From Streptosporangium sp. NBC_01755 (GTDB taxonomy: Bacteria; Actinomycetota; Actinomycetes; Streptosporangiales; Streptosporangiaceae), in NCBI RefSeq assembly GCF_035917995.1, contig NZ_CP109131.1, positions 7,626,001 through 7,690,000 on the forward strand: a DNA stretch of 64,000 nt, in the 5' to 3' direction. Both the position numbers and the translations under genes were made by a program. Under the pieces are notes generated by a model, which did no database searches, was not told where the DNA came from, and worked only from the letters and a program-made list of their open reading frames with translations. This document shows positions 1 to 64,000 of this stretch, piece by piece (positions within the stretch are counted from its first letter, which is position 1; each line of letters opens with the position of its first letter).

Positions 1-635
1 GCGGAACACGCGGCCCCACGGCGGCGGGAATAGCCAAAACGGCACTCACCGAGCCCCTCCTCCACCTCAATATGCATCGACGAAGTAGCGGCCCTTCCCT
101 CACCGCCGGTTATGTTGTCCGGTCGGCTCAAGCAGTACTACGGCCGCCTCCGACGCCCACCCGGCCAGCAATCCACTTCCCGGCGTTGACCGGTTATAGG
201 ACGCCACGCTCCGGTAACACCTTCCGCAGGTCACCGGGCCGGGGAGGGCCTCCCCAGTTCCCGCCGTCACTATCGATACGTTCCGCGCCCCATACGCCGG
301 GGAGTTCTTCGCGGCTGCAATTTCCAGGCTCTTCGCCGCTTCCATGGCCTTCACCCCGATCACGAGGGGCTCGGCTCTCCCTTGTCCCGTCCGAAGACGG
401 CTGAGTAACGACGCCGCAGGCTTCGCGTCATGCTACGGACCGCATCGTCGCTCCCCCTTAAGGGCTTTTGACGCTGGGCTTCGACCCCGCCCGTTTCCAG
501 ACGAAGCCGCCAGCCTGCTACCGGGCCTCCTGGCAGCTACCCGGACCGGACTTTCACCGGCAAGCGACGACGAGCTTACGAACATGCAGATCAGCCGCTA
601 TGTCACGGCTTCACCTCCAGTTCTACTGGGCGCAC
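1..635 (-). mobile_element. Group II intron, 5' half (continues past the left window edge)
   Basis: Read on the minus strand, the sequence at 635 begins GTGCGCCCAG, the usual 5' start of a bacterial group II intron. It is followed by the domain I hallmark GGTGAAAGTCCGGTCCGGGT and then CCCGGTAGCAGG. No complete reverse transcriptase lies in this stretch. A minus-strand ATG near 75 could start the maturase, which would run out of the window. The 5' exon ends ...GATCAT at 636, which is the edge of the 15-base repeat flanking the IS630 unit. The 3' end cannot be seen. I am confident of the intron type but not of its integrity. Confidence 0.75.
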
Positions 636-1553
636 ATGATCGGCTCAGTAAGCAGGCAGGAAGAACAGGCGCAACCGGCCGCCGGTACGCGCGACGAAAT
701 CACCGACCGCCCGGGCGGTGTGGATCGAGGAGCCGTCGACGATCAGGAGGATCGGCCCGGTGACGGTCCGCAGCAGGTGCGCGCAGAACCCCAGGAACGC
801 CCACCGGTCCATCGACCCGTGCCTCAGCCGGTAGCGCAGCGTGCCGTCGGCTCCGACCGCCGAGAACATCTTCACCGACCGGTGCTCCGCCCCGGCGCGC
901 ACCACAGGGGTCCGCCCGACCACCCCCCAGGTGGTACCGGCCCGGTGATCGACACGCATGCTCATCTCGTCGGCGAACAGCACCACCGCCCCCCGCCTGC
1001 GCGCCTGTCGGCGGATCTCGGGAAAGACCACCGTCGTCCACCCGGTGACGGCCACCGCATCACGCCGCCACGCCCGATAGACCGGGCGCTGCGGCGACAG
1101 GCCCAGCTCGCGCAGCAACCTCCCGGCCGCCGCCACCGACAGACCGATGCCGAACCAGGCCGCGATCACCATCGCCACCAGTGCCCTGGTCCACAGTGCC
1201 ACAGCCGTGCCCAGCACCTGACGGGGGGGTGACATCACGCACCACCGCCTTGACGGTCTGCTCTTGGCCGGGCGTCAGCCGCCGCGGCCGGCCCGGCGCC
1301 TTCTTGATCCGCAGCGCCTCGAGGCCGCCCGCCCGCGCCTGGCGTTTCCACCGGAACACCGACTCGCGGCCCACGCCCAGCGCGTCGGCCACCCGATCGG
1401 GTGACATGCCCTGCTCCAGCAACCGGAGGGCGAAGACCTTCTCCTCGAACGTCGCTCTGCGACCTTTTCTGGCCATACCCCCAGCATGTGCTCGCCGGAA
1501 ATCGATCTCCCACCGCCACCCAGCACGTACCAAAACTTATGATCGGCTCAGTA
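636..1553. mobile_element. Truncated IS630-family element bracketed by a 15-bp direct repeat
   Basis: A minus-strand IS630-type transposase lies between two identical 15-base copies of ATGATCGGCTCAGTA, at 636-650 and 1539-1553. The copies are direct rather than inverted, so they are not a normal pair of IS ends. The right copy is at the expected upstream end of the element. The left copy cuts the transposase before its C-terminal catalytic region and abuts the neighbouring intron. This looks like a recombination product between two IS630 copies. Confidence 0.6.
645..1476 (-). pseudogene. IS630-family transposase, two frames, C-terminally truncated
   Basis: The start is the ATG at 1476 (MARKGRR...). 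The first part carries an N-terminal helix-turn-helix of the IS630/Tc1 type (DRVADALGVGRESVFRWKRQ). The reading frame then changes at a run of seven C (plus-strand G at 1223-1229). The continuation, with DDE-like segments VLFADEMSM and LLIVDGSSIHT, is in the -1 frame, as in IS630 elements that use programmed frameshifting. The protein stops after LRLFFLPAY, where the family normally continues with S/TPELNP and the catalytic Glu, so the product should be inactive. Confidence 0.75.
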
Positions 1554-2185
1554 CATGTTTTTCGCGCCATGAAGAAAGATCTTCGTGGCGCTTTCGGTGC
1601 GTGCGCGCACAGCGGGGAGAAGAAGGTCCGTCATGGGTTTGTAAGAGTTTGCGGCGTCCTGTCGCGGTAACGTCAGACCATGTTGCGTCCTGGAAGCTGG
1701 TCCAGGCCTGCGGGTGGAAGTCCCGTCCGGGTAAGCACTGGAGCGCCCGGTAGCAGGCCCCGGTTCGTTGTGGAGACATGGCGGGCTGAGCGGGGCGTCA
1801 AGAGCCTCTTTGGAGGGAGCAAGCACGCGGGCCGTAGCGTAAAGCGAACCTTGCAGCCTCGTCAGATTCACAATGGAGAAGCCGAGCCGCTCATGTCACG
1901 GCGAAGGCCATGTCCGGTGGGCCTTGTTCCAGGGTCGGTCTGCCAGGTTCTCCCGGGGTATGGAGGATGGCACGTGTGCATGGTCTGGGCCGGAACAGGA
2001 GAGACCCGTCTGACCACGCCTTTCGTCGGGCACGAGACCGGGCGTATAAGCCGATGGTGAAGTCGTCCGGAGGGCAGCGGGAGTCCGAGGGGGCCGTAGT
2101 ACCGCTGATCGGCGTGCAACATAACGCGCCGGGAGGGAAGGGCCCCCACTTTGATCACGTCCGTGGCGAGGGTAAGCGCGAGGGC

Positions 2186-3526
2186 ATGGCCGGGGTGACC
2201 CGGTCCAACCACCCCGATGGGCGAGCGTCCATCGTCAAAGTGCGAAAACTTCAACGCGGGCTATGGGCTGCGGCCAAGCAGTCTGAGGAGCGGCGCTTCC
2301 ACGCCCTGTATGACCGTATCCACCGGGGTGACGTCCTGTGGGAGGCGTGGGAGCGAGTCCGGAGTAACCGGGGAGCGGCTGGGGTGGATCGGATCACCCT
2401 GGCGCATGTGGAGGAGTACGGGGTCGGGCGGATGCTTGCCGGACTCCAAGACGATCTCCGGGCAGGTGTGTACCGTCCCGCGCCGGCCAGGCGAGTGGAC
2501 ATTGCTAAATCCTCAGGTGGCAAGCGGCCCTTGGGGATTCCGACGATTCGTGACCGGGTGGCGCAGGCGGCGGCCAAGCTCGTGCTGGAGCCCATTTTCG
2601 AGGCGGACTTCTTGGAGGTCTCCTACGGGTTTCGGCCGAAACGGTCGGCGTTGCAGGCCAAGGAGATGATCCGTAAACGGTTCATCGAAGGCCACACTCA
2701 TGTCGCCGAGTTTGACATCGCCAACTTCTTCGGGGAGATCGACCATGGTCGGTTGCTTGCCGAGGTGGGGCGGCGGGTGTCGGATCGCCGGGTTCTCAAG
2801 TTGATCCGCTTGTGGCTTCAGGCGGGGGTGATGGCGGATGGGGAAGTCACGCGGTCGGTCGCGGGCACGCCTCAGGGTGGAGTGATTTCGCCTCTGTTGT
2901 CCAATATCTACCTGCACCTTCTCGATATCGAGCTGAGTAGGCGAGGGGTGGGGGTGCTGGTGCGGTACGCGGATGACGGTGTTGTCTGCTGCCGGTCGGC
3001 TGCCCAGTCCCACGCCGCGCTCGTGGTGGTGGAGGAGGTCCTCACTTCGCTGGGGTTGAGGCTGCATCACGGCAAGTCGAAGGTTGTTGACCTCAGGGAA
3101 GGCCGGGAAGGCTTTGACTTCCTGGGCTGTCATTTCCGGGCTCGTTTTTCGGGCCGGATGTGGGAGAAGTACGGCATGGTCCGCTACTACCTGCATCGCT
3201 GGCCCTCGGCGCAGGCGATGAGCCGCTTGCGCGAGAAGGTCCGGGTACGGACGGGCCGCCGCCGGTCGGGAACGGATATCCGGGTGATCATCGCGGATCT
3301 CAATCCGGTCCTGCGCGGCTGGGGTAACTACTTTCGCACCGGGAACGCCGCCAGAAAGTTCGGCCAGGTGGATGACTACGTGGTGTGGATGCTGTGCCGC
3401 TTGATGATCAAGAAGCGGGGTCGCAATCTGCGGGCGGGTCAACACCAGGCATGGACTCGTGAGTGGTTTGAAGGGCACGGCCTGCTCCGCCTACGCGGGA
3501 CCGTCCGCTATCCGAAGGCAGCGTAA
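2186..3526 (+). CDS. ltrA: Group II intron reverse transcriptase/maturase
   Basis: The LtrA-type protein (446 residues from the ATG at 2186) splices and mobilises its host intron. Reverse-transcriptase blocks are visible: GVDRITLAHVEEYG, the PLGIPTIRDRVAQ block, FDIANFFGEIDH (catalytic Asp), GTPQGGVISPLLSNIYL, and the VRYADDGVV box with the YADD catalytic pair. The GIIM maturase segment (LNPVLRGWGNYF) follows. No clear HNH endonuclease (zinc-knuckle) domain is visible after it. The frame is open upstream to 1910, but that part reads as intron RNA sequence, so I chose the internal start just before the conserved N-terminus. Confidence 0.9.
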   Translation: MAGVTRSNHPDGRASIVKVRKLQRGLWAAAKQSEERRFHALYDRIHRGDVLWEAWERVRSNRGAAGVDRITLAHVEEYGVGRMLAGLQDDLRAGVYRPAPARRVDIAKSSGGKRPLGIPTIRDRVAQAAAKLVLEPIFEADFLEVSYGFRPKRSALQAKEMIRKRFIEGHTHVAEFDIANFFGEIDHGRLLAEVGRRVSDRRVLKLIRLWLQAGVMADGEVTRSVAGTPQGGVISPLLSNIYLHLLDIELSRRGVGVLVRYADDGVVCCRSAAQSHAALVVVEEVLTSLGLRLHHGKSKVVDLREGREGFDFLGCHFRARFSGRMWEKYGMVRYYLHRWPSAQAMSRLREKVRVRTGRRRSGTDIRVIIADLNPVLRGWGNYFRTGNAARKFGQVDDYVVWMLCRLMIKKRGRNLRAGQHQAWTREWFEGHGLLRLRGTVRYPKAA

Positions 3527-3545
3527 CCATGTCAAGAAGATCATC

Positions 3546-3580
3546 GGTAAGCCGTATGCGGGAAAACCGCACGTACGGAA
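3546..3580 (+). ncRNA. Group II intron domain V
   Basis: The stretch AAGCCGTATGCGGGAAAACC followed by GCACGTACGGAATT forms the conserved domain V hairpin with a GAAA-type terminal loop and the AGC-like catalytic triad at its 5' side. It lies 20 bases after the maturase stop codon, as expected for an intron of this class. Confidence 0.75.
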
Positions 3581-3754
3581 TTGAAAGGGGGATGGGGAAC
3601 CGGGCCTTCGGGCACCGCGCCCCTGACTACCAATGATCGCCGAAAGTCGCCTTAACGATTCATTGGAATCGCATTCCGAGAATGCATTATTCGGGGGAAA
3701 TACCGTACGCCTCAATGATTTTTCCAGTGTTTTCTGTGGGGGCGGGAAAGTCGC

Positions 3755-4366
3755 GTGATCGGCGCCTTCTATGAGGATTCCCTGCGAGGAGGAAGCGTGC
3801 ACATCGAGTATGCCGACGGCCGCGTCCGGCCGCTCGTCTCCGAACGCTGGCTGCGACCGATCGAGGGCGATGAGCACATCCTGGCCCGATGCGGCGGGCC
3901 CACCCTCGATGTCGGTTCGGGGCCCGGGAGGCTGACCGTGGCGCTCACCCGGATGGGCGTTCCCGTCCTGGGCATCGACGTCACCCCGCTGGCCGTCAGC
4001 CTGACACGGCGCGCCGGCGGCCTGGCCCTGCGCGGCAGCGTCTTCGACCCCCTTCCCGGTACCGGCCGGTGGTCCGAGGCGCTGCTGGCTGACGGCAACA
4101 TCGGCATCGGCGGTGACCCGGAGGCCCTGTTGCGGCGCCTGCGGGAGCTGCTCAGGCCAGGCGGTGCGGTGATCGCCGAGCTCTCCCCACCGGGGTCGCG
4201 CAGCACGGTGGAACGCGTACGGCTGCGCCAGGACGAGCGGGCGGAGGACTGGTTCGCCTGGGCGACCGTCTCCGCCGACGACATCGGCGCGCTCGCCCGG
4301 CGCTGTGGATTCCCCGGCGCCGAGCGCTGGAAGGAGGCCGGGCGATGGTTCGTGACCCTGTCATGA
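3755..4366 (+). CDS. Class I SAM-dependent methyltransferase
   Basis: The 203-residue protein has the class I methyltransferase motif I (LDVGSGPGRL, residues 51-60), an acidic ligand at GIDVTPLAV and a post-motif LLRPGGAVIAEL. It should transfer a methyl group from S-adenosylmethionine to an unknown substrate in the cytoplasm. The start is the GTG at 3755, preceded by GGCGGGAAAG. Its last codons overlap the next gene, so translation is probably coupled. In other actinobacteria I recall similar methyltransferases beside molybdopterin oxidoreductases and GT2/DUF2064 genes, as here. The substrate is unknown, and a role in modifying a sugar or lipid intermediate is only inference. Confidence 0.8.
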   Translation: MIGAFYEDSLRGGSVHIEYADGRVRPLVSERWLRPIEGDEHILARCGGPTLDVGSGPGRLTVALTRMGVPVLGIDVTPLAVSLTRRAGGLALRGSVFDPLPGTGRWSEALLADGNIGIGGDPEALLRRLRELLRPGGAVIAELSPPGSRSTVERVRLRQDERAEDWFAWATVSADDIGALARRCGFPGAERWKEAGRWFVTLS

Positions 4367-5550
4367 ACGACCCCGTCACGAACGACCCTCCCGCGAGAAG
4401 GAGGCCCGTCGAGGCGGCCACCGCGCTCGTCCGGAGCCTGCCCGGGCGCTTCACCAGCCCCCTGCACTCCGAGCGTGTGGCCGCCCAGCTCGGCATATGG
4501 CTCGGCATCAGCTTCACCGTCGCCCTGGTGACGGGCCTGATCAGCCACTTCATGCAGCATCCGCCGCCGTGGATGCTGTGGCCCTCGCGGCCGGTCAACC
4601 TGTACCGGGTCACGCAGGGGGTGCACGTCATCGGCGGGCTGGCCACGATCCCGCTGCTCCTGGCCAAGCTGTGGAGCGTCTACCCCAGGCTGTGGCAATG
4701 GCCGCCCTTCCGGTCCCTCTCGCACGCCGTGGAGCGGGGGCTGGTGCTCCTACTCGTCGGTGGCGCGCTGTTCCAGCTCGTCACCGGCCTGCTGAACATC
4801 TCCTACGCCTACCTGTGGCCGTTCTCCTTCCCCGCGGCGCACTACTGGACGTCGTATGTGCTCTACGGCGCCCTTCTCATCCACGTGGTCAACGAATGGG
4901 CGAAGGTCCGCGCGAACCTGTGGACCCGCGAGCGCGTCGAGGCACCGGAGGTGACCCGGTCGCGGCGCCGTTTCCTGGGCACGGTCGCCGCCGCCTGCGG
5001 GCTCACCGTCATGGTCACCGTCGGCGAGACGTTCGCGCCGCTGTCGAAGCTGGCGGTTCTGGCGCCGCGGGCCCCGCAGGCGGGCCCGCAGGGCGTCCCG
5101 GTGAACAGGACGGCGGTCGCGGCCGGGGTGACCGAGACGATCCGCCGCCCGGACTTCCGGCTCGCGATGACGGGGGCGGTGCGCGCCGAACTGTCACTGA
5201 CCCTCGCCGAGCTGGCGGCGATGCCGCAGCACACCGCCCGGCTGCCGATCTCGTGCGTGGAGGGGTGGAGCGCCGAGGCCGAGTGGGGCGGGGTGCGGCT
5301 GCGCGACCTCGCCGAGCGCGCCGGCGTCGCACCGGAGGCCGTCCTGGTGGTCGAGTCGCTCGAACGGTCCGGCGCCTACAACTCCAGTGAGGTGCGGGCG
5401 CCGCACTGGAACGACCCGCTCACCCTGCTGGCCCTGCGGATCGACGGCAGCCCCCTGGACCCCGACCACGGCTACCCGCTCCGGCTGATCGCGCCCAACC
5501 GGCCGGGAGTCCTGCAGACCAAGTGGGTCACCAGGGTGGTGGTGTCATGA
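4363..5550 (+). CDS. Membrane cytochrome b-like / molybdopterin oxidoreductase fusion
   Basis: The ATG at 4363 overlaps the preceding stop codon (TCATGA); an ATG at 4345 is the alternative. About 200 N-terminal residues form several membrane helices containing His residues suited to heme b. An RRRFLGTVAAACG segment then leads to a sulfite-oxidase-type molybdopterin domain with the expected Cys ligand in ISCVEGWS (Cys298 from this start). The C-terminus NRPGVLQTKWV is typical of that fold. The enzyme probably exchanges electrons between an extracytoplasmic Mo-cofactor site and the membrane. Its stop overlaps the next start (ATGA). The substrate is unknown. Confidence 0.85.
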   Translation: MNDPVTNDPPARRRPVEAATALVRSLPGRFTSPLHSERVAAQLGIWLGISFTVALVTGLISHFMQHPPPWMLWPSRPVNLYRVTQGVHVIGGLATIPLLLAKLWSVYPRLWQWPPFRSLSHAVERGLVLLLVGGALFQLVTGLLNISYAYLWPFSFPAAHYWTSYVLYGALLIHVVNEWAKVRANLWTRERVEAPEVTRSRRRFLGTVAAACGLTVMVTVGETFAPLSKLAVLAPRAPQAGPQGVPVNRTAVAAGVTETIRRPDFRLAMTGAVRAELSLTLAELAAMPQHTARLPISCVEGWSAEAEWGGVRLRDLAERAGVAPEAVLVVESLERSGAYNSSEVRAPHWNDPLTLLALRIDGSPLDPDHGYPLRLIAPNRPGVLQTKWVTRVVVS

Positions 5551-7748
5551 ACGGGAGGATCCGCCGCCGGTCCGCGTACGGCGTGGGCGCCGCTTTGATC
5601 ATCATGGGATTCACCGGCCTGCTGCTGGAGGCCGACCGGACCGATCCGCTCGGCTGGGCACTGTGGTTCGGCGGCCTGATCGTGGCCCACGACGCGCTCA
5701 TCGTGCCGCTGGTCCTGCTGGCCGGCGCGGCCACCGCCTGGCTGCGCGAGCCCTTCCTGTCACCGGTGCGCGCCGCACTGGTCACCGCGGGAATCCTCTG
5801 CCTGGTGGCCCTTCCCGCGGTCCTCGGCATCGGCAGGAGGGCCGACAACCCCTCGCTGCTGCCCCTGGACTACGGCCGCAACCTGGCCGCCGTCCTGGCC
5901 GTGATCGCGCTCGCCGCCGCCTGCGCGATGGTCGTGTCCCGCCTGCGCACCCGGCCGAGGGAAAGGACCCGGGTATTGCTGGGCGCGGTCGCGGGGCTCG
6001 CGGGCGGCCTGATCATCGGCTCCCTCATGGCCTACCAGGGCATGGTGGGCCCCGCCGGCTGGGCGTCCTTCGTCGTCCACGCGGTGATCCTCGGCGCCGT
6101 GCTGGGAGCCGTCGCCGGGGAGCGGGCACGGGACCTGGCCACGGCCTTCTCCTGCGGCATACTCGTCGGCCTGCTCGACTGGGTGGTGTGGCACCTGACG
6201 CTGCGGCCTCTCCTCGCGGGCGAGATCCCCACCTGGACGATCACTTCCGGAGACCGGTCCTTCCACGTCCTGGTCGGGAACGTCCTCCTGGGCGGGATCA
6301 CCGGGGCACTGCTGTACGGAGCACTCACCGCCCACCGCCTGGCGGCGACGCGATCCGCGCCCGCCGCGCCGGTCGCGCCGCCCCGGGTCGTCATCGTCGG
6401 CGGCGGCTTCGGCGGGGTGAGCACGGCGCGGAGGCTGGACCGCCATGCCGCCCGGGGGCTGCATGCCGAGGTCACCCTGATCAGTGACACCAACGCCCTG
6501 CTCTTCACGCCGATGCTGGCCGGTGTGGCCTCCAGCGCGCTGGAGCCCCGGCACGTCAGCGCCCCGGTGCGCGCCGCCCTGTCACACACGGCGTTCCTGC
6601 ACGGGCACGTGGACGCGATCGACACGGTACGCCGCGTCGTGCACGTGACGACCGGGGAGGAGGGCATGGCGGCGGTGCCCTACGAGCATCTGGTCCTGGC
6701 CGTCGGCTCCGTGCCGCACTACTTCGACCTGCCCGGCCTGGCCGAGCACGCCTTCGCGTTGAAGACGATCGGCGACGCTACCCGCCTGCGCAACCACGTG
6801 CTGGGCGCGCTGGAGGACGCCGACCTCGAACCCGACCCGGTGCGACGCGCGCAACTGCTGACCATCGTCGTCGCCGGCGGCGGCTTCGCCGGGACGGAGC
6901 TGATCGCCGAGCTGTTCGACCTCGTGCACGGGGTGCTCCACCAGTATCCGAACATCCGCGACCGCGAACCGCGTTTCGTCCTCGTGCACGCCGGTGAGGG
7001 CATCCTGCCGGAACTCTCCGCCGAACTCGGCGCGTACGCGCTGGAGAAGTTGCGCGGCAGGGGGATCGAGTTCCATCTGAAGACCCGGGTCGCCGAGGCG
7101 AGCCCCGGTGCGGTACGGCTGAGCGACGGGCAGACGATCCCCACCTGCACGCTCGCCTGGACGGCGGGCAACCGCCCGCACCCTCTCGCCGGGGCGCTGC
7201 CCGCCGAACACGGCCGCGGCGGGTCCGTCGTCGCGGACCCGTTCCTGCGGGTCACCGGGATCGACGGCCTGTGGGCGATCGGCGACTGCGCGCGCATCCC
7301 AGGCACCGACGGCCTGCCCTGCCCTCCGACCGCGCAACACGCGCTGCGCGAAGGGCGGACGGCCGCGGACAACATCGCCGCCGTACTCCGTGGCCGCCCG
7401 CCCGCGGAGTTCCGCTTCCGGGGTCTCGGCATCCTGGTGGCGCTGGGTCACCGAACCGCTGTGGCCGAGATCCGCGGCCACCGGCTGTCAGGGCTGCTCG
7501 CCTGGATCATGTGGCGGGCGATCTACCTGGCCAAGCTTCCCGGAGGGGAGCGGAAGGTGCGCGTCCTGGCCGACTGGTTGATCGACCTGGCCTTCCCCCG
7601 CGACATCACCCTCACCCCCTCCCCGCCTCCCTCCCGCCTAGGCACGACACCCGCACCTCCCGCCGGCTCCGGTGAACCCGGGAGCGGCGGGGAGCCCGGG
7701 AGGCCCGAGGGGCCCGCACCTTCCCTTCCCGGAGGAGACCATGAGTGA
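5547..7748 (+). CDS. NDH-2-like FAD/NAD(P) oxidoreductase with N-terminal membrane domain
   Basis: The start is the ATG at 5547, in a four-base overlap with the preceding gene. Residues 1-270 (of 733) are hydrophobic, with about seven or eight membrane spans. The rest is a two-Rossmann flavoprotein: VVIVGGGFGGVSTARRL near 282, a second dinucleotide fold IVVAGGGFAGTELIAEL, and the FAD-binding GLWAIGDCARIP. This matches type II NADH:quinone dehydrogenases, which normally lack such a membrane domain. Residues about 150-260 share GAVAGLAGGL and a degenerate WxxxLTLxPLL unit with the next protein. It is probably a membrane NAD(P)H dehydrogenase feeding quinone or the molybdoenzyme. The C-terminal tail is Pro/Gly-rich. 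Confidence 0.85.
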   Translation: MNGRIRRRSAYGVGAALIIMGFTGLLLEADRTDPLGWALWFGGLIVAHDALIVPLVLLAGAATAWLREPFLSPVRAALVTAGILCLVALPAVLGIGRRADNPSLLPLDYGRNLAAVLAVIALAAACAMVVSRLRTRPRERTRVLLGAVAGLAGGLIIGSLMAYQGMVGPAGWASFVVHAVILGAVLGAVAGERARDLATAFSCGILVGLLDWVVWHLTLRPLLAGEIPTWTITSGDRSFHVLVGNVLLGGITGALLYGALTAHRLAATRSAPAAPVAPPRVVIVGGGFGGVSTARRLDRHAARGLHAEVTLISDTNALLFTPMLAGVASSALEPRHVSAPVRAALSHTAFLHGHVDAIDTVRRVVHVTTGEEGMAAVPYEHLVLAVGSVPHYFDLPGLAEHAFALKTIGDATRLRNHVLGALEDADLEPDPVRRAQLLTIVVAGGGFAGTELIAELFDLVHGVLHQYPNIRDREPRFVLVHAGEGILPELSAELGAYALEKLRGRGIEFHLKTRVAEASPGAVRLSDGQTIPTCTLAWTAGNRPHPLAGALPAEHGRGGSVVADPFLRVTGIDGLWAIGDCARIPGTDGLPCPPTAQHALREGRTAADNIAAVLRGRPPAEFRFRGLGILVALGHRTAVAEIRGHRLSGLLAWIMWRAIYLAKLPGGERKVRVLADWLIDLAFPRDITLTPSPPPSRLGTTPAPPAGSGEPGSGGEPGRPEGPAPSLPGGDHE

Positions 7749-9183
7749 GCCGACCGGCGAGCTGACGCGGAGCGGCCGAGGCACCCCGTCCGGGGTGCTG
7801 CCCGGAGCCGTGGCCGGACTGGCCGGTGGGCTGGTCTTCGGCGTCGTCATGGCGCTGATCGGCTTCCTGCCCACGGTCGCCGCCATCGTCAGGACCGACT
7901 CGATCCCGGTGGCCTTCACCGTGCACATGCTGTTCGCGGCGATCATCGGAGCGGGCTTCGGGATCCTCGTCGTGCGGCAGCGGACCCACGCCAGCGAACT
8001 GCTGTTCTGGGGCCTGGTCTACGGGGCCCTGTGGTGGTTCCTCGGCCCGCTCACCCTGCTGCCGATCCTGCTCGGCAAGCCGGTCACCTGGGATCTGGCC
8101 AGCGGCCAGAACCTGCTGCCGAGCCTCATCGGCCACCTTGTGTACGGCACGGTCACCGCGGCGGCGTTCGCGTTCCTGAGACGCTCGAAGGCGCCCGGGG
8201 CCCGGCGGCCGCGGGTCGCGAGCGTGGTCCGGGGCCTTGCGGCGGGGGCCCTCACCGCCCTGGTACTGGTCGTCGGCCTGCGCGTCATGGCCGAAGCGGT
8301 GCCCTACGGCCTGCCGGCCACCGGCCTTCTCCTCGGAGCCGGATACCCGCTGCTCTTCGGCGACCGGCCGGAAGGCACCGGCCCCGCGCTGATCCGCGGC
8401 ATGGCCTACGGCTTCGCCTGGTGGATCCTCGTGGCCCTGACGATCCCCTCCCTGATCTCGGACGGGACGCTGAAGTGGTCCCTCACCGGCGTGCGGGACG
8501 CGGTGCCCCAGTTGCCCGCCCACCTGCTCCTGGGGGCCGGGACCGCCGCCCTCTTCGTCTGGCTCGGCGGCCTCGCGCGCGTTCTGCTGGAGGAGGACGT
8601 CCGGCGGCTGCGCCCGCAGACGTTCGGTCCCGGCAGGTTGCGCGCCGCCGGGTACGGAGCCGTGTCCGGCCTGGCCGGCGGCCTGGTCTTCGCCCTGGTG
8701 CTGTTCCCGAGCGGCCTGCTGCCCACCGTGGCCCGCCTGGTGGGCGCCACCACCGCCATGCCCGGCCTCCTGGCCCACCTGGTGATCGCCATGGCCGTCG
8801 GCGTCTCCTACGCGACCTTCTTTCGCGGCAGGAGTTTCGACCTGACGTCCGGGCTCGGCTGGGGCGTCTCCTACGGCTTCCTGTGGTGGATCCTCGGCGC
8901 CCTCACCCTGACGCCGGTCCTGCTGGGCGGGCCCGCGCGGTGGACCGCTGCCGACCTGGCCGGGGCCTTCCCCGTCCTGATCGGTCACCTGGCCTACGGC
9001 GCTGTCCTCGGCGCTCTCTACCAGCGGCTGGAACAGCGGGCCAGCCCGTGGTGGCTCACCCGCGGCCAGGCCGACGCCGAACGCAGGACCGCCCTGCGCG
9101 AGCAGACCCTCGGCTCGGCCCCCGCGCTCTGGACCCTGGTCCTGCTCATCGCCCTGACCCTGCCCATTCTGATCACGAACTGA
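7741..9183 (+). CDS. Polytopic membrane protein built of three repeated units
   Basis: The ATG at 7741 has GGAGGAGACC just upstream and overlaps the previous gene by eight bases. The 480-residue protein is almost entirely membrane helices. One unit recurs three times, marked by GLVYGALWWFLGPLTLLPIL, GMAYGFAWWILVALTIPSL and GVSYGFLWWILGALTLTPVL (about residues 95, 220 and 380). Units 1 and 3 also share VxGLAGGLVF at their start and IGHLxYG near their end. I do not recognise a named family. The position suggests a partner of the flavoprotein, since a similar unit is fused to that enzyme. A carrier, quinone-binding or assembly role is all speculation. Confidence 0.8.
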   Translation: MSEPTGELTRSGRGTPSGVLPGAVAGLAGGLVFGVVMALIGFLPTVAAIVRTDSIPVAFTVHMLFAAIIGAGFGILVVRQRTHASELLFWGLVYGALWWFLGPLTLLPILLGKPVTWDLASGQNLLPSLIGHLVYGTVTAAAFAFLRRSKAPGARRPRVASVVRGLAAGALTALVLVVGLRVMAEAVPYGLPATGLLLGAGYPLLFGDRPEGTGPALIRGMAYGFAWWILVALTIPSLISDGTLKWSLTGVRDAVPQLPAHLLLGAGTAALFVWLGGLARVLLEEDVRRLRPQTFGPGRLRAAGYGAVSGLAGGLVFALVLFPSGLLPTVARLVGATTAMPGLLAHLVIAMAVGVSYATFFRGRSFDLTSGLGWGVSYGFLWWILGALTLTPVLLGGPARWTAADLAGAFPVLIGHLAYGAVLGALYQRLEQRASPWWLTRGQADAERRTALREQTLGSAPALWTLVLLIALTLPILITN

Positions 9184-9204
9184 CCTGTCGCGCCAGCCGC
9201 TCCT

Positions 9205-9254
9205 GGGGTCCCGGTAGTAATGAAGAAATTTCCAACGAAGTAGCCTCTGACCTG
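9205..9254 (+). repeat. Tn3 left inverted repeat (50 bp)
   Basis: Identical over 50 bases to the reverse complement of 12817-12866. It begins GGGGTCCC, as in Tn3-family ends, and is longer than the usual 38 bases. Confidence 0.95.
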
Positions 9255-9360
9255 TGATAACGGAGGTGTTTGACCGCCTGTGGCGGTTGGTGATCACTGC
9301 CGCTACGTTCGTTCCGGTTTTGTCCGGTACGGCAGGTGGGGTGGTGCGTTGTCCGAGAAG

Positions 9361-12300
9361 ATGTTCTCCGAGGAGCAGTTGGAGCAACTGCGTTCGTTCC
9401 CGGAGATCAGCAGCGATGAGTTGATCCGATATTTCACGCCGACGTCGGCTGACGTGGCGTTCGTCGACCCCGGTCGTGGGCGGCGCTCGGTGGATCAGCT
9501 GGGCATGCTGGTCCAGCTGTGTACGCTGCCGTGGCTGGGATTCGTGCCCGACGATGTGGCCTCGGCGCCGCCGGCGGCCGTGGCCCGGGTCGCGCAGCGG
9601 CTGGGCGTACCACCGGCGGCGCTGCGACTGTACGGGCACCGGGCCCAGACCCGCTCGGACCACCTGGCGCAGGTCGCCAGGTACCTGGAGTGGAAGAGCG
9701 CTCCCGCAGAGGGCCAGGCGATGAAGGAGCTGGAGCAGTTCCTGCTGGATCGGGCGATGGAACACGACTCGCCGACGCTGCTGTTCAACCTGGCGCGCGA
9801 GTATCTGATGGCGGCCAAAGTGATCCGGCCCGGCGCCCTGGTCTTGGCCAAGATGGTCGGCACGGCCCGCAAGGGCGCCGCCGATCTGACCTCGCAGCTG
9901 GTAGGGCACCTGCTGACGCAGGAGGTCCGCGCCGACCTGGAGCGGATGCTGGTGGTGGATGCGGGGCTGGGGATGACCCGGCTGGAGTGGCTGGTCACCC
10001 CGGCCCGGGACGCCTCGGCGACGTCGGTGAAGAGCGCGATCGACAAGTTGGCCTGGCTGCGCGCGATCGACGCCCACCAGATGGATGTGTCGGTATTGCC
10101 GAACGAGCGCCGCCGGTTCCTGGCCCAGGTCGCACGCCGCTCGACCAACCAGGGGCTGGAGCGGCGCAAGGAGCGTAAGTCCCCGATCCTGCTGGCGTTC
10201 GTGGCCCAGGCCGCGGTCGACCAGCTCGATGAGGTGGTGGCCCTGTTCGACCAGGCGGTCTCAGCGCGGGAGTCGCGGGCCAAATCCAAGACCGACGAGG
10301 CGCTCATCGAGCGGGCCAAGCGGGGCGAGGTCCAACAACTGCTGATGGAGGAGATCCTTCCGGTGCTGGCCGACCCGTTGGTTGCCGACGACGAGGTCGG
10401 TGGCCTGCTACGTGAGCGGATCGGCATGCAGAGGCTGCGGGAGATCATCTCTGATGTGTGGAAGCCGCTGCCCCGGGACCACGGGCGGCTGTCGGAGCTG
10501 GAGTCCTCCTACACCTACCTGCGTCAGTTCACCCCGAACGTGCTGGCCGCGATCGATTTTCAGGGCGGGCCGGGCACGGGCGAGCTGATGGAGGCGGTGG
10601 CCATCTTGAAGGAGATGAACCGGCTCGGCGGCCGTAAGGTGCCCGCGAGGGCGCCGACCGCGTTCGTGCCGGCCCGGTACGCCGACTACCTGGCCAAGGC
10701 CCGCAGGTCTGGGGAGGACACCGCCTACCGCCACTTCTGGGAACTGTGTGTGATCTTGTGTCTGCGGGACGGGTTGCGCAGCGGGGATGTGTTCGTGCCG
10801 GGTTCGCGCCGCTACGCCGACCCTGCCACCTACCTGTACACGCCCGAGCAGTGAGCGCCCCGGCAGGGCGAGTACTGCCGTCTGGTGGGCAAGGCGTCGA
10901 ACGCGGCCCAGGCGCTGGAGCAGGGCAAGGAGGAACTGCACGCGGCGCTGGCGGAGCTGGAGCAGACGCTGGCCGGCGCCGCATCGGATGAGACCGGGAC
11001 GGTCCGCCTCGATGAGGAGGCCCACCTGGTGGTGGCGCCGCTGTCGGCCGAGGACGCCCCGGCCGAGGCCAAGGCGCTGAAGGAGGAGCTGGCCGCGATG
11101 CTGCCGTTCGCGCCGATCGCCTCGCTGCTGATCGAGCTGGACGCTCGCACGCATTTCCTGGACTGTTTCACCCACGCGGGTGGGCGCAAGCTGAGCACGT
11201 CGGCCGAGACCAAGCGCAATATCTTGGCCGTGCTCATCGCGATGGCCACCAACCTGGGCCTGGCGCGCATGTCGGAGGCCTGCGGGGTGTCCTATGACGT
11301 GCTGGCCTGGACGATGGAGTGGTACATCCGGGAGGAGACGCTGCGCGAGGCCAACACGGTCATCGTCGACCACCACTACCAGCTGGAGCTGGCCAAGGTG
11401 TTCGGCGGCGGCACCATGAGCTCCTCCGACGGTCAGCGGTTCCCTGTGCGGGGCAAGAGCCTGAGCGCCCGCACGATGGTGATTCACGGCGGGCAGGTGC
11501 TTTCGACCTACACCCACGTCTCGGATCAGTGGTCCACCTACGGCACGAAGATCATCGTGCCGACGGCGCGGGAGGCGCACTTCGTCCTGGACGACTTCCT
11601 GGGCAATGCCACCGATCTGCCGATCGTCGAGCACGCGACCGACAGTCACGGAGCCACATTGATCAACTTCGCGTTGTTCGACCTGGTCGGCAAAGCGCTC
11701 ACCCCGCGGATGCGGGACCTGACCCGGGTCACCCTGGTCCGTGACGACACCCCGACCGAGATCGCCAAGCGCTACCCGCACGCCGGGCCGCTGCTGGGCG
11801 CGTGCTGAAATGAGGATCTGGTGGCCGACTGCTGGCCGGACCTGCTGCGGATGGCCGGCTCGTTGAAGTACGGCCAGGCCACCGCCTCGCTGATCGTCGG
11901 CAAGTGGTCGGCCGCCTCCCGGCAGAACACCCTGGCGGCCGCGCTGAAGGAGTGGGGCATGCTACGCAGGACCGTCCACCTGGCCAAATACCTCTCAGAC
12001 CCGGCCTTCAGAAGGAAGATCTCCCGCCAGCTGAACAAGGGCGAGAGCCTGCACGCTCTGCGCCGGGACCTGCATTACGCCCAGCAGGGCACGATCACTC
12101 GCCCGCATCTGGAGCAGCAGACCGAGCAGGCGTGGTGCTTGACCCTGCTGACCAACTCGGTGGTCGCCTGGACAACGGAATATTATTCCAGAGCGGTGCT
12201 GGAGCTGCGCTCCCAGGGCCGAGAGGTGCCGGATGGGATTTTGTCGCATATCTCGCCCGGCCACAGCGACAACATCAACTTCTTCGGCGTCATCAACGTC

Positions 12301-12411
12301 GACGTCGAGGCGGAACTGGCTAAGCTCGACACCAGCGGCTGGCGGCCGCTGCGGCCCGCGCAACTAAGTGCAGCGGCTGGTCCCTGCACCGGCTACGCCA
12401 CAGCGCGCTGA
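9361..12411 (+). pseudogene. tnpA: Tn3-family transposase TnpA with two in-frame stops
   Basis: One reading frame encodes a near-complete Tn3 transposase of about 1000 residues, from MFSEEQLEQLRSF through a DUF4158-like N-terminal region to the DDE core. Core features include VDHHYQLELAKVFGG, SSDGQRFPVRGKS, EHATDSHG and the C-terminal NFFGVINVDVEAEL. TGA codons interrupt it at 10852-10854 (after YLYTPEQ) and 11806-11808 (after GPLLGAC). At both positions relatives would have Trp, so each is most simply a TGG-to-TGA change. Three separate open segments result. The last ~14 residues run out of the homology into the recombinase remnant. An upstream start at 9280 is possible but less family-like. 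Confidence 0.9.
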
Positions 12412-12569
12412 CCCACGAGGCCGAAGACGGCACCAACACCCCGACCCTGCTCGCCCGCTCCCGGCACGCCTCGGTCCGCTCCCTGGAGCGCTACGCCCGC
12501 CCCGGCGTCGACGCCGTCGCCGACCACGTGGCCAGCCGCGACCCGGCCGCTCGCCGTCGGATCCGGTAA
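12369..12569 (+). pseudogene. Tyrosine recombinase, C-terminal remnant
   Basis: A 66-codon open stretch begins directly after the transposase homology and encodes the end of a phage-type integrase: SLHRLRHSALTHEAEDG (box II HxxRH), SRHASVRSLERYARPG (third-box His and nucleophilic Tyr) and a basic tail ending RRRIR. The catalytic Arg of box I and everything before it are missing, and there is no start codon. It is probably the remnant of a resolution module once paired with this Tn3 transposase. Confidence 0.75.
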
Positions 12570-12816
12570 GCCGATCGGCTGCCGCGAGTGCCCTTGACCG
12601 GTCGCCGGTCAGCCACACCCCACGGCGGATTTCCGGCGTACCTTGGCCAGCCCCATCCGGGTTGCCCTTCGGACACTTACAGCGCCTCTGACCTGCGCCT
12701 TGCCCTTTTGACGCTTGTTTTCCTGCCCCCTGCGCCGTACCCGAACTGAGGATCGTCGCTCACGGCTCACACCATAAGCGGATCGAGACCTTAGTCATAG
12801 GGGTCCGGGGTCGCAG

Positions 12817-12866
12817 CAGGTCAGAGGCTACTTCGTTGGAAATTTCTTCATTACTACCGGGACCCC
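12817..12866 (-). repeat. Tn3 right inverted repeat (50 bp)
   Basis: Exact inverted copy of 9205-9254. On the minus strand its first bases are translated as the new C-terminus (GVPVVMKKFPTK) of the interrupted DUF2064 gene. Confidence 0.95.
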
Positions 12867-13697
12867 CTCCTCCGACGTACGGCCGGGCGCGGGCCGGGTT
12901 CCTCGGGTCGCTCCCGTCCCGAGCGCGGCGAGAGCGGCGGCGAAGCGGGACGAGGGCGCCTCGGCCGCCACCGCCGCGGCGTCGCCCGCGGTGTCCACGT
13001 CCCGCAACAGGGGCAGCATCCCCACCGACAGACCCGCCGCGCGCAGCCGCGACAGCTGGGCGGCGCCCGTCGTGGGCTGCGACATCGGCACACCGAGCAG
13101 GAGCGCGGGGTCGGGCCGGCGCAGGCCGAGCAGCCAGAACCCGCCGTCGGCGGCGGGGCCGAACACGGCGTCGCGGGTGGCCAGCGCGGCCAGCGCGCCG
13201 GCCAGGAGCGCCGGGGTGACCTGCGGGGTGTCCATGCCGATCAGGACCACGGGCAGCGGATGAGCCCGGTAGGCGTCCTCGAAGGCGGCGGTGAGCCGCT
13301 GGTCCAGCCCGATGCCCCGCTGCGGCAGGACGGCGAAGCCCGGCGGCAGCCAGGGGCCGGTGCCGCCGCGCAGCGCCAGCACCCGGTGGCGCGCCGGGGC
13401 GCGGGCCACCGTGCCCAGGGTGTCGGCCAGCGCTGCGGTGGCCAGAAGCGCGGCCTCCTCGGGGCTGAACGGCGGGGTGAGTCTGGTCTTGACCCGCCCG
13501 GCCACCGGTTCCTTGGCGATGACGACGATCTGACCGTCACACTCGTGACCGGCCCGCTCCCTACCCGCCCGGCCGTCCTTCCCCGCGCGGGCCGCGTCAC
13601 GCCGCCCGCCGTCGCGGGCGGGTACGGTCTGCTGTGCCGCGTTCCGGTCGTCACGAGCGTGTGCGCCCCGCCGCGACGCGCTCGGGTCGCCGGTCAT
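12828..13697 (-). CDS. DUF2064 / TIGR04282-type glycosyltransferase-like protein, 3' end replaced by Tn3
   Basis: The ATG at 13697 overlaps the GT2 stop codon (ATGA). After a polar extension of about 60 residues, the GT-A-like core starts with IVVIAKEPVAGRVKTRL, the signature of the family that NCBI names arsenosugar-type TIGR04282. VVLIGMDTPQVTP and FGPAADGGFWLLGL follow. The transposon has replaced the last nine residues: the frame now ends in 12 residues encoded by the Tn3 inverted repeat (stop 12828). The deleted tail can be reconstructed as ...SEERLARQVSS from 9173-9204. The core is intact, so the protein may still work. It probably acts on a nucleotide-activated sugar with the GT2 partner. 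Confidence 0.85.
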   Translation of the reverse strand: MTGDPSASRRGAHARDDRNAAQQTVPARDGGRRDAARAGKDGRAGRERAGHECDGQIVVIAKEPVAGRVKTRLTPPFSPEEAALLATAALADTLGTVARAPARHRVLALRGGTGPWLPPGFAVLPQRGIGLDQRLTAAFEDAYRAHPLPVVLIGMDTPQVTPALLAGALAALATRDAVFGPAADGGFWLLGLRRPDPALLLGVPMSQPTTGAAQLSRLRAAGLSVGMLPLLRDVDTAGDAAAVAAEAPSSRFAAALAALGTGATRGTRPAPGRTSEEGVPVVMKKFPTK

Positions 13698-14359
13698 CGT
13701 GTACCGCCCGGTTCGCCCAGGACCTTGCGCATGTCGCCGACCGCGCGCAGCGTGCCGCGTACGGTGCCGGTGACCTTGGACCGTCCGGCGCGGGGCAGGT
13801 AGTCCACCCCGGTCTCGGCGATCCGCCAGCCCCGGTCGGCCGCCCGCAGCACCATCTCCAGCGGGTAGCCGAAGCGCCGGTCGGCCAGGTTCAGGGCCAG
13901 GAGGTCCGCGCGGCGGCAGGCACGCATCGGGCCGATGTCGCGCAGCCTCGTGCCGGTACGGCTGGCCAGCCGCCGGCCGAGGAAGGCGTTGCCCAGCCGC
14001 GCGTGCAGCGGCCAGGCCGCTCCCGGCACGGGGACCCGCCTGCCGAGCATCAGGTCGGCGTGACCCGAGACGACCGGCCCGGTCACCCGGGGGAGCTGGC
14101 CCGGGTCCAGAGACGCGTCGGCGTCCATGAAGCACACCACCTCGCCGGTCGAGGCGAGCAGTCCCGCGTGGCAGGCGGCGCCGAACCCGCGCCGGGGCTC
14201 GCTCACCACCAGCGCCCCCAGCTCGGCCGCGACATGCGCCGATCCGTCCGTGGAACCGTTGTCCACCACGATCGGCCGGTAACCGTCCGGCATGCGTTCC
14301 AGCACCCACGGCAGGGCCGTCTCCTCGTCCAGGCACGGGAGCACCACATCGATCTCCAT
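13694..14359 (-). CDS. GT2 family glycosyltransferase
   Basis: This 221-residue GT-A glycosyltransferase shows IDVVLPCLDEE at the N-terminus, the nucleotide-binding IVVDNGSTDGS, the metal-binding FMDADASLD (DxD) and the acceptor-loop GDMRK end. It lacks membrane helices, as in short dolichol-phosphate-mannose-synthase-like members. The ATG at 14359 lies seven bases from a TAGCGT -10-like box with an upstream TTGACA, so a leaderless transcript is plausible; an in-frame upstream start at 14392 would fall inside the repeat. It is translationally coupled to DUF2064. The pair probably transfers a sugar to a carrier or metabolite. Confidence 0.85.
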   Translation of the reverse strand: MEIDVVLPCLDEETALPWVLERMPDGYRPIVVDNGSTDGSAHVAAELGALVVSEPRRGFGAACHAGLLASTGEVVCFMDADASLDPGQLPRVTGPVVSGHADLMLGRRVPVPGAAWPLHARLGNAFLGRRLASRTGTRLRDIGPMRACRRADLLALNLADRRFGYPLEMVLRAADRGWRIAETGVDYLPRAGRSKVTGTVRGTLRAVGDMRKVLGEPGGTR

Positions 14360-14513
14360 GCTTGAGACGCTAAGGTCGGCAGGGCTTGTCAACCCTTACG
14401 GAGTGGTGACGTGTCGCGGGAAAATACCAGCTCATCGCTTGAGACGCTAAGGTCGGCAGGGCTTGTCAACCCTTACGGAGTGGTGACGTGTCGCGGGAAA
14501 ATACCAGCTCATC
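14360..14513. repeat. Perfect 77-bp tandem duplication carrying a promoter
   Basis: Copy 1 is 14360-14436 and copy 2 is 14437-14513, with no differences. Each copy contains, on the minus strand, TTGACA (14392-14387 in copy 1) and TAGCGT (14372-14367), though the 14-base spacer is short. The array fills the gap between the divergent GT2 and membrane-protein genes, so it doubles the control region. Confidence 0.9.
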
Positions 14514-14527
14514 CCTAATGTAGGAGG

Positions 14528-15889
14528 GTGATCAAACACTTCCGGCGGGGGGTCAGGGGCCTGCGTGCGGCGTGGGCGGGTGCCGTTCCCGGTGGCCGCC
14601 GGAGCGGGCCGGCGCTCGCGGTCTGGGCCTCGCTCGTCGTCGCGGCGTTCGCCGCCGGGGCCGTCCTGCACGCGCTGGGCATGCTGCCCATCGACCACCT
14701 GCCGCCCCTGCACGGGCACTTCCGCACGCCGTCGGTCTCGCTTCTGCCGCCCCTGCTCCTCGGCGTCCTCGCGGTCGCCGTGCTGCCCGCCCTGACCGCA
14801 CGGCTTCGCTTCGGCGCGGCCCTGCTCGTCGCGTACGGCACCACCCTGGCCTGGACGGTGCTGCTGGCCGTCTCCGGCGAGGGACTGGCCCACCCGTTCA
14901 CCAGCCGGTACGAGTACCTGGCCGTGCTGCCCGCCGTCGGGGACGACCCGCTGGGCTGGCTGGCCTCCTTCACCGAGCGGCTTCCCAGCTATCCCACCCA
15001 TGTGCGGGGGCACCCGCCGCTGCCCGTGCTGGTGCTGTGGGCCCTGGCCAGGGTGGGGCTGCCCGGCCCGTTCTGGGCGGCGGTGCTGGTCGTGGTGGTC
15101 GGCTGCTCGGCGGTCGTGGCCGTAGTGCTCACCGTACGACGGCTCGCGGGAGAGGAAACGGCCCGGCGCGTGCTGCCGTATCTCGCCCTGAGCCCAGTCG
15201 CGGTCTGGATCGCCACGAGCATGGACGCCCTCTTCGCGGGTGTGGGCGCCTGGGGGGTGGCACTGCTGGTGTCCGGGAGCGCCCGGGGCGGGGCTCGCGT
15301 TCTCCCGGGGGTGGCGGCGGGAGTGCTGCTGGGGGCCCTGCCGTACCTCAGCTACGGCCTCGTGCCCTACCTGCTGATCCCGGTGGTCGCCGCCGCCGTC
15401 GCGCGGATCTCCCGCGCGACCGCGGTCGCCTGCCTGGCGGGGGCGGCGGCGGTCACGGCGGTCTTCGCCGCGGGCGGCTTCCTGTGGCCGTCGGGAGTGC
15501 TCGCCACCCACGCGGAGTGGGCCGCCGACCCCGGCGCGGCCCGGCCCTACCTCTACTTCCTGATCGCCAATCTGGCCGTACTGGCCCTGCTGGCCGGCCC
15601 GGCGACCGCCGCGGGCCTGGCGCGGATGACGCCCGGTGGCGTGCGCGCCCTGGTCGCGGCGGCGCTCGTGGCCGTGCTCGCGCTCGACGTCAGCGGGGTG
15701 ACCAGGGGAGAGGTCGAGCGCATCTGGGTTCCCTACGCCACCTGGATCGTCCTGGCCGCCGCCTGGTCGCCGAGGTCGCCGAGGTCGCAGGAATCGCCGA
15801 AGTCACAGGGGGCACCGGGCCGCCGGTGGCTCGCCGTCCAGGTCCTGACCGGACTCCTGCTGCAGGGCCTCGTCATCTCCCCGTGGTGA
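14528..15889 (+). CDS. GT-C-like polytopic membrane protein
   Basis: The 453-residue protein has about ten to twelve predicted membrane helices. An extracytoplasmic-looking loop after the second or third helix contains RLPSYPTHVRGHPPLPVLVLW, which resembles the loop of GT39/GT87-type lipid-linked glycosyltransferases. No catalytic Asp motif is clear enough to assign a donor. The GTG at 14528 directly abuts AGGAGG, which is unusually close, so the true start may be slightly downstream. The tail contains an SPRSPRSQESPKSQ repeat. It is divergent from GT2 and probably uses a sugar that GT2 or DUF2064 supplies; that is inference. Confidence 0.65.
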   Translation: MIKHFRRGVRGLRAAWAGAVPGGRRSGPALAVWASLVVAAFAAGAVLHALGMLPIDHLPPLHGHFRTPSVSLLPPLLLGVLAVAVLPALTARLRFGAALLVAYGTTLAWTVLLAVSGEGLAHPFTSRYEYLAVLPAVGDDPLGWLASFTERLPSYPTHVRGHPPLPVLVLWALARVGLPGPFWAAVLVVVVGCSAVVAVVLTVRRLAGEETARRVLPYLALSPVAVWIATSMDALFAGVGAWGVALLVSGSARGGARVLPGVAAGVLLGALPYLSYGLVPYLLIPVVAAAVARISRATAVACLAGAAAVTAVFAAGGFLWPSGVLATHAEWAADPGAARPYLYFLIANLAVLALLAGPATAAGLARMTPGGVRALVAAALVAVLALDVSGVTRGEVERIWVPYATWIVLAAAWSPRSPRSQESPKSQGAPGRRWLAVQVLTGLLLQGLVISPW

Positions 15890-16224
15890 TCCACCGGACT
15901 CGCGTGCCGGTACCCGCCGTGACGGCCCGGTGAGCTCGCAAGCGCCCGGGACGGGTCATGACCACCCAGGGTCGGAACATGGACCCGGCATACGCGATGT
16001 CTTCGACCCCGACCTACCCGCGATCGACTTCACCGCGCCTTGACCGAGACGGCGTAGACGGCCAGCAGGCCGGAGGCGAGCGCTTGGGATCGTGGTGAGG
16101 CGTTTCGGGCGGTAGTCCGAGGCTGGACCATGGGGCACGGCGCTCTCGCCGATCTTGACGCTCGTTGACAGGTCCCTACAGGTGCGCCGGGAAGTCTGCT
16201 CGGTTCTCGAGTCTCGGGCTGGGG
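15890..16224. other. Gap between membrane protein and MarR regulator
   Basis: No complete gene is visible. A short plus-strand piece near 15956-16041 could be the end of a decayed gene (…DVFDPDLPAIDF), but it has no start and no recognised family. Confidence 0.4.
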
Positions 16225-16683
16225 TCAGCCGGTCTGCCGGTGCCAGCGGTGCAGCAGGGCGGGGAGCTCGCCGAGCAGGAATTCGTAGAAGGCGTGCATC
16301 TGGGCCAGGCGCTGATGGGCGGGATCGTCCTCATCGGTGGCGGCGATTCCGGCGGCCGCGGCCTGGAGCATGGCCTGGATGACGGTGTTCTGGCTGGTGA
16401 ACAAGGTGGCCCAGGCGTCGTCGCGGAGCCGGTAGTGCTCGCGGCGGTTCCCGGGGGCGGGCAGGCGTTCGATCAGCCCGACCGTCAGCAGGGATTTGAC
16501 CGCGCCGGAGACCGAGCCCGCGCTGACCTCCAGCCGGCCGGCGATCCCGCCGGCGGTGACACTGTCCTGGTCGGTGAACAGGAAGATCGCCAGGGTGCGC
16601 GCGGCCATGCGCTGCAGCCCGCCCTCGGTCAGTGTCAGGGCCAGTCGTTCCGCCGCCTGCCACTGCTCATACCGGTCGTCCAC
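16225..16683 (-). CDS. MarR/GbsR-type winged-helix transcriptional regulator
   Basis: The 152-residue protein has a MarR-like winged helix (AGGIAGRLEVSAGSVSGAVKSL recognition region, then the wing IERLPAPGNRREHYRL) between N- and C-terminal helices used for dimerisation. The start is the GTG at 16683, with AAGGAGG eight bases upstream. It diverges from the hydrolase-reductase-monooxygenase genes. A 16-base perfect palindrome in the shared promoter region (16730-16745) is the obvious binding site, so it probably represses that operon and possibly itself until an aromatic or lipophilic ligand binds. Confidence 0.85.
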   Translation of the reverse strand: MDDRYEQWQAAERLALTLTEGGLQRMAARTLAIFLFTDQDSVTAGGIAGRLEVSAGSVSGAVKSLLTVGLIERLPAPGNRREHYRLRDDAWATLFTSQNTVIQAMLQAAAAGIAATDEDDPAHQRLAQMHAFYEFLLGELPALLHRWHRQTG

Positions 16684-16729
16684 GTGCTCGCCTCCTTGAG
16701 GAGAACCAGGATACCGAACAACCCGACTC

Positions 16730-16758
16730 TTCAGAAATTTCTGAAAATTCGGTATATT
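16730..16758 (+). promoter_or_regulatory. Promoter and operator of the hydrolase-monooxygenase operon
   Basis: TTCAGAAATTTCTGAA (16730-16745) is a perfect palindrome. Its first six bases can serve as -35 (TTCAGA), with TATATT at 16753-16758 as -10 after 17 bases. A second, wider inverted pair, ATACCGAA (16711-16718) and TTCGGTAT (16748-16755), surrounds it. Regulator binding would block RNA polymerase. Confidence 0.6.
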
Positions 16759-16764
16759 CCTTAT

Positions 16765-16813
16765 ATCGGGCTCTCGCGAGAGGTCCGATGGTGTGCCGGG
16801 AAGCCTGGTCGGC
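16765..16813 (+). ncRNA. Candidate structured 5' leader (motif copy 1)
   Basis: An outer helix ATCGG/CCGAT encloses the hairpin CTCTCGCGAGAG. Immediately after comes GGTGTGCCGGGAAGCCTGGT CGGC (16790-16813), which can fold as CCGGG-AAG-CCTGG with one G-U pair. It lies in the untranslated leader between the promoter and the ATG at 16855. A close copy occurs at 19539-19562. I cannot assign it to a known riboswitch class. Confidence 0.45.
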
Positions 16814-16854
16814 GATGTGACCTCCCATCAGCCTCGACAGGAAGTTGGCCAGCC

Positions 16855-17287
16855 ATGACCCTGCTCAGCCGTATGTACGGCGTGCGCCCCGCCCCACGTC
16901 ACCGGGTGCGTGTCCGGCGGAATGTGAAGACCCCCGCCTCCGACGGTGTGCGGCTGCCGGCCACGCGCCACTACCCGGCAGGCCAGCGGCGGCCGATCGC
17001 TCAATGTGGGCGACGGCGTCGTCCGGCTGCAAGAACCCGGCGTCACCCGGGCGGGCGATGTCCGGGGGGCCGACATGGCCCTGTGGCCGATAGCTCACCG
17101 CTTCCGGCGCGGCCACCGTATCCGGCCGCAGGTCTCCAGCGGCGCCCACCCGCGCTTCGGCCGCAACCCCGGCACCGGCGAACCAATCGCGGCCGGGCGC
17201 GGCCCGCGCGCCTCGGAACGCGAGACCTTCCATAACCACCAGCACCCGTCAGCCCTCCGGCTGCCCCTCACTCCAGGAGCATCGTGA
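16855..17287 (+). pseudogene. CocE/NonD-type hydrolase with large internal deletion
   Basis: The first ~45 codons from the ATG at 16855 read MTLLSRMYGVRPAPRHRVRV and then a KTPASDGVRLPATRHY segment typical of X-Pro dipeptidyl-peptidase/CocE hydrolases. Shortly afterwards, in another frame, the sequence becomes the C-terminal beta-domain (ADMALWPIAHRFRRGHRIRP, then SSGAHPRFGRNPGTGEP), ending at 17287. The catalytic alpha/beta domain of several hundred residues is missing. Its stop overlaps the start of the next gene by four bases, so the operon order was hydrolase-reductase-monooxygenase. Confidence 0.75.
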
Positions 17288-18288
17288 AACTACTCGTTCT
17301 CGGCGGCACCCACCATGTGGGCCGCGCCATCGTCGAGGCCGCGCTGGAGCGCGGCGATGAGGTGAGCACGCTCAACCGCGGCCTCAGCCGCGCCCCCGCG
17401 CCCGGCGTGCGGGCACTCATCGCCGACCGCACCGACCCCGAGTCCGTACGGCTGGCGCTGGGTGACGGGGAGTGGGACGCGGTCGTCGACACGTGGGCCT
17501 GGGCGCCGCGGGTGGTGCGCGACAGCGCCCGCCTGCTGGCCGGCCGGGCCGGGCACTACGGCTACGTCTCCAGCCGAGGCGTGCACCGCTGGCCTTGGCC
17601 CGCGGGCGCCGACGAGCAGGCGCCCCTGGTCGACGGCGACCCCGCCAGCGGGGAAGCCGCCGACTACGCCGCCGCCAAGCGCGGCGGCGAGCTCGCCGTT
17701 CTGGAATCCTTCCCCGGAGCGGCGCTGCTGGCCAGAGCAGGCATGATCCTCGGCCCGTACGAGGACGTCGGCCGCATCCCGTGGTGGCTGCGCCGCCTGG
17801 AGAAGGGCGGGCGCGTCCTGGCCCCCGCCCCGGCCCAGACGCCTCTGCAGTACCTCGACGTCCGGGACCTGGCCACCTGGATGCTGCGCTCGGCCGAACG
17901 CGGCCTGAGCGGCGCCTTCACCACGACCGGCCCGCCAGGCGCGATCACCCTCGGCGACCTGCTCACCACGGCGCTGGACGTCACCGGCTTCGACACCGAA
18001 CCGGTGTGGGCGCCGCCGGAACTGCTGCTGCGGCACGGCCTGCCGCTCGGCATGGAGCTCGGGCTACGGCTGCCCGACGGCAGCGCGCCGAGCGGCATGC
18101 ACGACGCCGACGTCAGCGCCGCCCAGGCCGAAGGGCTCATCACGCGGCCGCTGCGCCAGACCCTCGCCGACACCTGGGCCTGGCTCCAAGCCGAAGGCGA
18201 CCCGGTGCCCCGCGCCGATGCGCCCTCCCCCGACACCTGGCTCGACGCCGCCGCGGAACAGCGACTGCTCGACCAGCTCTCCCACTAA
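17284..18288 (+). CDS. NAD(P)-dependent epimerase/reductase of the extended SDR type
   Basis: The 334-residue protein begins MKLLVLGGTHHVGRAIVEAA with the GGTxxxG nucleotide loop of atypical extended SDRs, and has GYVSSRGVHRW and DYAAAKRGGE near the expected active site (Y...K). Similar proteins are annotated as isoflavone-reductase-like or NAD-dependent epimerases. The GTG start at 17284 has CCAGGAG nine bases upstream and overlaps the hydrolase remnant. It is co-directional with the monooxygenase 17 bases downstream and probably acts in the same oxidative pathway under the MarR-type repressor. The substrate is unknown. Confidence 0.8.
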   Translation: MKLLVLGGTHHVGRAIVEAALERGDEVSTLNRGLSRAPAPGVRALIADRTDPESVRLALGDGEWDAVVDTWAWAPRVVRDSARLLAGRAGHYGYVSSRGVHRWPWPAGADEQAPLVDGDPASGEAADYAAAKRGGELAVLESFPGAALLARAGMILGPYEDVGRIPWWLRRLEKGGRVLAPAPAQTPLQYLDVRDLATWMLRSAERGLSGAFTTTGPPGAITLGDLLTTALDVTGFDTEPVWAPPELLLRHGLPLGMELGLRLPDGSAPSGMHDADVSAAQAEGLITRPLRQTLADTWAWLQAEGDPVPRADAPSPDTWLDAAAEQRLLDQLSH

Positions 18289-18305
18289 GGAACTCGACGA
18301 CTTTC

Positions 18306-19451
18306 ATGCGCGCCATCATCATCGGAGCCGGCATCGCCGGTCTGGCCACCGCCCTGCGTCTGCACCAGATCGGCTGGGACACCCTCATCGTCGAACGCGC
18401 CCCTGCCCGCCGAGGCGGCGGCTACGCGGTCACCTTCGGCGGCATCGGCTACGACGCCGCCGAACGCATGGGCATCCTGCCCGCCCTGCGAGCCAAGTCC
18501 TTCGACACCACCGAGCTCGTCTATCACAGGAGCGACGGCTCGCGCCGCTTCGCCCTCGATCGCGCCACCATCGCCGCCACCACCGGGCCGCGCTCGATCA
18601 CCATCCTGCGCGGCGACCTCGAAGCCGTCCTGTACGAGAGGGTCCGCGACCACACCAAGATCTACTTCGGCGCCACCCTCACCGCCATCGACCAGGACGA
18701 GCACGCCGTCAGTGTCGCCCTGAGCGACGGCACCGTCGAGGAGGCCGACCTGCTGATCGGCGCCGACGGCCTGCACTCGGCCACCCGCGCCCTGCTGTTC
18801 GGCCCGGAGGAGGAGTTCCTGCTCGACCTGGAGCACAAGGTCGCCGTCTTCATGCTCGACCGGCGGCCCGCCACCATCGCGCCCGGCGCGACCGGCACCC
18901 TGTCCTCGCGCGGCCGTACCGCGGCGGTCATCAGCGTCGGCGACGGCCGCAACGTCGCCTTCTTCGGCTACCGCGCCGACCACGCCCGCCCGGACGAGGA
19001 CGTCGCCACCCAGCTGGAACGCGTCTACGGCGACCTCGGCTGGGTCATCCCCGAAGCCCTCGCCGGGCTCCAGCGGGCCGATTCGGTCTACTACGACACC
19101 ATCAGCCAGGTCGTGGCACCGTCCTGGAGCAGCGGCCGGGTGGTGCTGCTCGGCGACGCGGCCTGGTGCGTCACCCTGTTCGCCGGGTACGGCTCGGCGC
19201 TGGCCGTCGGCGGCGCCGACCGGCTCGGCACCGAACTGGCCGCCCACCCCGGCGACATCCCCGCCGCGCTGACCGCGTGGGAGGCCGCCATCCGGCCCGA
19301 AGCCGAACGCAAACAGAAACTCGGCCGTCGCGTCAAAGGCGTCTACGCCCCCGCCAACCCCGTGCTGCTGTGGCTGAGCCTGCTGCCGTTGCGGCTGGCC
19401 TCCCTGCCTCCCGTTCGGCGGTACATGACCCGTCGCTTCATCAAGGGCTGA
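18306..19451 (+). CDS. FAD-dependent aromatic-type monooxygenase
   Basis: The 381-residue protein has the three signatures of PHBH-type flavin monooxygenases: the GAGIAGLATALRL dinucleotide fold at the N-terminus, the DLLIGADGLHSATR (DG) motif, and VVLLGDAAWCVTLFAGYGSAL (GD motif). These enzymes hydroxylate or oxidise small organic compounds using NAD(P)H and O2; TetX-like and ubiquinone-hydroxylase-like members exist. It follows the reductase by 17 bases, and a strong hairpin lies ten bases after the stop, so it ends the operon. Together with the MarR-type regulator it could detoxify or modify a xenobiotic. Confidence 0.85.
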   Translation: MRAIIIGAGIAGLATALRLHQIGWDTLIVERAPARRGGGYAVTFGGIGYDAAERMGILPALRAKSFDTTELVYHRSDGSRRFALDRATIAATTGPRSITILRGDLEAVLYERVRDHTKIYFGATLTAIDQDEHAVSVALSDGTVEEADLLIGADGLHSATRALLFGPEEEFLLDLEHKVAVFMLDRRPATIAPGATGTLSSRGRTAAVISVGDGRNVAFFGYRADHARPDEDVATQLERVYGDLGWVIPEALAGLQRADSVYYDTISQVVAPSWSSGRVVLLGDAAWCVTLFAGYGSALAVGGADRLGTELAAHPGDIPAALTAWEAAIRPEAERKQKLGRRVKGVYAPANPVLLWLSLLPLRLASLPPVRRYMTRRFIKG

Positions 19452-19460
19452 GGTCGTGCG

Positions 19461-19488
19461 GCACCTGGCCGGGCGCGCGGCCAGGTGC
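19461..19488 (+). terminator. Hairpin terminator after the monooxygenase
   Basis: GCACCTGGCC (19461-19470) pairs perfectly with GGCCAGGTGC (19479-19488) across eight bases. There is no T-run, as is common in high-GC actinobacteria. Confidence 0.7.
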
Positions 19489-19499
19489 TACATTTCAGG

Positions 19500-19582
19500 C
19501 GACTGTAGGAACGCGCCCCAAGCGGGGACGCGAACGTCGGTGAGCCGGGAAGCCTGGTCAGCCCGCGATCTTGAAATCGCGG
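19500..19582 (+). ncRNA. Candidate structured leader (motif copy 2), orphaned by IS5
   Basis: CGAC/GTCG encloses the hairpin CGCGCCCC-AAG-CGGGG-ACGCG. It is followed by GGTGAGCCGGGAAGCCTGGT CAGC (19539-19562) and a final hairpin CCGCGAT/ATCGCGG (19563-19582). The order matches copy 1 at 16765-16813. No gene follows directly because an IS5-type element begins at 19588, which may have separated it from its target gene. Confidence 0.45.
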
Positions 19583-19587
19583 AGCTA

Positions 19588-20695
19588 GGGCCTGTTCCAG
19601 GTTCAGATCACTGTTCGGTTGAACCGGCCATCTGATCACCCTCGGACTGGTAAACGTCTTGAGTGACGCGTGGCGATCCGACGGATTCCGAGTGGGAGTT
19701 GATCGAGCCGCACTTGCCGCTGGGTGAGCGCGGACCGATCCCTGACCTGCGCAAGCAGCTGAACGGCGTGATGTGGCGGTTCCGTACCGGAAGCCCGTGG
19801 CGCGACCTACCCGAGTGCTACGGCTCCTGGTCGACCGTCTATGGCCGCTTCCGGCAGTGGGCGCTCAATGGCACCTTCGAGACGCCGATGGAGCAGATGA
19901 TCGCCGAGGCCGCCCGGCGCGGGCAGGTCGATCTCGGCCTGGTCAGCGTGGACTCCACCGTCGCGCGCGCCCACCACCACCACCACGCCGCCGGCATGGC
20001 GATCGATCCCAAGCTGCTCCAGGAGTTGGAGAAGGCCGCCGAGGAGGAAAAGGGACTGCGCCAAAGGGACAAACCGCCCCGGTGACGGCAACGGACGACA
20101 CGGCCGACGCCGAGGCAGAGGCCATGCGCGTCCAGCGCCGCCGGGTGCGACGACGCCTCAAGGTCCGCCTCAAAGCCGCCGCCCTGGGCCGCTCGCGGGG
20201 CGGGCTGACCGTCAAGACGCACCTGTCCACCGACCGCCGCTGTCGCCCGCTGTCTTTCGTGGTGACGCCCGGCCAGGCCGCCGACAGCCCGCGCTTCGCC
20301 GCTGTCCTTGACCGCGTCAAGGTCCGCGGACCGGTCGGCCGGCCCCGCACCCGGCCCGACGCGGTCGCCGCCGACAAGGCGTACTCCTCCCGCGCCAACC
20401 GCGTCTACCTGCGCCGACGCAACATCCGGGCGGTGATCCCGGAGAAGGTGGACCAGGCCGCCAACCGGAAGAAGCGGGGCTCGCGGGGCGGCCGCCCAAT
20501 CTCCCACGACGCCGGACTCTACAAGGACCGGAACACGGTCGAGCGCGGTATCAACAAGATCAAGGAGTGGCGAGGGCTGGCCACGCGCTACGACAAGACC
20601 CCCGCCAGCTACCTCGCCGGACTCCACTTACGCGGAGCGGTCATCTGGCTCCGTAGCCTCCACCCCGCAGCATGATCCGAACTCAGAACAGCCCC
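19588..20695 (+). mobile_element. IS5-family insertion sequence, apparently complete
   Basis: The imperfect ends are GGGCCTGTTCCAGGTTCAGA TCA at 19588-19610 and, inverted, 20673-20695 (18 of 23 match). They enclose a two-frame IS5-type transposase. A related, truncated copy lies at 38157-38902. Confidence 0.7.
19663..20675 (+). CDS. IS5-family transposase, two overlapping frames
   Basis: Frame 1 (19663-20085) encodes the N-terminal IS5 domain: EWELIEPHLPLGERGPIPD, WRDLPECYGSWSTVYGRF and the first catalytic Asp in GLVSVDSTVARAH. The rest, with GGLTVKTHLSTD, VAADKAYSSRANRVYLR and the terminal RNTVERGINKIKEWR (catalytic Glu), is in another frame that ends at 20675. The switch lies near 20045-20090 at A-rich GAGGAAAAGGGA. 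The copy at 38.2-38.9 kb has the same two-frame arrangement, so frameshifting is probably programmed and not damage. Confidence 0.85.
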
Positions 20696-20989
20696 TGGTC
20701 CCGCTTCCGATAAAAATGCCCTTCTAGGCATTATGACTTAACGTCATGAATCTTGACCTGAAAGTCATCGAGGCGTGCTCACCCAGGTGGCTGCCCGGCC
20801 ACCGAAGACGACCGGGGCGGCTGGGTGAGCGACGGCGCGAGGCGGGGTGCGGCGGCCGGCCGAACCGGCGTATGGGGCGCGTAACCGGCCGACCGTGTTC
20901 GCCGCGGAACCGGGGCCAAGTCCTTACGGGTCGCGAACCCTTCGCGCCGTTCTCCACCCGCCACTGGATCAGGCAATAACGTCGGCGGG
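20696..20989. other. Intergenic region with hairpin and palindrome, upstream of the epimerase
   Basis: No gene is convincing here. AATGCC/GGCATT (20715-20732) forms a small hairpin. ATGAC-TTAAC-GTCAT (20733-20747) is a palindromic operator-like box, with a further GTCAT 18 bases downstream. A regulator of the epimerase may bind here, but none is adjacent. Confidence 0.35.
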
Positions 20990-22006
20990 ATGAGGGTACT
21001 GGTAACCGGCACGGCCGGGTTCATCGGAAGTCATGTGGCCGAGCTGCTGGAGGCGGCCGGCCACGAGGTCACCGGTCTCGACCTCCGGCCCCGGGCCGGG
21101 CACCTGGTCGGCGACGTGCGCGACACCGAGCCGCTCACCCGTTCGTTGCGTGGAATGGACGCGGTGGTCCACCAGGCGGCGAAGGTGGGCCTCGGAGTCG
21201 ACGTCTCCGATCTGCCGGACTACGCGTCGATCAACGTGTACGGCACCGCCGTACTGCTCGCGGCCATGGCGAAACACGACGTGGGACGGCTGGTCCTGGC
21301 CTCGTCGATGGTGGTGTACGGCGAGGGCGCCTACGACTGCCCGGGACACGGCCGGGTCCGGCCCGGCCCGCGTTCGCGGGAGGATCTCGCCCGCGGCGGG
21401 TTCGAGCCCCGCTGCCCGCGGTGCGGAGCGGAGCTGACCCCGGCCGTGATCGACGAGGACGCGCCCCTGGACCCCCGCAACGCCTACGCCACGACCAAGC
21501 TCGCCCAGGAGCACCTGGCCGCCAACTGGGCCCGGGAGATCGGCGGCACGGTGGTCGCGCTGCGCTACCACAACGTCTACGGGCCGAGGATGCCCAGGGA
21601 CACCCCCTACTCCGGAGTGGCGGCGATCTTCCGATCCGCGCTGGAGGCGGGCAGGGCCCCCCGGGTGTTCGAGGACGGCCGCCAGCGGCGTGACTTCGTG
21701 CACGTCGGGGACGTGGCCCGCGCCAACCTCGCGGCCCTCGAAGCGATCACCCCCGCGGGAGCGCTGACGGCCTGCAACGTGGCCAGCGGGGAGCCGCACA
21801 CGATCGGAGAGATGGCCTCCGCCCTCGCGGCCGAGCACGGGGGCCCCGCGCCGGTCACGACCGGCGAATATCGTCTCGGCGACGTGCGGCACATCGTCGC
21901 CGCCCCCGACCGCGCCGCGCGTGATCTCGGGTTCCGCGCGGGGATCGGGTTCGCCGAGGGAATGCGGGAGTTCGCCACGGCACCCCTGGGCGTCGGCACC
22001 AGTTGA
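20990..22006 (+). CDS. NAD-dependent nucleotide-sugar epimerase, dTDP-L-rhamnose 4-epimerase-like
   Basis: The extended SDR (338 residues) has GTAGFIGSHVAELL, the active-site region SSMVVYG with NAYATTKLAQEHLA (YxxxK), and YHNVYGPRMP. Between the substrate-side strand and YxxxK there is an insert with CPGHG and CPRCGAE, two Cys/His pairs that could bind zinc; this insert is typical of WbiB-type dTDP-L-rhamnose 4-epimerases. The GTG/ATG start at 20990 follows a non-coding gap. The gene converges on the ABC cassette 22 bases downstream. The sugar specificity is inferred from the insert only. Confidence 0.75.
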   Translation: MRVLVTGTAGFIGSHVAELLEAAGHEVTGLDLRPRAGHLVGDVRDTEPLTRSLRGMDAVVHQAAKVGLGVDVSDLPDYASINVYGTAVLLAAMAKHDVGRLVLASSMVVYGEGAYDCPGHGRVRPGPRSREDLARGGFEPRCPRCGAELTPAVIDEDAPLDPRNAYATTKLAQEHLAANWAREIGGTVVALRYHNVYGPRMPRDTPYSGVAAIFRSALEAGRAPRVFEDGRQRRDFVHVGDVARANLAALEAITPAGALTACNVASGEPHTIGEMASALAAEHGGPAPVTTGEYRLGDVRHIVAAPDRAARDLGFRAGIGFAEGMREFATAPLGVGTS

Positions 22007-22028
22007 CTGACAGCAGCGTCAGCTCGGG

Positions 22029-22808
22029 TCAGCGGTCGTGGTCGGCGTTGCGCCACCACGTGAGGGTCGCCACCATGCCGGCTGCGCCGGTGGTCAGGAC
22101 GAGCAGGATGCTGATGGGTCCTGGCGGGTCGTGGTTGGGGCCGGTGATGCCTGCGTACAGGCCGGGGACCGAGTAGGGGAACCAGGCGCCGAAGCCGAGC
22201 GCGGCGACGATCTGGGCGGCGAAGGCCAGCACGAACAGCACGCCGACCGCGGCCAGGTAGCCGCGACCGATGCTGGCGGCCAGCGCCAGCGGCGTGGTCA
22301 GCGCGGCCGACAGCGCGGCGGCGGCCAGGATCCGCGCCACCCCGGCCGTGACCGCCTGCACCGACCAGCCGGGCAGGGCCAGCAGCGCGCCGAGCAGCAG
22401 GCCGCCGGCGGCCGTGCCGGCGGCGAGCAGCAGTGCCCAGGCGGCGGCGAGGGCGAACTTGGCGGTCACGATGGCGGTGCGGGAGGCGGGCAGGGCGAGC
22501 AGGTCCTTGGCGGTGTGGTCGCTGAACTCGCGGCCGAACAGCCAGATGGCAACCATGCTGTAGACCAGCAGGCCGCCGACGGCGACCGCTTGGGCCAGCA
22601 GGGCCAGGTAGCCGGGCCAGTCGGCGCTCGCGCCGGACAGCTGGGCCTTGTCGCCGAGCAATCCCAGCGCGCGGGCGCGGGCGGGGTCGGCCAGGATGAA
22701 CATGAACAGGCCGCACACGAGGGTGACGAGGGTGAAAGCGAGCGCGGTGAGCCAGGGCAGGCGGCTGCGTCGCGCCTTGAGGAGTTCGCTCCACAGCGCC
22801 TCACGCAT
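22029..22808 (-). CDS. ABC-2 type transporter permease
   Basis: The 259-residue protein starts with MREALWSELLKARRSRLPWL, the cytoplasmic amphipathic start common to ABC-2 permeases that pair with BcrA/NatA-type ATPases, and has six predicted membrane helices. The ATG at 22808 overlaps the expected stop of the ATPase gene (22801-22803). It is the last gene of a three-gene minus-strand cassette, and the partner ATPase frame is damaged near its end. The likely role is export of a peptide, antibiotic or lipid; the substrate is unknown. Confidence 0.85.
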   Translation of the reverse strand: MREALWSELLKARRSRLPWLTALAFTLVTLVCGLFMFILADPARARALGLLGDKAQLSGASADWPGYLALLAQAVAVGGLLVYSMVAIWLFGREFSDHTAKDLLALPASRTAIVTAKFALAAAWALLLAAGTAAGGLLLGALLALPGWSVQAVTAGVARILAAAALSAALTTPLALAASIGRGYLAAVGVLFVLAFAAQIVAALGFGAWFPYSVPGLYAGITGPNHDPPGPISILLVLTTGAAGMVATLTWWRNADHDR

Positions 22809-23737
22809 GGTCGGCTCCGACGATGCGCAAGAAGTAGGCTTCCAGGTCTTCTTCCACCAGGTGGAGTTCGGCGGGTGGCACGCCGGCCTCGACCAGGAGA
22901 GGTGGCGACCTCCTCGGGTCGTGCCAGGGCGCGTTCGTCGGCCAGCAGCAGGCCGGGGTCGGGGCGGTAGCCGTGGTCGCGCAGTACCCGGTGGGCTGTC
23001 GCGTCGTCGCGGGTCGTCACCCTCAGGTGGCGGCGCCGGTGCGCGTCCAGGCTGTCGGCGTCGTGTTCGGCCAGCATCCGGCCCTGGTGCAGGATGCCGA
23101 TGCGGCCGTTCAGGCGGGCGACCTCGGCCAGCAGGTGGCTGGAGATCAGCACGGTGGTGCCGTGCTCGCGGGCCAGGCTGGTCAGCAGGGTGCGGATCTC
23201 CACCACGCCGGCGGGATCCAGGCCGTTGACGGGTTCGTCGAGGATGAGCAGTTCGGGACGGTGGAGGAGGGCTTTGGCCAGGGCCAGGCGCTGCAGGTTG
23301 CCCATCGACAGGGTGCGGGCGCGCCGCCCGGCGTAGGGGGTCAGGGCCAGCCGTTCGATGATGTCCTCCACGTGCCGGCCGGGGTGTTTCAGCTGGCGCA
23401 GGCGGGCGCACAGGTGCAGGTTCTCGGCCACGGTCAGCTCGGGGTAGGCGGCCGGGGCCTCGACCAGGTAGCCGGTGCGGGCCCAGGTCAAACGCTGTCG
23501 GGCTGAATGCTGTCCGGCGGAGACGACCGTGCCGAGGACCCGGGCCGATCCGGCGGTGGGGGCGATCATGCCGAGCAGCATGCGGATCAGCGTGGTCTTA
23601 CCGGCGCCGTTGAGGCCGAGCAGGGTGTAGATCTGGCCCGCTTGCAGGCTCAGGCCGACGTTGTGGACGGCCAGGACGTCGGTGTAGCGCTTGGTCAGGC
23701 CGGCCACTGCGATGACCGGGGCCGCTGAGCTGCCCAT
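22801..23737 (-). CDS. ABC transporter ATP-binding protein, frameshifted near the C-terminus
   Basis: From the ATG at 23737 (AAGGAG seven bases upstream) the protein has all NBD motifs: Walker A LLGLNGAGKTTLIRMLL, the ABC signature LSMGNLQRLALAKALL, Walker B LLILDEPVNGLDPAG and the H-loop SSHLL. Near 22890-22900 the coding frame shifts by one base. The expected ending, VEAGVPPAELHLVEEDLEAY and FLRIVGADHA to a TGA at 22801, is in another frame. As sequenced, the protein instead reads on through the permease region. It may be a sequencing error or a real mutation. The core is intact. Confidence 0.8.
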
Positions 23738-23748
23738 AAGGTGCTCCT

Positions 23749-24072
23749 TCATCGCTGGGTGATGAGCATGAACAGCGCCCAGATGGGCAGCGTGCCCTGC
23801 AGGAGGATGTCGCACCAGGCCAGCTGGGGATGGGCCTGGATGGCGTACGACATGGTTTTGATCGGCGTGAGGGGTGGTGGAGGCGCGTGGTCCGGCACGA
23901 GCGGCCGGGTGAAGCGGTGAAACAGCACCTGGGTCAGGGTGAGGCCGACCAGCAGGCCGGTGATGAAGCTGAGGTGTTCCAGCCCGACGGCGGCCAGCAG
24001 GGCGACCAGGACGATCATGAGCAGCAACAGGACATCGTCGAACCACCGCAGGAAAGCGCCGCCTTCGTGCAC
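23749..24072 (-). CDS. Small membrane protein of the ABC cassette
   Basis: The 107-residue protein has two or three hydrophobic segments (VLLLLMIVLVALLAAVGLEH, FITGLLVGLTLTQVLFHRF and a C-terminal IWALFMLITQR). It is immediately upstream of the ATPase gene, with only 11 bases between the stop and the ATPase ATG. I do not recognise a family. The frame stays open upstream of the GTG at 24072, so the N-terminus is uncertain. A role as an accessory or immunity-type subunit of the exporter is a guess from position. Confidence 0.6.
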   Translation of the reverse strand: MHEGGAFLRWFDDVLLLLMIVLVALLAAVGLEHLSFITGLLVGLTLTQVLFHRFTRPLVPDHAPPPPLTPIKTMSYAIQAHPQLAWCDILLQGTLPIWALFMLITQR

Positions 24073-24322
24073 GGCGGCGATGCGCTTGATACGGGTGGCA
24101 CGGGGGGTATCTCTCCAAGTGGTGCGCCACGAGGCGCTGATGTTCCGGATGGGGGTGGAAGACCGCCCATTCTTTCGTCGTCGTAGCGGCGAATCAAAGC
24201 TGGAGGAAGTCTAATCCGGGGGTTCGCCGGGGAGGACGGGAGCAGCCTCGACAAAGTCGCGTCGGTTCAGCACTACCGGATGGGCCGGGCGCGGTGAGCG
24301 AGACGGGAAGGTATACGCGAGG

Positions 24323-25909
24323 GTGACTATTCAGGTCACGGCGTGAGTGCGGGTATCCAGGGGTTGCCGAGTAGCGCGTCATGAAGGGCATGGGCAGCGC
24401 GCAGGCCGTTCTTGCGGACGGTGGAGATGTAGCCGCGGATGGCCAGGAAGGTCTGAGCGCCTTTGAGCGTGCGGAAGCCGCCGCTGACCTTGGTCTTCGC
24501 CTTGATCATGCGGATGGCCTGCTCGGCGACGTTGTTTGAGAACGTGACGGTGAAGTTGGCGGCGAACCGCAGCACCTCACTCTTGCGGTCGTGTAGCCGC
24601 AGGGCCAGGTTCCGGGCCGGGCTCTGTTTGCCCGAGCCGCGGGGTGGATGCGCGGCCAGCGCGCGTTCGACCAGCTCGTCATAGCGGCGCGACAGATCGT
24701 CGAGCTTGAAATCAGGGAGCCGGTCCTGCCCGTTGGTGCGCCGGGCGGCCACCCACCGATAGCCGTCACCGAGCGGCAACACCAGCGCCTCGGCCCATCC
24801 ATCGGCCCGCGCGGTCGGATCGAACTCGCCGATCCCGGTGGCCTCACGCACGATGTGCGCGTTGCACAAGGCGTGCGTGCAGCCGCCATAGGCCTGATAG
24901 GGACGGTAGGCGTCATGGATCGCGACCCCGGTGAAGCGGGGCAGGATGCCGAACGCGGTGATCGATTCGGCGCCGCGGCCGTGCTCGTCGATGTGGTAAG
25001 CGGTCAGCGTGGCGGTCGCGGCGACGTGCAGCCAATGGTTCTTGCCGTTCACGCGAGTGACACTCTCATCGAAGTGCGCGACCGGACCGGCCGCGATCGC
25101 ATCGCGGATCCGGTCGTTGAGCGGGGCCAGGACCTGCGCCATCTTCGTGACCGCCTCGGCGACCCAGCCCGTCGACACCTCGATCCCCGCCAGATCGGCC
25201 AAAATCTCAGCGACCCGGCCCACCGGAACACGGTGCTGGGCCGACAGGTAGGCGGCCGGCGACCTCACGCGTGGCCCGTGGACAGCCGGGGCTGTCGCGA
25301 ACATCGGGCCCTGAGCACGGGTGATGATCCCGCAGCCGGCACACGCGCGGGCGTGCAACTCGTGCGCGGTGACCTCGACCTTGACCTCGACCTTGACCTC
25401 GGGGATGTCGAACACCTGCCGGATCACCGGCGTGCCCGCCGGCGCGGCATCGGCCAGATCGGCCCCACAGCCCTCGCATTCAGCCGGAACATGGGGCACG
25501 CTCCGCGCCGGGTGGGCGACCTGCGTCAACGCGGTCCCCGGGGTGCCGGGCTGCTTGCCCGCCTTGCGCCCGCTCGTGCCCCGCATCGACCGTGGCGGCG
25601 GCTTGGTCAGCCCATCAGCCGACGGCGGCTGGGAGGAGTTCCGCGAGTTACGCCCCAATTGTCGCCGCAGATCAGCGTTCTCGGCACGCAGTTCAGCGTT
25701 CTCTGCTTTGAGCTGGGCATTCTCGGTCTCCAGCTCACCGACCCGCGCCTCCAGCACATCCAACCGGGCGGTCAGCGTCACGACCAGAGCCGCGAGCTCG
25801 CCGTATGACGGATGCTCACCCCCAGCCGGAATCACCCAAAGATCATCCCACGAGCTCGATCACACCCACGCCACGCCAGCCGCACGACGACAGGGACCTG
25901 AATAGTCAC
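24323..25909 (-). mobile_element. IS66-type element with tnpC only
   Basis: The 15-base inverted ends GTGACTATTCAGGTC (24323-24337, inverted at 25895-25909) enclose a single IS66-family transposase. The tnpA and tnpB genes of classical IS66 are absent, as in the ISBst12-like subgroup. Confidence 0.8.
24336..25835 (-). CDS. tnpC: IS66-family transposase TnpC
   Basis: The 499-residue protein starts with a leucine-zipper/heptad stretch (LTARLDVLEARVGELETENA, then repeated LKAENAELRAEN). SSQPPSADG, a CxxC zinc-finger region (CEGCGADL and CAGCGI) and the DDE domain with HFDESVTRVNGKNHWLHVA, AIHDAYRPY and a C-terminal NNVAEQAIRMIKAKTKVSGG follow. All are IS66 hallmarks. The stop is within 13 bases of the left inverted repeat, so the element is compact. 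It appears intact. Confidence 0.9.
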   Translation of the reverse strand: MIPAGGEHPSYGELAALVVTLTARLDVLEARVGELETENAQLKAENAELRAENADLRRQLGRNSRNSSQPPSADGLTKPPPRSMRGTSGRKAGKQPGTPGTALTQVAHPARSVPHVPAECEGCGADLADAAPAGTPVIRQVFDIPEVKVEVKVEVTAHELHARACAGCGIITRAQGPMFATAPAVHGPRVRSPAAYLSAQHRVPVGRVAEILADLAGIEVSTGWVAEAVTKMAQVLAPLNDRIRDAIAAGPVAHFDESVTRVNGKNHWLHVAATATLTAYHIDEHGRGAESITAFGILPRFTGVAIHDAYRPYQAYGGCTHALCNAHIVREATGIGEFDPTARADGWAEALVLPLGDGYRWVAARRTNGQDRLPDFKLDDLSRRYDELVERALAAHPPRGSGKQSPARNLALRLHDRKSEVLRFAANFTVTFSNNVAEQAIRMIKAKTKVSGGFRTLKGAQTFLAIRGYISTVRKNGLRAAHALHDALLGNPWIPALTP

Positions 25910-26289
25910 GTCAGTAGGACTAACCATGACGGAGAAACCGCTCCTGGCCTGCACTTTCAATCAGTAGAACAAGCCTTTGGCGTCGCACAGCCCGTCAGCG
26001 ATCATGCCTCAGATGGGTGAGACAAACCACTGAATACCTAAGCTTGAGTGAGACTGCCTCAGCTTGAGTGAGACAGGACATCGGCGAACCGACGAATCCC
26101 AGCGACGAAACTCCATGCCTGTGAAGTGGTGGATCCCACTGACATCTCGCTGCAGATTTGCAGACCCCTCACAGACCCTAACTTGCGGGAATTCACATTC
26201 CCGGTAGTTACAGCCACATGAGGTAGACGCAACAGATCTTATTTATTGATTTTAAATTTCTGGAAAATCAGAAGTGTTACGCTGAGGCC
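25910..26289. other. Gap with direct repeats upstream of the coiled-coil gene
   Basis: There is no gene. AGCTTGAGTGAGAC occurs twice (26041-26054 and 26060-26073), with a weaker third GGGTGAGACA upstream. TGATTTT/AAAATCA (26247-26270) is an inverted pair in an AT-rich stretch just before the ATG at 26290. This is probably the control region of that gene. Confidence 0.45.
26041..26073 (+). repeat. 14-bp direct repeats, 19-bp period
   Basis: Two identical copies of AGCTTGAGTGAGAC start at 26041 and 26060, roughly two helical turns apart. That spacing suits cooperative binding of a dimeric regulator. Confidence 0.6.
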
Positions 26290-27468
26290 ATGCGAGAGTC
26301 AGGCACGGTGACGCCATGTAAGCGCTGCGGGACGCCGATCGAGCAGCAGCCGGGGCGAGGGCGGCCAAGGGCGTACTGCGCGCAAGGTGACTGCCAAGCG
26401 GTGGCCAAGCGCGAACGCGAGATGCGGCGGGCGACACCGGGGCTTGAGGGGGCGCTGGCCAGAGCCGAGGAATTCTACGAGCGCATGGAGAAGGGAATGA
26501 TCGCGGCGATAGCGCCGCTGGCACAGGTACTGTCCGAAGAGCTGAGCCCCGCTGGGGTGGAGGCCAAGGTGAGCGCGGTGCAGGCCGAGGCGCACACCCG
26601 GGTGGCGATCGCGCGCACCGAGCGAGAACAGGCCTTCGAGCAGGTACGGCTGGCACGCGAGGCCTCCGAGCACGCCCGGCGCGAGCGGGATGCGATGACG
26701 CGCCAGGTGGAGGAGGCCAACGCCGAACGTGACACCGCACTGGCCGACGCGGAGACCGCCAGAGAGCAGGCGCTGGCCGCCCTGCACGAGGCGGCCGTCA
26801 CCGAGCGCCAGGCCAAGCACGCCGAGCAGGAGGCCAGACGCAGAGCCGAGCAGGCCGAACGGGCCCGCGACGCCGCGGTACGGGAAATGGCCGAGCGGGT
26901 GGAGGCCGCCGAGGCCGAGACACGCGCGGCCCGGGCGCAGGCCGTACAGGATCGGCGGCAGGCCGAGCAAGCGCGCCTGGAACGAGATCGGGCGCACCAG
27001 GCGGCGGGGGAGGCCGAGGAGGCCAGGGCCCAGGCCGAGCGGGCCGCTGTGGCCGAGGCCGCCCGTGCCCAGGCGATCGAGGCCGAGCGGGATCGGGCGA
27101 TGGCGCGAGCCGACACCGAGGCCCGGGCGCGTGGCGAGGCCGCGGCCGAGACCTCTGAGGCACGCGCCCAGGCGGCCCGGGCGCAAAAACAGGCGGCCGA
27201 GTCGGAGAGGCGGACGGCGCGGCAGCTGGTCGAGACCGACAGGCGCACGACCAAGGAGATCGCCGAGGCGCGTGAGCATGCCGCGGCGCTGGTGAGTAAG
27301 GCGCAGGCCGAACGCGACGAGGCGCGAATGCAGCTCGCCATGGAGCAGATGCGGCTGTTCGACCTGCGCGAGCAGGCGCAGGTGTTGCGCGCCGAGGCCG
27401 CCCAGCTACGAGAGCGCGCGGTGACCGCGGAGTTGCGGGCCGGCCTGGACCGGCCTGGACCGGCCTGA
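26290..27468 (+). CDS. Zinc-finger-like N-terminus plus long coiled coil, KfrA-like in shape
   Basis: The 392-residue protein starts with a Cys cluster (CKRCGTPIEQQPGRGRPRAY followed by CAQGDC), followed from about residue 100 to 390 by uninterrupted Ala/Glu/Arg heptads, a long coiled coil. There are no membrane segments. The shape (small DNA-binding-like head and long coil) recalls KfrA-type plasmid proteins and nucleoid-associated proteins, but the sequence is not recognisably homologous to either. It lies next to mobile elements and upstream of a serine recombinase. Coding bias is normal. A role in partition or nucleoid organisation would be speculation. Confidence 0.65.
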   Translation: MRESGTVTPCKRCGTPIEQQPGRGRPRAYCAQGDCQAVAKREREMRRATPGLEGALARAEEFYERMEKGMIAAIAPLAQVLSEELSPAGVEAKVSAVQAEAHTRVAIARTEREQAFEQVRLAREASEHARRERDAMTRQVEEANAERDTALADAETAREQALAALHEAAVTERQAKHAEQEARRRAEQAERARDAAVREMAERVEAAEAETRAARAQAVQDRRQAEQARLERDRAHQAAGEAEEARAQAERAAVAEAARAQAIEAERDRAMARADTEARARGEAAAETSEARAQAARAQKQAAESERRTARQLVETDRRTTKEIAEAREHAAALVSKAQAERDEARMQLAMEQMRLFDLREQAQVLRAEAAQLRERAVTAELRAGLDRPGPA

Positions 27469-27852
27469 GTACGGGGTTGAGGAGTCCAGGAACAGCCGTT
27501 GGCGCTGAGAACGATCTGGCATCGTGGGTGGGCCGCCCGTAGTTTCCAGTCAACGCCCCCCATCGGCTGCCGCTGACCCGGCCCTCCGCTCCCGAACGTG
27601 TCCCCAGCCCCAAAGTAGGAATTGCGCTTGGAGCGGTTGCGCTCATGGGGTGTCGGGATTAGAAGGTTTAACGACATCCCCGCCGCGCCCGGCACCGAGC
27701 CCCGGAAAACCGGACTCCGGGTGACGAAACTCCCCTCCAAGCGGATGTTTTGGAGCTTGAATTGACGACAGGATTTCCCGACAGATAGAAGGAGGATCCG
27801 GCCTTCCCTGCCGTGCGCACGGCTTCGGGGATCGACACTCCAGGAGCGCTTG
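27469..27852. other. Gap containing the left end of the second Tn3-like unit
   Basis: No gene is seen. It holds the 37-base terminal sequence at 27581-27617 and an AT-richer leader (27650-27790) before the recombinase start. Confidence 0.5.
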
Positions 27853-28506
27853 GTGCGGATCATCTACTCCCGCGTGTCTACCGCGACCCAGTCGCTGCTG
27901 CGCCAGCGGCACATCCTGACCGAGGCCGGCCTCCTGGTGCGGACCGAGGGCGTGGCCGAGGGGTTCCGCCCCGCCGAGGGCGTGCTGTTGTTCGAGGACC
28001 CGGCGACGACCTCGAAGATCCCGGCGCTGGAGCGGCCCGCGTTCGCCAAGGTCGCTGCGACTGCGCACCCCGGCGACGTCCTGACGGTGTCGGAGCTGTT
28101 TCGGCTCTGCCGCGATCTGGTTGACATCCACGCCGTCCGCGACTGGTGCGCCGCGCGGGGCGTCGCTCTGCGCGTCCTGTCCGGGCCCCTGTCGAACTTC
28201 CACGACCTCGCGGCCAATGACGCGACCACGGCGCTACTCATCAACGTGATCACCGCGGTGGGGCAGTTCCAGCGCGACCTGCAGAACGAGCTCACCGCCG
28301 AGGGGGTCACCGCGGCTGAGGGCGAGGGGCGTTTCCGTGGCCGCCCGCCCGCGCTGGACGGCGCACGACGCGAGGCAGTGAGAGCGGCCTTCCGGGGTGA
28401 CGGCGCCTCGATCGCGGCCCTGGCGCGCGCCCGGGGCGTGAGCAGGGCCGCCGTGCGCACCGCGCTGGGCGACTTGCTACCCGACCAGCCTGGCCCGGTC
28501 GCCTGA
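27853..28506 (+). CDS. Serine recombinase (resolvase) of the Tn3-like unit
   Basis: The 217-residue protein begins MRIIYSRVST with the catalytic Ser in the resolvase/invertase position. The conserved TVSELFRLCRDLVDI and the E-helix region AVGQFQRDLQNEL follow, then a C-terminal helix-turn-helix (SIAALARARGVSRAAVRTAL). The GTG at 27853 has CAGGAG seven bases before it; a TTG at 27850 is possible. It should resolve cointegrates made by the transposase at 30344-33265. The cognate res site is probably in the gap upstream. Confidence 0.8.
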   Translation: MRIIYSRVSTATQSLLRQRHILTEAGLLVRTEGVAEGFRPAEGVLLFEDPATTSKIPALERPAFAKVAATAHPGDVLTVSELFRLCRDLVDIHAVRDWCAARGVALRVLSGPLSNFHDLAANDATTALLINVITAVGQFQRDLQNELTAEGVTAAEGEGRFRGRPPALDGARREAVRAAFRGDGASIAALARARGVSRAAVRTALGDLLPDQPGPVA

Positions 28507-28565
28507 GGATCCACCCACTCAAGCCCGCGCGTCAACCAAGATCGCTATGGCCGCTTTTCGGCCTA

Positions 28566-29033
28566 TCACGGCCGTCCTCTCTGCAGGGGCAGCGGGCGGT
28601 TCTCCACGACGCTTTTCATGATCAGGGTGGAGGTGAGGCGCTGGACGCCGGGGAGGGGCGACAGGTGGTCGTCGTAGAGCTGCTGGAAGGCGGTCTGGTC
28701 GCGGGTGATGACGCGCAGCAGGTAGTCGGGGTCGCCGAACAGGCGCTGGGCTTGCAGGACGTGGGGGATGCCGGTGACGGCGTGCTCGAAGGCGGTGAGG
28801 GTGTCGCGGTCGGCGCTGCGCATGGTGACGAAGACCAGGGCCTCGAAGGTGAGGCCGAGGGCGTGGGCGTCCAGGCGCGCGTGGTAGCCGCTGATCGCGC
28901 CGGAGGTCTCCAGGGCACGCAGGCGCCGGTGGCAGGGCGAGAGGCTGAGGCCGATGCGTTCGGCCAGGTCGGTGACGGTGAGCCGCCCGTCGGACTGGAG
29001 CTCGGCAAGGATTGCACGGTCGACATCGTCCAT
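28566..29033 (-). CDS. Lrp/AsnC-family transcriptional regulator
   Basis: The 155-residue protein has the Lrp start DDVDRAILAELQSDGRLTV, the HTH (DLAERIGLSLSPCHRRLRAL) and a RAM ligand domain with the usual FGDPDYLLRV segment. It diverges from a LysE exporter gene, the classical arrangement in which an Lrp-type regulator senses an amino acid and activates its export. The intergenic region (29034-29161) is therefore the likely operator. It is cargo of the Tn3-like unit. Confidence 0.9.
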   Translation of the reverse strand: MDDVDRAILAELQSDGRLTVTDLAERIGLSLSPCHRRLRALETSGAISGYHARLDAHALGLTFEALVFVTMRSADRDTLTAFEHAVTGIPHVLQAQRLFGDPDYLLRVITRDQTAFQQLYDDHLSPLPGVQRLTSTLIMKSVVENRPLPLQRGRP

Positions 29034-29161
29034 GAGGAAGATTCTCCCTCATATCCGTTGTGAGGAGGGAGAACTTGGAAGCCTATTTCAGGTGATTCGA
29101 CATAACCTTCTCAGCGGGGCTTCTCGTGGTGGGGTGCCCCGTGAAAAAAAGAGGGTGGATC

Positions 29162-29782
29162 ATGCCGGTGGGTGCGGTGGCCGCGTTCTGGGCGGTGTCC
29201 TTGCTGTTCGTGATCACGCCGGGGGCGGACTGGGCGTACGCGATCACTGCGGGGCTGCGTCATCGCACGGTGCTGCCAGCGGTGGGCGGGATGCTGGTAG
29301 GGCACTTGATCGCGACCGTGGTGGTGGCCGCCGGGGTGGCGGCACTGGTGGCTTCTTCGCCTCTGGTGATGACTGCGCTTACCGCAGCGGGCGCGGCCTA
29401 TCTGGTGTGGCTGGGAGCAGGCGCGCTGCGCCACCCCTCGACGCCGCGGGAAAGCGAGCAGGACCGGGCGTCCGGCTCGTGGGTCCGCCAGGCGGTCAAG
29501 GGGGCAGGTGTCAGCGGCCTCAATCCGAAGGTGTTCCTGCTGTTCCTGGCGCTACTGCCGCAGTTCACCGTCCCCGGCGCGGCCTGGCCGGTGGCGGCGC
29601 AGATCATGATGCTGGGCCTGGTGCACGTGGCCGGCTGTGGCGTGGTCTACACCGGAGTCGGCGCGGGAGCGCGCCTGGTGCTGCGTGCTCGCCCGGCCGC
29701 GGCCCTGTGGGTGACCCGCCTGTCGGGAGTCGCGATGATCGTCCTGGGCATGGTGCTGCTGGCCGAGCAGTTGGCCGCCTGA
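29162..29782 (+). CDS. LysE/RhtB-family amino-acid exporter
   Basis: The protein of about 206 residues has six predicted membrane helices, the family start AFWAVSLLFVITPGADWAYA with the conserved TPGAD, and the central SGLNPKVFLLFLALLPQF motif. It should export an amino acid or derivative across the cytoplasmic membrane. I chose the ATG at 29162, which matches the family N-terminus; an in-frame GTG at 29141 would add seven residues. It is followed after 39 bases by a thioesterase and is divergent from the Lrp-type regulator. Confidence 0.9.
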   Translation: MPVGAVAAFWAVSLLFVITPGADWAYAITAGLRHRTVLPAVGGMLVGHLIATVVVAAGVAALVASSPLVMTALTAAGAAYLVWLGAGALRHPSTPRESEQDRASGSWVRQAVKGAGVSGLNPKVFLLFLALLPQFTVPGAAWPVAAQIMMLGLVHVAGCGVVYTGVGAGARLVLRARPAAALWVTRLSGVAMIVLGMVLLAEQLAA

Positions 29783-29821
29783 CGGCCCGTCCACGGCCGA
29801 ACGAAGGAGAGTGAGTACGGG

Positions 29822-30277
29822 ATGACCGACGAGCAGACCACCCCCGAGGTGCAGGAACGCATCCGGGCCAGCTTCGAACGCCAGGGCCTGATGCGCCACC
29901 TCGGCGCACACTTGGCCCACATCGGCCCCGGCCAGGTCGTCATCACCCTGCCCGCCCGGCCCGAGGTCACCCAGCAGGACGGCTACATCCACGCCGGCGC
30001 CACCAGCGCCATCGCCGACAGCGCCGGCGGCTACGCCGCCTACACCCTCTTCCCCGACGACACCGCCGTCCTCACCGTCGAATACAAGATCAACCTCCTT
30101 GCGCCCGCGACAGGCGACCACATCGAGGCCATCGGCACCGTCCTCAAACCCGGCCGGACCCTGTCCATCTGCCAGCTGGAGGTCTTCGCCGTCGACGGCC
30201 AACAGCGCACCCTCGTGGCCGCGGGCCAGCAGACCCTCATCCGCCTACCCCAACACCCCGCACCCGAAGGACGCTGA
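29822..30277 (+). CDS. PaaI-type hotdog thioesterase
   Basis: The 151-residue protein has the PaaI/YbgC hotdog signature: QQDGYIHAGATSAIADSAGG (HxG and the acidic helix) and the strands TVEYKINLLAPATGD. Such enzymes hydrolyse small acyl-CoA or aryl-CoA thioesters in the cytoplasm. GGAGAG precedes the ATG. It is co-directional with the exporter, 39 bases away, so it may act on a derivative of the same compound. It is an unusual passenger for a Tn3-type transposon. Confidence 0.85.
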   Translation: MTDEQTTPEVQERIRASFERQGLMRHLGAHLAHIGPGQVVITLPARPEVTQQDGYIHAGATSAIADSAGGYAAYTLFPDDTAVLTVEYKINLLAPATGDHIEAIGTVLKPGRTLSICQLEVFAVDGQQRTLVAAGQQTLIRLPQHPAPEGR

Positions 30278-30343
30278 CCCCGGGCGAAGGTTCCTCAGCA
30301 CAGCCCCGCCCACCTTGGCTGCGAAGGCATCGATGAAGACGGG

Positions 30344-33265
30344 TCAGGCGGCGAGGCCCAGGTCGATGCGGTGGCCCATGTCGATGTCGATGGTGCCGTA
30401 GAGGTTGGCGTTGGACCAGAACAGCGGGGACAGGCCGCGTTTGTCGGCGTCGGTCAGTCGCTGCTGCCAGGCGGGGTCTTTGAGGACGGACTGGACAAGC
30501 AGGGTGTTGATGAACACCAGCGCGGACTGCAGCAGGTGCAGGCAGAGCATGGAGACCTCCTGATGCTCCTTATCGCTGCCCGGCAGGGTGCCAGCGCTGC
30601 CGTAGAACAGGTCGGTGTTGGCTGAGTTCCAGTTCTCCACGACCTGCAGGCCCTCGTGGATCTCCCGGCGCAGCCCCTCGGAAGCGACGTATTCGGCGAC
30701 GAACACGCTCTTGACCGCCTTGCCGAGTTCCTCGATGGCCTTGTAGGTGGGGTGCTTGGGGCCGCCGCGGGTGAAGCGGCGCAGCACCTGCTCAGCCTCG
30801 GCCGTGCCCAACCGCAGCGCGGTGGCGTACTTGACCATCTGATCGTACTGCTGGGCGATGATCTCCCAGTCGATCGGCTTGTCCGCCACCATGCCCTCCA
30901 AACAGGCCGGGACCTGGTCATCGGCGTCCGCCTTCACCAGCTTCTGGTGGGCGATCCTCTTGATCCGCGGCAGCAGCTTGAACCCCAGCAAGTGCGAGAA
31001 CGCGAATCCCACCAGGGACTGGCCATGACTGTCTGTGTACTGGCGGTCGATGGTGGCGTCGGTGCAGTGCCGCAGCACGCCCTCCATCATCGCGGCGACC
31101 TCGGAGGCGTTGCAGGAGCGAAGCTGGGAGTAGACGCACACCGACTTGCGGTCCACGTGCCAGTAGATCATCACGCCGTGGCCGCCGTACCGGGCGTGGT
31201 ACTCGGTCATCAGGTTCGATGACCACGACCCGAACTTCTTCGAATCCGAGGCGCACGCGGTCCCGTTGCCCCACCACAGCGGGTCCCGCATCTTCAGGGT
31301 GGCGTTGACCAGGGTCGCGATCGCCGCGCGGAGGTTGTCGCGGTTGACGAACAGGTGCCGCGTCGCCCGCAGGGCCGCTTCGGTCTCGCCGTGGCGGCCG
31401 CCGTCGGCGACTCGTTTGATCCCTACGTTCGTGCCGAGCGCGTACAAGACCAGCAGCAGCCGTTTGCGGATCACCTCCCGCGGAGTCGCCTCCCTCGTGG
31501 CGGCCGTGGTGAAGGCGTCGGTGAAGTCAGTGACGAAGTCGGACTCCTTCAGGAAGTCCAGCAGGTCGATGATCCCCCAGCGGGCGGCGACCTCGGTGTG
31601 CAGCGCCCGCAGGTTCTCCGGGACCTTCAGTTTGCCCAGGTCGGGGATGTGCCAGCGCGGCTCGCCGCGGTGGGTCTTCACCTTCGTGCCGCCGGCCTTG
31701 TTCCTGCTGACCGCCCGGCCGCACACCGCCATCGAGGCGCGCATCGCCTCCTTCAGCGTGGCGATGAACACGCTGCTGTCCATAGGCTGGCGCAGATTCT
31801 CGTAGTGGACGTCCCGGTTGTCCTCGAAATCGGTCGGCAGGTCTTCCTCGGGGTTGCGCCAGCGGCGGGCGCCGGCGACGTAGATCTCGCGGCGGCGCAG
31901 CGCGTCCTTCAGCGACACGATCACGCACAGCTCGTAGGAGGCCCGCTCGATGATGCCGTCGGCGTCGACGACCGCTTCCAACCAGCCGTCCGGTACTACC
32001 CCTTGGATGGGGACGTTCTCCGTTGCGTCGTAGTGGCGGGTGGTGTTGGGGATGTCGGCGTAGCGCTGCAGCAGGTCCAGGGCATCCATCACCGGCCGGT
32101 AGGCGGTGTTGTTGCACTTGAACTCGATCGCGGCCAGCAGCTTGGGCAGCATCCGCCGGTAGTAGGAGGTGTAGGAACTGGTCAGAACTGTCCGTACCCG
32201 CGCCCGGTAAGCGCGCTGGTCGGCCTTGGCCTCGGCCACCAGTGCCTGCAGCGTCGCCTCCCCACCCGCAACGGCCGGGAACACCACCTGACGGACCGTG
32301 CCCTCCGGGGCCCGCAACGACGCCTCGGCGATGGAGAACAGCTTCTCGGTCTTGCGGTGCACCTTCTTGGCCTCGGCCTCGATCGCCCGCTCGACCTTCC
32401 GCTCCGCCCGAGTGTTGATCTTCGAGACCAGGCCGATGAACAGATCGACCAGCGCATCGGTGATCTCCGTCGTCCGCGACCACGCCAATGCGGCCACCAG
32501 CGTCAGGCGGATCGGCGGCTGGTTCGTGGCGAAGTCCGACGGATGCGAGGCCATCGCCCGCGCCCGCCAGGAGGCCACCAGCCGATCCGAATACCCGCCG
32601 AACAGATCCACTGCCAGCCCCAGAGCCTTGGCCCGCCGGAGCTTGACGATCTCCTCCAGTAGCGTCTCCAGGCCCAGCCGTCCGGGGTCGGACTTCAGCT
32701 CCAGCAGGAACCCGTCCTCGCCCGTGGCCAGCTCCCACAGCGACCGCGCCGAGTCCGCCGACAGCCCGTTCAGCACATGCTGGCAGAACTCCCGCTCGAA
32801 CCGCGCCCGGCCCGCTCCTGCGATCCGGTCCACCCGGCCCGGCGGCTCGATCTTCAACGTCCGGCAGCGAGCCAGCAGCGCCGCCCGCAGGCCCTCGTCG
32901 GTGAACACCATCGGGCAGATCTTGTCCGCCAGCCACTCGGCCAGCACGTCCTCATCCGCCCGGGTCGACTCCCGGAACCCCAGCGCCTGACGCACCTGCG
33001 CCCGGTGATACTCGATCGTCGACCCCGACCACCGGTACTCCGCGAACAGCGCTGGATCGACCTTCACCTGCCCCGCCATGTAGTCGACCGCGGCCTTCGG
33101 GACCTCGCCTCCGTGCCGGGGGAACCGGCCCTCCTGCTCGAAGAACTTCAGCAAGAGGCTGAAGCCCAGACGCGTCGCCCCCGTCTTGTTCCCCACCAGC
33201 CCCCAGTCACCGTCCAGCAGCGTCCACGCCGCGATCAGCTCCTCCGGCTCCCACTCCCGACGCAC
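30344..33265 (-). CDS. tnpA: Tn3-family transposase TnpA, intact
   Basis: The uninterrupted 973-residue protein has a DUF4158-type N-terminus (EWEPEELIAAWTLLDGDWGL and NKTGATRLGFSLLLKFFEQE) and the DDE core: ACASDSKKFGSWSSNLMTEY (first Asp), ATIDRQYTDSHGQSLVGFAF (second Asp) and a C-terminal SAGTLPGSDKEHQEVSMLCL / LVQSVLKDPAWQQRL region. The tail FWSNANLYGTIDIDMGHRID is typical. It should be functional and could also mobilise related elements nearby. The C-terminus points into the transposon and the start lies 122 bases from the terminal repeat, the usual Tn3 geometry. Confidence 0.95.
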   Translation of the reverse strand: MRREWEPEELIAAWTLLDGDWGLVGNKTGATRLGFSLLLKFFEQEGRFPRHGGEVPKAAVDYMAGQVKVDPALFAEYRWSGSTIEYHRAQVRQALGFRESTRADEDVLAEWLADKICPMVFTDEGLRAALLARCRTLKIEPPGRVDRIAGAGRARFEREFCQHVLNGLSADSARSLWELATGEDGFLLELKSDPGRLGLETLLEEIVKLRRAKALGLAVDLFGGYSDRLVASWRARAMASHPSDFATNQPPIRLTLVAALAWSRTTEITDALVDLFIGLVSKINTRAERKVERAIEAEAKKVHRKTEKLFSIAEASLRAPEGTVRQVVFPAVAGGEATLQALVAEAKADQRAYRARVRTVLTSSYTSYYRRMLPKLLAAIEFKCNNTAYRPVMDALDLLQRYADIPNTTRHYDATENVPIQGVVPDGWLEAVVDADGIIERASYELCVIVSLKDALRRREIYVAGARRWRNPEEDLPTDFEDNRDVHYENLRQPMDSSVFIATLKEAMRASMAVCGRAVSRNKAGGTKVKTHRGEPRWHIPDLGKLKVPENLRALHTEVAARWGIIDLLDFLKESDFVTDFTDAFTTAATREATPREVIRKRLLLVLYALGTNVGIKRVADGGRHGETEAALRATRHLFVNRDNLRAAIATLVNATLKMRDPLWWGNGTACASDSKKFGSWSSNLMTEYHARYGGHGVMIYWHVDRKSVCVYSQLRSCNASEVAAMMEGVLRHCTDATIDRQYTDSHGQSLVGFAFSHLLGFKLLPRIKRIAHQKLVKADADDQVPACLEGMVADKPIDWEIIAQQYDQMVKYATALRLGTAEAEQVLRRFTRGGPKHPTYKAIEELGKAVKSVFVAEYVASEGLRREIHEGLQVVENWNSANTDLFYGSAGTLPGSDKEHQEVSMLCLHLLQSALVFINTLLVQSVLKDPAWQQRLTDADKRGLSPLFWSNANLYGTIDIDMGHRIDLGLAA

Positions 33266-33423
33266 CCGAACCCACCCTCCACCCGACCGTCTCCGACACG
33301 AATACGATCAAGCAGAAACCCCGACCAACCAGCCCCATTCACCCACCCGCAACGACTACGAACCGTAATCGTTATCACTCACTTAGCTACTTTGGGGCTG
33401 GGGGCAGCTTCGGGAGCGGAGGG

Positions 33424-33658
33424 CCATGACGCAGCCCAGCACGTCGGAGTAGACGTAGCATTCGGGCCGCTCGGCCAGGATGCCGAAGGACTTGGACACC
33501 ACGCTGTTTTGCCGGTAGGCGCGGCCCAGCAGCTGCCGGTCACCGTGGGGGTCGGGGTGGTACTTGACGTAGCCGAGGTAGTGGCTGGCCGGGTGGATAT
33601 CACCGATGACCTTGAAGACCACGCTGTGCTGGTCCATCAGGTAGTCGCGATCACGCAC
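33424..33658 (-). pseudogene. Nucleotidyltransferase-like protein, N-terminal fragment
   Basis: From a GTG at 33658 the protein reads MRDRDYLMDQHSVVF, then GYVKYHPDPHGDR, RQNSVVSKSFGIL and CYVYSDVLGCVMA, a pattern I know from small actinobacterial nucleotidyltransferase-like proteins. After about 80 residues the frame runs into the end of the Tn3-like unit (33424) and then stops. The catalytic half is lost. No continuation is found beyond the other end of the transposon at 27580. Confidence 0.55.
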
Positions 33659-33695
33659 CAGCGGCAGCGGGCCACCGAGCGGGTTCTCCAGCGGG

Positions 33696-33962
33696 TTATC
33701 GAGGTGTGGTGGCGGCGCCGGCAGTGAACTCGGCCAGGGTGGGGAAGGCGGCGGTGTCGATCGTGGTGCAGTCCTCATAGTGCTCCAGTCCCATCTGGAA
33801 AAGGGCGCGGCGGTAGTGCCATTTGAGGTGCTTGTCACGGCGCTGCGGGTCGGCGGGCCGCATCAGGGCCAGGAAGAACAGGCATTTGACCAGCAGGAAG
33901 TCGGGCAGGTAACCGCTCAGCGGCCGACCGTACGCCTCCAGGGCGGCTGAGCCTGGATCCAC
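33696..33962 (-). pseudogene. Unrecognised gene fragment cut by IS1380
   Basis: An 88-codon open stretch (…YLPDFLLVKCLFFLALMRP, KHLKWHYRRALFQMGLEHYE) ends 38 bases before the nucleotidyltransferase-like start. Its upstream part falls inside the IS1380 end (33950-33965), so the gene is 5'-truncated. It was probably the partner of the downstream fragment. I do not recognise the family. Confidence 0.45.
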
Positions 33963-35695
33963 GGCTGGGAATCTGAAGCGGGTTGCTTGAAATAGGGCGA
34001 GGTGCCCTCTGGCCTGGGAAGATGGGAGTTCTCAACGCTTCCATCAGCCCGTTCCGAAGGACACCTCGTAAGTGCAATTCTTCCATGACGCAGCCAAGAC
34101 GCGTGCGATCTTCGATGACGAGCATGTGATCGCCTACGGTGGGCTCGCCCCCACGATGCGGCCGGCCGAGCGTTGCGGACTGGGCGACCTGGTCGGCGCG
34201 CACGTGACCAGCACCGCCCGCGACGGGGTGAACGCCCCCGCCAAGGTCTGTTCGATCGTGGCCGGGATGGCCTGCGGCGCCGACAGCATCGACGACCTGG
34301 ATCTCTTGCGGCACGGCGGCATGGACAAGGTGTTCGACGGCATCCGGGCGCCGTCCACCCTGGGGGCGTTCCTGCGCGCCTTCACCTGGGGCAACGTGCG
34401 ACAGCTGGAGAAGGTCGCCCGGCAGGTACTGACCGCGTTGGCCGCTCACACGCCGCTGCTGCCCGGCGCCGAGGTGCTGGCGTTCCTCGACATCGACTCG
34501 ATGCAGCGGCGCACGTACGGCTATGCCAAGCAGGGCGCCGGCTTCGGCCACACCAAGATCGGCGGCAAGAGTGTGCTGGTACGCGGGCTGAACGTCTTGG
34601 CCGTGACCCTGTCCACGCCGCTGACCGCGCCGGTGGTGGCCGCAACGAGGTTGCGCGGCGGCAACGCCGGCTCCGCACGCGGCGCCGCATCGCTGGTCCG
34701 CGAGTCGATCCCCACCGCCCGGCAGGCGGGCTGCCTGGGCACCCTGATACTGCGCGGCGACAGCGCCTTCTACAGCGCCGAGGTCATCGGCGCCTGCCGG
34801 GGCCAAGACACCCGGTTCTCCGTCACCGCCAAGCTGGACCCGAAGGTCAAGGCGGCGATCGAGGCCATCCCCGAGACCGCGTGGACGCCGATCAAGTACC
34901 CGAGGGCGATCTGGGACGAGCAGGCGGGCGGCTGGGTCTCCGACGCCGAGGTCGCCGAAACCCGCTACACCGCGTTCGCGAGCAAGAAAGGCCGGACGGT
35001 CACCGCCCGGCTGCTCGTGCGCCGGGTCAAGCGTCTCAACGAGCAGGCCGAACGCGGCCAGGACACCCTATTCACCACCCACCGCCACTACCCGATCTTC
35101 ACCGACAGTCCGTACACGCTGGTGCAGGCCGAGGAACAGCACCGTGATCACGCCGTGCAGGAACAGGTCAACGCCGACCTGATCGACGGGCCGCTCGCGC
35201 ACCTGCCCTCGGGGCGATTCGCCGCCAATGCCGCCTGGCTCACCTTGACGGCGATCACCCACAACCTGCTGCGCGCCCTGGGCTGCCTGGCCGACTCCTT
35301 CCACGCACGGGCGCGCGGGGCCACCCTGCGCCGCCATCTCATCAGCGTGCCCGCCCGCATCGCCCGGCACGGACGCGGCCACCTCACCGTTCACCTGCCC
35401 GCCCGCTGGCGCTGGCAGCACGCCTGGATGAACGCCTTCGCCGCCGCCCACGACCCGCCACCCGCACTCCCGGCCTGACCCGCCAACCCCCTGGTCACCG
35501 CAGCCATGACGACCCGACGGTCACCCGCGCCGAGCGCACACCCCTGAGCCCCGATTGAAGAACACCGGACAGGCCGCGACCCGCGCGCGGCGGCCCTCCC
35601 ACGCCCTGAAACAGCGCTCTCACCTGCGGAACCCACCCTCGGAGAGGAATCGGACCGGAAACCGATCACCAGAAATCACGCCGTGGATCCAGGCT
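33950..35695 (+). mobile_element. IS1380-family insertion sequence
   Basis: The perfect 16-base inverted ends AGCCTGGATCCACGGC (33950-33965 and, inverted, 35680-35695) enclose one IS1380 transposase. The four bases outside each end do not match, so a target duplication is not visible. The element separates two damaged genes. Confidence 0.85.
34072..35478 (+). CDS. IS1380-family transposase
   Basis: The 468-residue DDE transposase has the N-terminal FDDEHVIAYGGLAP, the first Asp in VLAFLDIDSMQRRTYGYAKQ, GTLILRGDSAFYSAEVI (second Asp), and the late catalytic-Glu region near AVQEQVNADLIDGPLAHLP, with the family's NAAWLTLTAITHNLLRAL. It starts at a GTG (34072) about 107 bases inside the left end. 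It appears intact. Confidence 0.95.
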   Translation: MQFFHDAAKTRAIFDDEHVIAYGGLAPTMRPAERCGLGDLVGAHVTSTARDGVNAPAKVCSIVAGMACGADSIDDLDLLRHGGMDKVFDGIRAPSTLGAFLRAFTWGNVRQLEKVARQVLTALAAHTPLLPGAEVLAFLDIDSMQRRTYGYAKQGAGFGHTKIGGKSVLVRGLNVLAVTLSTPLTAPVVAATRLRGGNAGSARGAASLVRESIPTARQAGCLGTLILRGDSAFYSAEVIGACRGQDTRFSVTAKLDPKVKAAIEAIPETAWTPIKYPRAIWDEQAGGWVSDAEVAETRYTAFASKKGRTVTARLLVRRVKRLNEQAERGQDTLFTTHRHYPIFTDSPYTLVQAEEQHRDHAVQEQVNADLIDGPLAHLPSGRFAANAAWLTLTAITHNLLRALGCLADSFHARARGATLRRHLISVPARIARHGRGHLTVHLPARWRWQHAWMNAFAAAHDPPPALPA

Positions 35696-35868
35696 GAGGT
35701 TCAACCGGGTGGTCTCCTGGCTCGGAGCCGGACCGGCTGGCGTCCTGGTCGGTCTCATCCCGCTGTTGGCGCTGGTCTGGGCGGCAGTACGGCCCGCGAG
35801 CTGCCCACCCCGGCGCAGATCGCGGGTGGCGCGGTGGTCCTCTCGGGAATTGTCGTGCACGCCAGGTT
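35696..35868 (+). pseudogene. EamA/DMT-family transporter, C-terminal remnant
   Basis: Immediately after IS1380, two frames joined by a shift near 35800 read VSWLGAGPAGVLVGLIPLLA LVWAAV and then ELPTPAQIAGGAVVLSGIVV, the last helices of an EamA-type drug/metabolite transporter. Everything upstream was removed by the IS. Confidence 0.6.
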
Positions 35869-35906
35869 CAATGGAACCGACGAGACGACCGACGGGAGAA
35901 CCGCGC

Positions 35907-36470
35907 ATGGAGTGGATCTTCTTCTCAAGTCCTGGGGAGTTCCGGGACTGGCTGGAGGAGCACCACGCCACCGCCTCCGAATGCCGGGTGGGCATGTGGA
36001 AGAAGGAAACGGGCAAGCCCACGCTGAGCTGGTCGGAGGCGGTTGACCAGGCCCTGTGCTACGGCTGGATCGACGGCCGGCAGAACCCGATCGACGACTT
36101 TTCCTGGACGATCCGGTTCACCCCGCGCAGGCCGCGCAGCAACTGGAGCCTGGTCAACCTCCGCAAGATCGAGGAGCTGACCGCGCAGGGGCTCATGCGG
36201 CCGGCCGGTATCGCGGTGTTCGAGGCCCGTGACCGGGACCGCGAGGAGAAACCGGTCGCGGTGTTCGAGGCGGCGCAGCTGGCCCGCTTCCAGGCCGAAC
36301 CGCAGGCGTGGGGTTGGTTCAGCGGGCAGGCGCCGTCCTACCGCAAGCTGGCCGTCCATCATGTCAACAGCGCCAAGCGGGCCGAGACTCGCGAGCGGCG
36401 GTTGGACCAGCTGATCGCCGACAGCCTGGAGGGGGTGCGGCTCAAACCGTTCCGGCGGCCTGGAACCTGA
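35907..36470 (+). CDS. YdeI/OmpD-associated family protein
   Basis: This 187-residue cytoplasmic protein has the family N-terminus FFSSPGEFRDWLEEHH, KKETGKPTLSWSEAVDQALC, YGWIDGR and FTPRRPRSNWSLVN, with a basic C-terminal helical region. The YdeI family has been linked to bacteriocin or antimicrobial-peptide protection, but the biochemical role is unknown. GGGAGA lies upstream of the ATG at 35907. It follows the transporter remnant and has no obvious functional partner here. Confidence 0.85.
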   Translation: MEWIFFSSPGEFRDWLEEHHATASECRVGMWKKETGKPTLSWSEAVDQALCYGWIDGRQNPIDDFSWTIRFTPRRPRSNWSLVNLRKIEELTAQGLMRPAGIAVFEARDRDREEKPVAVFEAAQLARFQAEPQAWGWFSGQAPSYRKLAVHHVNSAKRAETRERRLDQLIADSLEGVRLKPFRRPGT

Positions 36471-36491
36471 GGGCCCGCTGGAACAAGGCCG

Positions 36492-36625
36492 AGTGCGATC
36501 GCGTAGCCCTCCAGCTCGGCCGTCCAGCGCGGCACCCGCCGCTCCAGGAATCCCTCGGGCTTGCCGTAGTCGCCCAAGCCCACGGCCCCGTGATTGACGG
36601 CGCCGCCCACGAGGCGCCAGCCGCC
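36492..36625 (-). pseudogene. Aminoglycoside-phosphotransferase-like fragment
   Basis: The minus strand encodes VNHGAVGLGDYGKPEGFLER followed by RVPRWTAELEGYA, resembling the middle of APH/ACAD10-type phosphotransferases. No start, kinase loop or C-terminus is present. The rest of the 36471-36987 gap has no gene. Confidence 0.4.
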
Positions 36626-36849
36626 GCCACGGTCTACACCGCCCGCCGAGCTCTCGACGCCAGCGTCCACCGGGACGAGGACGAAGATCGACCGCGATCG
36701 CCGCGTCGGCGGCCACCTGCCCTTGGGCCCTGCGGACGAGATCCATCGCCCCAGTATCGACAGCTTCGCCCGGTAAGTCCTCCCTCTCAAGAGCGGTGTC
36801 CGCAACTTCCGGACGGACCAGGCCGGAGTGGCGGCCGCTGACGCCCCGA

Positions 36850-36889
36850 TAGATGGGTCTTGTGAACAGTCGTTATCGAGACCCATCTA
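36850..36889. repeat. Inverted repeat upstream of serine recombinase, possible res/att site
   Basis: TAGATGGGTCT (36850-36860) is matched by AGACCCATCTA (36879-36889). Further partial inverted elements (ATCGAGAC / GTCTCGAT and CGTTATC / GTAACG) fill the next 70 bases up to the recombinase gene. Clusters of such imperfect repeats are typical of resolvase binding sites. Confidence 0.5.
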
Positions 36890-36987
36890 CCGCCGTGACG
36901 TAACCCCAGCTAAGATCAGTCTCGATTGGCTATCTCGGAATCAACGTAACGAGAACGTTCATGGGCCGAAAAGGAGACCCTTCAAGC

Positions 36988-37926
36988 ATGACGATCTACG
37001 GGTATGCCCGGGTCTCGACGGCCGATCAGAACCTCGATCACCAGATCGACGCGCTCATGCGCGCCGACGTGGAGCGGGCGAACATCTTCGCCGACACCGC
37101 CAGCGGCGCCAAGGCCTCCCGCCCCCGCCTGGACGAGGTCCTGGCACTGCTGGCGCCGGGCGACACGTTGAAGATCACCCGGCTGGACCGGCTGTCGCGC
37201 TCGGTCCAGCACCTGATCAACCTCGGCGCCGACCTGAGGACCGAGGACATCGGGTTGCACGTGATCGAGCAGGGCATCGACACCGCCACCATGGAGGGCC
37301 GCGCCATGTTCGGCATGCTGTCCGTGCTGGCCGAACTCCAGCGCGAGCTCATCGTCGCCAACACCCTCGACGGCCTGGCCGCCGCCCGCGCCCGCGGCCG
37401 GGTCGGCGGCCGCAAACCCAAACTCACCCAACGCCAGCTCGACCAGGCCCAGCAGATGTACGACAGCGGCCAGCACACCGTCGAGGAGATCGCGCAGACC
37501 TTCAACGTCTCCCGGCCCACCCTCTACCGGCACCTCACCGCCCACCACGAGGGCCGCCCCTGCGCCCTCGTGGTCTACCGCAACGCCAAGGCCAAAACCG
37601 ACGCCGGCAACCGGCGGCTCGGCGAGACCGGCCAGAGCGAGTCCGTCCAACTGGAGGCCGACCGCAAGTGGTGGCCGATCGCCCCGGCCCGCCGCCCCCA
37701 CGTCAAAGCGATCGTCTACGTCGCGGGCGGCACCGTCGCCCGCGTCCGCGCCGTCGACGGCGACAAGAGCAAGTGGCGGGAGGACGACCGCAGCTACTGC
37801 GACGTCCCCGTCAGCCCCCCGCTCACCGACCTCCAGATCGCCCAGCAGCTCCCCGCCCTCGGCCTGCGGGTCGGTGACCCCCGCCCGCACCAGCGCGGAA
37901 AGCTCCGCGAGTACCTCGTCCTGTAG
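36988..37926 (+). CDS. Serine recombinase with unusual C-terminal extension
   Basis: Residues 1-185 (of 312) form a normal small resolvase: YGYARVSTADQNLDHQIDAL with the catalytic Ser, KITRLDRLSRSVQHL, the E helix with VLAELQRELIVANTLDG, and the HTH EEIAQTFNVSRPTLYRHL. The next ~125 residues (KAKTDAGNRRLGETGQSESV, PHVKAIVYVAGGTVARVRAV, DRSYCDVPVSPPL) are not part of standard resolvases and I do not recognise them. The ATG at 36988 has AAAGGAGA at the right distance; an upstream ATG at 36961 lacks this. The preceding repeats may be its site. Confidence 0.85.
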   Translation: MTIYGYARVSTADQNLDHQIDALMRADVERANIFADTASGAKASRPRLDEVLALLAPGDTLKITRLDRLSRSVQHLINLGADLRTEDIGLHVIEQGIDTATMEGRAMFGMLSVLAELQRELIVANTLDGLAAARARGRVGGRKPKLTQRQLDQAQQMYDSGQHTVEEIAQTFNVSRPTLYRHLTAHHEGRPCALVVYRNAKAKTDAGNRRLGETGQSESVQLEADRKWWPIAPARRPHVKAIVYVAGGTVARVRAVDGDKSKWREDDRSYCDVPVSPPLTDLQIAQQLPALGLRVGDPRPHQRGKLREYLVL

Positions 37927-37951
37927 CAGCATGAATCCCCTGGTCATGGGT

Positions 37952-37968
37952 GGGTTCGTTGGATTTTC
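37952..37968 (+). repeat. 17-bp direct repeat, copy 1
   Basis: GGGTTCGTTGGATTTTC, identical to 38132-38148, lies 26 bases after the recombinase stop codon. Confidence 0.8.
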
Positions 37969-38131
37969 CGCTGTTGCTTGACCCGGGGCGCCCGGGGTGC
38001 GGGCTCATGAGGCCGATTCGGGCGTCTGAACGCGAGCCGGACGCGTGGAGCCGGTAGCGAGTGCCCCTTGCCACGGGATCCAGCATGAGGATCAACGACT
38101 GCGAAGACCCGAGTTATCGCAGGTCGGAGGC

Positions 38132-38148
38132 GGGTTCGTTGGATTTTC
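38132..38148 (+). repeat. 17-bp direct repeat, copy 2
   Basis: Second copy of GGGTTCGTTGGATTTTC, 180 bases from copy 1 and just outside the truncated IS5 copy. The 163 bases between the copies contain no gene. Confidence 0.8.
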
Positions 38149-38156
38149 GGCCAAGA

Positions 38157-38902
38157 CTACGGTGACCCCAGGTAGGCGCGGTTGGCGCGGGAGGAGTACG
38201 CCTTGTCTGCCGCGACCGCGTCCGGCCGGGTCCGGGGGCGGCCGGCGGGTCCGCGCACCTTGATCTTGGCCAGAACCGGGATGAAGCGTGGGCTGTCCGC
38301 GGCCTGCCCAGGTGTGAGGATGATGGACAGGGGGCGACAGCGACGGTCGGTCGCGAGATGGACCTTACTGGTCAACCCGCCCCGGGAACGGCCGAGTTCG
38401 GCTGCCTTCAGCCGCGCCTTGCGGCGTCGGCGCAGAATCCGGCGCTGTTCCCGATCGGGGTCCTCTCCACTCTCGGGCACCTCGCCTACGGGGTCGTTCC
38501 GCCCCTTTTTCGGAGCCCCTTTTCCTCCGCCACGGCCTTCTCCAGCTCTTCCAGGAGTTCCGCGCCGACCACCATCCCGGCCGCGTGGTGATGGGCGCGG
38601 GCAACGGTGGAGTCCACACTGACCAGGCCGAGATCGACGTCGCCGCGGGCCGAGGCCTCGGCGATCATCGCCTCCATGAGTGCCTGAAAGACCCCGCCGC
38701 GTGCCCACAGGCGGAACCGGTCGTAGACCGTCGACCAGGAGCCGTAGCTCTCGGGCACGTCCCGCCAGGGGCTACCGGTCCGGAACCTCCACACCACCGC
38801 GTTGAAATAATTCCGCAGGTCAGGGATCGGCCCGGACGCCCCCAGCGGCAGGTGCGGCTCGATCAACCCCCACTCGGCATCTGTCAGGTCACCACGCGTC
38901 AC
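38157..38902 (-). pseudogene. IS5-family transposase, C-terminally truncated
   Basis: It is close to the transposase at 19663-20675: frame 1 (38486-38902) reads TDAEWGLIEPHLPLGASGP, WRDVPESYGSWSTVYDRF and GLVSVDSTVARAH, and frame 2 carries GGLTSKVHLATD and VAADKAYSSRANRAYL. It then stops as YLGSP at 38157, before the catalytic Glu region. The missing end was replaced by sequence with the 17-base repeat. It lies just upstream of an orphan ABC permease and may have removed that gene's ATPase partner. Confidence 0.85.
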
Positions 38903-38980
38903 GCCACTGGTCTACCGCAGTCGGCCCCCTCCCGGGGAGGGAATGACCGATCCAGTGATCCGGACTCCGCACACGCCCTA

Positions 38981-39802
38981 GTGACCAACCTCGCCCCGCC
39001 GCTGGGCCGCCGCCTGCGCTGGACGTTCACCGACGGGCTGACCCTGGTCGGCCGCGAGCTGGGACGGCTGCGACACGATCCCGGCGAACTCGTCGCGGCG
39101 CTGATCTTCCCGGCCGTCATGGTGGTGCTGTTCGGGTACGTCTTCGGCAGCGCGATCCAGGTGCCGGACGGCGGCGACTACCGCGAGTACCTCATGCCCG
39201 GCCTGTTCGCGATGGTGACCTTCTCCGCGGTGATGGGGGTCATGACGCGGATGGCCACCGACGCCTCCCTCGGTGTGATGGACCGGTTCCGCTCCATGCC
39301 GATGGCGCGCTTGGCGGTGCCGTTCGGGCAGACCGGCGCCGACTCCCTGGTCGGCCTGCTGATGCTGGCCATCATGGTGGGCGCGGGCCTGCTGGTGGGC
39401 TGGCAGCCGCACCGCGGCCTGATCCCCACGGCCGGGGCATTCCTGCTGATGATCGTGCTGCGGTACGCGCTGAGCTGGGTGGGCGTCTACGTGGGCCTGG
39501 CGGTGAAGAACGACCAGGTCGCCGACGCGATGGTGCCGCTGTTCCTGCCGTTCACGATGCTGTCCAACTCGTTCGTCCCGACCGACGGCATGCCGGGCTG
39601 GCTGCGCTTCCTGGCCGACTGGAACCCGGTGAGCGCGCTCACCGCCGCCTCACGGGAGCTGTTCGGCAATCCTGGGGCGCCGTCCGGAGACGTGGCCTGG
39701 CCACTCGCGCATCCGGTGACCGCCGTCCTGCTCTGGTCGGCCGCGCTGCTGGTGATCTTCGTCCCGCTGTCGCTCCGCGCCTACATGCGCAGAGGACGCT
39801 GA
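38981..39802 (+). CDS. DrrB-type ABC-2 transporter permease
   Basis: The 273-residue protein has six predicted helices and the ABC-2/DrrB layout: RLRHDPGELVAALIFPAVMV, YREYLMPGLFAMVTFSAVMG, DRFRSMPMARLAV, and the C-terminal VPTDGMPGWLRFLADWNPVS loop. DrrAB-type exporters secrete lipophilic drugs or antibiotics. The partner ATPase would be expected directly upstream, but a truncated IS5 copy is there instead. The GTG at 38981 fits the family start. Downstream genes are fragments. Confidence 0.85.
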   Translation: MTNLAPPLGRRLRWTFTDGLTLVGRELGRLRHDPGELVAALIFPAVMVVLFGYVFGSAIQVPDGGDYREYLMPGLFAMVTFSAVMGVMTRMATDASLGVMDRFRSMPMARLAVPFGQTGADSLVGLLMLAIMVGAGLLVGWQPHRGLIPTAGAFLLMIVLRYALSWVGVYVGLAVKNDQVADAMVPLFLPFTMLSNSFVPTDGMPGWLRFLADWNPVSALTAASRELFGNPGAPSGDVAWPLAHPVTAVLLWSAALLVIFVPLSLRAYMRRGR

Positions 39803-39840
39803 ACGCTCCAGGCATCTGCAGACCGCGTGTTCTCCTCCGA

Positions 39841-40320
39841 ATGGTTCTCCTCCAAAAGGCATCCCGACATCTGCTCAACCACACCAGCGGCCTGTTCCTC
39901 ACCGGCCTCGCACCGGAACCACAGCACAGCATCGCCACTCAGCCAACCCACATCTGGACCACCTCCGAGCTGGTGAAGCTCGCGGTGTCCCAGCCGCCGG
40001 TCGGCGAGCAGGGCGAGCAGTTCATCTACTCCAACGGCGGCTACTACCTGGCCGGCGCGATCATCGAGAAGGTCACCGGCAACGCCTACGCCGCCGAAGT
40101 CGAACGCACAGTCATCCGGCCGCTCGACCTGACCCACACCTACGTACGGCCCGCCGACGCCACAGGCTATCTCCACCCGCATCCCACGACCTACGTTGCC
40201 AGCGCCCTCAAGGATGGCGTCGACCCGGCGACGCTCACCGCGGAGAACTGGGCGTCAATGATCGACCATGACAAGCCGCCCATCGACGTCACCGCGCTCA
40301 ACACCTCAGCCGATCCTCGG
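39841..40320 (+). pseudogene. Serine hydrolase (beta-lactamase class C-like) fragment
   Basis: The readable part contains LLNHTSGL, the YSNGGYYLAGAIIEKVTG motif (YxN) and RPLDLTHTYV. The N-terminal SxxK nucleophile region and everything after ~150 codons are missing. The 3' side passes directly into a Tn3 transposase fragment at about 40310, so an element probably caused the truncation. Confidence 0.7.
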
Positions 40321-40690
40321 TTGCCTCCGGCGCCGACATCAGCACCCCCACCGCCGAGGCGATCGTGCGCGCCGCCTTACGCAGCTTGGAAAACGTCCGC
40401 AGCTGCTCGGCCTTGCCCGCCCGCTCCGCCCGAGCCAGCAGGTTGGAGGTGATCAGCAGATCCAGCACGTCCAGGGCGTCATCGACCGAGGAGGTCTCCA
40501 GGTCCGGCGTACCTCGCTGATCAGCCGAGTTAGCGTCGTGATCCCTGCGGGCAGCAGAATGCCCTCGCGCAGCATGTGCACCACGGCGCGGTCGAACAAC
40601 GCCCGCGGCACCTCGATCGTCGACCACACCCGGGCCGCCCCACCGTCGATGATCACCAAGATCGACGCACCCTATGGGGACCAGACCTGC
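40310..40690 (-). pseudogene. Tn3-family transposase fragment (N-terminal region)
   Basis: Two minus-strand frames joined by a shift near 40505 give VPRALFDRAVVHMLREGILL, PAGITTLTRLISEVR and then SVDDALDVLDLLITSNLLAR and FSKLRKAARTIASAVG, part of the N-terminal half of a Tn3 transposase. There are no terminal repeats or catalytic core. Confidence 0.65.
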
Positions 40691-40773
40691 CAAACCAACA
40701 GGTCAAGCCAAGGTCAGTAGCTAATCGTTGTTTTCGCGCTGCTTACTACCGTAGGGCCGGCAGGTGAGCGTGA

Positions 40774-42120
40774 TCAGCGGGGGGCGGGGAGGCGCAGCAC
40801 GAACCGTGCGCCGCGGGGACTGTCTTCGATGGTGAGGGTGCCGCCGTGGGTTTCGGCGATTTGCCGGGCGATCGGCAGGCCGAGCCCCGTGCCGCCTGAG
40901 TCCTTTCTGCGGGAGGCCTCCAGGCGGGCGAACCGCTGGAAGATGACCTCCTGCTGGTCGGGGGCGATGCCCTCGCCGTCGTCACACACCTCCAGCACCG
41001 CCGTGCCCGATTCGAGCGTGACAGTGACCGTGATGGCGGAGTCGGAGTGGCGTTCGGCATTGTCCAGCAGGTTGTTCAGCAGCCGGGCCAGGCCGATCCG
41101 CTCCCCATTGATCATCACGCCGGGGGTGAGGTGGCGGATCACCGCGACCCGGCGTGGCCGCCTGTCCACCTCGGCCGCCACCAGGCCGGTCAGGTCGATG
41201 GGATCGTGCCGGCCGCTGATGCCCGCGTCCAGCCGGGCGATCTGCAACAGGTCGGTGACCAGGTCCTGAAGCCGTTCCACACTGTCCAACAGCGCGTTCG
41301 CCGTCTGCGGCCAGTTGGTCTCCTGCGGGTACATGAGCGCCTCATCGATCTGCACGCGCATGGCGGCCAGCGGGTTGCGCAGATCGTGGGAGGCATCCGA
41401 GGCGAACCGCAGTTGCTGCTCAACCGCCGACTGGGCCCGGTCCAGGGTCTTGTTCGCGATCTCGGCGAGGTCGCGCAGCTCGTCTCGGTACTTCGGTACC
41501 GGCACCCGGTGGCCGAAATCACTCGCGGTGATCTGGGCGAGCTTGCCGCTGATCGCGCCCACCGGCTCCAGGGTCTTGCTCACGGTCCGGTAGGTGCCCG
41601 CCATGGTCGCCCCGACCAGCAAGAGCCAGCCGGTGGCGAGCAGGATCAGCAGCCGAGGGCCTACGTACCAGGGAACATCGGCGACGGCCATGTTGAGCAA
41701 CCAGACGCCGTCGGCCCTGTGGAAGGGGTAAGAGATCACGATCTTGCACTGGCCGGGGAACGCATGCAGATCACACAACAGCGCAACCGCATAAGAGTCG
41801 ACATCGGGGCGAAGGATGGCTATCGGCGGCTCACGCGACCCGAAGCCCGAGGTGGCGGCGACCAGCGTGCCGGCCGGGTCGAACACCTGAACCGCCTCGT
41901 TGTGCCCGTCCGACAGCATGCGGGGGAATACGCCGCTCTGGCGTATCTGCCTGGCCATCTCCACGGCGTGGGTGACGAGCCGTTTCGTCCGGTCCTCGAC
42001 GGAGGCCTCCCGTACCGCCAGCAGGGCGAACACCGCGACAACAGTGCAGATAAGCGCCATGACGGCGCCGGCCACCACGCTCAAGCGGGTCCTGATGGAG
42101 CACCCATGCCACGTGCTCAC
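40774..42120 (-). CDS. Sensor histidine kinase, orphan
   Basis: The 448-residue membrane kinase has a transmembrane segment (about residues 11-35), an extracytoplasmic sensor region to 150, a second segment (about 156-176), a HAMP-like linker, the H box FASDASHDLRNPLAAM with His245, the N box LLNNLLDNAERHS, and the G boxes DDGEGIAPDQQ and GGTGLGLPIA. GGGGAGGA precedes the GTG at 42120. No response regulator is adjacent; neighbours are an LLM oxidoreductase fragment and Tn3 pieces. Its partner may have been deleted or lie elsewhere. The stimulus is unknown. Confidence 0.9.
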   Translation of the reverse strand: MSTWHGCSIRTRLSVVAGAVMALICTVVAVFALLAVREASVEDRTKRLVTHAVEMARQIRQSGVFPRMLSDGHNEAVQVFDPAGTLVAATSGFGSREPPIAILRPDVDSYAVALLCDLHAFPGQCKIVISYPFHRADGVWLLNMAVADVPWYVGPRLLILLATGWLLLVGATMAGTYRTVSKTLEPVGAISGKLAQITASDFGHRVPVPKYRDELRDLAEIANKTLDRAQSAVEQQLRFASDASHDLRNPLAAMRVQIDEALMYPQETNWPQTANALLDSVERLQDLVTDLLQIARLDAGISGRHDPIDLTGLVAAEVDRRPRRVAVIRHLTPGVMINGERIGLARLLNNLLDNAERHSDSAITVTVTLESGTAVLEVCDDGEGIAPDQQEVIFQRFARLEASRRKDSGGTGLGLPIARQIAETHGGTLTIEDSPRGARFVLRLPAPR

Positions 42121-42185
42121 CTTGATCCTCCCCTCAAGAGCAGACGCACGCCCCTATGGCGACCCCTTGCCGCTCCCGGGAAGAC

Positions 42186-42995
42186 TCACGACCAAAACCG
42201 CGTAAATGTCAGCCGGAATGCACGGAATGCCCATGTCATGGCGAAAGAAACAAACGGACGGGCCAACCAGCAGTAGAGCATGACCTCGTCGGCGCCGATC
42301 TCGCCGTACACGGTGACGGCCTGCCGGATCGCTTCCGGCGTGGTGAGCATCTCGTCGACCACCTTGTTCGCGCCGTCCCCCATGAAGCTGTAGTAGCCAC
42401 CGAGGGCATGTTGCGCCTCGTCCACGACTGATTCGGGGCCGAGGGCGGCGTTGAACTGGGCCACCAGCCGAGGACGACCGGCACGCCCGGCGGCCTGCCA
42501 CGATGCCTCGACGGCCCGGTAGAACTGCCCCATCTGTTCCGGGGTGAGGTGAGCACCGAGGAATCCGTCGCCCCAGCGAGCGATGCGCTCGACGGTGGCG
42601 GGAACGAAGCCTCCGAACAGCACTTCAGGGCCGCCCCGGCGAGCCGGGGCAGGGCCGATCGGTCCGATGTCCTGGGCGTACGGCTCGCCCTTCCAGACGC
42701 GCCGAAGAGCTGCCATCTGCTCATCCAGGCGGCGCCCCCGGCCACGGACCTCGACGTCCACGGCCCGGTAGTCGTCCTCGCGTGCCCCGATCCCCACGCC
42801 GAGGGTGAGGCGACCACCGGGAATCCGATCCAGGGTCGCGGTCTGCTTGGCGAGCAGGGCGGTCGCACGCAAGGGCGGGATCAGCACTTCGGTCTGTACG
42901 CGGATCCGTGAGGTGGCCCCTGCGATGGCCGCCAGAGTGACCATCGCTTCAGGGTTGTCGTACACGATGCGGTCGAGCAGAATGGGCGACGTTGC
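42186..42995 (-). pseudogene. LLM-class flavin-dependent oxidoreductase, both ends damaged
   Basis: The core reads PILLDRIVYDNPEAMVTLAA, the family's ARPTLGVG-like GRLTLGVGIGAREDDY, RGGPEVLFGGF and RIARWGDGFLGAHL, a luciferase-like F420/FMN oxidoreductase. The first ~60 residues, including the initial strand, are missing before about 42995, and the homology ends at VMLYCW, followed by an unrelated tail. An initiation GTG at 42965 exists, but the product would lack part of the TIM barrel. Confidence 0.65.
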
Positions 42996-43029
42996 TGGGC
43001 GACGACAGCGCCGCGATCCCGTTCTTGCG

Positions 43030-43380
43030 CTACCTGCCCGAGCGCCTCAGCCCACTCGGTGCACGAGTCGAGACGGCCCTCCGCTCACGCAGCCAGCCGG
43101 GACGTTCGGGCCGGTTGAAGGGGTAGGAGCCCACGAAGTTGATGTGTTCCCACTGCAGCGGGGACAGGTGGGCCCGAAGCTCCGGGCTGATCTTCATGCC
43201 GCCGGCCGCGAGTCTCTTCACCACGGCGTCGATGTAGAGCGAGTTCCAGACCTTCTTCCCGTGGGGACGACCAGGGTGTCCGGCAGCTCCCGCCGCATCC
43301 CCAGCGGCCTCTGCTCCACCAGACGGTCGTTGATCGCCATCTGCGACTCGGCCCGCACCCCTGCGACCAACCGGGGTACT
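43030..43380 (-). pseudogene. Tn3-family transposase C-terminal remnant
   Basis: Pieces in shifting frames read AINDRLVEQRPLGMRRELP, VVKRLAAGGMKISPELRAHL and SPLQWEHINFVGSYPFNRPE, the C-terminus of a Tn3 transposase (HINFVG). It lies 5' of the LLM fragment on the same strand and is probably from a copy different from the fragment at 40.3-40.7 kb, since the order is wrong for one gene. Confidence 0.65.
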
Positions 43381-43397
43381 GCATGACCACTTCCGCG

Positions 43398-43680
43398 TCA
43401 GGGTTCAAGGAGGGGTCGGGCACCTTGCCCGGCCAGCTTGTCACCGGGATTGACCAACTGGCACTGGCCGAAGGACAAGCAGCCGCACCCGATGCACTCG
43501 GTGAACCGGTCGCGCATGCGCTCCAGTTTGTCGATGCGGGTGTTGATGGCCTCGCTCCAGCACTCCGACGCCTTCAGCCACAGCTCCCGGGTGGGCGCAA
43601 CGTCGTGCGGCACGTACTCCAGGACTCCTTCGATCACCGACAAAGGTATGCCGACGCTTTGAGAGGCGCTGATCGGGCCC
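43398..43680 (-). pseudogene. soxR: SoxR-type MerR regulator, C-terminal part
   Basis: The minus strand encodes the SoxR dimerisation helix and Fe-S region: VGIPLSVIEGVLEYVPHDVA, then CIGCGCLSFGQC, which has the CxxCxCxxxxxC spacing of the [2Fe-2S] cluster, and a short tail. The N-terminal MerR helix-turn-helix is absent: before about 43680 the sequence is unrelated. SoxR proteins sense redox-cycling compounds; this one could not bind DNA by itself. Confidence 0.75.
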
Positions 43681-43682
43681 GC

Positions 43683-43785
43683 CCAGGACCCTGCGGAGCA
43701 CCTGTCCGGCGGATTGTTCGGCGACTGGTTCGACCTCGTCGGACACCATCGCCGCGTCACCCCCGTCCACCTCATCACCCCGTGA
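43683..43785 (+). pseudogene. Short C-terminal fragment of unknown gene
   Basis: One frame ends ...DPAEHLSGGLFGDWFDLVGH, HRRVTPVHLITP and stops at 43785, 16 bases before the SDR start. It has no start codon and no recognised family. It was probably the upstream gene of the SDR operon, cut at its 5' side where the SoxR fragment begins. Confidence 0.35.
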
Positions 43786-43801
43786 CCAGCAGGAAGACAT
43801 G

Positions 43802-44165
43802 ATGAGCACTCTCCACGGCAAGACCGCACTCATCACCGGCGCAAGCAGGGGAATCGGCCAGGCCATCGCCCGTCGCCTGGCAGGCGACGGCGCCCGCGTC
43901 GCCGTTCACTACGGCGGCAACGAGCAGGCGGCCAGGGAAACGGTCGCCGCGATCGAGGCAGCGGGCGGGCAAGCCTTCGCCCTGCAGGCCGAGCTGGGCA
44001 TGCCCGGGGACGCCGAGAATTTGTGGGCCGCCTTCGACGCGCGCGCCGACCGGCTGGACATCCTGGTCAACAACGCGGGCATCCTCAACGACGAGCCCGG
44101 TATCGAGCATGTGACCAGGGCGCAGTTCGAGCGGATCTTCGCGGTCAACGCCACCGCCCCGGCCA
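43802..44165 (+). pseudogene. Short-chain dehydrogenase, N-terminal fragment
   Basis: After CAGGAAG the ATG at 43802 starts a classical SDR: KTALITGASRGIGQAIARRL (TGxxxGIG), the NADP-type region and LDILVNNAGILNDEPG (NNAG). The homology stops near ...RIFAVNATAP (44165), so the catalytic Ser-Tyr-Lys half is missing. The frame runs on into unrelated sequence. Confidence 0.75.
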
Positions 44166-44261
44166 CGACCACGCCCGCGTCCTGCTGGACCAGTACGCCG
44201 GCCCTACGGTCTGGAGATATGACCGGTGCCGGTGAGAGGCGTGAGGTCAGGGTGAGCGCGG

Positions 44262-45224
44262 CTATGGATGCGGGATGTGCCGGCCTGCCACGGCCTCGGC
44301 GTAGGCGGCGGGGATCTCCATCGGCATCAGGTGCCCCGCCCCCTCGAACACGCGCAGTTCCCAGTCGGGCCTGCACTTGAGCAGGTAGTCGACTACCGGG
44401 CGCTCGATCAGCGGGTCCTGGTCGCCCCACAGCAGCAGTGTGGGTGCGCGCACCCGATCGATCGCATCGAGGACGGGTCGCCGGTCGATGTACATGGCCG
44501 ACAAGGCCGAGGCGAAGGCGACGATGGCATCGGCCAGTTTGTCCGGCCGGCCACGCATCTCCTGACGCTCCTCGGTCTGCAGCGCGACCAGTTCGGGCGA
44601 GACGCGCCTCAGGTCACCGCCCGCCAGATCCAGCCCGCCGCCGGGCGAGGTCACGGGGTCGCCCCCGCGTAGCTTGGCCTCCAGCAACTGCCTGCCGTAC
44701 AGGCGCAGGGTGCCGCGCAGGGCCGGCACGGCGGCCAGCAGCGTGAGCCGGCCCAGCGTCTGCCAACCGAGCGCCTCCGGCGTGGTGAGAGGGCCGGGCA
44801 GGGTTGGGCTGGTGAGCACCAGCCGCTCCACGCAGCTTGCGCGCTGTGCGAACAGCAGGCTCACCAGCCCGCCCATGGACCAGCCGTGAACGATCACGCG
44901 CTCCAGTCCAAGCGTGCGGGTGAACGCCTGCAGAAACCTGGCGTTGAGATGCGCCCTGGCCGCGCGGGGATGCGGTGTTTCTGTGTGGCCGGTGAACGTG
45001 CCGGGCAGGTCAGGCGCGATGACCGGCCCGTGGGCGGCCAACAGCGGGATGACGTCCAGCCAGAATGTCCCAGTGGCACCCATCGGATGGACCAGTAGTT
45101 GAGTGGGCGTGTCGGCGGGCCCCCGCGCATGCAGGAAATGCACCCTCGTGCCCTGGAGGTCGACCATCTCACTACGGATTCCCGCCCAGCGCGGCGAACG
45201 CCTGCCCCAGTCGTCGTAACGCAC
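44262..45224 (-). CDS. Alpha/beta-fold hydrolase
   Basis: The 320-residue cytoplasmic hydrolase has an oxyanion region HPMGATGTFWLDVI, the nucleophile elbow HGWSMGGLVS (GxSxG), and late acid/base residues around LLWGDQDPLI (Asp) and FEGAGHLMPMEIP (His). The GTG at 45224 has AGGAGG six bases upstream, which favours it over upstream in-frame starts. The substrate is unknown. It is isolated among fragments, but its own coding sequence is intact. Confidence 0.85.
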   Translation of the reverse strand: MRYDDWGRRSPRWAGIRSEMVDLQGTRVHFLHARGPADTPTQLLVHPMGATGTFWLDVIPLLAAHGPVIAPDLPGTFTGHTETPHPRAARAHLNARFLQAFTRTLGLERVIVHGWSMGGLVSLLFAQRASCVERLVLTSPTLPGPLTTPEALGWQTLGRLTLLAAVPALRGTLRLYGRQLLEAKLRGGDPVTSPGGGLDLAGGDLRRVSPELVALQTEERQEMRGRPDKLADAIVAFASALSAMYIDRRPVLDAIDRVRAPTLLLWGDQDPLIERPVVDYLLKCRPDWELRVFEGAGHLMPMEIPAAYAEAVAGRHIPHP

Positions 45225-45463
45225 AACGCGCCTCCTCGGGTCCCGCGGGTTGACGGAGCCTGGCTGTGACACTACCCCGCCCCGCCCCATCTTCAGAGAG
45301 CCAGGACACACAGGGTCAGCAGTCTTGCCGGTCGTTCTGGACGAGTTACGCGACAGCCTTCATCGTCGCCGCCCAGACCATCAACGACGACCTGACCGCC
45401 CTGCTGACCGGCGACTGGCGCGGACGGGCAAGAGGGCGACCCCAGGACTGCCGCGAACGGGCG

Positions 45464-45709
45464 TCAGTCGCAGTTCGTTGCGCGCTTGCCACCCTCGGTG
45501 CCGCTGATGCGGCCCATCCAGTCCACACACCTGTCCGCCGCGGCCAGGTAGATCGGACCCGCGTAGCTGGTGAAGTAATCGCCGCTGTAGCTGGATCCGC
45601 ACTCGCCTCCGTAGGTCTCCGCGGCCGCGGGTGACGCGGTGGCGAGCGCACCGGTGAGTGCGATGACAACGAAAGCGGCCGCGGTGATGGTCTTCTTGAC
45701 GGGCGTCAT
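45464..45709 (-). CDS. Small secreted cysteine-containing protein, member 1
   Basis: The 81-residue protein has a clear signal peptide (KK, then a hydrophobic ITAAAFVVIALTGALATAS, cleavage likely after SPAAA). The mature part of about 50 residues has three cysteines: GGECGSSYSGDYFTSYAGP, DRCVDWMG and a terminal TNCD. An AAAGGAGAA site precedes the ATG. The next gene upstream encodes a relative with the same YAGPxY...CVDWxG...TNC pattern. I do not recognise the family; secreted hydrophobin-like, toxin or signalling roles are all untested. Confidence 0.7.
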   Translation of the reverse strand: MTPVKKTITAAAFVVIALTGALATASPAAAETYGGECGSSYSGDYFTSYAGPIYLAAADRCVDWMGRISGTEGGKRATNCD

Positions 45710-45749
45710 TGTTCTCCTTTTCCCGGTCGTTTAATGTTCTTTGTTCGGA

Positions 45750-45988
45750 TCAGCCGCAGTTGGTGTCGTAGCGGAACTGGGTGGCCGTGCCGATGGTGCC
45801 GCCCCAGTCGACGCACTCACCGGGCGCCGACACGTAGACGGGGCCGGCGTAGGTGGTGTAGTTGCCGCTGTCCTTGGTCCAGGTGGAAGCGGAGGATCGC
45901 CTGAGGTACGCCTCCATCAGCGTGGCGGTCCCCGGGGTCGTCCGCACGGTGACGACGCAGTTCCTGCCGGTGAAGGAGTTGCAGGTCA
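45750..45988 (-). pseudogene. Small secreted protein, member 2, signal peptide lost
   Basis: About 79 codons encode CNSFTGRNCVVTVRT, a central LMEAYLRRSSASTWTKDSG and then NYTTYAGPVYVSAPGECVDW ... YDTNCG. The last 40 residues align with the C-terminus of the protein at 45464-45709. At about 45988 the sequence changes to a remnant of a different gene on the other strand, so no signal peptide or start codon remains. Confidence 0.65.
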
Positions 45989-46114
45989 GATGAGGTGCTG
46001 CGGCGGCTGTTCGGCCGCACGCGCGCACTGGTGTTGCGGACGCTGAGAGACAGCGTCCGCACGACGGGGGAGATCGCGCGGACCCTCGGACATCTCGATG
46101 GCCTCGGCGAGTGA
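45989..46114 (+). pseudogene. ArsR-type regulator, helix-turn-helix remnant
   Basis: A 41-codon stretch reads DEVLRRLFGRTRALVLRTLR and TTGEIARTLGHLDGLGE, resembling the first helices of an ArsR/HTH_20 regulator up to the turn, then stops at 46114. Both the 5' end and the recognition helix with wing are missing. Confidence 0.5.
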
Positions 46115-46430
46115 GCACGCCTCGCTCCCGCGTGCCGCGGGGCTCGTGGCCGGCGAGCGGTGCGGAAACACCGTCAGGCACCGGCTCACGCCTCTTGGAC
46201 TGGAGTTCCTCTACCAGTCGGTGTGACATCCTTCCACGACGTGAAGGCCCTCGAACTGTCCTCGATCTCGCCGTAACGCTCCCGGAGCCCTCGGCATCAC
46301 CCGGAGCCCCGTGAATCACGGGCGCCCACGGCACCCTCCCGTGGACACCGGCCTTGACCGCACCGCGGGTGCCGCACCGGGTGGAGGTCCTGTACGCCGA
46401 GCCCGCGGGCCAGGCCGCCGCGCTCGCCGC
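46115..46430. other. Gap without recognisable gene
   Basis: No convincing coding region or structured element is seen between the ArsR remnant and the serine hydrolase stop codon. Confidence 0.5.
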
Positions 46431-47792
46431 TCAGCCGCGCCAGCCGCCCTCGTCCACCCCGCCGGGCACCTCCGCCCGCGGGTCGTAGGGGGTACGGGTG
46501 AACACGAAGGTGTTCAGATCCAGGTGGCTGGGCGAGCCGTCGGGCCCGCGGACCACGCGCAGGGTCTCACCCGCGTAGTAGCCGTCCAGTCCCAGCCAGG
46601 TCCCGTCGGCCTGGGCGGTGAACCGGGAGGCCCGGCCGGCGCCGCCGACCGGGTTGAGGGAGACACCGCCTTCGGGCAGCAGCCGCAGCAGGTACGCGCT
46701 GGGCCCCCAGTACCACGGACCGGTCAGCTCCAGCAGGCCCGCGCTGTCGGCGACGGGCACCCACTCCTGGGGCAGGCGCGGCTCGTGCTGGTCGAGGATC
46801 GCCAGCAGGTCGGTCAGCAGGCCGCGGCTGACGCCCGAGGTGGAGTTGGCCATGAACAGCACGCCGACCCTGTCGGACGGGTCGGCCCACACCGTGGCCA
46901 GGAATCCCGGCATGGAACCGGTGTGACCGGCCAGGCGACGGCCGTTCGCGCGGGCCAGCTGCAGGCCCAGACCATACCCGCCGGTCCAGGTGTCGCCGTC
47001 GTCGACGGTCGCGGGTTCGCGCATCTCCGCCACGGTGGCCGGGGCGAGCACGCCGCCGGTGTCACCGGCCACGAACGCCGCCCACCGGGCAAGGTCGGCG
47101 GGAGTGGACCACAGCTGCCCGGCGGGGGCCATGGCGACCGCGTCGTGCTCGGGCTCGGGCAGTAGCACGTCCGCCCAGGGGTGCACGGCGTAGCCGCACG
47201 CGTGCGGCGCGCGCGGCCGGGGTGTGGTGTCGCGCATGCCCAGCGGCCGCAGGATCTCCTCGTCCACGGCCCTCGCCCAGCTCACGCCGCGCCGGCGGGC
47301 CACCAGCTCGCCCAGCAGGGCGAAGCCCAGGTTGGAGTAGTGGTAGCGGCGCCCCGGACGGTGCTTGGCGGCGTCGGGTCCGAGCGCGGCGACCAGATCC
47401 TTGGCCGGCACGCCGGGGGTCCGCTCCCACCACTGGCCCGGCGACTCGGCGCTCAGTCCGGAGGTGTGCGACAGCAACTGGGCGACGGTCACCTCGCCGA
47501 CACCGCCCCCGAGACCGGGGACGTGCTTGGCGACCGGGTCGAGCAGTTCCACCTTCCCCTCGTCGCGCAGGCGCATGACCACGACCGCGACCAGGCTCTT
47601 GGTGATCGAGCCGATGCGGTACTGGGTGAGGAGGGTGGGGGCGGCCCCCTCCACCCGGCCTCGCGCGCCGAACCAGGCCGGCTCCCCGTCGCGCACCACC
47701 GCGGCGGTCAGCGAGGGCAGGCGCCCCTGGGACTGCTCCAGCGCGACCCTGCGCAGCAGCGCGCGAGCCGTACTCTCCAGAACCGGCGACAT
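46431..47792 (-). CDS. Serine hydrolase of the class C beta-lactamase fold
   Basis: The 453-residue protein has the three catalytic motifs: YRIGSITKSLVAVV (SxxK), YHYSNLGFALLGEL (YxN) and LAGHTGSMPGF (HTG, the KTG equivalent). About 120 residues follow as an extra beta-rich C-terminal domain (TGPWYWGPSAYLLRLLPEGG). There is no clear signal peptide, so it may be cytoplasmic, acting as an esterase or peptidase. The ATG at 47792 follows a GAGGAG site better than the upstream in-frame start at 47813. It is more complete than the fragment at 39841-40320. Confidence 0.9.
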   Translation of the reverse strand: MSPVLESTARALLRRVALEQSQGRLPSLTAAVVRDGEPAWFGARGRVEGAAPTLLTQYRIGSITKSLVAVVVMRLRDEGKVELLDPVAKHVPGLGGGVGEVTVAQLLSHTSGLSAESPGQWWERTPGVPAKDLVAALGPDAAKHRPGRRYHYSNLGFALLGELVARRRGVSWARAVDEEILRPLGMRDTTPRPRAPHACGYAVHPWADVLLPEPEHDAVAMAPAGQLWSTPADLARWAAFVAGDTGGVLAPATVAEMREPATVDDGDTWTGGYGLGLQLARANGRRLAGHTGSMPGFLATVWADPSDRVGVLFMANSTSGVSRGLLTDLLAILDQHEPRLPQEWVPVADSAGLLELTGPWYWGPSAYLLRLLPEGGVSLNPVGGAGRASRFTAQADGTWLGLDGYYAGETLRVVRGPDGSPSHLDLNTFVFTRTPYDPRAEVPGGVDEGGWRG

Positions 47793-48100
47793 GAGATGGC
47801 TCCTCCCCGACACGACAAAAGTGTCCCCAGGTTAGTGCCGCTCGATCCTGGAGAGCATCGCCGGCGGCCCCGCCCGGTGCGTCACGGTCAGCGGGGGGAC
47901 GCGGCTTCGCCGGGCCGCTCAGCCCCGGAAGCCGTCGCCGGAGACGATCAAGCGGGTGACGCTGTTCGACCGGCCGCCCGGCGGCGCCCGCTATCGCCGG
48001 GGAAAGGGACTTTCGGCTCTGACCGCAACGAGCCAAGGACCCTGGTACGCCGGGTGCACACGCCACACAGTGGAGGCAACACCACGGGGGAGGTGGCCCA
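47793..48100. other. Divergent intergenic region
   Basis: It contains the promoters of the serine hydrolase (minus) and the Rv1733c-like gene (plus). I see no distinct palindrome or coding segment. Confidence 0.4.
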
Positions 48101-48688
48101 ATGAGGTCCTTCGGCTACCGGATCCGGTGCCGCCTGCGCCTGCGCCGGTTCGACGGCAACCCTTTGCGCAGGCGCTCGGACCGGATAGAGACAGCAGCCG
48201 TGCTGATGAGCCTGCTGCTTTTCGCCGCCGGGCTGTGGCCGGCGGCCGGGCTCGGCCGGCAGGCCTACGAGGACGGGCTGCGGGCCGAGCTCGCCGCCCC
48301 CCACCGGCGGCTGGTCGCCGCCGAGGTCGTGGACACGGTCCGCCCGGCGCAGCCCGGCCTCGGCGAGCGGGCGCGCACGGTGCGCTGGACGGCGGCGAAC
48401 GGGACCCCGCGCACCGGCCAGGTCGTGCTTCCCACGGCGGTGCCGGTCGGCTTGCGCACCGAGATCTGGTTGGATGCCGCGGGCACACCCACCGATCCCC
48501 CGCACAGCCGCCTGGAGACGGTCACGGTCGCCGCGCTCACCGCGATCGGAGTGATGGTGTGGATCGCGATGATCCTGCTGCTCTTCCTGGTCGGCCTCCG
48601 GTTGCTGCTGAACCGGTACCGCTACGCCGAGTGGGAGAGAGCGTGGTCCCTCGCCGACCAGCGATGGCACAGGCCGAAGCAGGGTTGA
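48101..48688 (+). CDS. Rv1733c-like two-helix membrane protein
   Basis: The 195-residue protein begins with an arginine-rich cytoplasmic stretch ending GNPLRRRSDRIETAAVLMSL, which is the actinobacterial Rv1733c signature. A first membrane helix, an extracytoplasmic beta-rich domain of about 100 residues (RTVRWTAANGTPRTGQVVLP) and a second helix follow. The mycobacterial relative is a dormancy-regulated membrane antigen of unknown function. It is preceded by a GGGGGAGG-type site and has no operon partner. Confidence 0.8.
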   Translation: MRSFGYRIRCRLRLRRFDGNPLRRRSDRIETAAVLMSLLLFAAGLWPAAGLGRQAYEDGLRAELAAPHRRLVAAEVVDTVRPAQPGLGERARTVRWTAANGTPRTGQVVLPTAVPVGLRTEIWLDAAGTPTDPPHSRLETVTVAALTAIGVMVWIAMILLLFLVGLRLLLNRYRYAEWERAWSLADQRWHRPKQG

Positions 48689-48689
48689 C

Positions 48690-48912
48690 GCCCTTCGTGC
48701 CGGAAGTGCCCGGCGTACCAGACGACGACGTTGGTGGCGCTGACGCTCTCGCCCTCCCGCACGATCGCCACCGCCTGGGGTTCGGTCGAGCCGGTGTCGT
48801 CGAACTGCTCGATCACGTCGTTGGCCGAGCCCTCCACGTCGAAGTCGAAGCGCCAGTAGACGTGGTGGCGGTGGCGCATGCAGGTGCGGGGATTGGGAAG
48901 ACCCGAGATCAC
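48690..48912 (-). pseudogene. Unrecognised enzyme fragment with HHVYWRFDFD motif
   Basis: The minus strand reads CMRHRHHVYWRFDFDVEGSA NDVIEQFDD and then NVVVWYAGHFRHEGRQ. The first part looks like an internal strand of a larger secreted oxidase-type protein and the second like its C-terminus, with the middle deleted. It overlaps nothing upstream and has no good start. I do not assign a family. Confidence 0.4.
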
Positions 48913-49040
48913 GCGGAGCCGCCTGGCACGCCGCGCCCCCGCCCCGGAAACCCCGTGGCCGCCCCCTCGGCGCCGGCTGTCCCCTCGGCGCCGGCCGTCG
49001 CCACCGCCCGGCGAGGCGATCGCGGCCGCTGGGATCGAAC

Positions 49041-49910
49041 TCAGCCGCGGTCGAGCCGGATGGCGATGTCGAGGACCTGGCGGTTGGCGGGAAAGGCGCC
49101 GTAGCCGTAGTTGACGGCGCCGGTGAGCAGGTTGATGCCGTAGAACCCGTAGCGGCCGGCGACCCTCAGCGTGGCGAAGGCACTGTTGGAGACGGTGACA
49201 CCGTCGCGCAGCGAGCTGTGGACGTCGAAGCCCGCCGCGCCGGTCGCGGCCACGCGCAGGCCACCGGTCGGTACCAGGGTGCCCGCGCCGGCGGGCGACT
49301 GCAGGCTCACCTGGCCGGTGGTGGTGTTCACCGCGAAGAGTGTCGTGGCGGTGTCCGGGCTGAGGTCGTTGTTGGTGTATCCGGCACCTGACAGGCCGGT
49401 CGCGACCGTTCCCACGACGGCCGGCGAGATGGGCGGGGCGGTCAGCGTACGGTCGGCCACGGTCTGCCCGGCGGCCGGGCTACCCGCCGGGTCGTCGAGG
49501 TTGTGCCGCAGGTTCTGCCCGGTGTCGCTGATCACCCGCAGCCGGTTGGCCGCGGGGCTGAAGTCGACGCCGAAATGGTAGCCCCGCAGCGCCACGGTCA
49601 GCTGGGAGACCTTGGCCGCCTTGGCCGGGCCGCTGAGCGTGTAGACGCCGCCCAGGTCTCCGACGCCGTACAGCCTGCCGTTCTGCACGCGGTAGTCGAT
49701 GCCCACGAGCCGGGTGTCGCCGTCGAGCCCGCGGATCCTGCCGAGGTCGCGCGTGCGGCCGGGGGAGCGGATCGCAAAGCCCACCAGACGCTGGTCGCCG
49801 GTCAGCCCGATGACGTCGATGCCGGGCCGCCCGCCGGCCGGTGCCGCCGCGGCACCGGCCGGCACCGCCGTGCCCAGCACCATCATCAGGGCGGTGAGTG
49901 TCCTTCGCAT
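49041..49910 (-). CDS. Secreted DUF4394 protein
   Basis: The 289-residue protein has a signal peptide (MRRTLTALMMVLGTAVPAGA, cleavage around AAAAP), followed by the DUF4394 beta-propeller-like repeat region: GLTGDQRLVGFAIRSPG, LVGIDYRVQNGRLYGVG, DFSPAANRLRVISDTGQNLR and AGYTNNDLSPDTATTLFAV. Members are exported, and their role is unknown. The ATG at 49910 has GGAGAGG directly upstream. It stands alone, divergent from the helicase gene. Confidence 0.85.
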   Translation of the reverse strand: MRRTLTALMMVLGTAVPAGAAAAPAGGRPGIDVIGLTGDQRLVGFAIRSPGRTRDLGRIRGLDGDTRLVGIDYRVQNGRLYGVGDLGGVYTLSGPAKAAKVSQLTVALRGYHFGVDFSPAANRLRVISDTGQNLRHNLDDPAGSPAAGQTVADRTLTAPPISPAVVGTVATGLSGAGYTNNDLSPDTATTLFAVNTTTGQVSLQSPAGAGTLVPTGGLRVAATGAAGFDVHSSLRDGVTVSNSAFATLRVAGRYGFYGINLLTGAVNYGYGAFPANRQVLDIAIRLDRG

Positions 49911-50320
49911 GTGCCTCTCCTTCGCGGCCGGGTGCCGTGTGCCCCCGGACTTCGGCGGCAAAGCCGTTACGGATCGGAGAGACTCCATCACACACGGCGA
50001 CGCCCTGGCCCGCGAAGGGGGGCGGGGAGGCCGGCGTGTCTGCGACCCACCCTGCCCGCACGCCTACCAGGCCCGGCGAAACCGGCGAAACCTCGCACCC
50101 GGCGGTCCCGCGTGGTCGCGCACCCCCCACCGGGCCCGGCGCTCCGGCGAGGGGCGTCACCGGCGGAGCCCGGGGCGGCCGGAGCGTGGAGCGCGTGTAC
50201 GGGCGACAGCGTCTCGGTGTGGACTTATATAAGCCAAACCTGAAATCAGCCGGCCCGCGCACCCGCCGCCGGGCGCTCCCCGGCTTGGAGCAGGAGGTCG
50301 GCTGCGGCACAATACCCGCC
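49911..50320. other. Divergent gap before recD2
   Basis: No gene is supported. It includes the DUF4394 leader and, near 50220-50245, an AT-rich TATATAAGCCAAACC stretch that could hold the helicase promoter. Confidence 0.4.
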
Positions 50321-52537
50321 ATGAACACCCCTCCGGCGCAACCCACTCCCGGCACCGTGCTGGAGGCCGTGCTCGAACGCATCACCTACGCCAACGAGGA
50401 GAGCGGCTACACCATCGCCAGGGTGGCCGCGGGCCGCTCCAGCGACCTGCTGACCGTGGTCGGGCCGCTGCTGGGGGCCCAGCCCGGCGAGTCACTGCGG
50501 CTGACCGGACGCTGGACCTCCCACCCCAAGTACGGCAAGCAGTTCGAGGTGTGGTCCTACACCACCGTGCTACCCGCCACCGTGCAGGGCATCCGGCGCT
50601 ATCTGGGCTCAGGGCTGATCAAGGGCATCGGGCCGAAGATGGCCGAGCGGATCGTCGAGCACTTCGGCGTCGACACCCTTGAGGTCATCGAGGCCACCCC
50701 CGAGCGGCTGGTCGAGGTCCCCGGGCTCGGCCCCAAGCGAACCAAGATGATCGGCGTCGCCTGGGAGGAACAGAAGATCATCAAAGAGGTGATGATCTTC
50801 CTGCAGGGTGTCGGCGTGTCCACCTCGATCGCGGTCCGGATCTTCAAGCAGTACGGCGACAACTCCATCACCGTCGTCAAAAGCGAGCCCTACCGGCTGG
50901 CCGACGACGTGTGGGGCATCGGTTTCAAGACCGCCGACACCATCGCCCAGGCCGTGGGCATCCCTCACGACAGTCCCGAGCGCGTCAAGGCGGGCCTGCG
51001 CTACACCCTGTCCCAGGCCGCCGACGACGGCCACTGCTACCTTCCAGCGCCCAACCTCGTCGCCGACGCCGTGAAGATCCTGGAGGTCGCCGCCGAGCTG
51101 ACCACACGGTGCCTGCAGGAGCTCATCGCCGAAGAAGGCGTGGTCGCCGAGGAGGTCCCGGTCGGCGACGGCACCGTCCCCGCGGTCTACCTGGTGCCCT
51201 TCCACCGCGCCGAACTGTCCCTGGCGGGCTCCTTGCGCACCCTGCTGACCTGCGAGCACGACCGGATGGGCGTCTTCGGCTCGGTCGACTGGGACATCGC
51301 GCTCAAATGGCTGCACACCCAGACCGGCGCCGACCTCGCCGAAGAACAGGCCCACGCGGTGCGGCTGGCGCTGACGCGCAAGGTCGCGGTGCTGACCGGA
51401 GGCCCGGGCTGCGGCAAGAGCTTCACCGTGCGCTCCATCGTCACCCTGGCCCGGGCGAAGAAGGCCAAGGTGATCTTGGCCGCTCCCACCGGCAGGGCGG
51501 CCAAGCGCCTGGCGGAGCTGACCGGCCACGAGGCCACCACCGTGCACCGGCTGCTGCAGCTACGCCCCGGCGGGGACGCCACCTTCGACCGCGACAACCC
51601 CCTGGACGCCGACCTGGTCGTGGTCGACGAGGCCTCGATGCTGGACCTGCTGCTGGCCAACAAGCTGGTCAAGGCCGTCGCCCCGGGCACGCACCTGCTC
51701 TTCGTGGGCGACGTCGACCAGCTGCCCTCGGTCGGCGCGGGCGAGGTGCTGCGGGATCTGCTGGCCGCCGAGAAGGAGATCCCCCGGGTACGGCTGACCC
51801 ACATCTTCCGCCAGGCACAGGAGTCGGGGGTCGTCGTCAACGCCCACCGGGTCAACACCGGCCTGCACCCGGCACTGGAGGGCATGAGCGACTTCTTCCT
51901 GTTCCCGTGCGAGGAACCCGAGGAGATCGCGGCACTGACCGTGGACGTGGTCACCAACCGCATCCCGCGCAAATTCGGCCTCAACCCGCGCCGCGACGTG
52001 CAGGTGCTGGCCCCGATGCACCGGGGCGCGGCCGGGGCGGGCAACCTCAACCACGCGCTGCAGGAGGCGCTGACCCCCTCGCGCGAGGGCATGCCCGAGC
52101 GCCGCTACGGCGGGCGGGTCTTCCGGGTCGGCGACAAGGTCACCCAGCTACGCAACAACTACGAAAAGGGTGCCGCCGGGGTGTTCAACGGCACCGTGGG
52201 CCTGGTCGTCGACATCAAACCCGACGAGCACAAGCTGACCGTGCTGACCGACGAGGACGAGAACGTCGAGTACGGCTTCGACGAACTGGACGAGCTGGCC
52301 CACGCCTACGCGGTGTCGATCCACCGCTCCCAGGGCAGCGAATACCCGGTGGTGGTGATCCCGCTGGCCACCAGCGCGTGGATGATGCTCCAGCGCAACC
52401 TGCTCTACACCGCGATCACCCGGGCCAAGAAGCTCGTCGTCATCGTCGGCTCTCGCCGCGCGCTGGCCCAGGCTGTGCGCACCCGCGGCGCCGGGCGCCG
52501 CCACACCAGCCTCACCCACCGCCTGCGCCGGCCCTAG
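50321..52537 (+). CDS. recD2: RecD2-type superfamily 1 DNA helicase
   Basis: The 738-residue protein has the RecD2 layout: an N-terminal OB-like domain, tandem HhH elements (IKGIGPKMAERIVEHFG and VPGLGPKRTKMIG), then the SF1B motor with motif I GGPGCGKSFT (about residue 361), motif Ia LAAPTGRAAKRL, motif II LVVVDEASM, motif III FVGDVDQLPSVG, and C-terminal YAVSIHRSQGSEYPVVVIPL and LLYTAITRAKKLVVIVG. RecD2 unwinds 5'-to-3' in DNA repair without RecBC. The ATG at 50321 fits the family start, although the nearest AGGAGG is 24 bases upstream. Confidence 0.95.
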   Translation: MNTPPAQPTPGTVLEAVLERITYANEESGYTIARVAAGRSSDLLTVVGPLLGAQPGESLRLTGRWTSHPKYGKQFEVWSYTTVLPATVQGIRRYLGSGLIKGIGPKMAERIVEHFGVDTLEVIEATPERLVEVPGLGPKRTKMIGVAWEEQKIIKEVMIFLQGVGVSTSIAVRIFKQYGDNSITVVKSEPYRLADDVWGIGFKTADTIAQAVGIPHDSPERVKAGLRYTLSQAADDGHCYLPAPNLVADAVKILEVAAELTTRCLQELIAEEGVVAEEVPVGDGTVPAVYLVPFHRAELSLAGSLRTLLTCEHDRMGVFGSVDWDIALKWLHTQTGADLAEEQAHAVRLALTRKVAVLTGGPGCGKSFTVRSIVTLARAKKAKVILAAPTGRAAKRLAELTGHEATTVHRLLQLRPGGDATFDRDNPLDADLVVVDEASMLDLLLANKLVKAVAPGTHLLFVGDVDQLPSVGAGEVLRDLLAAEKEIPRVRLTHIFRQAQESGVVVNAHRVNTGLHPALEGMSDFFLFPCEEPEEIAALTVDVVTNRIPRKFGLNPRRDVQVLAPMHRGAAGAGNLNHALQEALTPSREGMPERRYGGRVFRVGDKVTQLRNNYEKGAAGVFNGTVGLVVDIKPDEHKLTVLTDEDENVEYGFDELDELAHAYAVSIHRSQGSEYPVVVIPLATSAWMMLQRNLLYTAITRAKKLVVIVGSRRALAQAVRTRGAGRRHTSLTHRLRRP

Positions 52538-52866
52538 CGCGGTCGCGCAGAGCACGGCCCCGGCGCTGCCGGCCAGGTGGTGCAGCGCCCGGTCCAGTCC
52601 AGGCGGGGCCGGGCCGGGCTCTCCGGCGCTCCAGGCGCGCCCGTCCAGCCATCATCGGCCCCGGACGCTTCGGCACCGGCCGAAACATCCCTCTCCGCAC
52701 CCCGTACCCGGCTCTGCGCGGCCGCTCTCATCTGACTCCCGGTCGGCATTTTTCCGGCTTTAAGAAGAGACCGAAACGTTATCAAATCGGTCGCAACCAT
52801 GTGCAGTCACCATGCATCTCCCATTAGTGTTTTAAGGGCAGTTTGCTGTAGTGGGGGAGAGAAATT
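52538..52866. other. Gap between recD2 and the L,D-transpeptidase
   Basis: GC-rich sequence passes into an AT-rich stretch near 52750-52850 that probably holds the transpeptidase promoter. No coding region is seen. Confidence 0.4.
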
Positions 52867-54078
52867 GTGCTGACCGTGGAACGCCACAGGACGCCACTGG
52901 CCGCTCTGGCCCTGGCGACCGCGGCGGTGCTGGCCACCGCCTGCTCTACAGGGGCGGACACGAAGGCTCCCGCCGCTGGCTCGGGCGGCGGCTCAGGCGG
53001 CGGCTCAGGCGCCGACGCCTCCAGTGCTCCGGCGGCACCGGAGATAAGGATCAGCCCCGCCAAGGGCAGCAAGACCGTACGGCCCAACAAGAGGGTCGTC
53101 GTCAGCGCCTCCAGCGGGGCACTGGAGCAGGTCACCGTGGAAAGCGGCGGCCAGGTACTGGAGGGCGACTTCGACGCCAAACGAACCAAGTGGATCTCCA
53201 CCACCCCCATGATCCCCGCCAGCGACTACACCGTCTCGGCGCGCGCGGTGGACGGCACGACCGCCAGCAGCTCCTTCCGGACCCTCAAGCCCGAGCACGA
53301 GCTCGAGGTGGCGGACGTGACCCCGGCGATCAAGGGGGAGAAGGTCGGCGTGGGGGCGCCGATCATCGTCACCTTCAACCAGCAGATCGCCAACAAGGCC
53401 GGAGTGGAGAAGGCCCTGGAGGTCAAGGCGGAAAAACCGGTCCAGGGCGCGTGGCGCTGGATCAACGACACGACCGTGATCTACCGGACCGAGAAATTCT
53501 GGCAGCCCCACCAGAAGGTGACCTTCACCGCCCGCCTCAAAGGCGTCCAGGGCGGCAAGGACATGTACGGTGTCAAGGACATGACCAAGGTCATCCGGAT
53601 CGGCGCGGCTCAGATCGCCACGATCGACACCCGCAAGCACAAGATGATCGTCAAACGCGACGGCAAGGTCGTGCAGACCATGCTGATCAGCGCGGGCAAC
53701 GCCAGCACCCGCGAGTACACCACCACCAGCGGCATCCACCTGGCGATGGGCAAGGCCAACCCCGAGCGCATGATCTCCCCCGGCCGCAAGAAGGGCGACC
53801 CCGGCTACTACGACCTGATGATCAACCACGCGGTCCGCTTCTCCAACAGCGGAGAGTACGTGCACGCGCTGAACAACGTCTGGGCCCAGGGGCGCCGAAA
53901 CGTCAGCCACGGCTGCATCAACTCCCGCCCCGACCAGGCCAAGTGGTACTACGACCAGGTCCAGCGCGGCGACGTGATCACCATCAGGGGCACCGACCGC
54001 GAGATGGAGTGGAACAACGGCTGGGGCTTCTGGCAGATGCCGTACGCGCAGTGGAAGAAGGGCAGCGCACTGGCCTGA
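52867..54078 (+). CDS. L,D-transpeptidase, lipoprotein-like
   Basis: The 403-residue cell-wall enzyme has a signal peptide ending in a lipobox-like LATACS (Cys26), a Gly/Ser-rich linker, two Ig-like domains (about 55-245) and a YkuD catalytic domain with HALNNVWAQGRRNVSHGCIN (catalytic Cys350). These enzymes make 3-3 crosslinks in peptidoglycan and are the target of carbapenems; the Ig-Ig-YkuD order is that of mycobacterial LdtMt2-type proteins. The GTG at 52867 follows GGGGGAGAG. A hairpin after the stop ends the transcript. Confidence 0.95.
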   Translation: MLTVERHRTPLAALALATAAVLATACSTGADTKAPAAGSGGGSGGGSGADASSAPAAPEIRISPAKGSKTVRPNKRVVVSASSGALEQVTVESGGQVLEGDFDAKRTKWISTTPMIPASDYTVSARAVDGTTASSSFRTLKPEHELEVADVTPAIKGEKVGVGAPIIVTFNQQIANKAGVEKALEVKAEKPVQGAWRWINDTTVIYRTEKFWQPHQKVTFTARLKGVQGGKDMYGVKDMTKVIRIGAAQIATIDTRKHKMIVKRDGKVVQTMLISAGNASTREYTTTSGIHLAMGKANPERMISPGRKKGDPGYYDLMINHAVRFSNSGEYVHALNNVWAQGRRNVSHGCINSRPDQAKWYYDQVQRGDVITIRGTDREMEWNNGWGFWQMPYAQWKKGSALA

Positions 54079-54088
54079 CCCCTCCCTC

Positions 54089-54130
54089 CCGCCGTCGCCA
54101 CCGCGAACTCGGCCGCGATGGCGACGGCGG
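54089..54130. terminator. Bidirectional terminator hairpin
   Basis: CCGCCGTCGCCA (54089-54100) pairs with TGGCGACGGCGG (54119-54130) with an 18-base loop, between the converging transpeptidase and radical SAM genes. Confidence 0.7.
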
Positions 54131-54146
54131 CCGCGCCGGAGCAAGG

Positions 54147-55109
54147 CTAGAGCAGGGTGAGCTGGGCCTGGCGCGGCAGCGCCAGCGGCAGGGGCTGCTC
54201 GGGCCGCACCGGGCCCATGCCATAGCGGGTGGCCAGTTGCAGGACCTGGTCGGTGACGCGGCGCACATAGCCGCTCTCGGCGTCGGCGCTCCTCGCGTAC
54301 AGCTCGGCATAACGGGCCACCAGCGCCGGATGGTGCTCACCGAGCCAGGCCAGATACCACTCACGGGCGCCGGGAGGCAGGCGCAGCACGTGCGGGACGA
54401 GGCTGACGGCCCCGGCGTCGGCGACCCGGCGCACGGTGGCCGCGAGCTGGTCGGGGGAGTCGGTCAGCAGCGGCAGGATCGGCGCCATCGCCACCCCGCA
54501 CGCCACCCCCCGCTCGTTCAGCTCGGCCACCAGCTCCAGGCGCTTTTGCGCGCTGTGGGCGCCGGGCTCCACACTGCGGCGGATCCGATCGTCGACGAAC
54601 GCGATCGAGACGACCACCCCCGCGCCCGGAGTGGCGGCCAGCAGATCGGCATCGCGCAGGATCAACCGGCTCTTGGTGTGGACGGTGAACGGCGCCCCGG
54701 CCTCACGCAACGCGGTGACCAGACCGGGCATCAACCGGTAGATGTCCTCGGCGCCCTGGTAGCAGTCACCGCCCACCCCCACCGTGACATGCTCACCGTC
54801 CCAGCGCGAGGCCAGCTCCGCGCGCAGCCGCCGCACGATGTTGGTACGCACCACGATCCGCGAATCGAAGTCGCCGCCGGCGTCCAGCCCCAGGTAACGA
54901 TGTCCCCGGCGCACCGAGCAGTAGCGGCAGGCCTGTGCACACCCCCGATACGGGCTGACGCTCCACCCCTCGGGCGTGCGCTCCAGCGCGGTGCGCGCCT
55001 GCACCTCGTAGCAGGTCAGCGCCCCGTGAACCCTGACCAGTGCGGAGCGCTCGATCCGCGGCCTGGCATCGGGCGGCGCGGCGAGCAGGGAAGGCGCGTC
55101 CCATCGCAT
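54147..55109 (-). CDS. Rv2578c-family radical SAM protein
   Basis: The protein of about 320 residues has the radical SAM cluster motif in SPYRGCAQACRYCSVRRGHR (CxxxCxxC) and the TIM-barrel pieces VGVGGDCYQGAEDIYRLMPG, FTVHTKSRLILRDADLL and VVVSIAFVDDRIRRSVEPGA, matching the actinobacterial Rv2578c/spore-photolyase-like group. The function is unknown. The ATG at 55109 (MRWDAPSLL) matches the usual N-terminus better than an in-frame start at 55160. It converges on the transpeptidase gene. Confidence 0.85.
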   Translation of the reverse strand: MRWDAPSLLAAPPDARPRIERSALVRVHGALTCYEVQARTALERTPEGWSVSPYRGCAQACRYCSVRRGHRYLGLDAGGDFDSRIVVRTNIVRRLRAELASRWDGEHVTVGVGGDCYQGAEDIYRLMPGLVTALREAGAPFTVHTKSRLILRDADLLAATPGAGVVVSIAFVDDRIRRSVEPGAHSAQKRLELVAELNERGVACGVAMAPILPLLTDSPDQLAATVRRVADAGAVSLVPHVLRLPPGAREWYLAWLGEHHPALVARYAELYARSADAESGYVRRVTDQVLQLATRYGMGPVRPEQPLPLALPRQAQLTLL

Positions 55110-55295
55110 ACGGCTCAGTGGAACACGCTTTCGACACCGCTCGCAAGTGGATCCGGACACGGCGCGGGCACCGGATATCCGCCCTCGAGGCAGTGGCGGA
55201 CCTTCTCAGGTACGGCGTCGCCGGGCAACCGGTGCGGCCCCGGAACACCTGATCGGATGAAATGATACGTTCGTGCCGATTTTGGGGGAGTGGTC

Positions 55296-55622
55296 ATGGC
55301 GTGGTTGATCCTGGCAGGGGCGATCATCGCCGAGATCGCGGCGACCACCGCCCTCAAACTGAGCGACGGCTTCGCACACAAGGGCTGGGCGACCCTGGTC
55401 GTCGCCGGCTACGCCGCCGCCTTCATCCTGCTGGCCCAGGCGCTGAAACTACAACTGGAGGTCGGCACCGCCTACGCGGTCTGGGCCGGAGCCGGCACCG
55501 CGGCCATCGCCGCGATCGGCGTACTGTTCCTCGGCGAGACGATCAGCCTGGCCAAGGTCGCGGGCATCATTCTGATCATCGGCGGAGTCGTGGTGCTCAA
55601 CCTGACCGGCAGCCCCCACTGA
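55296..55622 (+). CDS. Small multidrug resistance (SMR) transporter
   Basis: The 108-residue protein has four membrane helices with the SMR essential Glu in helix 1 (IIAEIAATTALKLSDGF, Glu13) and the conserved helix 2-4 pattern (YAVWAGAGTAAIAAIGVLFL; GIILIIGGVVVLNL). It exports lipophilic cations or guanidinium-type compounds by proton antiport as a homodimer. The ATG at 55296 follows GGGGGAG. No Gdx-type riboswitch is evident upstream. Confidence 0.9.
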   Translation: MAWLILAGAIIAEIAATTALKLSDGFAHKGWATLVVAGYAAAFILLAQALKLQLEVGTAYAVWAGAGTAAIAAIGVLFLGETISLAKVAGIILIIGGVVVLNLTGSPH

Positions 55623-55679
55623 CACCCGGCCGGAAATAACGCCTCGCCCACCGCGGAACATCTGCCCTACCCTGACCTG

Positions 55680-56240
55680 ATGCTGAAGCCCTCCTACCCC
55701 ATCCGAACCGACCGCCTGATCCTGCGCCCCTACACCCCGGCCGACCTCGACGCCCTGCACGCCATCCAGTCGCTCCCGCAGGTGGCCCGCTACCTGTACT
55801 GGGAACCACGCGACCGGGAACAGGCCGGCGAGGCACTGCAAACCAAGATCGCACAGACGGCGTTGCTCGAGGAGGGCCAGATCCTGACACTGGCGGTGGA
55901 ACTGGCCGCCACCGGCGAACTGCTCGGCGACGGCATGCTGATCTGGCACAGCCGCACCCACCGCAGCGGCGAGATCGGCTACGTCTTCCACCCCGCCCAC
56001 CACGGCAAGGGATACGCCACCGAGACCGGCCTGGCCCTGCTGGAGCTGGGCTTCGACGGCCTCGACCTGCACCGGATCATCGGACGCCTGGACGCCCGCA
56101 ACGAGGCCTCGGCCCGGGTGCTGGAAAAACTGGGCATGCGCCGCGAGGCACACCTGGTGGACAACGAGATGGTCAAGGGCGAATGGACCAGCGAGCTCGA
56201 CTACGCGATCCTGCAGCAGGAATGGCGCGCCCGGCGCTGA
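55680..56240 (+). CDS. GNAT-family N-acetyltransferase
   Basis: The 186-residue protein resembles RimJ/RimL-type GNATs: RTDRLILRPYTPADLDALHA, IGYVFHPAHHGKGYATETG (acetyl-CoA loop) and LDARNEASARVLEKLGMRRE. It transfers acetyl from acetyl-CoA to an amine of a protein or small molecule. It starts 57 bases after the SMR gene, on the same strand, with no functional link evident. Confidence 0.9.
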   Translation: MLKPSYPIRTDRLILRPYTPADLDALHAIQSLPQVARYLYWEPRDREQAGEALQTKIAQTALLEEGQILTLAVELAATGELLGDGMLIWHSRTHRSGEIGYVFHPAHHGKGYATETGLALLELGFDGLDLHRIIGRLDARNEASARVLEKLGMRREAHLVDNEMVKGEWTSELDYAILQQEWRARR

Positions 56241-56311
56241 CGACCACCGCTTCCGCCCGACCCGGCCCCCGCGAGAGGGCACGGTTGAACGACAGGGCCC
56301 CGGAGGGCACC

Positions 56312-56698
56312 ATGTCTACGATGACCATCCTGCATCTGGCCCTGGCCTCCGACTGGGACGCCGCCCGGCGAACGGGGGAGTACCGCGTCTCCACCATCGG
56401 CCGCACCCTCGACGAAGAGGGCTTCATCCACGCCTGCGCGAGCCACGAACAGCTACGCGGCGTCGTGGAGCGCTTCTACAGCGACGTCACCGCCCCCCTC
56501 GTACTGCTCAGCGTCGACCCGCGCGGGCTGGACGTGCGCATGGAAGTGCCCGCCGACTCCTCCGAGGCGTTCCCGCACATCTACGGGCCGCTGCCGGTCA
56601 CCGCGGTGACCTCCGTCCTGCCGTTCGCCCCACCCGGCCTCGACCCGCACCACCCGCGCGACGCCGACCAGGCCACAGCGCCCCGAAGGGAGCCGTGA
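56312..56698 (+). CDS. DUF952-family protein
   Basis: The 128-residue protein has the DUF952 pattern ILHLALASDWDAARRTGEY, FIHACASHEQLRGVVERFY and FPHIYGPLPVTAVTSV. This is a small glutathione-S-transferase-like or phosphoribosyl-type fold whose function is not known to me. The ATG at 56312 follows CGGAGGG. It lies between the GNAT and NUDIX genes on the same strand with short gaps. Confidence 0.85.
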   Translation: MSTMTILHLALASDWDAARRTGEYRVSTIGRTLDEEGFIHACASHEQLRGVVERFYSDVTAPLVLLSVDPRGLDVRMEVPADSSEAFPHIYGPLPVTAVTSVLPFAPPGLDPHHPRDADQATAPRREP

Positions 56699-56717
56699 CA
56701 CCAGTAGGCTGCGCGCC

Positions 56718-57266
56718 ATGACCGACGTACACGGACCGACGATCCGCACACTCGACTCGACGGTCGTCTACACCAACCCCTGGATGAGCGTGCGCGAGGA
56801 CCGCATCGAACGCCCCGACGGTTCCCACGGCATCTACGGCGTGGTGGACCAGCTCGACTTCGCCCTCGTCCTGCCCATGGAGAACGACGGTTTCCACCTC
56901 GTGGAGGAGTACCGCTACCCGGTGGGACGGCGCACCTGGAACTTCCCCCAGGGCGGGGTCAAGGACAGCCCCTCACCCCTGGTCACGGCGCGCACCGAAC
57001 TGGCCCAGGAGACCGGCCTGCGAGCCGCCTCGATGACCCACCTGGGCCGCCTGCACAACGCCCACGGCACAACGGGCCAGCACTTCGACATCTTCCTCGC
57101 CACCGGCCTGACCGCGGGCACCCCCGACCGCGAGGACACCGAGCAGGACATGCGCCAGGAGTGGGTCTCGCGAACGGAACTGGAGCGGATGATCCTATGC
57201 GGCGCCATCACCGACAGCGGCTCGATCGCCGCCTACACCATGTTCCTGCTGCGCGAGGCGGCCTGA
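56718..57266 (+). CDS. NUDIX hydrolase
   Basis: The 182-residue protein has a NUDIX fold of the ADP-ribose-pyrophosphatase type: YRYPVGRRTWNFPQGGVKDS and ARTELAQETGLRA. The box deviates from the consensus Gx5Ex7REUxEExGU: there is no Glu five residues after the Gly, and REUxEE reads RTELAQE, so activity may be altered. It should hydrolyse a nucleoside diphosphate linked to another moiety. It is the last gene of the co-directional SMR-GNAT-DUF952-NUDIX run. Confidence 0.85.
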   Translation: MTDVHGPTIRTLDSTVVYTNPWMSVREDRIERPDGSHGIYGVVDQLDFALVLPMENDGFHLVEEYRYPVGRRTWNFPQGGVKDSPSPLVTARTELAQETGLRAASMTHLGRLHNAHGTTGQHFDIFLATGLTAGTPDREDTEQDMRQEWVSRTELERMILCGAITDSGSIAAYTMFLLREAA

Positions 57267-57655
57267 GAGCCCGACGAGACTCCGCCCCAGGCCTAGCCAA
57301 AACCGCTATTTACCCGACAATTCTCCATATCACAGGACATTAAACATTGACGGGACGGTCCCGCGCTGCACACACCGGCGGAACCTCGCCACCTCTTGAT
57401 CATTTTTGACGGTCCGGCAGCTTGTGGATCTTGTTTGACGAAACAGTCAAGAGAGGGTGATCATGCACGGAAAGGGACTCCGGGCGCCATGGCGCACCCG
57501 GGAGGAAACCGCACCGTTCTCCGCTTTCCCGCGGCGGGGAGCACTCGGCGGATAGAGACCCGCACGGCACACCAGACAGGCCCTACCAGCATAAAACATC
57601 TCTAACCATACAGAAGGTTGATTCTGTATGGTTAGAGAAATGATCATCTCAACGC
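57267..57655. other. Gap with strong hairpin
   Basis: There is no gene. The sequence is relatively AT-rich, unlike its surroundings, and contains the perfect hairpin at 57599-57638. It may be foreign DNA left by the IS3-type insertion to the right. Confidence 0.5.
57599..57638. terminator. 17-bp perfect hairpin
   Basis: TCTCTAACCATACAGAA (57599-57615) is exactly complementary to TTCTGTATGGTTAGAGA (57622-57638), loop six bases. It lies 18 bases downstream of the DUF6262 stop codon (minus strand) and could terminate transcription from either side. Confidence 0.7.
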
Positions 57656-58027
57656 CTACTCAGCCGGCGGCGACCCGCTCCAGCCGCGATACGTCAACTC
57701 CCGGCGCAGGATCAAGTTCTCACCGTGCGCCCGCTCCAACGCCTGACGCAGCCCGGCCACCTCCTGGCGATGAGCGCTTTTCAGCCGGGTGATCTCCGCC
57801 GTCAAAGCGAGAACCACATTGTCCGCAGTACCACCCTTATCGGACTCATCCGCGACGACCGCCCGCACCGGTGTGGAGCGCTGGCGAAGTTGCTCGATAC
57901 GCCGCCGCAGAACCTGGTGGCCGTACAGAAACGAATGAGAAACCCCCGCCTCCCGCTGCACAGCCTGAAACGTCACCGGCGCGCCCTTCCTGAGCAGACG
58001 CTTGATGGCCGCCTCGGCCGCCTGCAC
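57656..58027 (-). CDS. DUF6262-family protein, N-terminus probably cut
   Basis: The 123-residue protein has GAPVTFQAVQREAGVSHSFL YGHQVLRRRIEQL, a helix-turn-helix-like region, and a C-terminal coil. This is the DUF6262 pattern found as the third partner of actinobacterial tyrosine-recombinase transposition modules. Homology (NALSAAARRKSEAK) continues upstream of the GTG at 58027 to about 58085 without a start codon, where IS3 sequence begins. The gene is thus probably 5'-truncated, and its recombinase partners are not adjacent. Confidence 0.7.
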   Translation of the reverse strand: MQAAEAAIKRLLRKGAPVTFQAVQREAGVSHSFLYGHQVLRRRIEQLRQRSTPVRAVVADESDKGGTADNVVLALTAEITRLKSAHRQEVAGLRQALERAHGENLILRRELTYRGWSGSPPAE

Positions 58028-58085
58028 CTTTGCCTCGGACTTGCGCCGGGCCGCCGCGCTGAGAGCATTGATGCGCCGTTGCCGG

Positions 58086-58228
58086 CTACGGCATCGCGTG
58101 GCTGTGCAGGGTCTTGAACATCCGCCGCAACGCCTACCATGCCTGGCTCAAGCGGAAACCCGCCTGCCAGGCCAAAGCGGCCGAAGACGCCCGGATCACG
58201 GAGAAGATCCGCTGTCAGACAGGCTCTA
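58086..58228 (+). pseudogene. IS3-family transposase OrfB, N-terminal fragment
   Basis: One frame reads RYGIAWLCRVLNIRRNAYHA WLKRKPACQAKAAEDARITE, the start of an IS3 OrfB before the integrase core. It ends near 58228 at a GGCTCTAGTG junction. Confidence 0.65.
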
Positions 58229-58456
58229 GTGGGGCGAGGGGATGCGGCCCAGCGTGAGGTAGGCGATCGGGCCGAAGGGCTGGACGAGTAGCAACGGCCA
58301 CCATAGCGCCTTACGTCCCCGGACCTGTCCAGCGGGCCTGCACCACAGGTCTGCGGCCGCCGTGGCAGTGAGCGACAGCTCTATGGAGACCAGCGTCAAA
58401 ATCGCCGCCTGTTGCCGGTCGGAGAGGTCACGCCAGCGCTTGTGCGAACGTGTCAT
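58226..58456 (-). CDS. PLDc_N-type small membrane protein
   Basis: The 76-residue protein has two membrane helices and a C-terminal VQPFGPIAYLTLGR, the PLDc_N pattern (NPxGPxxYLxxGR in relatives). The ATG at 58456 overlaps the stop of the upstream small ORF (ATGA). Short PLDc_N proteins lack the phospholipase domain; their role is unclear. Confidence 0.65.
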   Translation of the reverse strand: MTRSHKRWRDLSDRQQAAILTLVSIELSLTATAAADLWCRPAGQVRGRKALWWPLLLVQPFGPIAYLTLGRIPSPH

Positions 58457-58695
58457 GAGTGCTCCTTGGTTGAGAGCGGCACGGGCTCGATGCGGACCAG
58501 TACGGTCCGCACCTCGCCTGCTTCCTCGGTGATGTCGGAGAGTCCTTGTATCTTCACCTCCATCGCACACCCGCAGGAGGGTTCCGGCACCGGCCGAACG
58601 TCACCCGCTACAAGGACCGATGTCTCCCGCGACGCCTCCGTAGGCTTGCAGGAGGTCGCCGCCTGGCACGGCGTCCAGCACGGCGAGAACGGCAC
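58453..58695 (-). CDS. Hypothetical small protein coupled to PLDc_N gene
   Basis: The 80-residue frame contains ETSVLVAGDVRPVPEPSCGC and AMEVKIQGLSDITEEAGEVR and ends in a four-base overlap with the PLDc_N start. The N-terminal half overlaps the end of the truncated universal stress protein sequence, so the real start may be internal. No family is recognised. Confidence 0.4.
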   Translation of the reverse strand: MPFSPCWTPCQAATSCKPTEASRETSVLVAGDVRPVPEPSCGCAMEVKIQGLSDITEEAGEVRTVLVRIEPVPLSTKEHS

Positions 58696-58699
58696 ACCG

Positions 58700-59024
58700 T
58701 GTCGGAGTGGCGCGGCAGCGCTCGCGCGGCCCTGTCACGGCAGAGTAGCGGGCGCACGACGAGTTTCGGATACCCGGCGCGGACCGTCGCGACCGCTCGG
58801 CTCACGACGGTTTCGGCAATCGCCTTCCGATCTGTCTCCTCGGTGGGCGCCCAGGCGGGCACATGGGGTGATCTACACCGCGTGACGTCGCCCCATGCGT
58901 GGAGAACGACCAGTTCCGCGCCGCTGCTGCGGGCCTCCCAGGCGCCCCAACTCAATGCCGCCCACCCGGCGGCCGAACCATCGAAGCCGACCAGGATGCG
59001 AGAAAACGACTGCCGGCATGTCAT
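58700..59024 (-). pseudogene. Universal stress protein, C-terminally truncated
   Basis: From the ATG at 59024 (GGAGGACC four bases upstream) the protein reads FSRILVGFDGSAAGWAALSW, LVVLHAWGD and then VVSRAVATVRAGYPKLVVRP, a UspA domain up to about residue 100. After RAARALPRHSDT it passes into unrelated sequence in the same frame, so the ATP-binding GxxG-9x-G(S/T) motif is lost. Confidence 0.7.
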
Positions 59025-59596
59025 GGGGTCCTCCGTGATCCGTCCCGTGGCCCCGGTGGCGAAAGTCTTCATGCAACCGTGACCGGCCGGCCCCGGCCAG
59101 GGTCGCAGGTCCCGGCGAGCCGGGACCTGCGACCCTTCCGGCTCCGAGGCGGTCACCGGCCGGGGCCGGAGAACGTTGACGCGTGCGGAGGTACGGGGCC
59201 TTACGGGTTCTCATCCGATATCAGGCGAATGCCGGGTGCGAGCGCGCGCCCCTCCCCCAGCGGGGCGCACACCCAGATCGAGGAGAGCTGCCGTCCGTGA
59301 GGTTCTTCGACTGCTTCCGGCGCTCGGCGAAAGGTCGTGTGGTCGATGTCGTGCTCGGTCTTCTTTCGGGGGGGCGGGTCTTCGGGCTGTGGGGGGAGGC
59401 CCGGGTGCGGGCATTCGTTTACCGTGGGGGGTGGACATGATCGGTGATCTGGCGGGCAGGACGGGCCCGCGCGGGGGCGGCGCCCCCGCGCCGCCGTTTC
59501 GTGTTCGTGGCCTCGTCCTTGCCGGTGGGCGGTGCCGGTGTGAGGTGAGTGGCCGCTTCGGGGTGGCCTGGGTGCGAAAGGGGTGTCGTCGGGATC
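59025..59596. other. Gap upstream of tyrosine recombinase
   Basis: Several short open frames are present, but none has a recognisable domain or clear coding bias. An attachment site could lie here, though I see no obvious repeat. Confidence 0.4.
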
Positions 59597-60640
59597 ATGC
59601 GGCCGGCTGATCTGAATCGTCTTGGTGTGGGTGAGTGTGCCGACCGTTATGTGGAGCTGGTGCGGGCCAAGACCCTGACCGGTGCTCTGTCGATGTCGAC
59701 GGCGGAGGTGTACGCGCGGGATGTGGCCACCTTTGTGCAGTTGGTCGGTGAGGAGGTGGTTTTGGATGACCTGACGGGTGAGGAGGTGGATGCCGTTCTG
59801 CTGGCCTTCGCGCGCAAGCCGGATGGGCGGCGGCGCTCGCAGCCGGAGGCCAGGTCGGGGGCGTTGCAGTCCGCCTCCTCGCAGGCGCGGTTTCGGCGGT
59901 CGGTCTCGGCGTTGTTCAAGCACGCGGTGCTGGTCGGGTGGGTGCAGATCAATCCGATGGCGACGGCTACGGTCACGGCCAGGGAGCGCGGAGGGCTGCG
60001 GCCGGAGCGGCGGGCGCTGACCCGTGAGCAGGCGCAGGGGTTGATCGGTGCGGCGCGTGACCTGAGCGGCGGGCCGGGAGAGGTGGCGGGCGCGGGGCGG
60101 GCGCGGCGTCGTGACCAGCGCACCGAGTTGCGTGACGGGCTGATCGTGTTGATGTTGTCGACGATGGGGCCGCGGGTGTCGGAGCTGGTGCGGGCCAATG
60201 TGGAGGATTTCTACACCAATGACGGGGTGCGTTACTGGCGGATCTTTGGTAAGGGCGGTAAGACGCGGGACGTGCCGCTGCCCGGTGATGTGGCCTTGGT
60301 GCTGGAGGCCTATCTGGCGCGGGGGCGGATGGTCTCGGCCGACAAGGCGTTGCTGTTGTCGTGGCGGGGGCGGCGTCTGGCGCGCGGGGATGTGCAGGCG
60401 GTGATCGACCGGGTGCAGCGGGGGGTGGATCCCGATCGGCGGCGTTCGGTGACGCCGCACGGGTTGCGGCACACCACGGCCACCCATCTGCTGGCCGACG
60501 CGGTGGACATGGACGCGGTGCGAAGGGTTTTGGGGCACAGTGATCTGGCGACGCTGGGGCGTTACCGCGATGAGCTGCCCGGGGAGCTGGAGGTGGCGAT
60601 GCGTTCGCATCCGTTGCTGCGTGGCCCGGTGTCGGGTTGA
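59597..60640 (+). CDS. Tyrosine recombinase (XerC/phage integrase type)
   Basis: The 347-residue protein has an N-terminal SAM-like core-binding domain (STAEVYARDVATFVQLVGEE) and a catalytic domain with Arg in TMGPRVSELVRANVEDF, Lys in IFGKGGKTRDVPLP, HGLRHTTATHLL (HxxR), and GHSDLATLGRYRDE with the His and nucleophilic Tyr. It cuts and rejoins specific DNA sites and resembles recombinases of integrative elements more than chromosomal XerC. The ATG at 59597 is preferred over an upstream GTG at 59549. A metAP remnant follows; no excisionase is seen. Confidence 0.9.
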   Translation: MRPADLNRLGVGECADRYVELVRAKTLTGALSMSTAEVYARDVATFVQLVGEEVVLDDLTGEEVDAVLLAFARKPDGRRRSQPEARSGALQSASSQARFRRSVSALFKHAVLVGWVQINPMATATVTARERGGLRPERRALTREQAQGLIGAARDLSGGPGEVAGAGRARRRDQRTELRDGLIVLMLSTMGPRVSELVRANVEDFYTNDGVRYWRIFGKGGKTRDVPLPGDVALVLEAYLARGRMVSADKALLLSWRGRRLARGDVQAVIDRVQRGVDPDRRRSVTPHGLRHTTATHLLADAVDMDAVRRVLGHSDLATLGRYRDELPGELEVAMRSHPLLRGPVSG

Positions 60641-60654
60641 GTGCGCCGCTCCCC

Positions 60655-60864
60655 CGGCCGTGAGGTCTCCTGGACTCCGCCTTGGGCTACAAGCCCGGTT
60701 TCGCGCCGACACCGTTTCCCGCGGTGATCTGCGCCTCGGTCAACGACGTGATCGTGCACGGCATCCCCTGGGCGCTGTCCAGTACCGACGGCAGCCGGGC
60801 GGCGCATGTGGAGCACACGGTGGCCGTCACCGCCGACGGGCCGCGCGTGCTGACCCTGCTGTGA
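60655..60864 (+). pseudogene. map: Type I methionine aminopeptidase remnant
   Basis: The decayed frame reads [29 protein letters not shown], the central metal-site region of MetAP, then after a large deletion [20 protein letters not shown], the C-terminal metal ligand region. The start, most of the pita-bread fold and several ligands are missing. It was probably a duplicate gene. Confidence 0.75.
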
Positions 60865-60898
60865 GGGTGCGGGCGCACGGCGCAGGTCTGACCCGATA

Positions 60899-60949
60899 CC
60901 GGCGACGACGTGCTCGGCGGGACGCTCCCGCCGAGCACGTCGTCGCCGG
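60899..60949. terminator. 23-bp perfect hairpin terminator
   Basis: CCGGCGACGACGTGCTCGGC GGG (60899-60921) is exactly complementary to 60927-60949, loop of five. It sits between the converging MetAP remnant and the ABC exporter gene and can stop transcription both ways. Confidence 0.85.
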
Positions 60950-60984
60950 CACTTCTGAAGGCGACGCTCAGGTGAAGGCGACGC

Positions 60985-62955
<1,971 letters not shown>

Positions 62956-63054
62956 GCGCCACCACGTTTCCTGTGCTCGTTGTGCGGGGTGTCTGTGCCG
63001 GTGGCGGCTTCGAGGCCCCGCGAGGGGAAAGCCGGTGCGCGGCGCCAGGATACG

Positions 63055-63085
63055 ACCCTAAAAGCTGAACTTGACTTGAGGTCAA
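63055..63085 (-). promoter_or_regulatory. MerR-type promoter of the ABC exporter
   Basis: On the minus strand TTGACC (63085-63080) and TAGGGT (63060-63055) are separated by 19 bases, the long spacer typical of MerR-family controlled promoters. The spacer and -35 form the palindrome CTTGAC-CTCAA-GTCAAG (63070-63086). No MerR-family regulator is encoded next to the exporter. Confidence 0.5.
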
Positions 63086-63106
63086 GGGGCGCCTTTCCCG
63101 GACGCG

Positions 63107-63180
63107 CCCTCCGCTTCCGGCGTTTCCGGTTCCGCTTCCGGCGTTTCCGGTTCCGCTTCCGGTGTTTCTGATTCCGGTGT
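63107..63180 (+). repeat. 21-bp tandem repeat region
   Basis: The unit CGTTTCCGGTTCCGCTTCCGG occurs about three times with small changes. On the minus strand a short open frame would encode PETPEAE repeats, but no start or ribosome site supports a gene. Confidence 0.6.
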
Positions 63181-63362
63181 TTCCAGGAGGGAGTGCGAGG
63201 CCATCCGCGGCAGTGGGAACGGCCGCCGTGCGAGGCCGGGACGGCGCGGTTGAGGGCCCGCGGAGGGGACCGGCACCTGGTCCCCCTAGGCTGGAGGCCG
63301 TTTCCCCCGACGTCCGGATTCTCTGCTTTCGGATGACCCCTTTCTGGGAAGGTGTACTCGCT

Positions 63363-63668
63363 GTGCCGATCGAACTCCGCCTGTTTCGTTATGTGGCGCT
63401 CGCCGAGGCGTTCTCCTGGACGGGACTGCTCATCGGCATGTACTTCAAGTACGTCGCCGCCACCGGGGATGTCGGGGTGAAGATCTTCGGGCCGGTGCAC
63501 GGCGCCCTGTTCGTTCTCTACGTGGTCGCGGTGCTGGTCGCCGCTCGCCAGGCCCGCTGGAGCCTGGGCACGGTCCTCGTGGGCCTGGCCTGCTCGGTGC
63601 CGCCGCTGGCCACGCTCTGGTTCGAGCGGCGGCTCCTGGCCCGTCACCGCCGGCCGGCGACCGTCTGA
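63363..63668 (+). CDS. DUF3817 membrane protein
   Basis: The 101-residue protein has three predicted membrane helices and the DUF3817 pattern: LRLFRYVALAEAFSWTGLLIGMYFKY, FGPVHGALFVLYVVAVLVAA and VPPLATLWFERRLL. The GTG at 63363 is ten bases after GGGAAGG; an ATG at 63333 would add ten residues. It is common in actinobacteria and its role is unknown. Confidence 0.85.
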   Translation: MPIELRLFRYVALAEAFSWTGLLIGMYFKYVAATGDVGVKIFGPVHGALFVLYVVAVLVAARQARWSLGTVLVGLACSVPPLATLWFERRLLARHRRPATV

Positions 63669-63819
63669 CCCTGTCGTCTGACCCTGTCGGCCGGCCTGAC
63701 CCTCCGGCCTCGCAGGACGCTGCCGGCCGATTTCGGCCGGCCCCCGATGTCGTCACCCGATGCGGGACGCGGGTCACGAAGATCTGAAACGAACCGGATG
63801 GCGGAGTCTCAGCGGAGTC

Positions 63820-64000
63820 TCACAGGTCCAGGATCGCGCGGGTGGCCGCCCGGCAGCGCCGCGGGTCGGTCAGCAGGTCGACGCAGTCGCCGAATTGGTC
63901 GACCGAACCCACCGGCGGCAGCGCCCGCACGCGGGTGTCGGTGATGGCGCCGCTGAGGGCGTCGGCGAACCGGCCGGCGTCGATGACCTGGAAGGGCCGC
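63820..64000 (-). CDS. Partial gene at right window edge, hypothetical (DUF4037-like end)
   Basis: The last 59 codons of a minus-strand gene read RPFQVIDAGRFADALSGAIT, RVRALPPVGSVDQFGDCVDL and LTDPRRCRAATRAILDL, ending at TGA 63820-63822. The style recalls the C-terminus of DUF4037 nucleotidyltransferase-like proteins, but I am not sure. The start lies beyond the window. Confidence 0.4.
   Translation of the reverse strand, partial: RPFQVIDAGRFADALSGAITDTRVRALPPVGSVDQFGDCVDLLTDPRRCRAATRAILDL

Follow-up and report, generated by a model that had tools for sequence, protein, structure and literature searches.

Gene arrangement at the locus

The stretch of DNA analysed here (the window) comprises 64,000 nt of contig NZ_CP109131.1 from Streptosporangium sp. 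NBC_01755 (assembly GCF_035917995.1, positions 7,626,001-7,690,000). Two of its genes, which overlap by 8 nt, encode a flavoprotein, P0001, that carries a membrane unit (F), and a membrane protein, P0002 (hereafter TRI), built of three tandem units, R1, R2 and R3. These genes, their features and the overlapping genes upstream are listed in Table 1.

Table 1. Features of the two-gene locus and its upstream neighbours, in window positions
Feature	Position (nt)	Strand	Basis or remark
Methyltransferase-like gene, first of the overlapping run	3755..4366	+	Domain match
Upstream overlapping gene, membrane part and molybdopterin-binding oxidoreductase domain	4345..5550	+	Oxidored_molyb, E 1.6e-27
P0001 flavoprotein (733 aa): extra membrane domain, unit F and NDH-2 domain	5547 (ATG)..7748 (stop)	+	Pfam matches
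Extra N-terminal membrane domain of P0001 (residues 1-138)	5547..5960	+	
Unit F (residues 139-267)	5961..6347	+	Alignment/profile; predicted long helices 137-163, 169-193, 197-223, 239-269
W212 codon, Trp of unit F	6180..6182	+	
NDH-2 domain of P0001 (residues 278-690)	6378..7616	+	Pfam and Foldseek
H481 codon, NDH-2 domain	6987..6989	+	
P0002 (TRI), triple-unit membrane protein (480 aa)	7741 (ATG)..9183 (stop)	+	
Unit R1 (residues 19-150)	7795..8190	+	
R1 sites H62, W99, H132	7924..7926, 8035..8037, 8134..8136		
Unit R2 (residues 158-288)	8212..8604	+	Divergent unit
R2 site W228	8422..8424		
Unit R3 (residues 298-433)	8632..9039	+	Best kept unit
R3 sites H346, W383, H416	8776..8778, 8887..8889, 8986..8988		
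Thirteenth long helix of TRI, C-terminal (residues 443-478)	9067..9174	+	AlphaFold2 model

A type II NADH dehydrogenase fused to a membrane unit

Judged by its motifs and fold matches, the catalytic part of P0001 is a type II NADH dehydrogenase (NDH-2) with FAD and NAD(P) motifs. Pfam assigns Pyr_redox_2 (E 9e-45) and NDH2_C (E 1.9e-8), and Foldseek aligns the domain with YjlD and with C. thermarum NDH-2 (4nwz) at TM scores, by target length, of 0.93 and 0.92 (E 4e-31 to 6e-30), as expected of a flavoprotein fold with two dinucleotide-binding domains. The glycines of both nucleotide motifs (G285, G287, G290 and G444, G446, G449) are present in all 61 fused NDH-2 proteins aligned, as is E451, the counterpart of the conserved catalytic Glu given as E172 for S. 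aureus (PMC5299459). This alignment holds 61 of 63 possible rows, one locus with a broken frame (L113) and one that is cut (L122) being left out. The C-terminal two-helix membrane-binding part is also recognizable, both by NDH2_C and by modelled helices at residues 650-663 and 667-682.

The quinone-site motif AQxAxQ (PMC5299459) is incompletely kept: AQxA is retained (Q597 in 60/61), and the last Gln is replaced by Arg in 60/61. Since Arg also occupies this position in all 24 unfused actinobacterial NDH-2 proteins compared, it marks a wider group than the fused enzymes. The unfused set consists of the 22 best-scoring unfused loci and two copies from the window's own genome, and is not a random sample. 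Against the same set, K663 separates the two groups almost completely (61/61 fused, 1/24 unfused).

A further difference lies at the position of the acidic residue that favours NADH, which is E272 of Ndi1 (PMC11670749). The position of H481 in P0001 is E in 4nwz and D in the mycobacterial enzyme (9mqy); it is His in 61/61 fused proteins, as opposed to an acidic residue in 23/24 unfused ones. From this single residue, the fused NDH-2 may use NADPH. Since the nearest unfused NDH-2 (L192) already has His, the substitution is not bound to the fusion as such. In a quick tree, the 22 fused NDH-2 proteins sampled fall on one side of a branch from 25 unfused ones (the 24 above and one from L154; SH-aLRT 95). 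When the top four candidates per genome were scored in 292 genomes of the phylum, the 11 fused NDH-2 proteins reached at least 717.9 bits and the next NDH-2 scored 506.

NDH-2 enzymes are described as non-pumping and as touching only the membrane surface. P0001 resembles the classical representatives (C. thermarum 4nwz, S. aureus 5na1, mycobacterial 9mqy and yeast Ndi1) in its two-dinucleotide-domain fold, NDH2_C, both glycine motifs and catalytic Glu, but differs from them in having a four-helix unit fused on, a 13-helix partner encoded next door, and His for the acidic residue. With the four predicted long helices of unit F it also departs from the single-subunit monotopic protein described in PMC5220320. 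A parallel for a partner is Bacillus YjlD, which was modelled with a second protein, YjlC (9a63). As in that pair, P0001 would have a second protein at its side; to our knowledge YjlC is no multi-pass membrane protein.

Four homologous membrane units

A reading of this DNA made from sequence only had proposed that TRI contains three copies of one unit and that the flavoprotein carries a fourth. Our analysis bears this out: TRI is a tandem of three four-helix units of about 130 residues each, and the alignments among the four units, in both shuffle and profile comparisons, cover most of each unit, as expected if one ancestral unit was used four times in two adjacent genes. The peptide GAVAGLAGGL, said to be common to both proteins, occurs unchanged in F (P0001 residue 146) and R1 (P0002 residue 22), and R3 has GAVSGLAGGL. 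The motif GxxYGxxWWxLxxLTxxPxLxG, which had been assigned to all three TRI units, is exact in two of them (residues 91 and 375), whereas R2 differs at the Pro and the last Gly.

BLOSUM62 local alignments gave Z scores, relative to 1000 shuffles that keep composition, of 17.8 (F-R1), 13.6 (F-R3) and 7.3 (F-R2), and within TRI of 29.5 (R1-R3), 14.8 (R1-R2) and 13.3 (R2-R3), with 0/1000 shuffles scoring as high for any of the six pairs. Profile-profile comparison with hhalign, in which the F profile was built from 15 of 18 rows after three with worn N-ends had been set aside, yielded E-values of about 6e-22 for F-R1, 3e-18 to 5e-19 for F-R2 and 8e-22 to 6e-24 for F-R3. Fifteen of 16 reversed-profile controls fell between 0.0004 and 0.1, those between different units at 0.0005 or worse, and the sixteenth, F reversed against F, gave 4e-6. 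An unrelated membrane segment, residues 1-138 of P0001, scored 0.05 to 0.23 against the units. The sequence-only reading had named in advance a lack of profile significance between the flavoprotein segment and the TRI units as the result that would count against it; instead F matches R1, R2 and R3, because the E-values lie far below both the reversed and the unrelated-domain controls. We give virtually no credence to the idea that this likeness reflects merely shared hydrophobic composition: all segments are Gly/Ala/Leu-rich membrane helices and F reversed still finds F, but the shuffles never reach the observed scores, the forward E-values are at least 12 orders better than the reversed controls between different units, and helix order, Trp and Gly are common to F and the TRI units. 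Chance and composition are thus ruled out by the shuffles, the reversed profiles and the unrelated membrane domain of P0001.

An AlphaFold2 model of TRI has a mean pLDDT of 91.9 and a pTM of 0.91. R1 and R3 have the same six predicted helices, R2 is without two short ones, and F is without one short helix. In a tree of the units from 20 modules, R3 forms one clade (support 98/95), and R2 of the 12 nearer modules groups with R1 from 7 of the remaining 8 (96/83) on long branches. AU tests on the same modules rejected a single-clade origin for none of R1 (p 0.13), R2 (p 0.16) and F (p 0.45).

All 66 TRI proteins match Pfam DUF1440 (PF07274, E. coli YagU) at E up to 0.01, the best at 4e-13, and 22 of them match DUF6789 (PF20587); P0002 itself scores 24.9 bits with DUF1440, where the gathering cut-off is 34.7. 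In YagU, read by eye, helix 2 has a His (VTHIIFS) and helix 4 a GHL motif, which is a likeness to the units; unlike TRI it is a single unit, and its match to the unit profiles is marginal. A yagU mutant survived about 3-fold less well at pH 2 (PMC1626474). Further relatives are stand-alone proteins (L081-L100, L171-L180; 33 units) that have the unit, the Trp, the Gly and the His pair but, unlike TRI, only one unit per protein. Their profile matches R3 (1e-36), R1 (7e-34), R2 (4e-17) and F (4e-16). Beside the genes for these proteins we found no strong NDH-2 match, and weak ones in 2 of 30 loci. No functional study of DUF1440 or DUF6789 was found in the literature by family name, and no description of an NDH-2 fused to such a membrane unit in the literature searched; as subscription journals are sparsely represented there, this is weak evidence of absence.

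A conserved two-gene module

The NDH-2/TRI pair is a conserved module. One peptide pattern retrieved the named loci (L101-L170), which are drawn from the best 80 of 105 confirmed stretches, and the counts given here for named loci all refer to those. In 65 of the 70 triple-unit loci the gene immediately preceding TRI, in the same orientation, encodes an NDH-2, and the other five are cut by a contig end. The NDH-2 stop and the first TRI unit are separated by -1 to 192 nt, with a median of 38. Unit F was found in 61 of the 65 upstream NDH-2 proteins; three are cut at the 5′ end, and in the remaining one (L113) the NDH-2 frame is broken and unit F lies in the other piece. TRI has three units in 69 of the 70 loci, including three genes that are split over two frames, and two units in one locus cut by a contig end, so that complete cases have one unit plus three. 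In the two haloarchaeal TRI proteins R1 is a marginal match (E 1e-3 and 0.2). The triple-unit loci among the best 80 of 105 span nine NCBI phyla, haloarchaea included.

No TRI without a fused NDH-2 was seen in the 65 named loci with room for one. Family and phylum searches (L061-L079) gave 19 neighbourhoods, 18 of them with room, and none of these 18 had a lone TRI either; they share several contigs with the named loci and are not independent of them. The reverse case occurs once, where a fused NDH-2 stands without TRI (G042 contig 133, L214) in a genome that also has a full pair.

No neighbours are conserved beyond the pair: no other gene cluster occurs in more than 8 of 71 neighbourhoods, tested on 54, since the other 17 carry no gene calls (G+C 62% or less and too little training sequence of their own). 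A relative of the upstream molybdopterin oxidoreductase gene is near the module in 7 of the 71, the window included. The extra N-terminal domain of P0001 resembles genes of 135-139 aa in three Nocardia loci, L161 (34% identity, E 1e-7), L121 (32%, 2e-7) and L113 (35%, 7e-5), with 0/500 shuffles as high for each; by these alignments it is a fused copy of a gene standing alone elsewhere. Among 20 loci it is whole only in the window and L061, and its first part is present in L062.

Putative shared packing residues and a His pair confined to some units

One Trp is invariant in every unit, in 66/66 sequences for each of R1, R2 and R3 and in 61/61 for F. (The TRI alignment holds 66 of 67 possible rows; L159, with R1 cut, was left out, and L142, L144, L165 and L170, split or cut, never entered it.) Small residues are likewise invariant or nearly so across the four units: G-x3-G-x3-W in helix 3, Gly in helices 2 and 4, and Pro after helix 3 are present in R1-R3 and F with single-position exceptions, and in the 33 single-unit relatives. 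Together with the constant gene pairing, this is the pattern expected of shared packing between units, and it supports some kind of contact.

The sequence-only reading had suggested either such contact or a shared ligand, a quinone or lipid. A ligand common to all four units finds no support in the conserved His of helices 2 and 4, which appear to be the likeliest ligand residues of the unit: 32 of 33 single-unit relatives have both, TRI keeps both in at most two of its units, and F does so in just 4 of 61 sequences (16 of the 57 without the pair have a gap at the helix-2 column). In the window the pair occurs in R1 and R3 and is absent from R2 and F. Unit F looks like a docking or structural unit. 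Over 198 TRI units, 111 have both His, 6 only that of helix 2, 16 only that of helix 4, and 65 neither. In several TRI proteins His is replaced by Asn, Gln, Tyr or Leu, and an essential heme or metal at this site is doubtful for the 3 of 66 that have no unit with both.

A proposed two-subunit oxidoreductase and its alternatives

We think it probable that the products of the two genes make up a single membrane-bound NAD(P)H:quinone oxidoreductase of two subunits, with a pseudo-tetramer of DUF1440-like units, one plus three, as its membrane sector; complex formation, symmetry and ligand are what we infer. A former homo-oligomer of single units would now be built as a 1+3 sector, in which unit F packs on the three TRI units through the faces of small residues and Trp that all four units retain. 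The predicted topology of TRI is N-in in 66/66 proteins, which would place the flavoprotein on the cytosolic side, where it would take hydride from NADPH or NADH. Electrons would pass to menaquinone at the usual NDH-2 site beside the membrane sector, while the two TRI units with a His pair may hold the sector's ligand, a quinone head group, heme or metal, in the membrane's outer half, F and the third TRI unit having turned structural. Horizontal spread as a pair could account for the scattered occurrence. Against the two-subunit enzyme it can be said that adjacency and overlap may reflect co-regulation of two independent membrane proteins, that one fused NDH-2 stands without TRI, and that the His pair is not strict.

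A minor possibility is that TRI is an independent transporter or a lipid- or quinone-handling protein, merely co-expressed, with F a leftover membrane anchor that touches nothing in particular. Adjacency is indeed no proof of contact, and both the solitary fused NDH-2 and the rarity of the His pair in F fit such independence. However, TRI was never found without a fused NDH-2 in the overlapping sets of loci with room, and a plain anchor needs no Trp and Gly conserved at places equivalent to those of TRI.

The His pair also invites readings in which electrons cross the membrane. The boldest, a rather speculative one, makes NDH-2 the catalytic subunit of a membrane-spanning complex with one fused and three tandem units, in which two of the four units keep a bis-His site in the membrane's outer half, where electrons from cytosolic NAD(P)H would reach a heme, metal or quinone and serve an outer acceptor, the single-unit relatives representing the ancestral homo-oligomeric sector. 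As an alternative to our proposal, transmembrane electron transfer, with the two His-pair units each binding heme b or a metal near the outer face, seems to us distinctly improbable. In its favour, the helix-2 and helix-4 His are coupled (22 units have one alone), they sit 6-7 residues away from the outer ends predicted for two parallel helices, and several of the single-unit relatives, which nearly all keep the pair, have a Met-rich stretch after helix 3 (for example MPMMMGMP). However, the replacements and the proteins without any pair argue against it, and one pair per unit, on one side only, gives no obvious path across the membrane.

Least credible among the functional alternatives, and very improbable, is an ion pump in which oxidation of NAD(P)H drives the movement of protons or sodium and makes this NDH-2 electrogenic. 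The idea is prompted by a sector of about 16 helices attached to an enzyme that does not normally pump. Against it, among columns charged in half or more of the 66 TRI sequences, only two within the 12 unit helices are acidic, E86 and E431, which lie 2 and 3 residues away from where a helix ends; none is mainly Lys, and the deeper charges are Arg (R164, R219 and R301, at a depth of 4-6 residues) and the His pair. With no conserved carboxylate or Lys deep in these helices, a pump is not favoured. The long thirteenth helix has an Arg/Glu-rich start.

Implications

A conserved two-gene NDH-2 with a large membrane sector, occurring in nine phyla that include haloarchaea, would be a separate kind of respiratory entry complex and would probably differ in its nucleotide preference. 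The DUF1440 and DUF6789 families would gain a partner of known chemistry and, in the His pair, a testable site. The 1+3 build, with the site lost in two units, would offer a clean case of a repeat giving rise to specialised subunits.

Pairing with a fused NDH-2

A search with the triple alignment, one genome per species, gave 105 confirmed stretches, and among the best 80 of these 105 loci 70 carry triple-unit genes, many of them in metagenome-assembled sequence. In 65 of the 70 the triple-unit gene is immediately preceded, on the same strand, by a type II NADH dehydrogenase (NDH-2) gene; the remaining five end at a contig edge. The NDH-2 stop is separated from the first unit by −1 to 192 nt (median 38; 65 loci), and in the window the genes for the flavoprotein (P0001) and the triple-unit membrane protein (TRI, P0002) overlap by 8 nt. 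A fourth copy of the unit (F), fused on the N-side of the NDH-2 domain, is present in 61 of the 65 upstream genes; three others are 5′-truncated, and a frame break in the L113 NDH-2 gene leaves F in the other piece. Three units (R1 to R3) are found in 69 of the 70 loci if three genes that run over two frames are included; the single two-unit gene is truncated at a contig edge. In both haloarchaeal proteins R1 is a marginal match.

Features of the gene run and its surroundings in the window
Feature	Window	Protein residues	Remark
DDE_3 transposase	648-1238		close upstream of run
Group II intron reverse transcriptase	1910-3526		RVT_1, GIIM; close upstream of run
Methyltransferase-like gene	3755-4366		heads run; each gene overlaps next
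Molybdopterin-oxidoreductase gene	4345-5550		upstream of flavoprotein gene, overlapping
Flavoprotein gene	5547-7748	P0001, 733 aa	
Extra membrane domain	5547-5960	P0001 1-138	
Unit F		P0001 139-267	
NDH-2 domain		P0001 278-690	
TRI gene	7741-9183	P0002, 480 aa	
R1		P0002 19-150	
R2		P0002 158-288	
R3		P0002 298-433	
Last long helix		P0002 443-478	
Tn3-family transposase	9361-12411		directly after TRI
IS4/5-type fragment	19699-20085		
IS4/5-type fragment	38486-38866		

By NCBI phylum, the 70 loci fall in Actinomycetota (44), Chloroflexota (12), Myxococcota (4), Armatimonadota, Bipolaricaulota, Acidobacteriota and Methanobacteriota (haloarchaea; 2 each), Sysuimicrobiota and Bacillota (1 each). 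Matches occur in 21 of 296 genomes searched in the phylum, in 25 of 150 in the window's family (11 with a triple-unit gene, its own genome included) and in none of the five other genomes listed for the genus. In the reverse direction, the fused NDH-2 profile was run against 292 genomes from the phylum, with the top four candidates per genome scored at E up to 1e-100. Eleven places reach at least 717.9 bits, the next best being 506; nine are in a pair, one sits at the end of G227 contig 9 and the last lacks a neighbouring TRI. Throughout the loci examined, TRI was never seen without a fused NDH-2, and the fused NDH-2 was seen once without TRI. The patchy occurrence of TRI, together with its unbroken pairing, fits spread of the module as a pair. 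The fused NDH-2 that stands without TRI is on contig 133 of genome G042 (L214, 8454-10586); its unit is matched in part, and the same genome has a full pair.

The repeated unit

The sequence-only reading raised the question of whether a Pfam family covers the unit. DUF1440 does so weakly, scoring 24.9 bits with P0002 against a cut-off of 34.7. It matches all 66 TRI proteins, P0002 included, at E up to 0.01 (best 4e-13), DUF6789 matches 22 of them, and P0002 has no NCBIfam match at E up to 1. Full survival at pH 2 reportedly requires YagU, the named DUF1440 protein (PMC1626474). Histidines in helices 2 and 4 can be read by eye there too, the profile matches being marginal. In E. coli K-12 (L219) yagU adjoins the molybdenum aldehyde dehydrogenase genes paoABC, which echoes the window's molybdopterin gene, probably by coincidence. 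Several stand-alone single-unit relatives have a Met-rich stretch after helix 3 (for example MPMMMGMP), and near the 31 single-unit loci scanned there are clusters of Crp-type regulators (12), Pyr_redox_2 (6), DUF3179 (5) and glutaredoxin (3).

Every sequence compared has the second Trp of helix 3 in R1, R2 and R3 (W99, W228 and W383, 66/66 each) and its counterpart W212 in F (61/61). The glycines of helix 2 and helix 4 are each kept in 66, 65 and 66 of the 66 R1, R2 and R3 units and in 60 of 61 copies of F.

Histidines of helix 2 and helix 4 co-occur among the 198 TRI units, which are related sequences (both in 111, neither in 65, only one in 6 and 16). Proteins sharing 41% identity or more with P0002 (45, counting P0002) have the pair in R1 (34) or R3 (39) but not once in R2; the 21 proteins with 36% identity or less have it in R2 (21) or R3 (17) but not once in R1. 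Because 32 of 33 single-unit relatives carry the pair, the ancestral unit very likely had it. TRI retains it in two units (48 proteins), one (15) or none (3), and F in 4 of 61, which argues against the ligand common to all four units that had been proposed from the sequence. The family divides (TRI alignment rows L146-L160 and L162-L169 versus the rest) according to which unit lacks the pair, R2 on one side and R1 on the other, and most of these His-less units group together in the unit tree (96/83). Either a swap of unit order or a long-branch effect may lie behind this.

The NDH-2 domain

Published work presents NDH-2 as a monotopic protein of one subunit (PMC5220320). The P0001 model (mean pLDDT 83.9; below 50 at residues 1-75 and 84-107) matches NDH-2 structures with TM scores of 0.93 and 0.92 by target length. 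A quick tree places 22 fused NDH-2 sequences across a branch from 25 unfused ones (SH-aLRT 95), and the window's genome has two further NDH-2 proteins, lacking the unit, that are 38% and 37% identical. All 61 fused proteins keep the FAD and NAD(P) glycines, E451, W538, D580 and K663, and 60 keep Q597. Of the 24 unfused sequences just one has Lys at the K663 position, which makes K663 a mark of the fused group; we do not claim it as the NDH-2 lysine.

Position 481, where strand 2 of the NAD(P) domain ends, aligns with Glu in 4nwz and Asp in 9mqy; it is acidic in 23 of 24 unfused sequences and His in all 61 fused ones. The sole non-acidic unfused sequence (L192) is also the nearest. An acidic residue of Ndi1, E272, has been proposed to exclude NADPH (PMC11670749), and the catalytic Glu of Ndi1 is given as E242 (PMC5299459). 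Alignments and an equal 30-residue spacing from the catalytic Glu suggest that position 481 corresponds to E272, and on this basis NADPH use by the fused NDH-2 is predicted.

Gene neighbourhood

In three Nocardia loci (L113, L121, L161) a small membrane gene is free-standing and adjoins the molybdopterin gene; the flavoprotein carries a fused copy of it as its extra N-terminal domain. The L113 version has no Pfam match. Besides a membrane part, the molybdopterin oxidoreductase has in mid-protein a twin-arginine-like stretch whose TAT_signal_seq match (E 0.018) falls below the cut-off. Among 71 neighbourhoods, of which 17 are without called genes, 7 have a relative of it close to the module, and the oxidoreductase could consume quinol from the flavoprotein.

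The Tn3-family transposase (DDE_Tnp_Tn3, E 3e-63 and 6e-49) is a single reading frame interrupted by at least two stop codons. At locus L062 relatives of the window's DUF2064 and glycosyltransferase genes come immediately after TRI; in the window those genes sit past the transposase, so this element probably inserted between TRI and them. The two IS4/5-type fragments are alike, the first matching DUF4096 (E 2e-21) and the second assigned from its similar start.

A putative complex

The predicted TRI structure is of high confidence (pLDDT 91.9, pTM 0.91), and no PDB fold was found to match it as a whole protein. In all 66 sequences Lys and Arg are more numerous on the membrane side that holds the N terminus than on the other (mean 11.0 versus 3.7). 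With the N terminus inside and four helices per unit, all units would be parallel and the NDH-2 domain cytosolic; parallel repeats allow rotational pseudo-symmetry.

Building on the homology of the units, the linkage of the genes, the conserved residues and the NDH-2 fold, each established for the pair, we favour, with moderate confidence, a single complex of fused NDH-2 and TRI with a 1+3 membrane sector. The two proteins would be in physical contact, which is plausible and had been put forward in the sequence-only reading. The complex may carry out NAD(P)H-to-menaquinone chemistry, the His pair may hold a ligand, and the membrane sector may derive from a homo-oligomer. The literature searched yielded no account of an NDH-2/unit fusion or of the two-gene module.
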